Below the pieces are notes generated by a model. That model was not told the origin of the DNA. It saw only the letters and a list, made by a program, of their open reading frames with translations, and did not search any database. Made by a program: the position numbers and the translations under genes. Of a stretch of 64,000 nt of DNA, positions 1 to 64,000 are shown piece after piece. Position 1 is the stretch's first letter. Every line of letters begins with the position of its first letter. The DNA lies in the NCBI GenBank assembly GCA_026027325.1, contig JAMSLZ010000002.1, positions 3,596,001 to 3,660,000 on the forward strand, in the 5' to 3' direction. The DNA comes from Actinomucor elegans (lineage: Eukaryota > Mucoromycota > Mucoromycetes > Mucorales > Mucoraceae).

Positions 1-1
1 C

Positions 2-546
2 CAAACTGCTTATTCAATGCTGTGTATAGCTCCTTTGGATCTAGATAGACAATGTGGAGTATTAATAGCGCCCAATAACAATCCTTGCACGCGATCGTTG
101 ACTTGCAAAATCCATGCTATGGGGGCCAAACGAGCAGTAGAAGGTCGAACGCATCCTTTCAACGAATTGCTGGCAGCCTATCAGAAAAAAGGTATTGGTA
201 GACCACAAGGTAAGGTACTCGCACCTCTTTTGTGTATCCTATTCTAACATAATACATAGTACCTGCTGTTGTTACTGATACAAAGCCCAAATCAAGCCAT
301 CTTGTTGCGGAATTACCTAATCAGCCCAAACAAGAAATTATTGATTCAGATGAAGAAACAGAGCATGTTCGCATGGCTATTGAACAAAGTCGACCTTGGC
401 CACTAGGGAAAAAGCAAGTATACTATGCACGACGTAAACGCGAATATCATAAATTACGTGATATCCTGTTGGAAGCTATTACGCCCAAAGATTCATTGTC
501 TGCAACTGATTTCACTCAAACATCGATGGATCAAATCATTTATTAA
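2..546 (+). CDS. Sgf73/ataxin-7-like SAGA subunit, C-terminal part (5' truncated)
   Basis: Two exons are visible, up to 209 and from 260 to the TAA at 544-546. They are separated by a 50-nt GT..AG intron with a TCTAAC branch-like site, and joining them leaves 165 codons in frame. The first exon carries the SCA7 zinc-binding motif: QCGV, then PCTRSLTCKIH, then MGAKRAVEGR and a PFNELL segment. In Sgf73/ataxin-7 proteins this domain anchors the histone H2B deubiquitination module to SAGA or binds nucleosomes, so the product is probably a nuclear chromatin coactivator subunit. The rest is acidic then basic (DSDEETEH, later YYARRKREYHKLRDILLEA). The reading frame is open to the left edge, so the N-terminus lies outside the window. 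An AATAAAG-like polyadenylation signal overlaps the stop. Confidence 0.85.
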
Positions 547-1834
547 AATAAAGAAAAAAAAAAGATTGAGTTTCAATAAGATAGATAGGAAGGAGCATCA
601 GTGTGTGATACCAATAGTGTGCTTGGCTATTCTATAACTTGATTATATAAAAAAAAAACCAGTATGTTTTGTGTATGAGAACCTTTTGAATATGATGATG
701 ATGGATATATTAGATGTTATCTAAGCCATCAAAGATAAGGAAGAGAGGGCTGGTGGTTAGAGTGGCGCTAGAATAAAGCTTATTTGAATAGAAAACAAAT
801 ATCTACAAGCAATCTAAAAAGACGGATCTTCATTTATAGGAAAGATGCTTAGTAAATAAGTATACCCAGACTGAAACAGGTACAATAGTCATTATTCGTT
901 CAACAGAGATAAGATTACATTGAGTCTATAACAGTGATGACCTTTAATTCATTGGTTAGCGGGGCTGGAATCAGTAACCAAATAAAATGGAAAAATGACT
1001 TGTAATTCAATACTCAATCGCATTCAATCTACTCAATTCAGGGAAATAATAGTATCCAATAGTTAATGTATGATAAACCTATGCTTAGTGCTGTTTACTG
1101 AGATAAATAGGAACTATAACGTATTATAGTTTGACATGCGGAGAATGAATGGAAGATCCAACTTGATTCGGTTGCGATATCACTCAGTGTCTCTTATTTC
1201 ATCAACCAATTGCGATAGATATTTGAACTATAGGAACGCTATAGATCAATATGCGCTCTTTTTAATGATTTTAATTACATCAATGTATGTTGTTGTTAAA
1301 AGAAAGTATAGCTTAATCTATATGCATATCGGCAATTGAAATGATTTACATGATATCCTTCATCAGTAACATTGCACAATCGCATCTAATTCATGAATGA
1401 ACCGAGATAAAGCTTTGATTTCCAGGCGAAACATGGAAAAGAGCGCGCCCTTTCTAACCAACTCAGTTTAAAGCGTCCAACATCATGCATTCGCTGCTGC
1501 CTCATGATTTTCCTTACCCCCGGACACCGTTAGCAATCATGAACAGAACCAATGCATCAGGCGTATGTAAGAGATATAAGGTATTTCCACGTGGCTTATT
1601 TTTATAATCGGTATAACCAAATGGGCTTAAATGTCTTGTCGAATCATAAACGTGGGTATATCGAGTTACACTTTAGTAGTTTCTTTAATGGCAATCATGT
1701 GACACATGTTATAGGGGAGGGAATAGAGTGTCGAGAAATAAATGGGATAAAGCATGAAAAGAAGTTTTTCTTTCTGGTGACACTTGAGATCAAAATCGAG
1801 ATTTAACCGCACCCCGGATAAGGGCAGCCGAATT
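547..1834. other. Intergenic spacer
   Basis: AT-rich spacer with only short, uncharacteristic ORFs and no recognisable protein. Around 1370-1420 there is a TCGCATCTAATTC then AACCGAGATAAA segment that resembles the decayed dispersed repeat seen in other spacers of this window. Confidence 0.5.
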
Positions 1835-1904
1835 GATATAAAAAAGGCTCGAATTCTTTTATTTTTGTTCTTTTCTTCTTCTTCTTCTTTACCTAATTTT
1901 CATC
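1835..1904 (+). promoter_or_regulatory. Core promoter of the GATA-factor gene
   Basis: A TATA-like GATATAAAAAAGG at 1835-1847 is followed by a CT-rich stretch (TTCTTTTCTTCTTCTTC) and then by the first ATG at 1905. This layout of TATA, pyrimidine-rich leader and ATG recurs before other genes in the window. Functional assignment is inference from position. Confidence 0.5.
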
Positions 1905-2952
1905 ATGTCTTTTACGTAAATACCTTGACCATTTATAACAACACTGTATACTAACTCATTTTCTATAGTCATCAAAGGTAAACCTGGTTGAAACCCAGAA
2001 GCAAGTTTAACATTTCTTATAGAGATTCAGATAACTTAAAACTACCACCTATTTCAGCCATGGATGATTACCTGCCTTCACGTTGGATACCCCCTATTTC
2101 CTCTTCACCAGATTCATATTCATCTTCATCACCTCAACCAGATCATTGGAAATCACCACCTTATAAAAGTAGACATGAATTAAAACGAGATGCTAGTTAT
2201 CAACTATTCGCGACCACGAATGCACAGCCAACAAAAACAATAACAACCTCGCCGATCATGCATCAGACCCCCCTGGAGTCACCTTCTTATTTTCAATACA
2301 CATCAAAGGCATATCATACCCAACAACAAACAGAAAGACGTCCATCCAATCAATCAAGTAGAGTCGAGAACGATATTGAAGAGGTAAGACAGTCTTTTGA
2401 TTTGAGTCATCATTTATTTATATAATATATATACATATATGTATAGGTCGTCCGACAGTGCAATACTTTGTGTGATAATATGATTCAACGCAAAAGTCAA
2501 TTTGTGAATACACAACAACCACCAGATTTGGCCTCCACTCGACCTTGGTTAGATGACATGATTGGAAGAGCAAATGAAGTATTGAACGCGCTTTTACGTC
2601 TAAGAAAGCACCAAATAGCATCCGAATGTACATCAGAACATCAACGAGTGAGTCTTGCTGTTCATTTCAACGCAAAATTCTAATCTATTTTACAGTATCC
2701 AGAACAACAGCCTCAACCTAGCCCTGATGCATGGCGTTCTGCCTCATTAATATCAAATAATAACAAGCAACGCAAAAGAGGGGTAAAATATCAATATTTA
2801 ATACAAACAAGCAAACTGTTAATGACAGACTTGTTTAGAAACGACCTGCTTTTCAAGGTAGATGTCACTCTTGTAATATATCTGAAACACCCGAATGGAG
2901 AAGAGGTCCAGATGGTGCTCGAACACTGTGCAATGCGTGTGGACTTCGTAAG

Positions 2953-2988
<36 letters not shown>

Positions 2989-3172
2989 TTTCTATACAAA
3001 AAGCTAACCAGTTTATGTATCTATTGCAGATTATGCCAAGTTGGCCCGTAAACAGCAAGAAAACCGCGGTATGAGTAGCCATATTTTAGGCAATTATAAT
3101 CGTAGATTCAGTTCAACAAAGCTCACACCTCCAGCCGACGAGATTATTATTGATAAATCGCCTACGGGTTGA
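1905..3172 (+). CDS. GATA-type zinc-finger transcription factor
   Basis: The model is 1905-1915, 1999-2383, 2447-2647, 2696-2782, 2839-2947 and 3030-3172: 312 codons, 311 aa, all junctions GT..AG and in frame. A single GATA finger is assembled across the last three introns: C237-X2-C240-X18-C259-X2-C262, containing [14 protein letters not shown] and CNACGL, followed by the basic tail HYAKLARKQ. An 18-residue loop is typical of WC-2/plant-like GATA fingers, which bind DNA with a GATA core in the nucleus. The N-terminal half is low-complexity (Ser, Pro, Gln) with no PAS domain seen, so it is not a simple WC-2 orthologue. The 11-nt first exon (ATG TCT TTT AC) is the least certain part; the first in-frame ATG without it is at 2060. 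The intron at 2948-3029 contains an (AT)n run. Confidence 0.85.
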
Positions 3173-4072
3173 CCATTTTTTATTTTTTTTACTTTATTTA
3201 TTAAATCATATCAACTTATCAAAGAGGTAGTTTGTTCCCGATTCGTTACCCAAGTTATCTCAGATATAGATAGTTTATTTCCCACCATCATATCTAGCGC
3301 GTATACCAATTACAAGACTTTTGAAGCTTTTGATAAGCAAACTCGACTTGATTGGTTGTGATTCTACTGTTACGTAAACTATTATATATTGATGGGAAAA
3401 GACGTTTTATAAAGAAGTATTATAAACCTTCCTTTTCCAGCGCTTTTAGACTTATTTAGATCGAGTTACATTATCAAAGAAGCTTGTTACATTAAAGATG
3501 CTTAGTTGATCAATTACAGTACAGATGCTATTGTGTATAATAAGGTTGAGATCGGACAGTCAAAATCTGATGTATATTTGCAAGGTGGCACATCATTTCT
3601 ATCTTGTAAATCTAAGTATTTGATATCTTGTCAAATACATAATCGATAGTGCACAAACATTGGCATTTGTTTAGTGTGGTTATAAATGCGAAGGTATTAT
3701 GTTTCTAGTATGCGTCATTGTATTCGACTGATTGCGTATCTTCTGCATACATACAGCGCGCCCCCCGATATTTCGGCCAAAAAATAAAAAAAAATAAAAA
3801 TAAAAAAAAGGCATTTATTTATGACTAATCTGATCCATGCGTATAAAATGACCAAAACACGAGATGGGCGATATCTACATTATCAGATTCAGTAAGACAA
3901 AGTTCATCAATTGAAAAATGACGACTTCGGCATTACTCTTTTAATACCAACTAGCATCTAGGTCAAGGGGTGGGATCTAAAGTTTAAAGAAAAGGAAATA
4001 AATTGTTCTTCCATATCCAATTGGTGATTAGAGTGTCGTACAGATGCCATTGTCAATCTCCAGATTCACTAA
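3173..4072. other. Intergenic spacer between tail-to-tail genes
   Basis: AT-rich sequence with A/T homopolymers near 3780-3810. No gene, RNA or mobile element was recognised. Confidence 0.5.
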
Positions 4073-4720
4073 CTAATTCTTCATGTAGCGTAAAATGGCT
4101 GCTCTGGTTTCTGACTCAGTTTTGGCTCGCTTTGCTATTTCTTTCCCAGGGTCTTTTTGGCTGTCAGATAATATACGTTGACGCTCAATGGCCTTCTTTT
4201 CAATCTCCTTATATTTATGCGTAACCGCTTTTTTGCTTGTCTCTTGATGTCCAATGCAAAGGCGATCTTGCTTCAAAACGGTGGCTATAGGATGCCGACG
4301 GCCTTGCCTGTCTAGACCTAAACCTTCTTCATACTGCCATCCTTGTGACTGAAGCATTTTAAACCCCACATTGTTACCATTCAAAGTGAGAATATCAGGT
4401 GCTGGGTATTTTGTCTCACTGCTGACCATATGAGCCGTACCTTGTATGTGGCGCTTATAATCGGATTTGGGTATTAGCATATCACAACTTTCACACTTCC
4501 AGGTCTCTACTGTGTTAGGCTCCGTCGTCCTGTTCTTGGTTGATGAAACGAGACTGCGGTAAATAGAAGCAATCGCATCGCCATTCGACTTTAATCGTTT
4601 GGTTTCTGGCTCTTTTGTAGACGTGCTTTGCGCAACAAATTCAATAGGTCGCGTATACCGTGTTACTAGAGGTCTATTTTCTGAATCGTTTACTTTGCTT
4701 GGCGATGGTGTATTGGACAT
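4073..4720 (-). CDS. G-patch and C2H2 zinc-finger protein (GPANK1-like)
   Basis: Single-exon ORF of 215 aa. Residues 76-97 form a C2H2-type finger (CESC, 11 residues, H, 5 residues, H: C76, C79, H91, H97). Residues about 118-157 form a G-patch (VGFKMLQSQGW, then EGLG and RRHPIATVLK). G-patch proteins usually activate DEAH-box RNA helicases or act in RNA processing. The order finger then G-patch, and the GWxxxxGLG plus PIxxxLKxDRxxIG pattern, resemble GPANK1 and related fungal proteins, although no ankyrin repeats are present. The C-terminus is a charged helical segment rich in Lys, Glu and Arg. Probable nuclear RNA-related role; the specific helicase partner is unknown. Confidence 0.85.
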   Translation of the reverse strand: MSNTPSPSKVNDSENRPLVTRYTRPIEFVAQSTSTKEPETKRLKSNGDAIASIYRSLVSSTKNRTTEPNTVETWKCESCDMLIPKSDYKRHIQGTAHMVSSETKYPAPDILTLNGNNVGFKMLQSQGWQYEEGLGLDRQGRRHPIATVLKQDRLCIGHQETSKKAVTHKYKEIEKKAIERQRILSDSQKDPGKEIAKRAKTESETRAAILRYMKN

Positions 4721-6203
4721 TTCAGTAGAATTTTACAGGCTAAAAATAATGAGAAACCCTCCAAGCAAAATGGTGTTACCCTGATTGCCAATTAAGACAA
4801 AACGTGAAAAAAAAAAGGCTGACCGACCACCAATGGAGAGCTTGTTCCATTTCATCCGTAATTTGACAGTGGAATTCCAAGATATCAAATAAGCCTTGGT
4901 CTCACAATCTCGACAGCTTATAGATTGCATAATCTTACATCTGGTCAATGTAATATCTAGAATAGAATCGCCTGAGTTTTTTTTTATTTTTATTTGTTTA
5001 TTTACTAGGCCTGTCCTGGATCATCGTTGTACATGAGATTAATTTGGCAAGCTAACCGAGGCTAAATCGAGAAATTCTATATCTATGTGTTCTGTCAAAT
5101 GATATACAAACACGTTTTAGCTCGCCATTGACTAATATCTCGTGTGCATGAATCTAAGATACTGATTCTACTTTTATAGCTTTCAATTCCATTAGTAGGA
5201 TGCATTTCTCCAAAAGTAGTATCAAGGTTCTTCCAAGTGATAGCCACTCTGAGCATAGGCTGTTCACCAGATGCGATATTGAACCAATAAGTATCGATTC
5301 TATACATCCATGCGATATCTACAATAGATAGACCAAACTACCAATCGGATTTTTGTTAACATGTTGTATTCTAATAAACGCGGCAGCACCCACCTTATGC
5401 TACATATGGACAGAGTTTGGTTGAGAAATTGATAAATTTATATGGCCAGCTCCTATCAGGCGAATATAATTGACAATTCCTCATCGACAAATACTTGTAC
5501 TTTACATTCGGTTAAAACAAACGTTTTATTGTATGCAGCAAAATACATTCTGCACATACAGTACGAATCAGATGCGACATCAAAGATCCATAGATCAACA
5601 AGATAGCATGAAAAGCATGTGATTTACTATCATTTACTAAAGTACAATATAACTGCAATGCGTTGGTCCAATAATAGTCATATTAGATGCGACATGAAGC
5701 TAGAAGAATATAGTAAAACTTAAAAAATGGCTCGATTTCAAATAATTGCTAGGCCATACCCTTAGGTTCAATTTTTTATATAAAAAACGATGGCGTAATT
5801 TTCGAGGCGTTGTTTATAATGAGCATAATGGTGACATATCTAAGAATATGCAAATGTATTTAAATATGAAATACCAGAGTTTTGATAAGATTTCTAAATG
5901 GGGCAAAATCTATTACTCTTTTGTCAACACCACTTCAATTTACTGGCCAAAATATGAAATGATTTGTGCACCATAGATTTCTCCATTAAGTTCTGCACGG
6001 ACTTTATGAATGAATGTTGTGCCTAACCAGAATTGTTTGCTGTTAAAAAAGAGCCCAGAAATAAACAGCAATAAAAAGAAGAATGGGATATTCAACACCT
6101 ATATTAAGCCCAAACGCAGGCATTACAAGCCGAATCAGCCATCACAGCAGCACGTATAAATGGCTCCTTTTCGAAGCTAGATATTTGCTGCTATGGATGA
6201 TAA

Positions 6204-6242
<39 letters not shown>

Positions 6243-6924
6243 GCATCTCCAAAGGCGTTATTCGTGTTGGATAAGTAAACACAACTTGCCATCCCACATC
6301 ATTTATATTGAATCATTAACGGACGTAATAAACTAGTTGAGCTAAAGATAAATGAATAGTTGAAATAGCCCTTTCTGAGCATTTACGAGCCATCTGATAC
6401 GACATTAAACCGCAGGTAGTCGAGAGATAAACTAATCAATAGATCTAGATTAAATGAATATATAAAATAAAATGCATTCATAGTAAATCTGCTGAATAAC
6501 AGCTCTAGTAGATGCAATAGAACGTTTTTTTTTTCTTAAGAAAGCATTAGCCATTAAACTGCATTATTGAATCAGAATCGCTCAGGGAATAAAGTTCTCA
6601 AAAAAGAGATAATTACTTATGAAAAGATCGCAAGGGTTATATATGGTGCCAAAAAATTTCAAACCAACACTTGTATTTGTGGAGCATTTTGAAGGCTTAA
6701 TCTATTCATACCAAAGATAGGATCTGATGAAGAGTATTTAAAGATATTTATGTCATATAACTCCAGTGACGATCGCAGTTTTAACAAAATGAACAAGCTT
6801 GCTTTTAATATAACTAGCTCCACAAATAATTAGGATTACACAATGATCTTTATACTATTATATGCATATTTTTATTTTGTATAACCTTTATTGAATACAT
6901 TTTGGGATGTTATTACATTGTTAT

Positions 6925-6962
<38 letters not shown>

Positions 6963-8858
6963 CGGAGTTAAACAGTACCAAACCATAGGTAAAATTGTTT
7001 CGAATGGCGGAAAATCAATCACAAGCCATGTTTCCGTTGCTTTATCTCGAAGAGCTTCGTTATTATTTGACTATTAATCTAAACCTTATTTCAAAATCGT
7101 TCATGTCTTTATATGATGCCCTCAAGATGGTACCATTAGACTGTCTCATTTTTAATTTTCAAAGATTCATGGATCGAGAATCCAGCATTACAGAAAAAGA
7201 AAATCAATTCTGAGATCAAAGGTTTTTTAAGCTTCTGGGATCGACTTTCATCGAATCAGGATCAAGAGTCTACCTAACCAAAACAACCACGAGGATGACA
7301 GAAATGAGTATCCCGCTTCATGTGGCTTTTTCTTCGTCGAGTAATTGCCATTCATAAATTGACCTATATCAACCGATGCAGCCAGCAGATCATTAAACCT
7401 GGTTTATGGTTATTTCTGGGTAAAGAAAAGATGCATGAAGCAACAGTATGGAAGGAGCTAATTGAAAAAAAAAAAAAAAAAAAAAAAAAAGTCAGTTAGA
7501 TATCCAAGTTCATAAGCTACATTCCAAGAACAAAAGTCCAGTATCCTGATGAAAACTAAAACAACCAAGATGATGATTGGAGAACGACTTTTTCATAAAT
7601 ATTGTTGTCTCTGGAATCCATCTTATTCTCTTCATCCCCCATATTCTTAGTGAATTCCACTCGACTGTCATCTCGGATGGCTGCTACATACTCAGAAAGC
7701 AACATAATATTCACTAGAACGATTACTTGACCGAATTGGCTTGGATATATTCTGTTTAATAATTGGCAGCTAACCACATACGTTTCATATGATCGAAAGC
7801 TATAGATCTACCATCTCTTCATCGATCTCGGGTAAATGTTGCATCTGATGTAAATGCCATGCTTGGAATAAGTCACTGTGTCAGATAAAACGCCCACGCA
7901 GTATCTACAGCATATTAAAGCCGCTTATCAACTTTATATCCGTTATTAACCCAATGAATATTTTATTTTATCAAAAGCGTTAGACCTTTACAGCTAAACC
8001 GAGGACTGATGGCCACTGAGCATTCTGAAACGGATAAAGGTTTTCTGCATACACGATTATGGAATTCGTAAATAGAATATGACACTGATGATAGTACTGT
8101 CATACAAGAACATCGAAATTGATTACAGATAAGTAAATGCCAGATCTTACTCTCCAACTTTATTGGTATTCCAGACTTCTCTTTCATCTCTTAGTTTCAA
8201 ATCAGCTCAGAGTACTATTACAAATAAGTCTTTAATTAATACTTTAGATTTCTAATATGATAATTTGTATTGTCGGACTGTAACTTGTTTAATGACATGA
8301 TGCATGTCTCACGAGATCATTCCTGTGTATCATGTTAATGTAACACCATTGGCATATCCTCATCAGTTTCAGATCAAAAAGAAGTGATCGAATTGAAACT
8401 AATTGAACATAAGAGAGTTAAACTACAGCTTGCAAATGTATAAGCGGTAAAATGCCAGCAAAAGTACACAAGTATACGCGCGTTTCTACGTTGAATGGAG
8501 CTGAGAAAACGTATTCTAGTATCTAACCCGACAAAGGTGTTATATGGTTAGATTCTGGTCACAATTAAGCTAAAACGCAATGCAGGAACAAAGTCCAAGA
8601 TTAGATATTGTAAAATAAATTTATACCGACGATTGAAGGATTAAATGAATTATAACATATATAGAAAAAATGAATTGATGGGGCAAACACTGCATATCTA
8701 AGTCGCGTTCAGCTCCCTTTGGGAAAGAAGAAACTGCTTTCCTGTACCGGCAATGGTGACACGTTCTCTTCTAGTTCTCCCTCGCCTTTTTATACGTTAC
8801 ACCTCCCTTTCGTTCTTTCTTTTGCTCTTTTTTCCCCAACTTTTGTACATATTTCTAC
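4721..8858. other. Long AT-rich intergenic region with decayed repeats
   Basis: This 4.1-kb region has no convincing gene. It holds several copies of the dispersed repeat core (near 5570-5580, 5685-5695, 6395-6412, 6506-6520 and, inverted, 7835-7849). It also has long homopolymers: a T-run followed by an A-run at about 6208-6242, an A-run at 6930-6961 and another at 7466-7490. Short ORFs at 6995-7213 (+) and 7556-7777 (-) look like background or eroded coding sequence. A TATA-like motif and CT-rich leader immediately precede the next gene. Confidence 0.5.
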
Positions 8859-10701
8859 ATGGCTTCATTTCTTTCGTTTAATCAAAACTTTTTAAATAGT
8901 AATATTATGGATGATCTAAGTCATGACTTTACCCATAAGAATTATATTCACGAAAATGTACCACTAAATCCTCAAGACCGCTTGGAAGGTTTATTGAGAC
9001 AAGTAGATGATGCCACCCTTAGTAGTTTGATGCAAACCGAATTCCAGCATATGATCATAGATCATCAACGTTTAGTCACCATGCTAGAACAACGTTCAGA
9101 ACTATTAGAAAACGAAAACAATGAGCTCAAGGTCATTTTAAACGATAGCCAACGTCGATACGAAAAAGCAGTTCGAGAAATGCAGTTTTTTAAAAAGAAG
9201 TATGACCGACTAGCTGAGAAACAGCCAAAGCCGTCTCCAACTCATGTGTCAAGTTTTGTCAATTTGACACCTTCCAGTCATCCTCAACCTGATTCTTCAA
9301 ATTACCATACAGAAAAGCTTCATTGGCCAACCTCTCCTACGTCAAGCTCAATGGAGCCAAGCCCAACGAGAAGAAGCAATCACTCGAATACAGCCAGTAT
9401 ATTTAGTACAATTTCAAGCAGTACAGAATCCTCAAGTTATTCCCACCATCCACGGTACGACGATAGTCATAAAAAACCAACAGCGTATCACTTTTCACGT
9501 AATCCTTCCATGGTTTCGTCTTACTCGACGCCCAGTAGTGCACCTTCCATGATATCCGGAGCCTCTTCTGTGATTTCTGCACCACCAATGACGCCCGTGC
9601 GGTCTTGCACTTCCTCGCATAATACAAGTAGTTCTATCATTCAGCAACGACGAACAGACCCGCTTACTTTCGGTGGCTCCGACGCATTATGGGATACTAT
9701 CAGCAAAAGCCAAGGGAGTGATGTGACAGTTGAAAAGATAATAAGGTACCAAAAGTTGCAATGCATAAGGGGTCTCGAGTCTAACATGTCCATAGTAACT
9801 TTCTTCGACGAGGAGGGTCGCCTAATACTGCTAAACAATCGCCCTCTACACACACTGTCAAATACGGATATGGTATGATTCATGCTTTAATTGTCACTAA
9901 AGCTCCTGGGGCCTTAGACTTACTCCTACAGCAAGGAGCCAATCCTAATGTTGTGAGTATAAGTCAAGTTGATGAAGAAAAGGTAAGAAAAAAAAAAAAG
10001 AGGAGCAAAGCAAGTTTCAAGCATTTGAATTGACTTTCCTTTTAAAGGTCTCACCATGCTATTTGGCGGCTAGTATCGGTTGGTCAGTTGGGCTTCAAAA
10101 ACTAGTGCAAGCCGGTGGCGATTTAATGTCGGCACGAGGTGGAGGAAGTAAGAAAAAGACACCACTTCATGCTGCTGCAGAACATGGACATGCTTCTATC
10201 GTTGAATATGTTGTGAATATGACGCAAGGTGTTTTGAACCTAGAGACTGATAGTTTGGGTAAGAGCCCTAAAGGTTCATATTATTGAATGCATATTAAAT
10301 CATTTGTAACAGGAGCAAATGCATTACACTATGCGTGTGCATCAGGCCATACAGATCTCGTTTCTTTTATTATTAAAGTGTGCCAAGTGCCAGTAGATGA
10401 TGTGGATTGTCGAGGTGAATCACCGTTGCATTGGGCCGCACGTCAAGGAAAGCTTGAGGTTGTCACATTGTTGATTGAACGATATCGATGCGATGTGAAT
10501 CCTTATGTCACCAAGAAGCTTGGCACACCCTACGATGTGGCTAAATCAGCAGGACATAAGCGTTTGGCCGAGTATATCAAACATAATGGGGGTTTGACGG
10601 CGAAAAAGATGGACAAAAAGCGAGAAGAGGAATTGGCAGATCAAGTACCAAGACATTTGGAATCAGCGCTTGCGAAAAATGGTTTTTTTACTGGTTTCTA
10701 A
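8859..10701 (+). CDS. Coiled-coil and ankyrin-repeat protein
   Basis: The model is 8859-9745, 9796-9982, 10048-10258 and 10313-10701: 558 codons, 557 aa. The first intron is inferred because the ankyrin frame only continues when the 50-nt GTACC..CATAG segment is removed; it has a CTAAC branch site. Residues about 60-130 form a coiled coil (MLEQRSELLENENNELKV), followed by a Ser/Thr/Pro-rich linker. The C-terminal half has ankyrin repeats: GYGMIHALI..ALDLLLQQGANPN, then KTPLHAAAEHGHASIVEYV, ANALHYACASGHTDLVSFI, ESPLHWAARQGKLEVVTLLI and GTPYDVAKSAGHKRLAEYI. Ankyrin repeats are protein-binding scaffolds; the partner is not predictable. It ends with a charged helix and the hydrophobic tail NGFFTGF. 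No membrane segment or enzyme domain was seen. Confidence 0.8.
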
Positions 10702-12053
10702 TCGAGATCAAAGCCTATATCCTGTTGTACATACGGAAAAATCTATTGAGAATAAAATATTCATACACCTGTCATGTCTTTTGAACCTGTAGGACACTCT
10801 ACCTTAACTTGTAGCTTATAAAAGAATAGCAATTTAAAAAAATTCGAAAATTTGAACCTAGTGTTTTCTTGATGATTTAATCAAAACTATACTTTGAACA
10901 TAGAAGTTTATGAATCCAATAATTTGGTAGATAAAAAAAAAAAAAAAGTCCTCTATGAGCATTTTTTTGAGCTCCTAATAGGTGTAGCTCCTTCTCGGGA
11001 TGGTACTAATTAAATTCGGCATTGGATCGAAAAAGATAAGTCAATCGTTATTTTTATATGGCCAAATTATATGAAATGCATATAATTGATTATTGATTAT
11101 TAACAAACAATACTGTTGATTAGATTTGCGTTGTAATAAAATTTATTAGATGGAGCAATTCATTCTGAACTTGATATACTAATATATGACATTGGATCAA
11201 GATCGGTCAAGAGATTTATAGACCTAAAGATCTTGACCAAACGTATTATATATAATGTCAATCGCTAAAATATAACATTTTAGTAGTATTTTGGTCAAAT
11301 AATATTCTTAGCCGAAGCAGTCATTTATGCTGAACGCATACTAGCCTTTAGATGCAACACTAAGCTAGAGTCACTTGTGGAATGGAAAGAAGTTCCGGTT
11401 TCAGAGAAAGTCAACAACTTCATATTTTTCGCATTCGCGTTATTTTTTTTCTAGACATCCAACATTACATCTTAGAGACATAATTATAATGGATATAAGT
11501 ATATGTAAATGAGAGTATACCAATGTACACAGTAAATTTCTTTATTATCAAATTTCCGGATTTCTAAAATTTACAGGAAGTTGCGCTTTTATCAGCTATA
11601 ATTTGATCAATTGAAGGGAATATCAAATGAAACTGGTGCTATTCTATTCTTTACAAACTGTGGTAATACATGTTACTCTTATCAGCCATGGTTTGCTATT
11701 AAATAATGCACTAAAGGTTATACCAATTTTTTTCTTTTCGTTTCTTGCCTTCGGGGGGGGGGTTTATTCAGTTATTATGCCAGCCAATAGAAAGCCAAAA
11801 ATGCTCAAAACAGTGGCAGGATGTCTTTGAGTCGCTTTCTAACCTTTTCGAAAACATGTTGAAAGGATGCTTTACAAAACAACTTTCTTGTTTAAAGTTT
11901 AAAATATAAATTATCGCATGAAAGTTAATAAGGGCTGAACTGCCAAATTTCAGCTAGGGAGGATATAATGTACAAACTATGGTTAATAAACTTCCAAGTA
12001 CTCTTTTCTAATTTATGGCGTTTCTAGTTGTTAAAGTGACCCTTTCATTTGCT

Positions 12054-12090
<37 letters not shown>

Positions 12091-12803
12091 TCTCTACAGT
12101 CCCTTTTACAAAGCAATATCAATGTCTATAAGCCCAACAGGGTTTAAACCAACATAAATCAGTAAATAAACATGCACAAATAGTTACATCAGTATGTTCC
12201 AACAGTAAATAATGGTTTAGCAGCTATATCATGTACTATGAATGCAGCCTTTTCTGTTTGACAGCTGTCATTTACCATATAGACCAGTGGTTGCTAGGGT
12301 GACTTGTACCGTGACTGTTCCGGTTACTAGGGTAAGTGATTTTTATTCCAAATTCAAAACTTGTGGTTGCTATGGTGGCTTCCCACTCCTTAGTTTGATA
12401 GAATGAATAAAGTTGAAGTGTTTTGCAATGAAAGTTTAAAAGATAAGGTAAATAGCTTGATATGACCAATTAAACTTTGTAATATGTTTAAAAACCTTGC
12501 AGTACGAGTCTGAATTGATTATTCTATTTAGTCTCAAAAAGCTCAGTCTCGAGCGGAACTAGTCGAGTATGTACTTGAATTTTATTTTTATTTTGGTAAA
12601 AGAAGCATGTTTTCAACCAGAAATAGATCATAGAAATGACTTTTTTTTTTTTTTTTTCAGCAAAAGAATAATAAAAATTTACCTTTTCTTTCTACTTCTT
12701 TTTTGCTTTTATCCCTTTGTATATTCCTCCTATTTTATTTTTGCTTCCAAAGCTTCTATCACATCACATAAAAAAAAGGAACCCCGCAAAATAAAGGACT
12801 ATT
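10702..12803. other. Intergenic region with dispersed repeat remnants
   Basis: No gene was recognised. Two linked blocks (AATTCATTCTGAAC near 11155 and GACATTGGATCAAGATCGG near 11188) plus GATGCAACAC at 11351 belong to the decayed repeat family shared with other spacers. A 33-bp T-run lies near 12058-12090. An AT-rich stretch with CT-rich tracts precedes the kinase start. Confidence 0.5.
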
Positions 12804-13198
12804 ATGGGATTCAATGCAGTTGCAGATCAATTTCGAAAATGGAAGCGACATTCACAATCTCGCGATCTGCCTTCATCTGGTACCCCTGGCAGTCATAATT
12901 TAAGGCAACAACAACAGCTCAATTATCTTGAGAACGGAAGAACATTGGCAGCAGCAGCAACAGCAGCAGCAGCAACAACAACAGCAGCAGCAGCTTCGGC
13001 AGCCGATCCATCATCACCGCCGGCACTACTGAATAAGAAACTCCGCAAACCACCACCTACAAAGCAATATCCACCGAGCCCCGATAGTTATCTTCAAGGC
13101 ATTGGAGATTATACCTTTATTCGACAAGTAGGTCAAGGAAAGTTCAGTCGAGTTATGTTATCGTTTCATTGTTTGACAAAGAAGCAAGTGGCTGTGAA

Positions 13199-13236
<38 letters not shown>

Positions 13237-13735
13237 ATAATAATAATAAAAGGATGAGGAGTGCATTTGATGGGTGGCTAAACGTTTAATATACAGATCA
13301 TAGATAAAAGAGTTCATGATTACCGAGTAATGTCAAGACTAGTCCGAGAGATCTCATTAATGGAAGTATTGGATCATCCTAATATCGTTCGATTATATGA
13401 GACCTATGAAACTACAGATTCATTGTACTTGGTGATGGAATATGTGGAGGGTTATAACTTGGACGAGTTCTTGAAGCAAAGGGGTGGAAAATTGCCAGAA
13501 TCAGATGCGAGAGATGTATTTCGTCAAATGGCTTCAGCAATGGATTACTGCCATTCTCGGTGGGTAGTTCACCGAGATTTAAAGGTAGGCTATTTGAGGT
13601 GATTGAAATTGAATCACTCATACTCGCTAGGCGCCAAATATCCTTTTGACCAAGGATCTTCAAGTCAAGATTGCTGATTTTGGACTAGGAAATAGATATG
13701 GTAGAAGAAGACTAAAGACCATATGTGGTATGTAG

Positions 13736-13794
<59 letters not shown>

Positions 13795-15774
13795 TGTGTA
13801 TACATTACTGTGAAACTAATGTTTCCTTAGGTTCCATGCTCTATTATAGCCCAGAAATTATCAACGGTCAAGGATATACAGGCCCAGAGGTGGATTGCTG
13901 GTGTTTAGGTGTGTCGTTGTACCGTATGACAGTAGGAGAGGAACCCTTTTCTCGTGCTAATAGTAAGTTTTGATCAATATACACTTGTCAAACCCGAAGT
14001 TATTAATATCAACCTTATTATAGCTGTTGGCGATCTTCGAAAAGATGTAACAGTCGGCAATTTCATTATACCCAGTCATTTAAGTTCCGGATTAAAAGAC
14101 ACCATCATGAAATGCATGTCTATAGACAAGAATAAACGTACCAGAGTACACTTAGCTTTAAAAGGAGACCCCTGGTTAATGGATAATGGGAAATTACCCA
14201 ATATATTTATCTATGGCACACATCCAACGCCAACAAAATCAGCCAACAAAGAGGAAGAAATACTTCGACACAAGAAAGAGAAGGAGCGTATGAAATACCA
14301 ACATATGCGTGATATGGAAGAAGAAAAGCGCTCCAAAAAGTTCATCAAGCGCACGATTGTATGTCACCCCAAGAACCCATCCATTTATTATACCAGTGCT
14401 GTGCCTCATTCGCCCAAACCAGAAGATACCTATACGAATAGTGAGACACAGAGGCATTTACTATTTCAAAAGGTCAATGAAATATCGCGTCAAATTCAGC
14501 TAATACCTGCTCAAAGGGCAGGCAACAAGTCACCCATTCGCCACTTGCTTCGTAAATTAAAACAACCTGACGGCAGTGCCTTGGCCAACCTCAGTTCTAC
14601 TTATTTAGCTGAAAACGCACCGCCTGAAATAGCCGCTGCCGCAGCAGATAATACCCCTGGTCCATCTAAAACGATTGTTAGAAAGTCAACATCCAATATG
14701 AGCTTATCACAGTTATACCAACGTGTAGCCAAGGATCAAGTTCATTACTATACCTTCCAACTCACGCCTCAAACTGCAATTCGATTGACTGGCGCTGTAG
14801 ATTCTGTTACGCTGCAAAATGGACAGCAAGACGAATTTGCCATGATGCTTGTAATTCGTGGTATTTGCGATATTATGGGTATTACTTATCATCGCGACAA
14901 GAGTGATCGCTTAATCTGCGTAATGGCTCTCAGTGACTATATCAATGAAAAACCGCGTTCGTTCTACAAGTTAAAACGAAAAGATAGCAAGATGGCTTCT
15001 TCTAACCAATCACTTTCATTCAATATCAATAATAATGAGACAAATGATGGTAGTCAAGCTTCATTCAGTCGAAGCAGCGCGGGGTTATCTGATATGAACC
15101 GATCTTCGCATTTTGGAAGTAGCAGTCGATTCAGCAAATTCAAGCGAATGACTAGTCATGTTCTATCCAGTATTTTTCCTTATCATTCATCTACACTTGT
15201 AGTACATGATAGTCGATCTGTTCGCTATCCTCCATTCCCCAATATCAACGGCAACAGCCGCTTCACTAATCACAAAACAGCCAATGGTGGTTCTTCGCAG
15301 TCTTCGCAAAACTCACATGCTACACTAGATGATGATGATGCTCAAGACAAGAAATCAGGTGTAGCCATATTTGCTATCGACATCTTATCTCTGTCAAAAG
15401 ACTTACAAAGCCGAGTAGTAGCAATTAAGTTATCCAAGCTCGAAGGTTCCTCTAAAGTGTTCCGTATTGCCTGTGGATGGATTACAGGCGTCATTGGCCA
15501 AAACATCACACCAGCGCAATTGAGTGATCAGTTTAATACACTTATGAAATATACCAGTAGCAGCAGTACTGATATACCCTCTATCACTATGCCCATACCT
15601 CCTAAAAGATTAACCCGACCCAAATCTGTTATTACTTTATTACCTACCAACCCTACCACCCTTAGTCAGTCTTCCGCATCCAACCAAAATATCTCTGCTA
15701 CTGCTTCTTCATCCACTGCTGCTTCTCATACACCCACTTCTTCATCCAAGCCAACCCCATTAAGCTTAAATTAA
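12804..15774 (+). CDS. CAMKL-family Ser/Thr protein kinase with KA1-like C-terminus
   Basis: The model is 12804-13199, 13297-13584, 13631-13727, 13831-13962 and 14024-15774: 888 codons, 887 aa, every junction in frame. After an Ala/Gln-rich N-terminus come a Gly loop (GQGKFSRV), the ATP lysine K132 (VAVK), the catalytic HRDLK (D226), a DFG aspartate D244 in ADFGLGN, and CGSMLYYSPEI in the activation segment. ADFGLGN and CGSMLYYSPE are typical of the AMPK/KIN1/MARK group. Two positions are unusual: HRDLKAPN replaces the common HRDLKPEN, and SPE replaces APE. The long C-terminus includes a segment (YYTFQLTPQTAIRLTG, later SKVFRIACGWITGV) resembling a KA1/AIS-like regulatory domain. Probably a cytoplasmic or cortical signalling kinase; the exact subfamily is not resolved. 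Confidence 0.82.
13737..13800 (+). repeat. (TG)n microsatellite inside a kinase intron
   Basis: A nearly pure TG dinucleotide run fills most of the third intron of the kinase gene (13728-13830), between a GTATGT donor and a CCTTAG acceptor. Length variation between strains is expected. Confidence 0.9.
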
Positions 15775-15828
15775 GATCTTTGAATAAAAATAAAAAATAA
15801 AAAATAAAAATTGTACTAGATTTTATGT

Positions 15829-16486
15829 TTATTCTTGCTTGTTATCATCGTCCAAATTCAAGTGTGATTGAATTAGCTCTAGTTGTGGGTCTTCAGCCGA
15901 TGCGTCATCCAGCAACGAGCCCGATGTTCCTGTATTGTTGGTGGTAATAGGGCCACTAAAGAGTGTTTCTTCTGTTTGTCGCTTTAATTGATCATTTTCG
16001 TGAATGATGGCCAAGAGACGCGAATCGCGTGGAAGGGACTCGCGAAGCTTGTGCATGCCTTTGTCCATACCAAGTGCGCCACCAAACGTTAAACCTGCAA
16101 AAACACCAACTATAGCAATGGTATTAGCGGCAAAACGCTTACAAGAGATTATGTTATAGCATACGAATAGTTGGTATGGCAGTTCGAGGTCGTGCTAGGT
16201 TTGATCTTGATTTAGCTATACGTCGATCGGTCAGTACTTGGTCCCTTGAATCATTCGTGAGAAATGACTTACCCCATAAACGTGCAGACATGCCTAATGA
16301 AGCTGCACCGATCGTTGCTATTATGGTAGTGTGCGTGCGCAGAAAAAGTTAACACGATGTTTTGAAGAAATGATTCCAAGTACCTAATGTAATGAAATTA
16401 AACATCGCAGACCTTATAACAAGATCCTCCTCTGCAGAAGGTTTGTAGTTGATTAGCTCGGATTTAATATCTTCTTTACTTGACAT
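15829..16486 (-). CDS. Small two-TM membrane protein of unknown function
   Basis: Minus-strand model: 16486-16384, 16317-16273, 16215-16165 and 16109-15829. This gives 160 codons (159 aa), with three introns of 55-66 nt, all GT..AG and in frame. The N-terminus MSSKEDIKSEL is followed by two hydrophobic Gly/Ala-rich segments (about residues 28-48, FNFITLATIGAASLGMS, and 66-82, PTILGVFAGLTFGGALGM), then a helical charged region and an acidic tail. The size and two Gly-rich helices recall small mitochondrial inner-membrane proteins, but I do not recognise the family. The gene converges on the kinase gene with only 54 bp between stop codons, so the 3' UTRs probably overlap. Confidence 0.72.
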
Positions 16487-17701
16487 TTGATCTATGTGAA
16501 AAGTAATTTTTATTCGTGTATTCCCCCTAGCAATCCGCTGTTATCACTAGTAGCACTTTTTTTTCAAGATCAGAGCTCACATTTTGCCATCATCCAATTA
16601 GAAACGCTGCATACGCGTTTCAGAATTTCATTTTGCAGCTCCGTCATTCAACTAATTGAATCCTATTCATTTTTTGCTAAAGGCATATCCTTCAGAGATA
16701 TAAACCTATTAAATCAAATCAAATGAAATAAATTATTTAATTTTTTTTTAAATTTGCTATTACTACTATTATTACTAAAAAAAAAAAAAATCTAATTGAA
16801 CCCTAAGCTCATTGTAGATCTACTACCTAGGGATGTGTTAAACTTCACGCCACTTACAAAAAGAAAAAGGTCAACGGATACGCGAGGCAATCAGAAAAGC
16901 AGTTTCATTATGCATTTAAAGTATATTGGATACAATCAACTCGTAATTTTGATTGGCTTCTAGAGAGTCAATAGATCGAAGAGGAAGCTTAAAACGTAGT
17001 AAGAAGATCTTAATGTCATATTTGATGGAAAAAACATTATTGATATTAAACTGCTAAAGTTTTAACAAAAATTATACGGGACACATTGAATTATTTAATT
17101 GATCAAAATCGATATAGGCTTTTTTTTTTAAAAAAAAAAGAAATTATTTCAAAATCATCACATAGTGGCGATGAGATCTTTATATAATTTTTTTGAGGCT
17201 ATTAAAGACATTTATAGATATATTTATAAGGCACTGGCATTTGATAATGATTCGACTGTATATCTATGTTTTTATTACGTAGCTTAATTAAATCAAAAAC
17301 TGATTTACTATTGTGAAATATAAAATAAATGGCTAGATCGAAATATCATTCTCAATAGAGGGTAGTTTCTTAGCTGTTACTTAGAACACGAAACCGTCAT
17401 TATTGAGAGGCAATAATAAAAGATTTATATACCCTAATTTATTGTTTATAAGAAGGAATCTTGTCCAATTTTGTTACAATTGCATTGATTGTTCACTTAT
17501 TTTATGCACACATGCTGCTTCGAGTGATATTTCATTGTCAAGTTCTTTAATTTTGGTTCATCGTCTTCCTTGTTTGAATAAAAATGCTTTCTTAGTAGGC
17601 TCTAAATAGTATGATGTTATTGTATTAAAGTGTTATAAATGCTTTAAAAAAAGAACAGACTGCCTTATTTTTTTCCCTTACAAATCTTCATCCTGAGATA
17701 T
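16487..17701. other. Intergenic spacer, bidirectional promoter region
   Basis: AT-rich spacer upstream of two divergent genes. An ACGCGT (MCB-like) motif lies near 16612. A T9/A10 dyad sits near 17120-17140. No gene or RNA was recognised. Confidence 0.5.
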
Positions 17702-18783
17702 ATGAAAAACGCGATATATTATAGTATGCTATTTGTCCTTTTATGGATCAGTTTCACAAAAGCTGATGATCGACATGAGAAACATTGGGATGTTCATACT
17801 ACTACTACTACTACTACAGCGTCATGTCTTACTGCTACAATCAATCATCCTAAATCAAAGTCAACATCACATTTGCCGACTACCAGTATTGCTATCACTT
17901 TTCACCACGAGAAAGTAAAGAATGGCTGCTGCAAAAAGGATAACAGTAGCCCATGTTGTGATAAAGAAGACGGTAAACCTCAGTTTGAACCTCAAATCAT
18001 TGCTGCAGGTGTAATACTGATCGTTTTTGCTGTTTACTTGATGGTTGGGGGATTCATGTTCTTTCGAATAACTATGCTTGTCACTGGTTTATTAGTAGGA
18101 TGTAAAGTATAGATTAGACACCGTTTGGTTGGTGTATTGCCACTGACTTTATTTGTTTAGGTACTTTTGCTTGGATATGTTTACAGTTTAATGAGCCACT
18201 AGAGACATACCCTAATGCTTCTAACCTTTACATCGCGACATGTGTTGGAATCGGTGTATTCGTTGCAGTTCTTTTTATTATCTTTTATCGAGTGGCCATG
18301 TTTGCTATGTGTGGAATGACTGGCGTACTTGTATCTATATTCATTTGTTGTTGGAGAGAAGATTTTCTGATTCCCAACCTGTGTCATCGTAGTATACTGC
18401 TGTTTGTGCTGTGGCTACTGTTTTCATTGGGTGTTGTATTTTTTGAGTTTGTAACAGTGATTACGTCCATGGGATTTGTAGGCTCTTATATCTTGTTTGT
18501 GGGCGTTGACTTGTTTGTAAGGACAGGCTTCACAGTTGCTCTTGAAACCATATTGGATTTCAACATTGAACGTAATCGTGCGAGCCGGTATCATATCAAT
18601 AGTTTCCAAAAGCGAGGAATACCGCCTTACTACAATCCAGATTGGAAGTCTCGATCAATGATGGGTGGCGTCTTGGTGATTTGCGTATTGTCTATAGCTT
18701 GGCAGTTTTGGTTTAACAAAGGAAACCGATTTGGACTTCGTATTATTAGAAATTCAAACGATACTTTACATAATATAAAATAA
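17702..18783 (+). CDS. Secretory multi-pass membrane protein, DUF4203/TM7S3-TMEM198-like
   Basis: Two exons, 17702-18101 and 18161-18783 (59-nt intron with CTGAC branch site), give 340 aa. Residues 1-21 look like a cleavable signal peptide (MKNAIYYSMLFVLLWISFTKA, cleavage before DDRH). The luminal stretch is Thr-rich with a Cys cluster (CCKKDNSSPCC). Seven or so hydrophobic helices follow, starting at about IIAAGVILIVFAVYLMVGG, with small-residue motifs and conserved-looking FFRITMLVTGLLVG. Length, topology and helix composition match the DUF4203 family (TM7SF3/TMEM198-like), whose fungal role is unclear; metazoan TMEM198 binds LRP6. The C-terminus is a short basic cytosolic tail. Confidence 0.75.
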
Positions 18784-21338
18784 CTGAAAATAAAGAGAAC
18801 CACTTTGTAATCCGAAGCGAAGACAATGAAGATTACGTTAAGCAAGACATACATTTTTTTTTGGAGACAATAAAGTTAGATTTTATGAGATTTGAAGTAG
18901 GAAGAAAAAAATACAAGAAAAATGAAATACTGGAAAAATTTGTTGGCTATTTATTTGCCATATGTATGTTTATATTGATTAGTGATGGCTTTGATCATTG
19001 CTAGTAAGCCAAACAACCCTTTGTAGTAATATGTGTTGTGTTTCGTTATATCCACAGAATCGAACTTGGAGCAAATCTCTGTTACTAAAATCTTCAAATT
19101 AGAATAAAATCCAACTTTAATTAGGTTATCGAAATTGCATTTAAGCCTTTTATCGATGTTTGAACCTATCAGTTTCAGCCGCTAAAACAATGCACCCAGC
19201 TTTTCTTCCTCTGAGTACTACTCAGTTTGCTACACTGAATAATAATGATGTTTAAAGGGAGCCTGTACTATTAATGAAATGACAATAGAGTTGTACGACA
19301 ATTCAGAGCGGATAATGTTATCCGCAGTTATTGGATTATAACCATTGGAAGTAAATTTTGGGATTCTGCACAGTAATTTTTTCGACTCATTCTCCATTTG
19401 ATATTTAGAGATATCTGTTCCAATGGAAAATCAACAAAATAGTACTTTTACTTCTAAGCTTTGCGCAAATATCCAAGCTACTAAGTCAATAAACCTATCA
19501 ATGTAACTTTCGTTGTCTTGCGGTTTTGTATTTGTGGGCATTCTCTGCTGTTTCGGAATAGTGATTTAATGAGTCATAATAGATATCATAGGGAACGTTC
19601 TCGAGAGGATGTAGCCCATAGCCTACTCTAATGATATTATAAAATACAAAACGACGCAAGCTATTAGACAAACTATTCTTAGATTTTTATATTCAATCTT
19701 ATATTACACAGGTCCCTATTTATATTTTCATAAAGATCTAACAATGTTTTGCCATATACATGCTACTACCATGCATTTCAACTTAATGGACGAAATCACT
19801 GATTTCCATTAGCTTTTGGTTTAATTCACTTTGACGAGACGCCCTCACAGTTTATTTTCTTTGCGATAAGGCTCCATACCAGGCTTCTGAATAGAAGTGG
19901 ATGAATAAAAGCATATTTTGTTCATATACGAGTTAAATGTCTTTCTGCTATTATTGATGCCCAGCATCTTTCAAATGCGAATTGAAATGGCTGTACGATT
20001 CGAAAAGTTCTTTCCGTAAGCTCCTACATAGAGCTCGCTTAGAAGCATCAGACGGATTTTCAGGCCTTCCAGTTCGAACTTTGTTTATAACGGCTCCCCA
20101 ATCTCTCCAACTTTTTGTAGTTTTAACAACTGTCGATTTGGGTATATCCAAAAAGTGGTGCTATTTGGACAGCAAAATATCATTGTACTGTACTATATTT
20201 ACGAAATGCAATACTTTTAGACTTAAAAAAAAAAAAGTACATTAGACAGTAGCAACAGCATAAAACTGTTAAATTGCCGCCAGCCAATCATCATCATTTG
20301 AATAGTCCCATCATCATAGCAATAAACTATAAAACGCGTCATATTCCCCCAACAAACCGAGATAAATCCATAATTTCCGGGAAAATCATAGAGGTAACCG
20401 TTGTTTTTATAATAAAGCAACTTATATACGTGTTTGTCAGCCTGATGTTGTTCTAGGTGAATCCAAAAATAGGGTGACATAAGGCAGTGGATATAAAGTT
20501 GGCGTAGAATATACTTCAAGGACCAATGCAGTTGAAAGAACCCTTAGATGTTGGATATATGTTTCAATGGTGTCACATATGATGTATTGCTGATGACAGC
20601 TTGTCATTTTGTATCTTTATAAAAATAAAAAGTGTTTTTATTTTCGTGCTTTTAATAGGTTTGGAACACAAAAGCATGTAAATCACGACAAGCACTCAAT
20701 TGCTCTTGAAGGCGATTTCATTAAACTATAAATGTTTGAAACGAAGGAGTGCACTTTATAGCGAATGTCATACTTAAGTGACCATGTGATACAATTGTAA
20801 CACTCCGACGATGGAACCGGTCGGCTCGGATGATGCTTCTTGAAATGATCTTCTCGAGAGGTTTTTGTTATTATTAAATGGGCCACTGTAAAATCATTGG
20901 CAGTGCATACAGACGCATAGATTAATAAAAGGTTGAATAATGTACTATAGTATAGTGATTATATTGTTTTTTTTTCTATTGTAATACAACGCAATCATGA
21001 TTTCCGAACAATCCGAAACTTAAAAAGTGCTGAATTCAAGGCTTAAGCGCGATTAATCGAAGCATTTTGTTGAATTTGCACTTGAAAAAAGGGTTCTTTT
21101 TAGTGTATTGATAACACAATAACCTGGCAATACCCTGTCATCTAAAGGGCAACTAACAAAAAAAGAAGAAAAAAAAGGTTTTGTACACTGTAAACAAATC
21201 TATACGCCTAAGCACACTTAACCCATACGACTTTTTTTTTATTTTTTTTTTATTTTTTTTTATATGATTGACTGTAATATAACCTTGTTTACTAGAACTC
21301 CTTTTTCGTTTTCCCTCTCTTTTTCTTTTAATCACAAA
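18784..21338. other. Intergenic region with a transposase relic
   Basis: AT-rich and largely featureless apart from the Tc1/mariner-like relic near 20000. A minus ORF at 20223-20519 (98 aa) has no recognisable domain. T-rich tracts and a CT-rich leader directly precede the Zn2Cys6 gene. Confidence 0.5.
19951..20195 (-). pseudogene. Relic of a Tc1/mariner-type transposase, N-terminal HTH fragment
   Basis: The minus-strand translation contains DIPKSTVVKTTKSWRDWG followed by VRTGRPENPSDASKRALCRS. This is the characteristic helix-turn-helix plus GRP linker of Tc1-like transposases (usual pattern GIPKSTV..TIKR..ETG..K.R.GRP). An in-frame TAG lies just upstream of the HTH, and the downstream frame is broken within a few dozen codons (tandem stops after KDAGHQ). 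No DDE triad or terminal inverted repeats are recognisable. This is a dead, strongly truncated copy. Confidence 0.7.
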
Positions 21339-23336
21339 ATGACAGGCACATTGAGATGGCATTCCTGTTCTACTAATGACTTTCCGTTGAAAAGACACAA
21401 GGTTTCAAAAGCTTGTGAAGCTTGCCGCGGCAAAAAGATGCGCTGTGATGGCAGTATGTATTATCGATAGCATAGAACCTTTTGATTAATGATGATTATG
21501 TAGAAAACCCGTGCCAACGATGCGAAAATAACAAAATGACCTGCAAGTACAATGATAAACCTGTTAAACGCCCAACTACAGTGAAGCGAGAAAGATCAAA
21601 CAGTTTGCCTTCGTTAGAAACATTAATTTCGACCGACAACTTATACAAAATTTCCAATAACGAGCTATATGAAACGTTTCGATCCACCAGCAAAAACCGA
21701 CGTCAGTATGGAACACCAACCCTCCTGTTTGAGTTTTATAGTTACAGCTTACATACTGCAAGCGTATGGACTTGGTTTATAGAATGCTTTAATCGATTTT
21801 GCAATTATCCCCAACAGCAATCATTACAGCATCAACTGGCCAAAGAAGCCTTTCGACTATTCGTTACACACAATCTGCTGTACGGCGCGTTCATTCATAC
21901 TCAGCTGGTTCTGGAGAACGCTCTCTCTTTGTCACTTGAACCTAAACATTCGCCTAAGCCGGCATCTCTAGAATCCCCTGATTCTATGCTGGTTCATATC
22001 ATATTAGCTTTGACATTTCAAACTGCTTATCAGACCTTAGTTAATGATACTGCCAGTGACCATTTATGCACATATGCACATCGTCATTACCGCCAAGCGC
22101 ACCAACAATTCATGGAAGCATGCTTCCCTTATGAATCAACGGAAATGTCATTTAATAGAAAAAAGAGCCTTGTTCAGGCGTCAGTTTTGATTGCTCATTT
22201 CCAATGTCAAGTAATTGACCAAGAACAAGCTTACATGACCATACGTATGGGTCTCAGTTTAGCACAACAATTTGGTTTATATGATATTAAAGAGGATGAT
22301 AGTCTGGACGCATTGCTCAAGGTATTGGATGCATGGCATATTTGGCTGACATTCTACCTTGCCAAGCCCTATTTGAGCAATGAATTGAACAGCGCATCCG
22401 CTCCATGTTATGCGAAAGAGCAGCAATGGGCATTGCAGGTAACAGACGCTTACACCTCATTGCTGAAAACTATCCTCAAGAAAAAAAGGTCAGGCCAAAG
22501 CATCAATCTTAGTACGATCACGGTAAGTACGTGTCATAGAATCAATCCTCATTCATGATAGTAACTAGTTGTAAAGGATGCTTTCAAGTCTATTCCAAAC
22601 ATAACTTCCGATAGCCATCATCACATCCTCTCATTAATCAACAATATCATCAGTGTTCAGTTAATAACATGCCAAGTATACCAGAATGAGCTTTCAATAG
22701 ACTCTACACTCTCTGTTTCAAGTCATTCTACAGATACGCCTAGGAGCCATGATGATACACCCGAAATATCCAGAGAAAACACAACCTTGATGGAGTTGAG
22801 CGTCCAATTCTCTCAAAATATGCTTGCAACTATCACTGAATTGTTAAAAGAAGGCTATACATCTGCTCCCTATGTGATATACGCGACTTTTCTTATTTCA
22901 CAACAAGCACTTTTCTTTGAACGCAACAAGAAACAAGCAATATTCAAAAATCATGAATTACTATGCTCTCAAGTAGCCAAGTTGCTAAAAAAGCATGCCA
23001 AGAACAATAGAGCTTTTCCATTCTTGATTGAACAATTTAATTGGGAATCTGGTCCCCTTAAGAGATCAGAAGTGCCTCCGTCACCTTCACCATCCTCTTC
23101 ATCTTCTGAAATAGCTATGGCTGCTGCGGTCACAGAAGTAGATTCTTCACCAACAATGACACACTTTATAACACATACCAGTGAAGTTATTCCGCAAGAT
23201 TTACTGCTTCCTGAATCCATCAAATCGACATTGGACCATATGGTATCTGCTCCTCAACCTAATGTCAAATTAAGAGCTGATATTGATCGACAACAACTAG
23301 AGAAACTATCGCACAAGTTACCTGCATCTAAACAGC

Positions 23337-23370
<34 letters not shown>

Positions 23371-24394
23371 GCAGCAGCAACAACAACAACAGCAGCAGCA
23401 ACAACAACAACAGCAGCAGCAACAACAACAACAACAACAACAATTACAACAGCAGGAACACCAATTAAGACAACAGAAGCAACAGTACCAGCAATATCAA
23501 GAATATCAACAGCAACAACAGCTCTTTTTACAGCAACAAAGGTATCAACAGCAACAGCAACAGCAGAAACAACAGCAGCAGAACTTCAACACATTCAACT
23601 TTCAGCAACCAAGTAATAATGATACTTCTAACTATTTATTCAACAAGTATGTATCTACAACGGTTATGCCTACTGTAGCTGGAACCATGTCTCAAAAAAG
23701 AAACCATTCAACAGCTGGACTCTCTTCTTCTCAATTAATGCCTTCTACTACTACTACCAGTAATAGTGCTAACACTACACCAATCATGTCAGATCAGCAA
23801 TACTACTATTATCAACCCAAAAATCACCAGCCACACATGCAATATGGCAATCGCCATTCATTAAATTACAATAGCTCTCATCCTCATAAACGTTTTCGAT
23901 CTGATGCATCTTACGATGAGGATCTTGTATCAAATCCAGCTGTCACAGGCGATGAATACTCCCATCAAGCCATAATAGACGAAGACGATACAGCATCACA
24001 ACAGCAAAGATCGCGTCACCATAGCCTTGCCACCACTACAGGATTCATGGATGTTGATGATTTGGAATCTCATCAAACCAATGAGGCTGACCTTATGTAT
24101 TGGGTCTTTGATGAAGGCGAAACACCCTTTTATCCCAACAATCATCCTTCAGACACTCGCTACAAGTCCACAACAGACGTATTTTCGCTTGGGCCGGAAA
24201 ACGAAACCAGTTTGACCAAACTACCTCTGCCTCAACCATCCAAAACCACGTCTATGCCGTTAAAGAACTGGAACAAATTCTTTCTAGCTTCTGAGGTACA
24301 GACACTGCACTGTCAAACACCACCAATAGTACATATTGAGTCATCGTCGACCTTTCCTTTAGGAATAAATGTGATTCAAGAAGATCAAACACCT

Positions 24395-24426
<32 letters not shown>

Positions 24427-24841
24427 GCAGCAGCAATTACTTTACCCTCATCAACAGCATCGAGCTAATGTTATGTCTGATAAGAGTAGTAGCAATGGTG
24501 CATTGATCCAACAATCAAAACAGTACCAGTCAACAAAAGATGCTTCTACTACATCATCCGCAGCAGTAACAGAGTCGAGAACAAGTACTGATGCAGCAGT
24601 AGTAGAGGCAATGGCAGTTGCAGCAGGTGTAGCAGTATGGCCAACTTCAACAGCAGCAGCAGTGGCAGCATTGACCAACGGTGTTCCATTTCAGTCAAAC
24701 AAAAGCCTTATTCGCGAACCAAAATGTACCAGGAGATCGCAGAGAAATTCAAATGGCAGCAATAATAATGCAGCCGGGCAGTGGATCAATTCGGAAAAAA
24801 TAGTAGGAGATGACGAAGATTGTTGGCAGTTAAGCCGCTAG
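21339..24841 (+). CDS. Zn2Cys6 (GAL4-type) transcription factor with polyglutamine tract
   Basis: Exons 21339-21453, 21504-22522 and 22577-24841 give 1133 codons, 1132 aa. The first intron lies within the binuclear cluster; once joined it reads CEAC-X6-C-X5-C-X2-C-X6-C (KACEACRGKKMRC then PCQRC and MTC), an exact Zn2Cys6 pattern preceded by basic residues. The middle part (about residues 95-500) is helical and contains QASVLIAHFQCQ and GLSLAQQFGLY, matching the fungal-specific transcription factor domain. A run of 37 Gln (23333-23443, mixed CAA/CAG) begins near residue 631 and is followed by further Gln-rich sequence; a second Gln/His cluster lies at 24397-24460. Expected to be a nuclear DNA-binding regulator; the target pathway is unknown. 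The CT-rich leader supports the ATG at 21339. Confidence 0.88.
23333..23443 (+). repeat. CAA/CAG repeat encoding 37 Gln
   Basis: Uninterrupted glutamine codons with CAA and CAG mixed, which limits replication slippage relative to a pure triplet. In-frame within the Zn2Cys6 regulator. Confidence 0.95.
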
Positions 24842-25947
24842 TAGATTTTTGCATATATTTATACATACATTTCTTTTATATATCTTTATACATATCACAT
24901 ACATATCCCAATTTATATATATATCTTTATATCTTTATCCACTTATATAGTATACTCATCAATGTATCTAATAAATATATCATAGAAAATTGATTCATTT
25001 TTACTGTGATTTATTTATCTGAAGATCAGGCCACATCGGAGAAATAGGATGACATAGTAGATAGCAGTACCTTTATCTCTCAGTTTAGAGAGGAGGCTGT
25101 CAATAAGCAGGATATGTTTCATTAGGCAAACGAAAAGGGAAGTTGTATACAGACGTGACAAAAACTAGATTTAGGTACAACGAATATCGTTTATTCCAAG
25201 CTTTGGCGGAAAAAGTCCCTTCGTTCATAATTCCGATAAATAGAAAGAATTTGTTTAGGGTAAGGATTTACTTGTCAGATGTGATATCAAACCGGGACCG
25301 GGCCGTAGATGCTCGTTTAGATTTTTAGTTTTAGTATAATTCAATGTGTATTCATCGCTGTCATCTGTCAATGGCATAAATCACTTCTTGCGTCCTAGTT
25401 AAGCATCTCATGTCAAGCAAGAAATGCTCTTTCAGATGGAGCTTTTTAATCAATGTTGAACAAGAGTAATATAAATCTTGATACTATGGATCTAGGGCAT
25501 ATGGAATGTATATAGTTTTATACTAATCAGCAAAAAGCAATATATAATGATCAGAAAATGAGTCTAGTAGATGCAATAGGTCATTTTTTACTATTTAGAT
25601 ATGACATTTAACCGAAACCAATGAGTATTTCTGTGTATTATTATTATAGTGTTCATCCCCCAAGTGCTCGTTTCTGGGCGGCAACACAAAAGCCTGATGT
25701 ATGGAAATACTTGAATCAAGGAACTAACATCGTTTTCAAGAAATAAAATAATTATACATATGATGTTAATCATACAAGACAATACATAACAAGGTATTGT
25801 TTCGAGCAATAAGAATAGATAGAACCATATACCGCCTTCATTTTTTTTTAATCCACAACTTCAAAAGTAAAGTTATTAGAATAAACTTATTTAGTTTGCT
25901 TTGTTTCACGAAAAAATATAATTCTATCGCAATGTATCATTGAAACA

Positions 25948-25978
<31 letters not shown>

Positions 25979-26863
25979 GTAGGGGAGCGAGCTCCATTTT
26001 TATTTAAGGTCCTTTAAACGTCAGGTGCGAGATTGAAACAGTAGTTCATGCCAAAGGGGGCGGGGTGGGACTATTTCCATTTACCGCAGCCAATGAAAAC
26101 AATGGGCCATATCTAATGCGTAAATCACTATCAACCGACTTTTTACCAACTCATAACAGCATACAGGTATCATACAAGTGTTGTAAGGTACGTTATAAAA
26201 AAGGTCTGATGTATTAATATAATAAAATAAAAATAAAAGTTATAATTGATATACCTAAAACTCAAGAAACAGTAAGCGTTATACTATGCTCAGTATCATG
26301 GTTTCTAATAATGGTTACTATGACACTAGTAATTACTTACTTTCAAACACAGCATAGAAATGTATATTCACCTTCATGGTAACTTTGTCTAATAAACCAT
26401 CAAGCAACCATTAGTTGATAGTAAAGAAGCAAAATAACTGCGGAAAATATAAACACCGTAACAAAACGGATGTAGGGCCCTCATTAAGCTTAGTCTCAAA
26501 TGCAGTTCACTTCATGATTCCGGCCGAGGAAAGAGCCCAACCCTAATCAATGAAACACCTACAGCACCAGGGTTTGAGTTTTTACATAAGAAAAATCCTG
26601 CATCTATATTAATAAGAAGGCTGTATACTATAATAAATATATTAAAGAAATATATAGCAACTGTCATGATGATGGATACATGAACAGAGGACTAAATGGT
26701 TTCACAATAGAATAACCAGTTTATCCGCTTTCCGTCTGGGATTGAAACTGGGTTCCCTTCTATAAAACAAATAATCAAGCTTCTTGCTTATTTATCTTTA
26801 TAATTTTCTTTTTTTCTTCTTCTTCTTCTTTCCCAATCAACCTATATACATTACGAAAAAAAA
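24842..26863. other. Intergenic region
   Basis: AT-rich spacer. Dispersed-repeat cores lie at 25565-25580 (TAGTAGATGCAATAGG) and 25598-25615 (ATGACATTTAACCGA). A 26-bp T-run lies near 25952-25978. The last 50 bp form a TTCTTCTTCTTCTTT leader to the next gene. No coding sequence was recognised. Confidence 0.5.
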
Positions 26864-27613
26864 ATGCTTAATAACTGTTGTTTCTGTATAAACCTTAGGT
26901 AAAGCAGAAAAAGTACAAATATAATAGCCTGACTGACATTATAATAGATCTGCAACATTACTTTTAGCAGTATTGGGTACAATCACTCATCTTTATGGTG
27001 CCATGACCTTGACTGCTTTGTCAGACGAATTTGATGAAGCTGATACTGGAGCAGTGCTTGGATTAACAGCATATTCTTACTTCTCAGGATTTGCATGCTT
27101 AGCAGGTGCTATTGGTGTATTGAAGGTAACAATAATTATGCCTTTTTTTTTTAACAGGATAAGAAAAGCTTAACCCTTTTTTGTTTATAGAATAACGTTA
27201 AACAGCTTCGTTTCTTCAACGCTTTTTATTGGGCCGATTTGGGCTTACATACGATGTTTGCAATCGGTAGTGCTTTTATGCTCTTTAGTCTTCATACAGA
27301 TATCTGTAAAGAGATTGTTAGCGAAGCCAAAGATGATGAGTTTGATATGAACACTTGTGAATTAGTTTATATTCGTGCTGCATGGATCGTTACTATTGCT
27401 ATGGCCATTAATATGCTCCTGAAGCTTCACTTTGCTTTCGCTATTCATTCTTATACTAAGCGTGTTAAGCAACAAATCAGCGAAGAAGAAATGATCAACA
27501 GTGTTATCGTTGTTTCACCTTATCCTATTGCGCAGTCTATGGATGTCAAAGAACCCATCTACGTCGCAGGTCAAGAATATATTCCTGATGAAAAGAAGCA
27601 GCAGCAAAAATAA
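26864..27613 (+). CDS. Four-TM (tetraspan) membrane protein, unknown family
   Basis: Exons 26864-26898, 26948-27125 and 27191-27613 give 212 codons, 211 aa. The 35-nt first exon encodes MLNNCCFCINLR, joined in frame to the first TM helix. Four hydrophobic helices are apparent: SATLLLAVLGTITHLYGA, AVLGLTAYSYFSGFACLA, WADLGLHTMFAIGSAFML and AWIVTIAMAINMLLKLHF. The loop between helices 3 and 4 contains two Cys (C..C, DICKEIVSEAKDDE then MNTCELVY) that could form a disulphide. The Cys-rich N-terminus is a plausible palmitoylation site. The layout recalls MARVEL/tetraspan-type fungal plasma-membrane proteins, but no signature was recognised. The tail is cytosolic and hydrophilic, ending KKQQQK. 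Confidence 0.72.
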
Positions 27614-27815
27614 ACTATTCTACTGATTATCATTTTATCATAATAAACACTTTATATATATGTATTACTGACATGTTATTAGCGTCATTATAAGCTATTT
27701 TTAAGTATATATTCTCCTACTATGCCAAGGTTACTTCACCTGAACTCTCAGCTGATTGGATCATTTTATAAGAAGCTTCCTTGTGTCCCTTTCCACTTGA
27801 TTAATTGTTGAACAA

Positions 27816-28880
27816 GTGCTATATTATCATCTGATTGCAGAATATATACATATACCATCTAGATACTATTCCACTGAGAATCTAGATCCTATTGTAATAA
27901 TAACTAACTGTAGAGTAGGACTACAAGCGCTTGCTGCTGAATTAATACAATATCAAAAGGTTTCTTTGTATATACTCTCAATCTTCTCGTCAGTCTAGAA
28001 GCATATATTACGATTGTGGTCGATTTCTTATTACATGTTCATCAACCAATGAAGTTCACGATATACGTTGGCCCTATATTGGTTAGTTAGAAACAACACG
28101 AACTTTCTAGAAATCAAAAACGCACGTCAATTCATTACGGAACCAGATCACTATTTCATAACTTATGAACCGATACCTGTAAAGGTACTCTGATTTTTTT
28201 TTTTTTTTTTTTTTGAAATTGGCTGCATTAAAAAATACGCGGACATTAATTGAAGTCTGTGATTGGTTAGGATATTATATTTCTAAGGTTTGGATTGGTT
28301 ACTTTTATCTTTGTCATTTATATAATTGCCGCTACATCTCGACCCATGGCCCTGATCTGGTTATTCATTATTGTACCTATATGCTTGAAAAAACTTTACT
28401 TTTTTTTTTTTCATTAGCAAATTTGTTTTTGATGAAAGCTGTCGTTTCTTTAATATGGCTGATAAATGAAGTGAAGCTGTATATTAATCGGCAAGCACAA
28501 TTTATTCGGAAACAAAGTTAATTGTTTTTTATTGAGTAGAGCAATCATAACAGAACCTTAAATTAATAATGATGATTTTATTACACGTAAAATTCATGAT
28601 CAATTTCCGATATCTAATCCACATGTTATATTTAATATGTTTGATATCAGTACTGAAATTGATTCATGTTCAGCCAAAAGAGAAAAATTTGTTTGTAGAC
28701 ATTTCCCCGAGTCACTCTACCATGCATGTAATATAATGATTTTAATGCAGTTGCTTTTTTTTTTAAAAAAAAAGACACTGAAAAACAGACTGGGTGATAC
28801 ATATATCATTAAAACGACTTTCATGAAATGTATTAGCGGTTTTAGTAATTTACTTGTTTGGCCCAAGGAGAATAAATAGC
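27816..28880 (+). pseudogene. Probable eroded gene of unknown family
   Basis: Several protein-like stretches occur in the same orientation but different frames: DPIVIITNCRVGLQALAAEL (near 27880-27950), KNARQFITEPDHYFITYEPI (near 28110-28180), LKNTRTLIEVCDWLGYYISK (near 28225-28290), IIAATSRPMALIWLFIIVPI (near 28330-28390) and KREKFVCRHFPESLYHA (near 28675-28730). They are separated by stops and T-runs, and no set of GT..AG introns joins them cleanly. This suggests a decaying coding sequence, or a highly spliced gene I cannot resolve. No family was recognised. Confidence 0.35.
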
Positions 28881-30458
28881 AATTGCTTTTGCGTTAGAAA
28901 AAGGATGAGACATCAAGAAACGACAGGGAGCTGTCCAAGACGAATTCTTTATGGCAAGCAGTAGGTATCCCTTTACAAATAATATAATAAGGCCAAGGAT
29001 TCGCCTAATTTTTCTGGATGTTGTTCGTAGCAAGTTGTTATTATATATAATTCCAAGAGTTTGTTGCTCTACAAATTGTATCACTTGCACTGAATTTGTG
29101 GACCATTATCAAGTAGCCTGATATTGAGTTGATATATTAGCCATCCAAGATCCTGCATACTTATCCTGTGATTGATTATTATGCCGATAAAAAAAAAGCA
29201 CCATTCACTTTATAACGAACAATGAGCAAAACGAAATGGTTTGTATGGATTATTTGGTTATAGCTTTATGTAGCAGTGTTATAAATTCAAAAATTCAAGG
29301 TTTCACATCGTGTAAAACACTTATAAAAGCCTTTTCGAGTATTCTGCAAATAGTACTTGGGAAATGCACAATGGTCTTTTTTACATTATTCGATACACAA
29401 TGTGATTTTATACCAACTTTATCAACATACTTGACGCGTATCAAGAAAACTCATCTTGACTTTAAAACTGATTGCGGGTGAAAATCTATAGAACTACTAC
29501 ATCCTTCCTCCTTCTCCCCATAGGGGGACTGTAAACGACAGTATAAAGTCAATTTTGAGACAAATAAATTTGCCAATGTCCTTTAAATTGACTTGAATCA
29601 TGCAAATGTTCATACAGAAAAAAAGTATATTAATAAAGTATGTAAAAAAAAAAAAAGTTCCATTGATCAATGTGACAGAAGATCTTGTATTTCCTTTCGA
29701 TGTATAGTTGTTTTTAAGTAAAGCATCATATCTCCTACTTTATTATATCTGTTCATACCCCCATCTGGTTCATAAAGGAAAAATGCTTCAAAAAAATGCA
29801 TCATAGGCTATGTTTCAAACAACCAAAGTTAGGCATTAATTATTATGTCTTGATACTCTATAAAAAATCCAAAAAAAATGCGAGAATACAGGCATAAGAA
29901 TTAATACATAAGAAAAAAAAAAGAATATACCGTTATAATGTTGAAATCGGACTACTTTTAGCCTCTTTACATTCATTAAACAATTCCGGTTTAATGTCGC
30001 ATCTGACAACCATTCCAAATTTAGAATGCACTACTGCATCTACAGGAACCATCTTTTTTTTTTTTTTCGATAAAGCTTAATAGTTATACCACTCTTTAGC
30101 AATGGACTGCAAATTACTTTCAATCTTTATTTATAGATTTCCTAGTAGATCTTGTTTTAATGTTGCATCTGATTAGTTATTTAGACAATGAATGAATAGT
30201 TTCATCTAATAGAACTGTTATAAAGATGCATCGTCACCAATGTACCACACTTCGCAATAATAAACTGGAAAGTATATAAGAATCTGTAGATCTGTAGCAC
30301 AATCCCAATCAAATATCACATTAAATAAGAGGCACATACTTGGAATGAACATGGACGGAGGATTAAGTTTTGATGTTTATATGAACTTGTTTCTTCGTTT
30401 CCGAATTAAACTCTGAATAAACTTCTGTGATTTTCGCCCTTAAAATTTTCCTTCCATC

Positions 30459-31128
30459 ATGCCTGTGTTAGAATTATTAAATAATGAAATACTAGCCATC
30501 ATCTTTCGTGTATGAATCTATATTTCATAATCACGGAGAGTGGAACTGGGTCGTGTATATCCATCCTTTTCACATTTTTGATTCAGTAAACTACTTACTT
30601 CAATGAGCCCTATTACTTCAATATGAATATGCTTTTTACCCTCTTAATGTTTCTAGGCCACTCTTCTGACATCTACATATTAATTCTTACCATGCTGATG
30701 CTCCAGGAATGTACTTGATTGCTTAAACCTTTGGATTGTGCATATACAACGATTTTCATAATAAAGCCTTGTGGCAATTGTCTGCGGCCAATGAAATTGG
30801 TAATCTCTGTTTTAAGCTTTGACACTTGCTAATGCAAGGGATTGGTTCTTATAAAATAAAACAGCATGATCATCGATTAGTACAACTTCAAAAGATCATC
30901 GTTTTATTGGCCATAACGCGAACAATTGGAAGGATATTTTATGGTGGATACATTGATGATTACTTGAAAGAAATCTGAAACTTATTCATGCGAACTGTTT
31001 ATTTGGGGGCATCGCAGTTTCACATTGTATTATCCGAAGTGATTCAAACTCGCTTCAGATATAACCATTTGTTAAGACACCGCATCAATATGATTGGGCA
31101 AGAGTTAGCATATAGAAGGCCTATATAA
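30459..31128 (+). pseudogene. Decayed F-box-like protein gene
   Basis: It starts with MPVLELLNNEILAIIFR, which resembles the beginning of an F-box (LPxEILxxIF). After a frame change, a single frame stays protein-like to 31128 but is broken by a handful of stop codons. Readable blocks include EWNWVVYIHPFHIFDSVNYL, ALWQLSAANEIGNLCFKL, QLQKIIVLLAITRTIGRIF and RYNHLLRHRINMIGQELAY. The stops do not lie at GT..AG introns, so nonsense decay is the simplest reading. Assignment to the F-box family rests only on the N-terminus. Confidence 0.45.
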
Positions 31129-31287
31129 TCACACAGTTTTCCATGAAAAATGGCGTTTATTTTTTTTTTTCTCTTCTACTTTCCTTTTTTTTTCTTTTTA
31201 CTCTTTTTTAAGCCTTTAAGAAAATATTAAAAGGAAAACACTTTGCTATAAATTAAAGAAGAATAACAGATACAACTCTAAAAGAAC

Positions 31288-32355
31288 ATGTCATTTACAG
31301 AAAATCGTTTTGGTGTTCTCTTGGGAGAAGAAGAGACTGAAATCGATAAACTTGGTAACGTCAAGCCCGTCGAAAAGAAGGATGACGGTCAACCCCCTAC
31401 TAGACGTGAACAACGCCGAGGAGCTCAAAGACAGCCTGCTGGTAAAGTATTCAGAAACGCGTTCTTTTTAATTTTATTGTTATTTTGCTTGTATAATAAC
31501 ATTTTTACCAGTTTCTCCGCCCTCAAGACGTGACCGTGGCAATCGTAAAGATGTTTCTGAGGGTACTTCTACCGAGGTCTCTAATGATAATGACCGCAAG
31601 TCCACCAAACCTGAGAAATCTGTTCGTTCTGTAGGTAATGTAAATAGACGTCAATTTGATCGCCATAGTGGCACTGGCCTCCAGTAAGTCGTTTGCTTAA
31701 ACGAATAACGCGTTGAATACTAAACCATCTTAGGGATAACGAAAAGAAGATCAAGCAAGGCTGGGGTGAAGCTGGTACTGCTGAATTCCAAGGGTAAGCT
31801 CAGCATAGACTGGTTTAACAAATAATTAAATCATATTTTTTTTAGTGCCCATGACGTATTGGACCCCAATGATCCAAATGCCGCCGAGACCCGTCATTCT
31901 CGTGTTGAAGAATCGGAGGAAAATACCAAAACTTTGGAAGAATACCTCGAAGAAAAGAAGGCTGCCCAAAACTTCCGTCTTGAGCAAGGTCGTAAGCCCA
32001 ATGAAGGCGTCGACGACAAACAATGGAAAGATGCTGTTGTCCTTGAAAAGGGAGATGATGCTTACTTTGCCGGCAAGGTATGGTATATAATTACAGATAT
32101 ATATACCAATTGAATACTCACGCCTTTTTTTTTTAAAAAAAAAAGGAAACTGAGGCCAAGTTAAAGAGCAAGAACAAGAAAGAAAAAGTCTACTTGGAAA
32201 TCGACCAACCTGCTCATCGTAGTGGTGGACGTGGTGGACGTGGCAATCGTGGTAATAATCGTGGTAGTGGTCGCGGCGGTCGTGGCGGTAATCGAGCTGG
32301 ACAAGGCTCTGTCAATCTGTCAGACTCAAAGGCCTTCCCCACCTTGGGTGCTTAA
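31288..32355 (+). CDS. Stm1/SERBP1 (HABP4/PAI-RBP1) family ribosome-associated protein
   Basis: Exons 31288-31441, 31512-31683, 31734-31793, 31846-32077 and 32146-32355 give 276 codons, 275 aa, all in frame. The N-terminus MSFTENRFGVLLGEEE, the basic central region (RRQFDRHSGTGLQ, then KKIKQGWGEAGTAEFQG), the acidic KTLEEYLEEKKAAQNFRLEQ and the C-terminal RGG repeats ending in AFPTLGA match the HABP4/PAI-RBP1 domain. Members bind the 80S ribosome mRNA channel and preserve inactive ribosomes (Stm1 in yeast, SERBP1 in animals). Expected to be cytoplasmic and abundant. The fourth intron ends in a T/A dyad directly at its AG. Confidence 0.88.
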
Positions 32356-34087
32356 AGAAAAAAAAATGCCTTTTTTTTTGGTATAAAAAAGAAAATATAA
32401 GCCTCATTCTTGTATTTCATGGGAAAAGTTTCAATAAAACTATTATAACAAATAAACAATATAATAAAGATGATCTTTGGTTTTTTTTTTAAAAAAGCTG
32501 TTCATATTATAAATCAATTATTTTGTCAAAAGCACTTGTTATTTGGCTTATGTTCACTCTATTACAACTTACGCTCTATTCTGTCACACTTTTTCATGTT
32601 AATGGCGATATCTATAATTGTATAATTCGGCCTATATACGGTTAAATGGAATATACCTTTGCCTGTATACCCAACTTTTGAAGAACTCTTCTCTAACCGG
32701 TGACCCAAGCACTGGCCATTCACTGAAACCCCGAACGTTTATGCATTGATTGAAGAGGAGATAAAGTAATGGTATGACAAGGTAACTCGAGATTCTTGTA
32801 ATTCGGTAAGGACCATTAAACCAGCAATTTGATCAAGACACTAAATACAACAGAGCCCAACACAAGATTTACTAATCAAAGAAAATCATTCAAGATATAT
32901 CAGGTATGATATTTGATCGAGATCAGTCGAAAAATCTGTAGATCAGGAGATCATGATTTATATGAACTATATGAACATTATAGTTGATTATTGACAAATG
33001 CAGTAGATGAATTGTAATTTGATTCAATATTAGCCGCACCAATTCTTTGAGCAAGAATATTTACCAAATGCGACATTACAGAGATTATTGAGACGATCAG
33101 TTGATCATGGGATTTAGGTTATGCGACATGTATGAAGTTTACTATTAGTATTGATAAGTCTAGTGCACTATCGTATTGTAGCTGGATTTAGGCTCTATTA
33201 GATGCAACAGTTCAATCCAAGAATGTATTCATTACTGGAAGCGAAATTTGACCAGATTGGTTGAGAAGCTTATTGACTTATGTGAATGATATAAATATAT
33301 ATATTCTCGATCATTTAAATAGAGAGCATCAATCATATTACAATTAAACAGTGATACTATACAGTATATAAAATGACTCCATTCACGAGATGAATTAGTA
33401 AAATTAAACCGGACCTGATTGCAGAAAGAAGAGGCTTGTTAACCTCCAATCAAAATATGTATTATTCCTAGCTGGAAAATCATTTTTATTGGATGTCGGT
33501 AATTGTCCTCTATAGTCCAGCCCTAGGCCTTGACATTTGATAAAGTTTCTGGAATTGAATGGATTGGAAAATCCATATAATTAAATGAAATCGCTTATGA
33601 ATGACCTTATATAAAGACAAATCAATTTAAAAAGCTGTAGGTAACTGATTATATACCATTTTTTCGTCGCTATTAGCGCATTTTCCTTTCCAGCATTTTT
33701 TTTTAACTGAAAGGAAAGGGGCTTTCACGCTAAAATTAACATGCTATTATACCTTCTATTGGATTTTCCTGTCTGTCAATTTCTTTTTTACGTATAACAA
33801 CCACAGTTGCCTATCATCTAGACTAATAAAAAAAAAAGGCTTCCGATTTTTCCTAAATCAAGAGGGAAAGCAAGCTAAATATGATTAGATCAAGGGCTAT
33901 TTGTATGATGGACCAAAAGCGTTGTTTCTAACAATCATCCTCTGTGATTTTATTTGTTTCGAATAACGATGAATATATACTACTACATGTTTAAACGAAA
34001 ACTGATTAAATGAGGAGTAAGAGGGAATATAAATAATTAAAAGGTATATATCATACATACGCAAAACCGCAACTAAGGGAGTAATAA
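32356..34087. other. Intergenic region between convergent genes
   Basis: Polyadenylation-like AATAAA motifs lie near 32434-32455. A long block from about 32900 to 33210 carries several members of the dispersed repeat (GATATTTGATCGAGATCAGTC near 32909, AATGCGACATTACAGAG near 33066, ATGCGACATG at 33121, GATGCAACAG at 33201). No gene was recognised. Confidence 0.5.
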
Positions 34088-35412
34088 TCAAGGCTGGTAT
34101 AGGCCAACAGCTTTACTACTATCTGCATCGTAAGCGCAAGCGTCCGAATCAATGACCATTTCATTGATGAGTGTTCTCAAGAATGCTTGCTCATATTTTG
34201 AATTTTCAAAAACCGTAGTTAAACTTTCAGAAGGACAACGGAGGAAGTTTGGAGCAAACACCATGGCTAGGTTATTGACGTTCATCAAAGTATCCTTGAT
34301 AATGTCAGGGTCTGTAAATTCCTATTTTATGCAAAAAGGGTAAGTTTTCATTACTAGATGCAGCCAATTATGCGGTACCTGCAGAAAACTAATAGTGAAC
34401 AAGGCGATGCGTCTATTTGTATCAGGTAATGCATTAATGATCTCTATGGCTTTATCTGGCGTTTCAGCATATCGAATACAATCATCATAATCCTCGGGTG
34501 TAATGATGGGCTCAGCCAAGTCTCTTAGCCAGTATTTAAGTAACGAAGCGGGTACATTGGGATCTGTAATGCCTGTCGCATCATAATTGCCGTTTTCAAT
34601 ACGTACACGCTATTATATAGACTGTAAGTAACACGTTGAGACATAGGTACAGTATATTACCAAGTCCGTCACTGCATCCGCATCGCCAGGAACACGAAAT
34701 ATTCCTTCTGAATGTTGGCCATTTGTTTTACGTACAGCATTAGTCAGGAACGGAACAATCTGAGGTATCAGCAAGTTCGGATTTGTGTTCTTTTGCAGGT
34801 CCATGATAAATGCCAATGATTCACCAAAAACGGAAGGTTTAAAGGGTGCTTCCTAACAAAACGTTCAATTTTACATATCAATTAGCAATAACTTTACAAA
34901 CCTTTGCTCTCATAATTTCAGCACTGGTCAACACCTTTCCTTTAGCACCCCTTGTGCAAACGCGTCTCAGTTTTGTGGAGACGTGCTGACTCATAATACC
35001 AACGTCGTTCTCGAGAGTATGATGGCTTTGTTGAACAAAGTCAGTTAAATAGGCTTCCAAGTTTTTGGAAGGCGGAAAAGTGACACTAATAATGCACAGG
35101 ATCTCCCAACCTTTGCGAATACTTTGACTACCAAAACAATCATTATGAGTTTCTACTGCGAAATAAGTTACAAATACAATGCATACCCGCTCGGGTTATC
35201 GTGAATCTGTTTGCAGGTTTGTACATAAATTTCGTCTCTCATTTGACCTTTGGTTATGCCGCAAGTAAGTATCGTTTGCATATCTTCAATTTCATTCGAG
35301 TTGCGAGGTCGAGGGCGATCACCCATTATCATTTGAATTAATTTAAAGCACTTGAGGGCATCTTTGTAGAGATCTTTATTCATCATGATCAAGGGCTGTT
35401 TGATAGAGTCCT

Positions 35413-35443
<31 letters not shown>

Positions 35444-36840
35444 TTAGTCATTTGAAGTGTTATTTGATGAATTTGCATACTTTTGTCCAAGTTAACATGT
35501 CTCTCATAGGCACTCTTCTTCTGAATAGACCTCTTTTATGAGTAGAAAAGTATTTTTGAGCAAAACCGTCAATTGCAAAACGATTGATTTCTTGTTGTAG
35601 CCCAACAGGCAAAGTAGGTCTATGTATGTACATCAGTATTGTTAAATAATTTACTGTATATAGGTATTACTTTCTGACGGTTGCATTGGGTGATATATTT
35701 TCGCAATCAATCTGGTTCAAAGGATGCATAGCCAGAGCGGCCTCTATAGCCAATAAAATGCGATGAAGCATGAATGATAAGTAATTATAAAAGAGAAAGA
35801 AAAAGAACCTACCTGGATTATTCAATGGCGCACTGACAGCTATGGAATATCTACTTTCTGCAGGGGAATTACCGGATGATCGCGAAACCAAACTTTTGAA
35901 TGGATTGGTACCGCTTGTGGAAGATTTGCTCGTTCTTGTAAAACTCGAAAATGCCGAAAAATGAGAGCCTCTTCTTGATCGATTGCTATGGTTGATTTCG
36001 GTTGAAGGCTCCTATAGAAACTGACGTTAAAAAGGAGTTGAAAAGGGATATACAAGTTTCGACTGACCTTTTGAATGATTGAAGAGCAAAAACTTTGGTT
36101 TCTTGAAGGTGATTTCTTTGCACCAAGTCCAAAATTAAATAACAAGCTGTTATTACTGCTGGTGGGACTAGTAGGTGATTCGGTAGTTGGTAGAACAGCC
36201 GATAGTGATGATTCGGTGTTTTGTATTGGTATAGAACCGATATCGATACTGATATCTTTTGTAGGCGCACTGTCTGAATTTGACCTTGTATGATGGCGTC
36301 TAGACGTGCTACTACTAGGTAAATCGAGTGATCGACTGTTTCTTTTATTTTCAGGGAATGGATATATTGTTGTAGGTGTTTCTTGAATCAATAAGGCCAT
36401 TTCTTGAGCAAAATCGGGAGAAGGCTATAATGTGAAAAGAAAAAGTAAGAAAAGGAATTTTATTGACAATCAAGCTGTACCTTCATATTAATGAGTGAAA
36501 TAACGCTCGTATCTGTGGGCTTGACCCAATTAGAGATATTGGCACGTGTATGATAATAATAAGGTAGCTTATTCTTGTCATCCCAAAGCTCCCACCAATC
36601 GCCTTCTGGATCGCTTTCTTTATTATAATAATGTTAATGTCCTTTCTATGATGAGTCTATCAATATTTACATTATAACATCTTGATCGATTGGCCTTGAC
36701 CAAGTACATTGACCAGTTGTCTATCAAATATGTCAATACAAGTGTTATCATCCTTTAAGTGAACATACTGGCTGAACATAGAAAGACCTTGCAAACTTTG
36801 GATTGGAAACTTCAACCCAATCGTACTCTATAGTTGACAT
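34088..36840 (-). CDS. WW-WW-MyTH4-RhoGAP protein (ARHGAP39/Vilse-like architecture)
   Basis: Twelve exons on the minus strand: 36840-36769, 36720-36671, 36613-36481, 36424-36068, 36011-35813, 35743-35671, 35619-35481, 35410-35187, 35127-34902, 34852-34661, 34609-34379 and 34321-34088. They total 710 codons, 709 aa; introns are 48-70 nt. WW1 lies at about residues 5-41 (YDWVEVSNPKFARSFYV..TGQCTWSRP) and WW2 at about 44-76 (GDWWELWDD..YYYHTRANISNWVKP). A Ser-rich linker follows, then MyTH4 at about 295-490 (MLTWTKDSIKQPL, EIYVQTCKQIHDNPSG, GWEILCIISVTFPPS). RhoGAP at about 492-709 has the catalytic arginine R544 in EGIFRVPGD. Proteins of this class accelerate GTP hydrolysis by Rho-type GTPases and link them to the cytoskeleton. 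It shares a 369-bp divergent promoter with the S6K-like kinase. Confidence 0.87.
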
Positions 36841-37209
36841 GATATTTAAAGAAAATAGAAAGGAAAAAGAAAGGTAGAAAGGAGCAGAAAGCCGTATTTA
36901 TGTTCAATATACACAGTGGCACAAGCCATTGTTGGTCCTTTACACGTGCAACCATACTATTGAAGAAGATATCTCTTGTTAAAACTATCAAATCCCGAAA
37001 ATCTCGATTCAATTGATCAAAACGCGTTATGAAACTACAAAACGCGTCCCTTACTTTTCTGTACGGTTACCATGGCTACGTGTATCGATAGCGGTGATTC
37101 AAATTATACAACGTTCTCGAGACTCGCTTTCCTCCTAATGATCATCAGAAAAGGGTTTAGGTAGAAATCAGCCTTCTCCTTTGTATTCCTTACATTACTC
37201 CTATAAACC
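36841..37209. promoter_or_regulatory. Divergent promoter with two ACGCGT boxes
   Basis: This 369-bp interval separates the start codons of the RhoGAP gene (-) and the AGC kinase gene (+). Two ACGCGT hexamers lie at 37022-37027 and 37042-37047, exactly 20 bp apart; in yeasts this is the MluI cell-cycle box bound by MBF at G1/S. Whether MBF uses it here is inference. Confidence 0.55.
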
Positions 37210-38783
<1,574 letters not shown>

Positions 38784-41700
38784 TCCATATCCTAATATTA
38801 GACTCATTCTCCTACAATGGTCTGGAGCAATACAAGGACCTTTAATACTTGCTCTGCAAATATACTTGTAGTCTTTTAATTACGACATCGATACGGAACC
38901 AACACAAAAAAATTAAGCATGTCAAGTGTTATTTATCTAAAGTTTAAGCTGAGTTTAGAGTTTTGTAAGAGGTTCCAAACTGCCATGTAGTACTGCGCCA
39001 AAATCTCTCTGCTGATACAGAATGTTCTTTAAGACAAAAAGAAACGAGATCAATTACCAAAATCTATTTTTTATTATTATTAGAGATTAGGTAAATACAT
39101 TCAACCATCGCACTACCAAATGCACATATAATTAATTTTATAATGGCCGCAATACAATAGATAATTCATTCTGAACATGAGCTGCTAATCTGATGAGACA
39201 TTAGGCCGAGATCAACAAGTATTTTACAAATTTATGTTAAATGAGTGTATGGAATTCACAATCGGCTGCTCACAGGTTTGGTAGATTAATTGGAGTGCAG
39301 TTAAGCAACGATACAATAAATGCAGTAACTCATTATACGTATAGAACGTAGACCGATTCAGCATTAGGCTACGATCGGTCGAGATCTACAAATTAGTAGA
39401 TCTGGAATACTGCTTTTCTGAGTAAATATTCAAAATCTATTATGTTGACTTTTCTTTTGAAACTAAATTCAAGATAGAAGGCTGTTTGTACGATATTTCC
39501 AAGTAATTCTACGTCGTTAAAATATAGATTCCATTAAAACCATTGAGTTATCGAGGCTCAAATTTGGAATACATTACTGCAAAAATAGAAGAAAATATTG
39601 ACTACTGTAATTGAACTGACAAATCATTATCGAAATACAGCAAGAGTGGTACTTTAGATAACAAGTCGTCTTTCCACCTTTGATGTATGTTTTTGAACAA
39701 CGTTCTAATACAGTAGCGAAACTCAAAAGTAGTTCAAAAAACTTGAAGCTTTGTATCTGGAGCAATATCAAAGTCTCATTAACAACATGCCAAAGTCTTA
39801 TTACAAATCTTTAGGCGCCAATGAGTTTTGGCCAAAAAATTACAGTATGATTTTATTGCAGATGAATTTGAAAGAGAAGACATATCTGCTATTACTTACT
39901 TGCAATTTTCCTTAAGTGGCACCTATGGCTTATACGAAAAACTATATAGTGTAAAGAGTGACACACTTTTTGAGAAAAGGTAGAGTATTTTCAATTATAT
40001 CATGGTTCACCACAGCTAACTATTTCACATCAGTGTAAAAGTACAAATGGGGGGGGGGGAATAATTGATGGGGTTAGCTAATCTTCAACTGATAAAAACA
40101 ATCGAAAAATCTTTCGCGCAAATTACACTCGACAGCTAAATAAAGGTGTTAAAAGCAGGTTGGAATCTGCACTTCCTCAGTTATTGACACTCTTGAAATC
40201 GTCTCGAATTAATAGCGCCTTCCAAAGGTTAAAGGAAAGAACTGTTTCATCAAAAAGGCATCATTGCCCCTGTTGAACATTTTAACTTGTGATAAACAAG
40301 GGAAGTCAATAGTGGTTTGTGATTGTCTTCTTCGATTTACTAATGTCAGAATAGACGACTCAAGTATAGTTTATAGGGACAATGTTTCTAAGGCATTAGA
40401 AAGTTTATATTTCGTCCATTTTACGTAGTATGCCCTATAGGGAAAAAAAAGCCATGATGATATTATTAAAGGATCATACAAAATACTTTCTTCCACGAGC
40501 GAGTATATAATGGGAGAGTTCGTTGACCCTTTCACTCATCACCTTTTTAATCCAAAAGGCCCTACACATATATACGTGTTGCGAGGAATCTCTACTGATA
40601 AACAGCAATTTTCAAACTTGAAAGTATGGTGAGACATTAGCATTGCAATAACAATGCGTTAGCTATTATTAAGGGATTGGTATACGAAAAAACAAAGTAA
40701 AACATATGAGTTGACCGAAGGAGAGGACCCTGATTTTCAGCTGATTAAATTCTTCCATATATATGTAACTGCATTACGTGATTCAATAAGATACTGAACT
40801 ATAACATAGTTTCGAACATTTAAACCATTGGAATGACAGCAAAGAAGATAGCGAAAGCGAACGTATGAAATATGTAAAGCAGCTAATTTTGATCATGTTC
40901 GAGGGCACCGATTTGAGGATACAGAGGAAGTAATCTGTTGAATATACGCTTGGAACATTATTTAATGAATTATGGCAGTGGAAAGAGATGCTCGGTAGCA
41001 ATCAGAGATGTCTGAGAGTATAAGGAAACGCTGTTTTCTAGAGGCCAACGAAGAATATATATTACTTTGCAATAGGACATACAGCCTAGCACTAATACTA
41101 TCATCTCTTTCCGATACATGTGTAAAGAATTAGTATGATGATTTGCTCTAGTTCTGGTATAGAGTGTAGAGAATTGTTAAATAAAAAAAGCTAGAAAATA
41201 TCTTCAGTTCTCTATAGATGAGATTTATTCAAAGTATAGTAAAGTTCTTTTAGGCGTCTCTAATTTGGTATTTTTTATATGCTTTCTATTCTATTCAATT
41301 ATTCCTAGATTTGTTTGGTATTGTTATTATCATTATTGCTATACTTGATATGTTATTATTATTATGCGCCCAGCCTCGATGCCACACAGGATATAAAATA
41401 TACTGCTATTCCTATGCTCATGCAGATAAAGAGTCTATGTTTATCTCAATTATAAATCCAACAAAAAATAATTGTACATGGTTGATAATGGACTAAGCCT
41501 AAACTAAATATTGTTCATCCTCTAGGATACCGCCTATAAATACTTCAGAAAAAAAGATATTATGGAAGCGTGTGCACAAGAAAGCACGCTTGCTCCATTT
41601 TATTCAGATATTCAAATTGCTTATATTTGTTGAACAATTCTGGTTTAATGTCACATATAATGAATAGTATATGTACAAAATAAAGTATTGTAGCAGGCCT

Positions 41701-42031
41701 TTTTATTATTACTATTATTATTAAACGCCATGGTTTAGGATGGATTAGGTTGAAATCCCATATTCCAGGTCCAGTATTTTCGCACCGTTTAGTAGATTCA
41801 TTAGTAGAGCCTTAGTCAGACCATATTAGAGACAGGAAGAACTGATGATAGTTTTTTTTTTGTTGTGTTTGATTAGCTACACAATTGTAAATGGCATACA
41901 TTTTATTTGACAAAGAACAAAATATCTAGATTTTTATACGGATTTTAATTAAAAATTGCAGTTGCGATAGACATCAATTTATTATCAATAATATCAAATA
42001 TTCATAGGTGAAATAAAACATAACCACTAGC
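38784..42031. other. Intergenic region with repeat and coding relics
   Basis: No intact gene. Dispersed-repeat blocks lie at 39165-39215 (AATTCATTCTGAACATGAG, then TGATGAGACATTAGGCCGAG), 39355-39395 and, inverted, 41636-41660. A decayed coding segment around 40490-41030 is listed separately. A short G-run lies near 40050. Confidence 0.5.
40490..41030 (+). pseudogene. Possible relic of a lineage-specific protein gene
   Basis: Protein-like stretches in more than one frame: SEYIMGEFVDPFTHHLFN followed by PKGPTHIYVLRG (about 40500-40580), YELTEGEDPDFQLIKFFH (about 40707-40760) and NHWNDSKEDSESERMKYVKQ (about 40825-40890). All are separated by stops. The first block weakly resembles the middle of repeated Mucoralean proteins of unknown function, the type to which the next gene may also belong. 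Low certainty. Confidence 0.25.
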
Positions 42032-43871
42032 CTATTCTTCCTCTGAAGCACTATACTCACGTTCATCATCCTCTTCCTCCTCACTAAAATATTTACCATC
42101 GTGCTCATCCCAAATTACATCAGAGATACATTCTTCAAAGCGAGCAATATTTTTTGCCGATTTCTTTTCTTCAATGATGTTCTTTATATTGTCACCAGGA
42201 TTGGCAGAGTAGTTATAATAAGTGTCCTCCATATCACTAATCATCTCCTGATCATAATGAAATTGTAAACATTTATGAGAAATACAATGATATGGTTGAT
42301 GCATGTTATAACTTACGTCAAGTAGAGAGAGACCAGCCAGTACCTTTTCAATTCCTTTTGCCTTTATCTCACGTAATGTTCTTGGATATTTAAAGTTATA
42401 AATATCTTGTAATATATATACATTCTTATCTACTAGCGAGAGACAGAAGATATGGCAATCAAGACCCATAATTTGAACAATCGGTATGTATATATTCTTG
42501 ATTCTCGAAACGGGCAAATATGGCAGGGAAGCAATTAGCTTGTTCAAGTGACATTTTACCGCTAATACCGACTTCAGTTTATCCTTATATAGCTTACTTT
42601 TGGTAGTTGACTTCTTTTTGGCTAATTCACCAGTAATACCGTCAAATTCACATTTATCGATCTCGAGGATGATTCGTAGATCTATTTTGAACACCAAGCT
42701 TAAAGTTTTGCAATCATCTGGTATAGTGTCGCCCCTATTAAAAGTTCAATTAAAAATGATTTTTGAAGCATCTTTTTGTTATCCTTACCACTGTAAAAAA
42801 ATTCTTTCATTGCGTCCAAAATATGCCTCGAATAGAGGACCCCAGAATTTTATATTTAAGGATTGTTCTGAGCATTTTTCTAAATATTTATCCGTAAACA
42901 CGTAAGCTTTAAATGAAAATTGATTCAAGCTAGATTATAAAGAAAAATTAACAAAAAGTTGTGTTGTCATTATATAGATTTTAGATCTTACATGTGGCGG
43001 CATATGTCTTTTAATATTCTTTCGTTTTCCTCTTTGGTTCTATATATATCTATTTCTTCATATTTCTTACGTATATCGCGGGAACCATTAATCTGTTTTT
43101 ATAAGAAAAACTTAGCATATAAATCTCTATGTAAAGATTAAAAAACTAATAACCTTATTAAACGAGAACGGAGGAGGATTTTTAACGACAGCAATATCAT
43201 CCACACTACGGTAACTGTATTTACTTACTAAATAGTTTGCAACACACCGTCCTCCTAACAAGTTCAATTGCGAGCCTACTTTCGAATTGGATATATCAAG
43301 TACTCCATTTTTGCTTAAACTAAAAATAAAATAAATAAATAATATATTCCTAAAGGTAATAGGAACTTAACTATGAAAAATACTTGGACCTCGCGTTTTC
43401 AATTGTAATTTCTTCTCCAAGTCGCAAAATATTAGTCCCTAATGTTCCATTTAAGCCTGGTACTCTTATAGAATCATGAGCTACAGGCTATACAATGTAT
43501 AGATCATAGTTATCAGAAGGTATTTAAGTATATGCATGTTATCTCTCAGTACTTTGAGTGATTTGACCTTCTTGCTAGATAATATTCGTTCTGAACGTCT
43601 TTTTTCAGCGGATTCCTATGTAAAGTGTTGACTTAATCCAATATAAAAGAGACAATCTAACCAAATCATGATTTACTCACCTGTACGCTCTGCGTTTAGT
43701 TGTTTTGAGAGTAATAAAAGCGTTTCAACATTTTTCAGAAATAATTCTTATTATATTACTTACCTTTCTAGCATTCGTTATATTTTCGCGTTCAATTTGA
43801 AGTTCTAAGAGTTGTTTCTCTCTAGTTAATTTGCGAATTTCTTCAAGCAATTCATTATTTTGGGATGCCAT
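42032..43871 (-). CDS. Nine-exon gene of unknown function, coiled-coil N-terminus
   Basis: Minus-strand model: 43871-43764, 43689-43681, 43615-43553, 43487-43384, 43319-43154, 43092-42992, 42929-42789, 42734-42317 and 42247-42032. This is 442 codons (441 aa) with introns of 54-74 nt, all GT..AG and in frame. Residues 1-36 (NELLEEIRKLTREKQLLELQ) form a coiled coil. The body (LNIKFWGPLFEAYF, LQWGDTIPDD, VFKIDLRIILEI, later LNKLIASLPYLPVSRIK and VQIMGLDCHIFCLSLVDKNV) looks globular, and the C-terminus is strongly acidic (SEEEEDDERE). I recognise no named domain; it resembles lineage-specific multi-copy proteins of Mucoromycota. The second exon is only 9 nt (AGC GTA CAG, Ser-Val-Gln); without it the intron would be an atypical 148 nt. 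Choice of donor at 43552 over an earlier GT is a judgement. Confidence 0.65.
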
Positions 43872-44015
43872 AATAGAAAATTTGAACGGGAGAGAAATCA
43901 CATATATGCAACAAAAGACTTTTAATAGCTTCGGTGACGCGTGTGCTGAAAAACTCCGCGAGCGTACGATTATTTTATTTCGATACCAGTTTAACAGAAG
44001 GAGAGATTAGTCATT

Positions 44016-45589
44016 CATATTTTGAAGCATTGAATGCACCTAAGAGAAATATTGTAGCTACCAGTACATGTTTCTTTTGGGCGTAAGAACTAGCCTTACG
44101 TGAGAAAATTGGTTTGAAAGTATTCTTTTTTGCTATCATTATATGGTTTCCAAAACGCAATGCGGGATCAGTAGCCTAAAGTTGGTAGACCTATAGGCGA
44201 ACATTGCTAGATATGATGCCTGCTACAATCGGGTAGTGGTCTGATCTTGGCATTGTGTGTATACATATGTGTGTATGTATGTGTTTTTATAAAAAACAAG
44301 GTTTTCAAGGAAAGTATATTTAAACTCGTTTCTTCTAGTGATATTTACTAACAAAAATTTCCCTCTTTTCACTAGCTCATTAGCATTATTATTGTGGTAG
44401 TAATCTTGTGCTAGCCATGCATATTTTGAAGCATTGAATGCACCTAAGAGAAATATTGTAGCTACCAATACATGTTTCTTTTGGGCGTAAGAACTAGCCT
44501 TACGTGAGAAAATTGGTTTGAAAGTATTCTTTTTTGCTATCATTATATGGTTTCCAAAACGCAATGCGGGATCAGTAGCCTAAAGTTGGTAGATCTATAG
44601 GCGAACATTGCTAGATATGATGCCTGCTACAATCGGGTAGTGGTCTGATCTTGGCATTGTGTGTATACATATGTGTGTATGTATGTGTTTTTATAAAAAA
44701 CAAGGTTTTCAAGGAAAGTATATTTAAACTCGTTTCTTCTAGTGATCTTTACTAACAAAGTTTTTCCTCTTTTCACTAGCTCATTAGCATTATTATTGTG
44801 GTAGTAATCTTGTGCTAGCCATGCATATTTTGAAGCATTGAATGCACCTAAGAGAAATATTGTAGCTACCAATACATGTTTCTTTTGGGCGTAAGAACTA
44901 GCCTTACGTGAGAAAATTGGTTTGAAAGTATTCTTTTTTGCTATCATTATATGGTTTCCAAAACGCAATGCGGGATCAGTAGCCTAAAGTTGGTAGATCT
45001 ATAGGCGAACATTGCTAGATATGATGCCTGCTACAATCGGGTAGTGGTCTGATCTTGACATTGTGTGTATATGATGTGTGTGTGTATGTATGTGTGTATG
45101 TGTATGTGTGTATGTGTTTTTATAAAAAACAAGGTTTTCAAGGAAAGTATATTTAAACTCGTTTCTTCTAGTGATCTTTACTAACAAAGTTTTTCCTCTT
45201 TTCACCAGCTCATTAGCATTATTATTGTGGTAATAAGCTTGTGCTAGCCATGCATATTTTGAAGCATTGAATGCACCTAAGAGAAATATTGTAGCTACCA
45301 ATACATGTTTCTTTTGGGCGTAAGAACTAGCCTTACGTGAGAAAATTGGTTTGAAAGTATTCTTTTTTGCTATCATTATATGGTTTCCAAAACGCAATGC
45401 GGGATCAGTAGCCTAAAGTTGGTAGACCTATAGGCGAACATTGCTAGATATGATGCCTGCTACAATCGGGTAGTGGTCTGATCTTGGCATTGTGTGTATA
45501 CATATGTATGTGTGTATGTGTTTTTATAAAAAACAAGGTTTTCAAGGAAAGTATATTTAAACTCGTTTCTTCTAGTGATATTTACTAAC
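44016..45589 (-). repeat. Tandem array of about 404-bp units, 3.8 copies, each with the same ORF
   Basis: Units start at 44016, 44420, 44824 and 45253 (periods 404, 404 and 429; the last copy is partial, ending at 45589). Copies differ only at a few bases and in the length of a TG/TATG microsatellite, which explains the 25-bp longer third unit. The minus strand of units 1-3 carries an ORF of 113-132 codons with IAKKNTFKPIFSRKASSYAQ followed by a hydrophobic stretch (HVLVATIFLLGAFNASKYAW); no ATG opens it at the far end, only an upstream TTG or the internal ATG. The array lies 145 bp upstream of the start codon of the neighbouring minus-strand gene. Near-identity implies recent unequal crossing-over. 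Whether the ORF is translated is unknown. Confidence 0.85.
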
Positions 45590-46375
45590 TGAATCTCTTT
45601 TATTAGTGATAAGTACTATGTAATATACGCGCTTATATTCGTAGGCTATAAACACGACATGACTCAATTAGAGCTATCTAACTGCCTAACTGATTGACCC
45701 ATCAAATAGATTTCATCAAGCAAGCAATTATGCATAATCAATTAAGCTTCTGGGTCGATTCATCATCATTTGCTATTGACGTTGCTCATCAGTAATAATA
45801 CAAGAACCATTACAAGAACAGTACATTTACTTGTATAAACTAATTCTTCCGTAATCTGCAAGTAACTGGCTAAACAAGAGCCATTGTTTCATTGATTCAT
45901 TCTCAGCAGTATTATAGTGGTCATAACTACCTTACATAGAATAGTAATAGAAGTATATCTTAGTTAACTTATACTATCGTGACTAGTTATATTTACTCTA
46001 TATAATTACTACTCAATCTATTAATAACAGAAGGCTGACAGTAGTAGAATAAATTTCTAGTTTTCTGCCTCATTAATTAAACATATACCTAACTAATTAC
46101 GAACATCTCAGGAAACATTTTTTTTGAACAAATTCAGCCAGAGATTTATTCTCACACCAAAATGAACATGCAGATTAATATCAACACCGATAATACTTCA
46201 GTTCCTGAGGAACATCGCTTTAATTTCGACCTAGCTTGTAGATGTCACACATTTAAAATGCAAAACATGGCGAAATGCGGCAATGTGCTTGAACAAATGA
46301 ACAACGAAGTTGAGGACGAAGCTAAAATGGTGGAAGCCATAAATTACGAGGAAATACCTGCCTACTGTTGAATCT
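45590..46375. other. Intergenic spacer with one small ORF
   Basis: AT-rich. A 69-codon plus-strand ORF at 46162-46371 (MNMQININTDNTSV.. with CRCHTF and EVEDEAKMVEAINYEE) ends exactly at the target duplication of the adjacent solo LTR, so the LTR insertion does not cut it. It is not recognised and may be a fragment of an older element. Confidence 0.4.
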
Positions 46376-46677
46376 TGTGGTGAAATAGCCACATAATTGA
46401 AGTACAGACAGACTAGAGGCCTGTGCGCCCTAGCTGTAGCACATACATACTAAAGCATCATTGATTACCTTATACAGCGATACAGTCCTTAAACAGAGAT
46501 ACGTCCTTCTTATACTTTTTATATGAACACAAGTAAATAACCTTCAGTCACAATTCAATGAGTATAAATACAAGCTAGAAAAACTAGTTAGAAATAATTA
46601 ATCACATTTAAGTTGAATAAACTATAACCAAGTTATAATCGACTTACTACCTGCTTTTATATTTTAATTTTACCGCA
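46376..46677 (+). mobile_element. Solo LTR, family A
   Basis: A 302-bp sequence bounded by TGTGGTGAAA and TTTACCGCA (TG..CA) and flanked by the perfect 5-bp duplication AATCT (46371-46375 and 46678-46682). It matches the two LTRs of element A in opposite orientation with a few substitutions (for example TTTTTA for TTCTTA near 46517). It was formed by LTR-LTR recombination after an independent insertion. Confidence 0.93.
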
Positions 46678-46761
46678 AATCTGAAGTAGCTAAAGACCAA
46701 AGATTCACGTAATAATAATAATAATAAGACTTGTATATATAATCAGATTACTGATTGGTAA

Positions 46762-47150
46762 TGTTGTAAACGCTCATGATTATATTAATAAGAGAATACT
46801 GTACAGATAGAAAATCGTATAGATATCCTTATATATAGCTGCAGAAGTGTATAAAGCATTATTACCAAGAACCAGAATGTAAATGACTGTATTTGATTAT
46901 GTTAAAATATCTTTATTTATATATCACTCTGAGCAAGTAGACGCTAATTGATAAATACTATCTCTCACACCAAATATTTTACATCCAATACTATTACCTT
47001 TGAATATATTGATCCCGACACTCCTCGCCGCTAATCTTGGTCCGCTCATTTGGTTATTATCCCTGGTCTTCTTTATACGCAGTCCAACCTTGTTCCTGGC
47101 AAATCGTAATATGAATTTAGAATTAAGTGCCGATCGTGAAAAAGTATATA
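46762..47150 (+). mobile_element. Truncated LTR, family B
   Basis: Begins TGTTGTAAACGCTC and follows the complete 506-bp family B LTR at 57479-57984 with scattered substitutions up to about AAAAAGTATATAGAG, then diverges. The distal fifth is missing and no target duplication can be tested. The diverged copy and lost end indicate an older insertion than the one in element A. Confidence 0.85.
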
Positions 47151-47357
47151 GAGGAATGATTCTGTAAATATGAAATTATATATACATTTGGATTTAATGT
47201 TAATTTTTGGAATTAAAAAACAATAAAATTATTATATTTATCCTCCCTATGATTAAGTTACCAAAAACTTAGTCATGCTTTTTTTAATTAATTTTTTGGA
47301 AGAAAAAAAAATTATGAAATATTGATTACCATGAGATATTTCACCTTATTATTATTT

Positions 47358-47592
47358 TTAAAATTTTAGAATATTAGAACAATCCTCCTTAGCTAGGTTT
47401 TCTTGGATATATTCGTACAAGGTCTTGAGTTCTATTTCCGAGAGGTTATATAGCGGCCCAAAAGGTACTTCCGAACCAGGTTTCAAAACAATCTTATGAT
47501 CGTAAGGTCGATGTGGTGGTAGTTTGTCAGCTTCAACCTTAGAGAAGACTTTGGCAAACTCTTGGTACTTAGCAGGTACCTTCAATTGGAGG
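47358..47592 (-). pseudogene. Element D: gypsy pol fragment between protease and RT (left piece)
   Basis: The minus strand encodes [20 protein letters not shown], then [28 protein letters not shown] and LYEYIQENL. This is the conserved region just before reverse transcriptase in Ty3/gypsy chromoviruses of the Tf1/sushi type. Homology ends soon after ENLAKE and a stop follows. The frame continues across element A into 60626-61483: removal of element A plus one GGAGG duplication joins CTC C to AA TTG without a break. A different lineage from elements A and C. Confidence 0.85.
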
Positions 47593-47894
47593 TGCGGTAA
47601 AATTAAAATATAAAAGCAGGTAGTAAGTCGATTATAACTTGGTTATAGTTTATTCAACTTAAATGTGATTAATTATTTCTAACTAGTTTTTCTAGCTTGT
47701 ATTTATACTCGTTGAATTGTGACTGAAGGTTATTTACTTGTGTTCATATAAGAAGTATAAGAAGGACGTATCTCTGTTTAAGGACTGTATCGCTGTATAA
47801 GGTAATCAATGATGCTTTAGTATGTATGTGCTACAGCTAGGGCGCACAGGCCTCTAGTCTGTCTGTACTTCAATTATGTGGCTATTTCACCACA
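47593..47894 (-). mobile_element. Element A, 3' LTR
   Basis: 302-bp LTR with TG..CA ends, identical by eye to the copy at 60324-60625. Left flank GGAGG is half of the element's target duplication. Confidence 0.93.
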
Positions 47895-48027
47895 TGCTCC
47901 CCCACTAGAGTCAGTGCACACTGAGTCGACATTAGTAAAGAATAACAAGAAGTTGTATCTACGTGTTATGTTGTTTTTTTGTTCTCCAGTGATTCAATTT
48001 TACCAGGTTTATTTTTACTGTAGTATG

Positions 48028-48530
48028 TGTTGTATTCCACCTACTATTTTGCATCGACATAATAGTAAGGAATCAACTGTTCATTTATGTCATACACGGA
48101 CTCTATCTGATAACCCAATCAGATTAACGAGGCCTGCATAAATACAAGCGATGTGTCATCCTTAGAACTATTAGCCAATAATCCTTACAAGAAACACGCG
48201 GCATCATACTATCGAGTAGTATCGAGTGTATCTCAAGATAAGACCTGAATATCGAATAACGCGTGGGTTATACAATTACAACAATGCGTGGTTGAAAGGC
48301 TTATTAGTGGCTGCTGGGATTGGACTCCGTTGTACGGCCATGCGTGCTGATAGATATTGAATGCTACACTATTAAGCTCTGATGAAATGTATATAAAGAA
48401 GACTTGATTTTGAATTGTGAATAAACATTAGAATAACTTTTACTATCAGGATAGCTGATTCCATTTACTGTCTATTCTTTTATTATTGTATTTTAAATTA
48501 TATCCTTCGTCTTTAGCACCGGATATAACA
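48028..48530 (+). mobile_element. Element C, 5' LTR
   Basis: 503 bp from TGTTGTATTCC to GGATATAACA. It contains a TATA-like GTATATAAAG near 48390 followed by CTTGATT. Internal sequence starts with a run of seven T, and no obvious tRNA-complementary primer site is present. Confidence 0.92.
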
Positions 48531-48575
48531 TTTTTTTGAATCAAGCTTTTTCCAACAATTACAATCTTATTACCA

Positions 48576-51500
48576 ATGTCTTCTCCTGCTGCCTCCATTC
48601 ACTCTGGTGAACCTACTGTTTCTGTTGCTCAAGCCAACTTACCTAGTCTTGATACATCCATGGAAGAATCTTCTGGTTCTGCTGCTTCTTTTGTTGATCG
48701 ACAAGTACAAGCTGAAGAATCTCTCCGTAGTATGCAAGATACTATCAATCAACTCACTATTGAGTTAACCATTCTTGCTGCTCGTCTCTCGTCTCCTTTG
48801 TCTGGTGATAATCTCGATGATTTCCAGGCTGAATACTTACAAAAGGATAGTGTTCTCAAGGCTGTCATTGCTACCAAAGCCCTCATTGAGAAATCCAATG
48901 CTGACTCTGTCAAATATGCTCGCGCTGTTGTTGATCCCAAGGCACCCATCAAGGTTTCTAGTGTGTGTCCCAACAACATGCCTTATCTTCAATGGGTTGG
49001 TGAAGTTCATGAGCCTAGTGCTCATATTTTATCGATGCTGCTGCTTGTTTGACACGTTTTCAAAACGTAATGTATGCTCATCGTTTGGACTTCGACACCA
49101 ACTATGAACGATTAGTGTTGTCTCAAATGTCGCAAGCTCAACTTACCTGGTATGAAGTTGAGTTCCACCAGAACGCTCGTGCCGCTGGTATTGCTTCTCC
49201 TACGTGGCTCATGTTCAAGAATGAGTTCCTCTCTCGGTTTGGTACAACCGTTGATGAAGATCGTGCTGCCTGTGCTCGCTCTCTTGTTGACATCAAGTTA
49301 GCCAAAGGTGAATCTCTTTTTGCTTTCATTGATCGCTTCAATGATCTCCGTCGTCGTGCTGTTGACCAGTGCTTACCTGCCTCCATTCTTGTGGATAAGT
49401 TTTTACACGCCTTGCCCACTGAATTTGCTGACAAGGTCATTACTTCGCGTCTTTCCTTACCAAAGGATCAAAAGTCGAATGTGGATGTAGTGATGCGTCT
49501 TGCTCGTGAACTGTACAATGACTTGTACAAAGAGAAAGGTCTTCCTGGTGTCTCTGCTTCTGTTTCTTCTGCTTCTGGTTCTTCTTCGCGTGTGTCAAAC
49601 ATACCTTCTGCTGCCAACTATGTGCACCGTGAAAGTGACAAGTCTCGTCACGCTGTTCCTTCTTCTCTTGGTGTTGCCTCTTCTGCCATGTCTATTGGTA
49701 AGGTTGCCAAACGTTCTTCTTCTACTGCTTCCACTGGGAAATATTGTTCTTTTCACAAAGTCAATACCCATGATACTGCCAATTGTAAGGCTATCTCTCG
49801 TGCGTCATCTGTTATTGCTAACCAGCAACCTCTTGCTGCTGCTTCCGGTTCTTTGCCTTCTTCAAGACAAGTTCCTATTAACAATCGTACTTGTCATTCG
49901 TGTGGAGCTCCTGGTTGGACACGCCAGCATCGTTGCAATACTGCTGTGCGTAACGATCCCAATCAAGGACCAACTCATCGTTTTGGGATGATGAGTATTG
50001 CAGGTGCTGCTTCTCGTGCCTTTGGTTCTTCTGGTGCTATTGCATCATCTTCTGCTTCGTTGGCTCCGGCCTCGAACCTATCGACAGTTGCTCCCGCAGT
50101 AACTCCATTCAATTCCGAAGTTAGCTCTTCATCTTCTGCTGTTCCTGTTCAGGAACACATGAATATCGATGAACACGCAGCCGTCCAGGCACAACTTTGT
50201 AAGTCAAACATATTTTCAAATTTACCCAAACAAAGATCTAATGCGATTCTTTTACCTATTGTTGTGCAGAACATTCGCGTCTACGCATACTTGGATACAG
50301 GCTGTACGTTCAGCATATGTTCTCCTCGCTTCTTTCGTTCTCTTGGTGTTGGCTTTACGCCTTCATCTGGTACGGTTCAGCTTGGTCATGTTAACACGCA
50401 ACAACCTAGGATTGGTTATACTTCTTTGAACATTTTGTACAATAAAATACAATTGAAGCATAAATTTGAATTGTTTGATTTCTATACAGAGGACGATAGT
50501 GCGCCTATTTTATTTGGTCTTGACATTATGCCTCTTCTTAACATCGCTATCACTGGGTTGGTATCAACTTGGGATGATCATACTGGTCCTGCATTGCCAT
50601 CACCAATCGATCCTGAAGATATCAAACCTAATAATAGTCCTTTTGGTACTGCTGATGAACGCCAATTGATGCAATCTAAACTTAAACCACTGTTAGCTGC
50701 AAACGCTAATATCGATTTGAAGAATACCTACTGCAATTTGCCTGGCGCAATAGTACAATTGGAAACGCAACCCGGTAAAGTAGCTTACCGTAAGCCATAC
50801 CCAATTCCTATTGCCTACAAGCAATCCGTATTAGATCAAATTGAAACTTGGAAAAATGAAGGTGTAATAGAAATTGCACAAAGTCACACCGGCTTTAATT
50901 CTCCCCTTCTATGTGTTAGTAAGAAAAATGCTGATGGTATCTATTCGTTTAAGAAACCTAGAGTAGTAGCTGATGTTCGTGAGTTAAACTCGATTCTTAT
51001 TAGTACGGATAAGTACAATATACCTCTCATTTCGGACATCCATGAACGCTTAAGTAATGCCAAAATCATTACTAGTATCGATATCCATTCTTGCTTCACT
51101 AGCTTCCTCGTTGACCCTGCTCACAAAAGCAAGTTAAACTTTATGTGTCCTTTTACTAACTTGCAATATACTTTTCGCAAAGTATGTTTCGGTGTGTCCT
51201 TTATTGCTAATTTGGTACAAAGGACCTTAACTAACTTGTTCAGTGACCTTCCTTACGTAACGATCTATATCGATGACATTTGCATCAGTACCAATGATTC
51301 TCTAGCACATCATACTGATTGTGTAGCCGAAGTTATCCGTCGCCTCACAAACGCAAATCTTCAACTTTCTCCAGAAAAGATTGTACTTGCTCAGAAAAGT
51401 ATTCACATTTTGGGTTGGTCAATTGTAGATGGTAAATTGATGCCTGATCCAAGAAAAGTATCAAATGTACACACCTGGCCTCTTCCTCAGACGGGTAAAG

Positions 51501-53812
51501 ACATTATGCGATACTTAGGTTACTTCAATTACTTTCGTTCTGCGATTCCTGGATACAGTCGTTTAGCAGCTCCACTTGATGAGTTACGCAGTAGTAAATC
51601 ACTTGCAGCTATATGGTCTGACAAACACACGCAAGCTTTTCGCAACTTGCAAGCAGCCTTGTCGTCTGCTCTCGTGTTATCTCCTCCTGACTTTCGCTAC
51701 CGTTTCCATGTCGCAACTGACGCGTCTAAAACTGGTATTGGTGGAGTCATTTACTATATCAAAAATGATACGGTTCATTATGTGACTATGGCTTCTCGCA
51801 AGCTATCTACCTCCGAAATGAATTACAGTACAACAAAACGAGAATTACTTGCTATTGTCTACATGTTGACTAAGTATCATAAATGGTTATTCGGTATTAA
51901 ATTCACTTTGCATACTGATCATAAAAGCCTTATCTTTTTACATGATCAAAGCACCCCCAACACCTTGATGCTGACTTGGTGGGACACTATTTTTTCTTTT
52001 ACATTCGATGTTGTTCATATTCCTGGAATTAAGAACATCATTCCCGATACTCTTAGTCGACTGTTTTCTGATGACGAACCCAACAGTCTGGAGGAGGGTG
52101 GAAATATTGTTAACCATCAAAACATATTTGAGAACCATAAGAAAAGATATAATACCACGCGTTCTGAACGTAAACTGCAAATACGGTATCCTACAGATAA
52201 AAACAAGTCACGCAAAAGAATACTATCTGCTAGAAACGGGACTGAAAATAAAACAAAAGGAAATTACGCCTTTTCATCTTTCCCAACAGTTTCTACAAAC
52301 TACGATGATAATACCAATACATCATCCAACCACATTGACTCATCCAATACTACATCGTTCGATAGTTACAATAAGACACCTCTTATTTCTCGCGCAATGC
52401 AATATGCTGATTATATGACACCACCTGAAAAGGATCGCGTTTCTATTATTATGAAAGCACACTTGCTTGGCCATTTTGGCGTAAATGCAATTGAGAAAAC
52501 TATTCACAATGATTACAAATTACATTGGACTAATTTGCGACAAGACATTCAAAGAGTTATCAATGATTGTGAAGCTTGCCAAGCACATGGTATCTATCGA
52601 GTTGGTTATCACCCTCCTAGAAGCGTGTTGCCTGACGGTGTCTTCGATCATATCTGTATAGATCTCGGTGATTTCAATACTACATCATCTCGTGGTAATA
52701 ACTTTATGTTAGTTGTAGTAGATTACTTTAGTCGATTTACAATTCTACGTGCACTCCCTGACAAGAGTAGTTACAGTGTAGCAAAAGAATTACTTCACAT
52801 ATGTTGTCAGTTCGGATTCCCTCGGATCATCACGCATGACAATGGTATGGAATTTGTGAATGAAGTGGTTAAACAATTTATACAAATGAGTGGCATGGAT
52901 AGACGGCTTAGCTTGCCCTATACTCCTACTGGAAACAGTGTAGTAGAAAGCTATGTTGGCATCTGTAAACGTAGTATCATCAAAGCGTTAACTGCTAATG
53001 CTGTTGAACCTGAATCTTGGGATTTGTATTTAGACGTGATCCAATACTCTGTCAATTGTCAGTATTCGCGATTGCATAAATCTCGTCCTTTTGCGGTTAT
53101 GTTCAATAGACAGCCTAATGACTTTATCGACTACACGGATGTAAAACCTACCATCAATATCGAGAAATCTGATAGTAAACTCATTGATAAGAAGCTGAAA
53201 TATGTCAAAGATGTCATTATTCCTTCTATTGCTAAACGCATTAAAGAGACACAATTAAACGATCATTTAAAATTCCAAAAGAATAACAAGATCATTGAAA
53301 CAAAGTACCCTCTTAATTCTAAAGTTATGATTGTGAACGTACTCAAATCATCTAAACTGCAACCCAGATGGTTAGGTCCTTTTATCATTAAAGGCTACAC
53401 CAAGCATGGTAGTTACATTTTAGAAGATCTCACTGGCTCTTTATTATCTCGTGATGTACCTACGCATCAGATAAGACTGATTCAATCAGGAGATCAACGA
53501 TCTGAAAGCGAACTTAACGAGAAACATTATGAGGTACAAGCAATTGTAAACCATCGACTCTTGCCAGACGGTGAATACGAGTATTACGTGCATTGGGTTG
53601 GATACGATGACCAAGAAAAATACAATACTTGGCAGACGGTTGATACCTTCGATTCGAAGAAACCTATTCAAGACTATTGGACACGTCGTCAAGCAACCAT
53701 TGCAAGCACAACAGGTAGATCCCTGCCTAATACTATCAACAAGCGAAGAATACCTGCTCGTAATAAACACAGCAGATCGTTTGTACCTAAAGCATATAAT
53801 ACAAGATCTTGA
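48576..53812 (+). pseudogene. Element C Gag-Pol, single frameshift in gag
   Basis: Two overlapping frames: 48576-49052 (start of Gag) and 49049-53812 (1587 codons). The change of frame is in CATATTTTATCG near 49023-49034. Both sides still read as Gag (EVHEPSAH, then AAACLTRFQNVMYAHRLDF), so a one-base deletion in the T-run is the simplest cause. Then follow a Cys-His motif (CHSCGAPGWTRQHRC), protease with LDTG (about 50290-50300), reverse transcriptase with YIDD (about 51266-51277), RNase H (VATDAS, about 51712) and integrase. Integrase shows an HHCC finger (GHFGVNAIEK..CEAC), catalytic D (ICIDLGD), HDNGMEF and an E in SVVESY. The protein ends with a chromodomain (HYEVQAIVNHR, YYVHWVGYDD). 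Apart from the frameshift it looks functional. Confidence 0.9.
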
Positions 53813-54024
53813 GTTGCTTAATTGCACTCTGCAAGTGTAATTGTCTTTTCCCTTATGTTACTTTTTTCCTATAATGGTTTTTTACAAGGTTTTTATGACA
53901 GTTTACATTACACACGATCTTACATCTAACACAATGCTTACATCCTATCCTTTCGTTCTTATGATTATTACATCTTTAATACAAAGATACTTCTAAGGTG
54001 ATGACCTCATCTGGAAGGGGGCAA
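53813..54024 (+). other. Element C 3' untranslated region
   Basis: Non-coding internal sequence between the pol stop and the purine tract. The same segment recurs inverted at 61988-62188, which identifies that region as part of a second copy of C. Confidence 0.85.
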
Positions 54025-54527
54025 TGTTGTATTCCACCTACTATTTTGCATCGACATAATAGTAAGGAATCAACTGTTCATTTATGTCATACACGGACTC
54101 TATCTGATAACCCAATCAGATTAACGAGGCCTGCATAAATACAAGCGATGTGTCATCCTTAGAACTATTAGCCAATAATCCTTACAAGAAACACGCGGCA
54201 TCATACTATCGAGTAGTATCGAGTGTATCTCAAGATAAGACCTGAATATCGAATAACGCGTGGGTTATACAATTACAACAATGCGTGGTTGAAAGGCTTA
54301 TTAGTGGCTGCTGGGATTGGACTCCGTTGTACGGCCAAGCGTGCTGATAGATATTGAATGCTACACTATTAAGCTCTGATGAAATGTATATAAAGAAGAC
54401 TTGATTTTGAATTGTGAATAAACATTAGAATAACTTTTACTATCAGGATAGCTGATTCCATTTACTGTCTATTCTTTTATTATTGTATTTTAAATTATAT
54501 CCTTCGTCTTTAGCACCGGATATAACA
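54025..54527 (+). mobile_element. Element C, 3' LTR
   Basis: 503 bp with one base different from the 5' LTR by eye, followed by the GTATG duplication. Confidence 0.93.
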
Positions 54528-54660
54528 GTATGATATCAACTGCTGAGATACAATTTCCAAGGCATAACTGCGTGACAGTATATTATTATATTTTTTTGTT
54601 TAGTTTTGTATATTGACCGGGCAAGTGAGAACTTAATGTTTCTTTCACTGTTGCGTGTCA

Positions 54661-57600
54661 TTACTTCCTGCTTCTTTTACTACGTCTAGTCTGTGATATG
54701 GGATGATTTAAATCAGTTACCTCACCAGTTCGCATTCTCTTATTATTCGACACATTATCAGATTTTTGATCAGTAATTGTGTTCTTAGTTGGTGATTTGG
54801 TATGAGCTTTCTTTTGGTAAGTGTCTTTCAACCTTTCCTTTGCTAATCGCTTTGAATGTCTAACCTTTTCCCAATACTTTTCGATAGTGACAGGAGACGA
54901 AAATGCATCAACTGAGATCCAGTCATTTTCTCGTTCACCATAGCCTACCCATTTTACAAGATATAACCTTTGGCCATTTTCATCTTTATGGTCTCGTATC
55001 TCCTCGACTTCAAACAGTTCTTCTTCTATAGCAGATTCGTCAATAGATACGACTTTGAGTTCTGAGGGTACATATTCACGATGTAATAGTTCATTCGACT
55101 CGTCCTTCAATACATAGGTGCCAGCACGTGTCTTTCGAACTACAGTATATGGCCCATCATATAGAGGCGATAACGATGTTGGTCGACCACCTTGTAATTT
55201 GACCATTACAGGAGTGTCTATTGGGATATCAATAATGCGATGCTTCTTGTTGAAATCCTCATTGTACTTTTCGACGATCTTACGTGTTCTCTCTTCAACA
55301 GCAGGAAATACAACGTCAGCCATGTAATCAGCTCTCTTTACCAGTTCTTTTACTGATACAGGATTCTTTTTGCCCTTCATTTTAGGATCATGATTTGTGC
55401 TCAAGTCTACTTGTCTAGCAAACATTAACGAAAATGGTGTACTAGCAGTGCGATCTCTTACTTTGATATTGCAGCATAATTGTACAAGTCCTAGCCTTTC
55501 GTCCCAGTTACTTGTATCATTACCACAAAGTTTCCGCAGTGTGTTTTTCACCATCTGCACGGATCTCTCAGCAGCACCATTGGATTGAGGATAATAAGGT
55601 GTAGAGAATCGGTGCTGGATGCCCAAGGTATTGGTTAATGTATGCATCAATCCGTTCCTGAATTCCCTTCCGTTATCGCTACCAATGATGTCAGGTAATC
55701 CATAGTCAGCAAAGATATTAATCAAGGCTTTAGCTACGGTATCACTTTGTTTGTTGGGTATAGGTCTAGTGATAATATATTTGGTGCAAATATCGACAAG
55801 TACTAGCCCATATATGTTACCAGCCTCAGTTACAGGAAGTGGTCCAAAGAGATCCATTGTTACATGACTGAATGGTTCGAATGCAACTATAGATTTTTGT
55901 GGATTGAAACCCTTCTTGGATACATTGTGAAGTGCACATTCTTTGCAGCGTGAAAGGATATCTTTACAGTCAGCGTAGATGGTATTCCAATGTAACCCCT
56001 GGTAAGTGTGGATGTGCTTTACTACACTCTCAATACCGAAATGTCCAAGTGCATGTGCATCGTGGATTATTTGATCTCTCTCGTGGGCTGGAGGACAAGC
56101 ATACTCTGTTCCTTTAGATTTGAAGTCTTTACTATTAAGCTTCACCGCGAGGATGTTCAAACGTTTATCTTTCGAGTAGATCTTCTTTTTATGAATAAAT
56201 CTATCTTTGTCATTGTTAGATGAAGCTCTTCTTAGTAAGATGCATTTCTCTAATCGTTTAATATTGCGATCCTGCTCCCCCTCCAGCGTTTGGTCTTCAA
56301 TAATAGGAGGGTAAACGCGAGATAGTGCATCAGGTAGTTTATTGGCAATGCCTTTTAAGTGAACTACATTCAGATTGAATTGTCCAATAACATCCATATA
56401 AGATTGTAATGTACTGTTCAACGTGGTAGACGTGAACATGTAAGTAAGAGCCATATGATCAGTGAGCACCTCGACAGGTAATGGATGCCCCCATAGCAAA
56501 GGTCTAAATCTGATCAATCCGAATACAATTGCAGCAGTTTCGCGTCTATTGGTGGACCAATTGCGCTCAGCCGAATTGAGAGACTTGCTAATGAAAGCAA
56601 TGTGTACAGTTCTATTAAATTCATCTCTTTGAGTGAGTGCACAAGCTATCCCATATACAGATGCGTCTGTCTCCAGATAAAATTTCTTGGATAGATCAGG
56701 CTGGTGAAGCACGGCATTAGACACAAGAATCTGTTTAATCCGATTGAATCGATCAGTATGTAAAGACGTCCATTTGGTTTGTACATCCTTATCATTACGT
56801 AGTTGATCTAAAGGTGCAGCTACTTTACTAAGCATAGGACAGTAATCCCTTAAATGAGAAATCACACCCATAATACTTCGTACTTGTGCAGCGTTTTTAG
56901 GAATTGGCCATTTATCAATGTTTGAAAGTCGTCTGTGATCGATCTTTGTAATGCCAGGTCCAACAATAAAGCCCAATAAATATAATGCCGTTCGAAACCA
57001 TGTGCATTTGTCGGGATTGATCTTCAAATTTACAGAAGTCAATCTTTCGAGCACTGTGTTTATCAATTTAATATGTTCTTCTATCGTTTCACTATAGAGT
57101 ACACAATCATCTACATATGTTTCTACTCCTTCTAAGTCTCCCAAGAGGATGTTCATGACCCTGCAGTATTGGCTTGTAAGAAAGCTTAATCCGAAGGGCG
57201 CGTGGCACCATTTGTAGTTTATATGATTATAAGAGAATGATAATACTTCTCTACTAGCCTCATCAACAGCGAAAGAGTAATAAGCCTGTTTGAGATCAAT
57301 TTTAGACATGATTTTTGCCTTTTTTGAGACTCTATCGAAGATCTCAGTAATTTTTGGTACAGCAAAATTTTCTTGTAAGTCTTCTGAAATAGATGCGTTG
57401 ATTTTTCTCAAATCACAACAAATGCGTAGCTTTGTGAGTTTGTCATTTTCATCCTTTTTAGGTACAGCTAATAATGGTTGTTGTAAACGCTCATAATTAT
57501 ATTAATAAGAGAATACTGTACAGATAGAAAATCGTATAGATATCCTTATATATAGCTGCAGAAGTGTATAAAGCATTATTACCAAGAACCAGAATGTAAA

Positions 57601-60298
57601 TGACTGTATTTGATTATGTTAAAATATCTTTATTTATATATCACTCTGAGCAAGTAGACGCTAATTGATAAATACTATCTCTCACACCAAATATTACATT
57701 CAATACTATTACCTTTGGATATATTGATCCCGACACTCCTCGCCGCTAATCTTGGTCCGCTCATTTGGTTATTATCCCTGGTCTTCTTTATACGCAGTCC
57801 AACCTTGTTCCTGGCAAATCGTAATATGAATTTAGAATCAAGTACCGACCGAGAAAAAGTATATAAGAGATGCGTTTTATCACCTTTTGACCAGTGAATC
57901 AATTCTTGATCTATAATAAAAAACTATCCACAGTTTTAAAAGTATTTCTATCTTCCAAAATCTTTATCTACCACCTTTACAACAATGGTGAATGAAATCT
58001 AGCGCTAGGCTTGGATTTTTCAACTATACCGTTGTCCAACCACTCTTTGAGTTGTTTCTCTATTTCTGCTTTCGCATGAACAGGTAATGGGTATTGTCTT
58101 ACATAGCAATTAGCGCCACTTTTCATCGGAATCTTCACAATTGATTCAGGTATAGTGCATACCGCTTTAGGTTTTATAGTAGCATTTTTGTTAATTGAAG
58201 CCTGAATCATTTTCATATACTCTTTTCTTTGTTCAGTGTTTCCATATAGTGCATTGTCAGGGTCATAATGCTTGTCATTATCGAAGTTAACGTTTTCAAA
58301 CTGTTTACTTTCTTTTGCAATGTCATTAGGCCAGTTAAAAGCAACGCCTCCAAGATAGATATTCATCTTTGGTAATATATCAGTACCTAAGAGTACGTCA
58401 AATTCAGTTTCCATAACGTCACTAAATTCTACGACTTCAAAAGCATGTTTAAAGGATATATTATTTGTGTATGTAACAGTCATAGGTCGTGTTTTACCGA
58501 TCCTTTTAGCTTTACTATTTTTGCCTTCGTTATTGAGTGCTAAAAAATTTAGATAACCATTCACTTTGTTTATGTGTATATCAGAAAAGTCTTTATTCAA
58601 TATCTTTTTATTAATACAAGCTACATCACTCCCGCTATCCACCTTGGCAACGAGTCTACGACCCTCTATATAAATGGGTGTCATTAGATTAAATGTACTT
58701 CTTGTATTATGTGATTTATCATCATCGAACTTACAGTCATAGTTGAGGTCTTCAAGAGCCTCTTTTACCTTCTTGTCTTCCTCCTCGGAAGCAGAAGTGT
58801 TGGCACCATTATTGGCCCTAATGGCCAGCACAGAAGGTCCATTGTTGGCCCTCATTGCTTGATGGTACTCAGCACAAGAGTGCCCACGGAACCAAGGTTT
58901 CTTGCAGTAACGACAGGCATTGTTACCGTTTGCCCTAAATGGTGCATTGGTATTACCCAAGAAAGTGATAGACCTTGGCCCGGAAGAAGTAACAAAACCA
59001 GAACGAGGGGACGTGGTAGCGGTAGTGGAGGGAGACCCAGCAGAAGAAGAGGTTGGTTTCTTGGAAATGCTGAAACAATTCTTCTCATCGTGATTCGAAC
59101 GACTGCCTCCATGTCTTGGGCAAAAGAACGACCCAGAAGTGCGTCTTCTACCTGTGCTAGCGCCAGAACCAGCACCAAAACCATCAGCCTTGCGTTTTCC
59201 CTTGTTGATCGCAGGGAAAGCGTTACCAGTAGTCGTACCACTGCCAGAAGCACGAGCATCCACCTCATTGGCCAAATTGCCAGGTACTTGGTGACCATAC
59301 ACGTTTAGTGCAGCAGTAGCAATGTCACTTACAATCCAAGTGGTTGAATTCTTGCCATTCGAATGCAGCAAAGTGTTGATAGATGGTTGCCAAGATTGAG
59401 GGAAAGCGCACAAGAAAGTGTCAGCAATAGTGGAGTCAAATTTGCTATAACCGGCCTCACTTGCAGCACGCGAAAAACGAAGGTTGAACCCATTAACAGT
59501 TTCATTAGGCTTGATTCGCATGTTCATCACACGTCGACGAGCATCCAGTTTATCTTGAATGCCTCCAAAAGTGGACAAAAAAAGTTGGCGTGCATCTTCC
59601 CAAGTGGACTGCGCAAAGAGATCACCATTCATCCAGGTATCATAGTCCAATGCCAAAGTAGTTTCAATACATTGCTTCCAAATTTTTTCAATCTTATGTC
59701 CAGAAGAAGATATCGTTTTTTCAAACGTACGTAAGAAATGTTCAACTGAATCATAAGATTCTTCACCGGGATAGTATGTCGTGTCGCCTTTGAGTTGGAA
59801 CTTAGGCAAATCGCTTGGCGTAAGACGGAAGGTAAACTTGGCATTACCATCAGACTCACCGTGGTCTTCAGTGGATACAACAACAGGAGTCTTAGTTTCT
59901 TTGACAATAGTGGACTTGATGACATCAATATGTCTGTTGTAGGTGCTGATAGTTCCGATGAGCTGCTCCAGAGCTCGCTCAAATTCCCCAGATTCATTGC
60001 CCAAATGACCAGCCCCAACACCCTCCAAGAGGTTTACATACCGTTGAATTACCTCTGCTCTGCGTGCAGTGAGAGACTTGATGGCGCCTTGAGTATCAGG
60101 TCCAGCAGAGGCAGCGCCTTGTTCAGTAGCAAGAGATAAGCCTTGGATGGATACAATTTCATCCAAGGGAGGAGAGATATCACCAATGTTGCGTGTTTCA
60201 ATACCGTCCATACCTTCATTACATTGATCAGCAATAGCACCGTTCACAGGAGATCCAGGCATAGTAACAGGAGTAGAAGAAGAGTTGTTTTGAGACAT
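54661..60298 (-). pseudogene. Element A Gag-Pol, split by a B-family LTR
   Basis: Minus strand: 60298-57990 encodes Gag, a Cys-His motif (CRYCKKPWFRGHSC), protease (VDSGSD, about 58628-58642) and the start of pol. From 57478 to 54661 it encodes reverse transcriptase (TYVDDCV, about 57107-57125), RNase H (LETDAS), integrase with an HHCC finger (GHFGIESVVK..CKEC), VTMDLFGP, SDNGREF and SNGAAERSV, and a C-terminal chromodomain (FEVEEIRDHK, YLVKWVGYGE). The two parts are separated exactly by the 506-bp LTR plus a 5-bp duplication. The remaining length, 5127 nt, is divisible by three (1709 codons) with no other stop seen, so this copy was one intact polyprotein ORF before the LTR landed. Confidence 0.92.
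57479..57984 (+). mobile_element. Solo LTR, family B, inside element A pol
   Basis: 506 bp from TGTTGTAAACGCTC to CTTTACAACA with the perfect 5-bp duplication ATGGT at 57474-57478 and 57985-57989. It interrupts the polyprotein at the junction to reverse transcriptase and introduces a stop. No B internal region exists in the window. The strand given is only the orientation of the TG-first reading; the transcriptional direction is not proven. Confidence 0.94.
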
Positions 60299-60323
60299 AG
60301 TAGTTAAGTTTAATCGAAAAAAA

Positions 60324-60625
60324 TGCGGTAAAATTAAAATATAAAAGCAGGTAGTAAGTCGATTATAACTTGGTTATAGTTTATTCAACTTAAATGTGAT
60401 TAATTATTTCTAACTAGTTTTTCTAGCTTGTATTTATACTCGTTGAATTGTGACTGAAGGTTATTTACTTGTGTTCATATAAGAAGTATAAGAAGGACGT
60501 ATCTCTGTTTAAGGACTGTATCGCTGTATAAGGTAATCAATGATGCTTTAGTATGTATGTGCTACAGCTAGGGCGCACAGGCCTCTAGTCTGTCTGTACT
60601 TCAATTATGTGGCTATTTCACCACA
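60324..60625 (-). mobile_element. Element A, 5' LTR
   Basis: 302 bp, identical by eye to the partner at 47593-47894. It contains GTATAAATAC as a TATA candidate and is followed (in element orientation) by seven T and then a 5' leader of about 25 bp before the Gag ATG. The outer flank is GGAGG. Confidence 0.93.
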
Positions 60626-61483
60626 GGAGGGAAAGTGTTTTAGCTTGAGTTTTGGTTTTGTTTCTATTGTTAGGAGATTTATCAGAAGGCGGCTGAGAAT
60701 AGTTGTTACCCATAGTAGGAGATTCAATCTTTAATTCAAGTAAGTTATGATTAATAATAGGATAACTAATAGTTTCTGTGGAAGAGCCAGAAGGAATTGT
60801 AACTGCGGTAAAATTAAAAATAAAAGCAGGTAGTAAGTCGATTATAACTTGGTTATAGTTTATTCAACTTAAATGTGATTGATTATTTCTAACTAGTTTT
60901 TCTAGCTTGTATTTATACTCGTTGAATTGTGACTGAAGGTTATTTACTTGTGTTCATATAAGAAGTATAAGAAGGACGTATCTCTGTTTAAGGACTGTAT
61001 CGCTGTATAAGGTAATCAATGATGCTTTAGTATGTATGTGCTACAGCTAGGGCGCACAGGCCTCTAGTCTGTCTGTACTTCAATTATGTGGCTATTTCAC
61101 CACAGTAACATCATCAATGATGTTGGCGGGAATCGGAATAGCACCCTCCATAGATTGTTGGTCATTGAGTATTGTGGCAACTGCTGGTACGTTAGTAGCA
61201 TTGGCTGATTCAAATGATGGACCGTTGTGGTAAAGGGGCCAGAGGAGACGAGGGGGTGAACCATAAGTGACAGTGACAATCTCACCTGTGGCAGGATCTA
61301 TAGCAAGTGTGGGACCATTGGAATCATCGGTAGTTTCCGCAATGGGCTGTTCAATGGTAACAATATCGACGGAGGTTTCACGAGACACGGGAGCAGAGAA
61401 ATCATCATATTCTGGGGCATCCGGGAGATCATCATCTGGTCCAGGGGAAGGAGAAGGCAAAGGAATACGAGATCTAGCATTGG
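60626..61483 (-). pseudogene. Element D: gypsy pol fragment (right piece), split by a solo LTR
   Basis: The minus strand is open from 61483 to 61105, reading LPSPSPGPDDDLPDAPEY, later TGEIVTVTYGSPPRLLWP and IPANIIDDVT. It continues in frame after removal of the A-family solo LTR and its GTAAC duplication (IPSGSSTETISYPII, NRNKTKTQAKTLSL) and runs on into the VPAKYQEF segment at 47592. It is probably the poorly conserved protease-RT linker of a third gypsy lineage. The upstream part is cut off by the C-family LTR at 61484. The oldest layer of the stack. Confidence 0.75.
60804..61104 (-). mobile_element. Solo LTR, family A, inside element D
   Basis: 301-bp copy with the target duplication GTAAC at 60799-60803 and 61105-61109. 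It differs from the LTRs of the full element by a 2-bp deletion near its edge and an A-to-G change, so it comes from a separate insertion. Confidence 0.93.
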
Positions 61484-62188
61484 TGTTATATCCGGTGCTA
61501 AAGACGAAGGATATAATTTAAAATACAATAATAAAAGAATAGACAGTAAATGGAATCAGCTATCCTGATAGTAAAAGTTATTCTAATGTTTTATTCACAA
61601 TTCAAAATCAAGTCTTCTTTATATACATTTCATCAGAGCTTAATAGTGTAGCATTCAATATCTATCAGCACGCATGGCCTTACAACGGAGTCCAATCCCA
61701 GCAGCCACTAATAAGCCTTTCAACCACGCATTGTTGTAATTGTATAACCCACGCGTTATTCGATATTCAGGTCTTATCTTGAGATACACTCGATACTACT
61801 CGATAGTATGATGCCGCGTGTTTCTTGTAAGGATTATTGGCTAATAGTTCTAAGGATGACACATCGCTTGTATTTATGCAGGCCTCGTTAATCTGATTGG
61901 GTTATCAGATAGAGTCCGTGTATGACATAAATGAACAGTTGATTCCTTACTATTATGTCGATGCAAAATAGTAGGTGGAATACAACATTGCCCCCTTCCA
62001 GATGAGGTCATCACCTTAGAAGTATCTTTGTATTAAAGATGTAATAATCATAAGAACGAAAGGATAGGATGTAAGCATTGTGTTAGATGTTAAGATCGTG
62101 TGTAATGTAAACTGTCATAAAAAACCTTGTAAAAAACCATTATAGGAAAAAAGTAACATAAGGGAAAAGACAATTACACTTGCAGAGT
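61484..62188 (-). mobile_element. Element C second copy (C'): 3' LTR and adjacent internal sequence
   Basis: 61484-61987 is a family C LTR in minus orientation and 61988-62188 matches the 3' untranslated part of element C (53823-54024 inverted). Homology stops at GCAGAGTG (62189), where the inverted-repeat sequence begins. The rest of this copy would be expected beyond the DNA-transposon-like insertion, outside the window. Confidence 0.9.
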
Positions 62189-62470
62189 GGAGGTCATACA
62201 GATACTCGCAATTGTTGTACAATTACTCGTACAGGTTCTGGGTTAGTGGATGACCTTAGGTACTTACTCATGGGCATATTTTTGGCTGCTGTGATGTTCT
62301 CTGGATATGTGTACCCATTTAAATGGCTATTTCCAATTTTTAAAACGGCTAGAAATATTTGGAATGCCGGAGACATATTGTATAACCACATTCTATTGCA
62401 CCCGGTCATCCACTAACCCAGAACCTGTACGAGTAATTGTACAACAATTGCGAGTATCTGTATGACCTCC
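62189..62470. mobile_element. 67-bp perfect inverted repeat around a 148-bp spacer (transposon end or MITE)
   Basis: Arm 62189-62255 (GGAGGTCATACAGATACTCG .. GTGGATGACC) and arm 62404-62470 are exact reverse complements by eye. The outer edge coincides with the break in element C', so it marks an insertion boundary. Element C' does not resume after the inner arm. It is therefore either the elaborate left terminus of the transposon that encodes the next ORF, or a MITE of that family abutting it. The structure can fold into a long hairpin. No flanking duplication can be proven because the far end is outside the window. Confidence 0.8.
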
Positions 62471-62692
62471 TAGTGGGATATCTCACCACACACTGGTAGA
62501 CATACGTTCCATAGCAAGGTAGTAGAGAGGGGGGGGGGGCCAAAAGGGATGATCTTGTCCAGAGACCTGAATAGTTTCAGCCCCCCTGGGAATGGAAACT
62601 AAGGAGCCTAAGGCTACACTGTAGGACTGGGAGTGAACAACAGCATTTGGTAGCATACAACTCCTATTATACTACAGCATTCTTAAATAAAC
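62471..62692 (+). other. 5' leader of the chromodomain transposase ORF
   Basis: Non-coding and more GC-rich than the host spacers, with G-runs near 62528-62540 and C-runs near 62580. An in-frame TAA at 62684-62686 precedes the ATG. No homology to elements A-D was noticed. Confidence 0.5.
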
Positions 62693-64000
62693 ATGTTTCC
62701 GAAAGAAATAGTAGATGCGTTTACGTTGCTTATGGCGACTTACTGGCAGTTTCTTTCTAAAGATTGGCCAGTGTTGGAAAAGACTAAGTATCACCGGTCT
62801 GAGGTTAAGCCTGTAAAAGATATCCAGCATGTAAAAACTTATGTGTTGGAGCATCTTGGCTACATACCTGTTTTTTTCTTTCTCGTAGAGCTGTTTGCAA
62901 ACCAAGAATATCCTGGTCCATATTCCAACGTGGACAAAGGATTGTTGATAATCTACCAGCTTCTTACCGGTTGTTCTATTGCGCATATGGCACGTTTCAT
63001 CCCTTCTAGTAGCTACCATGCTATTTACAATGCCTTTTATACAAAATACGGAGAGGAGCTGAATACCTGTTTGGACTATTGCCTACGAAAGATGTTCTCC
63101 TCAACAAAGCTGCGAATTATGTGTGCTCTTCACCGAAACCCTGAAGATTTTAAGCATGTTACCTTGATGATAGATGGACATGATTCTAGAGCAACATATA
63201 TCAACGCTGCAGATCATGCCATGTTCTATTCGTATAAGCTTAAGAAGTCTGGCTTCCGAACACAAGTATGTACAGATGTTAATGGGATGGTGTTGTTTGT
63301 CTCCGATGCGGCACCATGTTCAGATAACAACGATGGGTCTATGCTTGCTGATATGCGGTTGAAGAAGAAGATTAGTAAGTACGATTGTGTTGTCGTTGAT
63401 GGTGGATACACTACTTTTATAGATCGTATTGTAGCAAATAATCGTCACCTGGATCGCCATAATTTTGTATTCCCTATCCGTAAGTCTCGAGGAGTGGGTC
63501 TGAAACAAGAAGAAGTTAATTACAACTCCATTCTTGGAAGCTTTCGTTCCTCGATAGAAGCAACGTTTGGAGAGATTGGAACCTTATTTCAACGATTCAA
63601 CGGTAAAGGCGTTATTCGAGTTACCGAGATGGAGACATTCACGGTACAGTTCAAGCTTGCATGTCTTCTTGCAAACATCAAGAAGTTTGTTAACATTGGG
63701 TGTGTTTCTAGCTCTGAACAACATACTTTTTGGATGCAGCCTAACTTCGACTTTCCAAATGGCAGCAGTAAGAATGTCTATGACGTAGTAAGTACCCTTA
63801 CAATTGCAGAAAAGTCCCAAGATGCTGAGATGGTAAAAGAAATACAGCAGCAGTTTCTCTCTTTGGGGGTGAACGAAGATAATGGCTCTGATGACGAACC
63901 CATCGACGAGGACTTACCACAAGGACACTACGAGGTTGAGGCCATTGTTGGGCATCGTGGACCAAAGCATCGTAGAGAGTATTTGGTTAGGTGGGTAGGC
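62693..64000 (+). CDS. DDE_Tnp_4 (Harbinger/IS5-like) transposase with C-terminal chromodomain, 3' truncated
   Basis: Uninterrupted ORF of 436 codons from ATG 62693 to the window edge. Residues about 85-125 (NVDKGLLIIYQLLTGCSIAH, MARFIPSSSYHAIYNAF) look like the helix-turn-helix found before DDE_Tnp_4 domains. Catalytic-core candidates are D161 (VTLMIDGHDSR), D236 (CVVVDGGYTTF) and E289 (SSIEATFGEIGTLFQRFNG). The spacing and the E-x-x-FG context match Harbinger/PIF-IS5 type DDE enzymes, which cut and paste DNA. From about residue 412, HYEVEAIVGHR, then REYLVRWVG, is the start of a chromodomain, strikingly like those at the ends of the element A and C integrases. Chromodomains bind methylated histone tails and would target insertion to heterochromatin. 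It lies just inside the 67-bp inverted repeat that breaks C'. Subfamily is uncertain; the C-terminus is not visible. Confidence 0.78.
   Translation, partial: MFPKEIVDAFTLLMATYWQFLSKDWPVLEKTKYHRSEVKPVKDIQHVKTYVLEHLGYIPVFFFLVELFANQEYPGPYSNVDKGLLIIYQLLTGCSIAHMARFIPSSSYHAIYNAFYTKYGEELNTCLDYCLRKMFSSTKLRIMCALHRNPEDFKHVTLMIDGHDSRATYINAADHAMFYSYKLKKSGFRTQVCTDVNGMVLFVSDAAPCSDNNDGSMLADMRLKKKISKYDCVVVDGGYTTFIDRIVANNRHLDRHNFVFPIRKSRGVGLKQEEVNYNSILGSFRSSIEATFGEIGTLFQRFNGKGVIRVTEMETFTVQFKLACLLANIKKFVNIGCVSSSEQHTFWMQPNFDFPNGSSKNVYDVVSTLTIAEKSQDAEMVKEIQQQFLSLGVNEDNGSDDEPIDEDLPQGHYEVEAIVGHRGPKHRREYLVRWVG

Follow-up and report, generated by a model that had tools for sequence, protein, structure and literature searches.

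A chromodomain-bearing DDE_Tnp_4 transposon with LTR-like terminal modules in the fungus Actinomucor elegans

The window, as we call the whole 64,000-nucleotide stretch that was analysed (C12:3596001-3660000 of the 36.5-Mb A. elegans genome), contains a DNA transposon in which a DDE_Tnp_4 transposase is fused to a C-terminal chromodomain and the ends are formed by LTR-like modules. Such a combination is very unusual among DNA transposons. We consider it reasonably probable that this is a recently active, probably autonomous fungal chromodomain transposon of the Harbinger/IS5-like DDE_Tnp_4 type, moving by the steps proposed below.

Structure of the window element and its families

The window copy (L036) is 4,162 bp long, has the 3-bp duplication AGT on both sides and carries a second gene, ORF2, as do the long copies of its family. 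Its anatomy is close to certain and is given here for the part inside the window.

62186..62188, no strand: left target-site duplication AGT; the right AGT follows the element, beyond the window
62189..62470, + strand: left terminal module of 282 bp, LTDR-like; found solo elsewhere too
62189..62254, + strand: outer 66-bp module arm, GGAGGTCATACAG...; perfect inverted match to the inner arm (66 of 66 bases)
62263..62263, no strand: private substitution at module position 75, present in both end modules of the window copy
62405..62470, - strand: inner 66-bp module arm, ...CTGTATGACCTCC; pairs with the outer arm
62471..62613, + strand: subterminal inverted repeat of the core, about 142 bp, starting TAGTGGGATATC; L036 490-914 pairs with 4228-4652
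62693..64000, + strand: ORF1, chromodomain DDE transposase of 469 aa; runs on to window-equivalent 64102
63173..63559, + strand: catalytic triad D161 (63173-63175), D236 (63398-63400) and E289 (63557-63559), from the alignment of relatives
63929..64000, + strand: first 24 residues of the chromodomain (the full domain is protein residues 413-461)

The right end, beyond the window, is the same 282-bp module with its spacer inverted. Two Gypsy frames also lie in the window, at 49019-53809 (+) and 54664-57501 (-); each has reverse transcriptase, RNase H and integrase, and their chromodomains are clearly different.

The first-pass annotation, made from the letters of the window, had proposed a DDE transposase fused to a chromodomain, and this was borne out by the whole 469-aa protein in the genome, where 13 full-length copies exist. 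When the sequence was extended past 64000, the frame was complete (469 aa) with an entire chromodomain, and the right end module and AGT were found there. In profile searches ORF1 matched DDE_Tnp_4 with an E value of 1e-11 and Chromo (PF00385) with 39.5 bits against a curated cut-off of 25.1, and the triad named in the annotation was conserved without exception across the 67 relatives aligned. The chromodomain is folded and has its cage aromatics. The positions that we take to form the cage, located in ORF1 through an HP1 alignment, are residues 413 (Y in 53 and F in 10 of the 67 relatives), 434 (W in 63) and 437 (Y in 52, F in 9), and all three agree with those of HP1. The domain is likely to be a reader of methylated H3 tails. 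A DDE transposase is the sole catalytic domain recognised across the two ORFs. A PDB sequence search with the window part of ORF1 gave no match, nor did a MULE search of the genome.

A genome search with ORF1, in which 96 of 299 candidate places were scored, returned 13 places that match over the full query length with about 100% identity and have a 471-aa open frame (the 471 family), and many other scored places belong to families at 33-46% identity to ORF1. Across 18,330 bp of ORF1 from the 471 family, 10 bases differ, and these fall at 8 sites; such near-identical copies point to recent activity of the window element. Nine further families of the genome carry the fusion, which occurs in many intact families of multiple copies. 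Four were read through to the chromodomain, namely 504 (L022), 486 (L044), 493 (L045) and 486b (L047), and five were recognised by coordinates, with DDE_Tnp_4 and Chromo in one open frame (families 481, 495, 505, 566 and a second 504-aa family), from a Chromo search in which 150 of 364 candidates were scored. A 164-aa piece in L007 may represent one more such family. No chromodomain was found in a 428-aa frame (L046) or in a classic Harbinger-like copy (L048).

Several copies are rearranged. At L032:3936-6439 a 493-family element lies within ORF2 of a 471-family element, so that one chromodomain transposon is nested in another. L037/L038 (C21:2358211-2366250) consists of two 471-family cores in opposite orientation with the middle module common to both; its outer flanks, TAA and ACT, are mismatched, as after recombination of two elements. 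L060 (C4:61290-62860), flanked by the duplication ATA, is a 471-family element reduced to 1,475 bp by internal deletion and a candidate non-autonomous form.

The second gene resisted assignment by sequence. ORF2 had no Pfam match at E 10 and no match in a PDB sequence search, and no Myb family appeared in the best 25 of 40 families for its 70 aligned relatives. In a fold search the folds listed were other than that of the His-Me finger nuclease, and the fold of the predicted ORF2 core is similar to those of TATA-binding and rolling-circle initiator proteins. In BFVD one match fell under E 0.001, unnamed and covering 89 columns; the fifth-ranked was an inovirus 'REP' (E 2.5e-3). Assignment to the Rep_trans proteins was considered from motifs seen by eye (LDxxxD, YNK, TRxE) and was not adopted: the fold match to Rep_trans was not better than that to TATA-binding proteins, and profile comparison gave no support, with a probability of 0.4% in hhalign against six RepC-type proteins. 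One of the 70 relatives matched PHROG 702 'replication protein' (1.6e-6), which was not recovered in 10 members rescanned. As a separate observation, the annotated protein P0209 (Rhizomucor pusillus, 970 aa) holds an ORF2-type region and a DDE_Tnp_4 domain together.

Age of the fusion and relation to known elements

A survey for the same fusion, as the first-pass annotation had suggested, found it in Lichtheimia, Apophysomyces, Cunninghamella, Mucor, Mortierella kin and metagenomes. Of 221 homologs of ORF1, 120 were listed, and at least 76 have a chromodomain by a custom profile. Among the matches listed, both domains occur in Lichtheimia, Apophysomyces, Cunninghamella, Lobosporangium, Mortierella, Entomortierella and Dissophora, most homologs are metagenomic, and four Rhizomucor proteins are without a chromodomain. 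With the 493-family protein, from a divergent branch, as query, 64 of 70 homologs had Chromo by their listed Pfam domains, one of them from Mucor flavus. P0031 and P0032 (Cunninghamella blakesleeana) are chromodomain transposases of 641-648 aa with long N-terminal extensions, and P0032 has PF00077 listed, which we take to be the retroviral-type aspartyl protease family.

A transposase tree was built by a quick method without the chromodomain columns; it has 117 rows, nine of the 120 proteins being left out (short, or P0047) and six from the A. elegans genome added, and several of its branches are long. The chromodomain is present in 76 rows, in all parts of the tree, and absent in 41, with 12 changes of state against a mean of 33.8 when states were shuffled. 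Truncated predictions may account for some of the rows lacking it. A supported clade, 25 rows in size, has no chromodomain, which indicates that the lineage can do without it. Judged from the homologs and from this distribution, the fusion of DDE_Tnp_4 and chromodomain is old.

The annotation had also raised capture from the neighbouring retroelements, and a recent event of that kind did not hold up. Chromoviruses and these transposons do have C-terminal chromodomains and genomic neighbourhoods in common. Against recent capture from adjoining chromoviruses, which we regard as extremely improbable, the chromodomain is spread across the transposase tree, and the nearest chromodomains are those of the nearest transposases: in a chromodomain tree built on 53 columns and 76 rows, with five Gypsy sequences and one HP1 and with pieces shorter than 48 residues left out, the chromodomain of the window ORF1 falls closest to those of P0003 and P0008, which also neighbour it in the transposase tree. 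The grouping of all transposase chromodomains in one clade was not rejected (p-AU 0.388). With 53 columns, the deeper source may be Gypsy or HP1-like.

The closest structural parallel is KolobokP. In the accessible text of Kojima and Bao (2022, PMC9587614) it has the arrangement LTDR-INT-LTDR with a DDE transposase and a second protein; its authors set it apart from all other DNA transposons, raise the idea of an IS26-like circular unit and leave the mechanism undecided. The present elements share with it the LTDR-INT-LTDR plan, LTDRs that have short inverted ends of their own, solo LTDRs flanked by target duplications, and a second protein. KolobokP differs in that it is reported from animals, with a Kolobok transposase, a His-Me nuclease and LTDRs of about 450 or 660 bp. 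The elements described here are fungal, have DDE_Tnp_4 with a chromodomain, a second protein that matched no family and repeats of 221 to about 361 bp, and one family has 66-bp palindromic arms with both spacer orientations. The Kolobok C/DxxH motif is absent, by eye, from the consensus between D236 and E289. The present lineage is a case separate from KolobokP, and in the open-access literature searched no other DNA transposon with LTDRs was found.

The second gene of PIF/Harbinger elements encodes a Myb/SANT-like protein. With PIF/Harbinger and IS5-like elements the present ones have in common a DDE_Tnp_4 domain with an intact triad and a 3-bp duplication; they differ in a second protein without a Myb match, in the chromodomain and in the terminal direct repeats. 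Their duplications vary in sequence and follow no strict TNA or ANT, the target rule given for PIF/Harbinger in the accessible part of PMC12477816. In the transposase tree the window ORF1 is very distant from the classic Harbinger-like copy L048 of the same genome. Because it departs from canonical PIF/Harbinger in target sequence and second gene, we treat the group as a distinct, Harbinger-related lineage.

Chromoviruses resemble these elements in that their strand-transfer enzyme ends in a chromodomain, in their terminal repeats and in their residence in the same genomic islands, but the transposase family is another one here, the duplication is 3 bp and each repeat has inverted ends. In the accessible parts of two papers, the chromodomain carriers named are Maverick and chromoviruses (PMC10799480), and chromodomains are given on Gypsy only (PMC12477816). 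No chromodomain on a cut-and-paste transposase was found in the open-access literature searched; the fungal survey of Muszewska 2017 or Repbase may list the fusion.

Terminal modules and the identity of the two ends

Each end of a 471-family element is a 282-bp module in which perfect 66-bp inverted arms flank a spacer. The spacers have the same orientation in five of ten two-ended copies (L031, L032, L034, L039, L040) and are opposed in the other five (L033, L035, L036, L042, L060); for L041 and L043 one end each was read. The inner boundary TAG...CTA is constant in the copies read, which indicates that the composite is inherited as a unit. A 3-bp duplication was present in 8 of 13 copies (AAT, TGA, ATT, TAC, AAT, AGT, ACC, TAT), and three of the remaining five are dimer members or one-ended. 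A genome search with the module scored 40 of 65 candidate places. Eight module stretches were fetched, of which four are solo modules with perfect duplications (TTA, TTA, TTT, AAG); the others are two solos without duplication, one end fragment and the 1,475-bp deleted element.

Other families have direct repeats. The 504 family has 232-bp terminal repeats without long arms, identical at all 40 scored places (111 candidates); of the 12 pairs that could be formed, every one has both repeats on one strand; its duplication was found in 6 of 9 copies (CTT, TAT, TAT, TTG, CAT, TAA), two others (L027, L028) being mismatched and one lacking the right end. In the 493 family the direct repeats are 221 bp long, their inverted ends are imperfect, and an exact 3-bp duplication occurs in 19 of 26 copies, representing 18 independent sites, as C5:25023 and C9:582552 have the same flanks. 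Six copies were not scorable, and the 26th, inside L032, has a 4-bp overlap, TATT. The 493 duplications (ATT, TAT, AAT, TTT, AAA, ACT, TCT, CTT, AGT, TTA, GAA, ATG, ATA) are 89% A or T, and 14 of the 19 end in T. In one copy of the 486 family the ends are direct repeats, 99.7% alike and about 361 bp long, and these may extend beyond the stretch fetched.

The two ends of a 471-family copy are strikingly alike. The 35 module readings represent 32 distinct places, since L037 and L038 have their three modules in common, and 28 of the 32 are identical. Variants are shared between ends: both ends of L035 have A to G at 183, and both ends of the window copy have T to C at 75, a variant matched exactly only at its own two ends among the 40 scored places. 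No unshared variant occurs among the 32 modules; given the diversity of ORF1, a few single-end variants would be expected had the ends evolved separately. The ends may be kept alike either by fast conversion or by a step that copies from a single template. In the 493 family the sole variant, in one of 46 repeats, is at one end only (C4:16088), so a change can stay unshared and the ends can differ.

In the mechanism we favour, the DDE domain would cut at the outer ends of the modules and insert them into target DNA at positions staggered by 3 bp. The LTR-like repeats would be kept, and of this step we are less sure, through a composite, cointegrate-like route: recombination between the two modules would leave a solo module and release a circle of the core plus one module, and re-insertion of the circle, or conversion, would restore two identical ends. 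As a bold reading, a cointegrate-type route would account jointly for the direct repeats and the identity of the ends as well as for the outer duplications and the solo modules. Against it, no circle was seen, and the route does not by itself give the opposed spacers in half of the two-ended 471 copies, for which recombination between arms must be added.

Bacterial composite units of the IS26/IS6 type have a mobile module at both ends. The likeness extends to loss that leaves one module and to a possible one-module circle (in part after the accessible text of PMC9587614); the difference is that here the transposase is in the core and not in the modules. Carried furthest, the comparison would make the element a eukaryotic IS26-like cointegrate transposon, in which the module of about 282 bp would itself be what moves: replicative transfer of the module from a circle that holds the core and one module would create a matching pair of repeats and a 3-bp duplication, with the chromodomain guiding the event to silent chromatin and ORF2 binding the module or serving its replication; we think this unlikely.

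A simpler account, to which we give slightly less than even weight, is ordinary cut-and-paste transposition, with the long end repeats equalised by gene conversion and flipped through the 66-bp arms, the solo modules being recombination leftovers or MITEs and the chromodomain acting as in chromoviruses. Conversion explains a private substitution at both ends as well, and the flipped spacers of the 471 family, set against the constant strand of the 504 pairs that lack long arms, fit arm recombination. This account leaves unexplained the direct terminal repeats with short inverted ends in three other families, and the conversion would have to be fast, since no module of the 471 family has an unshared variant.

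LTR-like direct repeats, identical ends and shared private substitutions would also suit a retroelement product, that is, a non-autonomous LTR element with a transposase, moved by reverse transcriptase in trans. We judge this very improbable, because the modules have inverted ends of their own, do not end in TG..CA, occur in both spacer orientations and exist as solos with 3-bp duplications. No reverse transcriptase, RNase H or protease was recognised in the two long ORFs, which gave no catalytic domain besides the DDE transposase, whereas the neighbouring Gypsy frames match reverse transcriptase and RNase H.

Location in retroelement islands and possible chromatin targeting

Further steps of the favoured mechanism concern the chromodomain, which would bind methylated H3 tails and keep the transposase on silent chromatin, and such retention would favour insertion into TE islands. 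The distance from detected integrase domains (150 of 224 candidates) was compared for 94 of the 96 scored places, two broken-copy pieces being left out. Sixty-nine of the 94 lie within 25 kb of such a domain, against 15% of random positions drawn on 11 contigs (22.6 Mb). For 10 of 13 471-family and 9 of 9 504-family copies, the 400 bp to the left of the element had a match in other fetched stretches with an E value no higher than 1e-10, and single copies were read by eye within a LINE-like endonuclease frame and beside Gypsy frames. The pattern is compatible with chromodomain targeting.

Heterochromatin targeting was not accepted from clustering alone. Tc1-type frames served as controls (59 of 220-449 aa matching from position 3 or before, and 9 of at least 550 aa), and the 59, taken to lack a chromodomain, cluster equally, with 43 within 25 kb of an integrase (Fisher p 1.0). 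Purging from genes, or another cause, may therefore explain the island location. A role other than targeting, for example nuclear retention of the transposase or evasion of silencing, with insertions outside TE islands being lost, is accordingly a rival that we find credible, although rather doubtful on balance. It is opposed by a recent Tc1-type family that persists outside islands, 7 of its 9 copies lying over 50 kb away, which argues that outside insertions are not always lost. Only 2 of these 9 lie within 50 kb, against 19 of 21 471-family places (pieces included), with a p of 5e-4 that flatters the difference, as the nine-copy control was chosen after its positions were seen. The large conservation of the cage aromatics also stands against a non-targeting role. 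The recent Tc1-type family was read in four of its nine copies, L049-L052 (C2:147586, C4:379139, C21:1528145, C24:671797), which are about 1.9 kb long and 99.5-100% alike, with terminal inverted repeats of about 200 bp; the family lies mostly outside retroelement islands.

Chromodomain targeting is well known for the integrases of retrotransposons. Here a lineage of DNA transposons keeps a chromodomain over great divergence, and the value of chromatin targeting thereby becomes testable outside retroelements. With a second LTDR lineage at hand, in which copies are near-identical and their ends share private marks, the upkeep of identical ends becomes testable as well.
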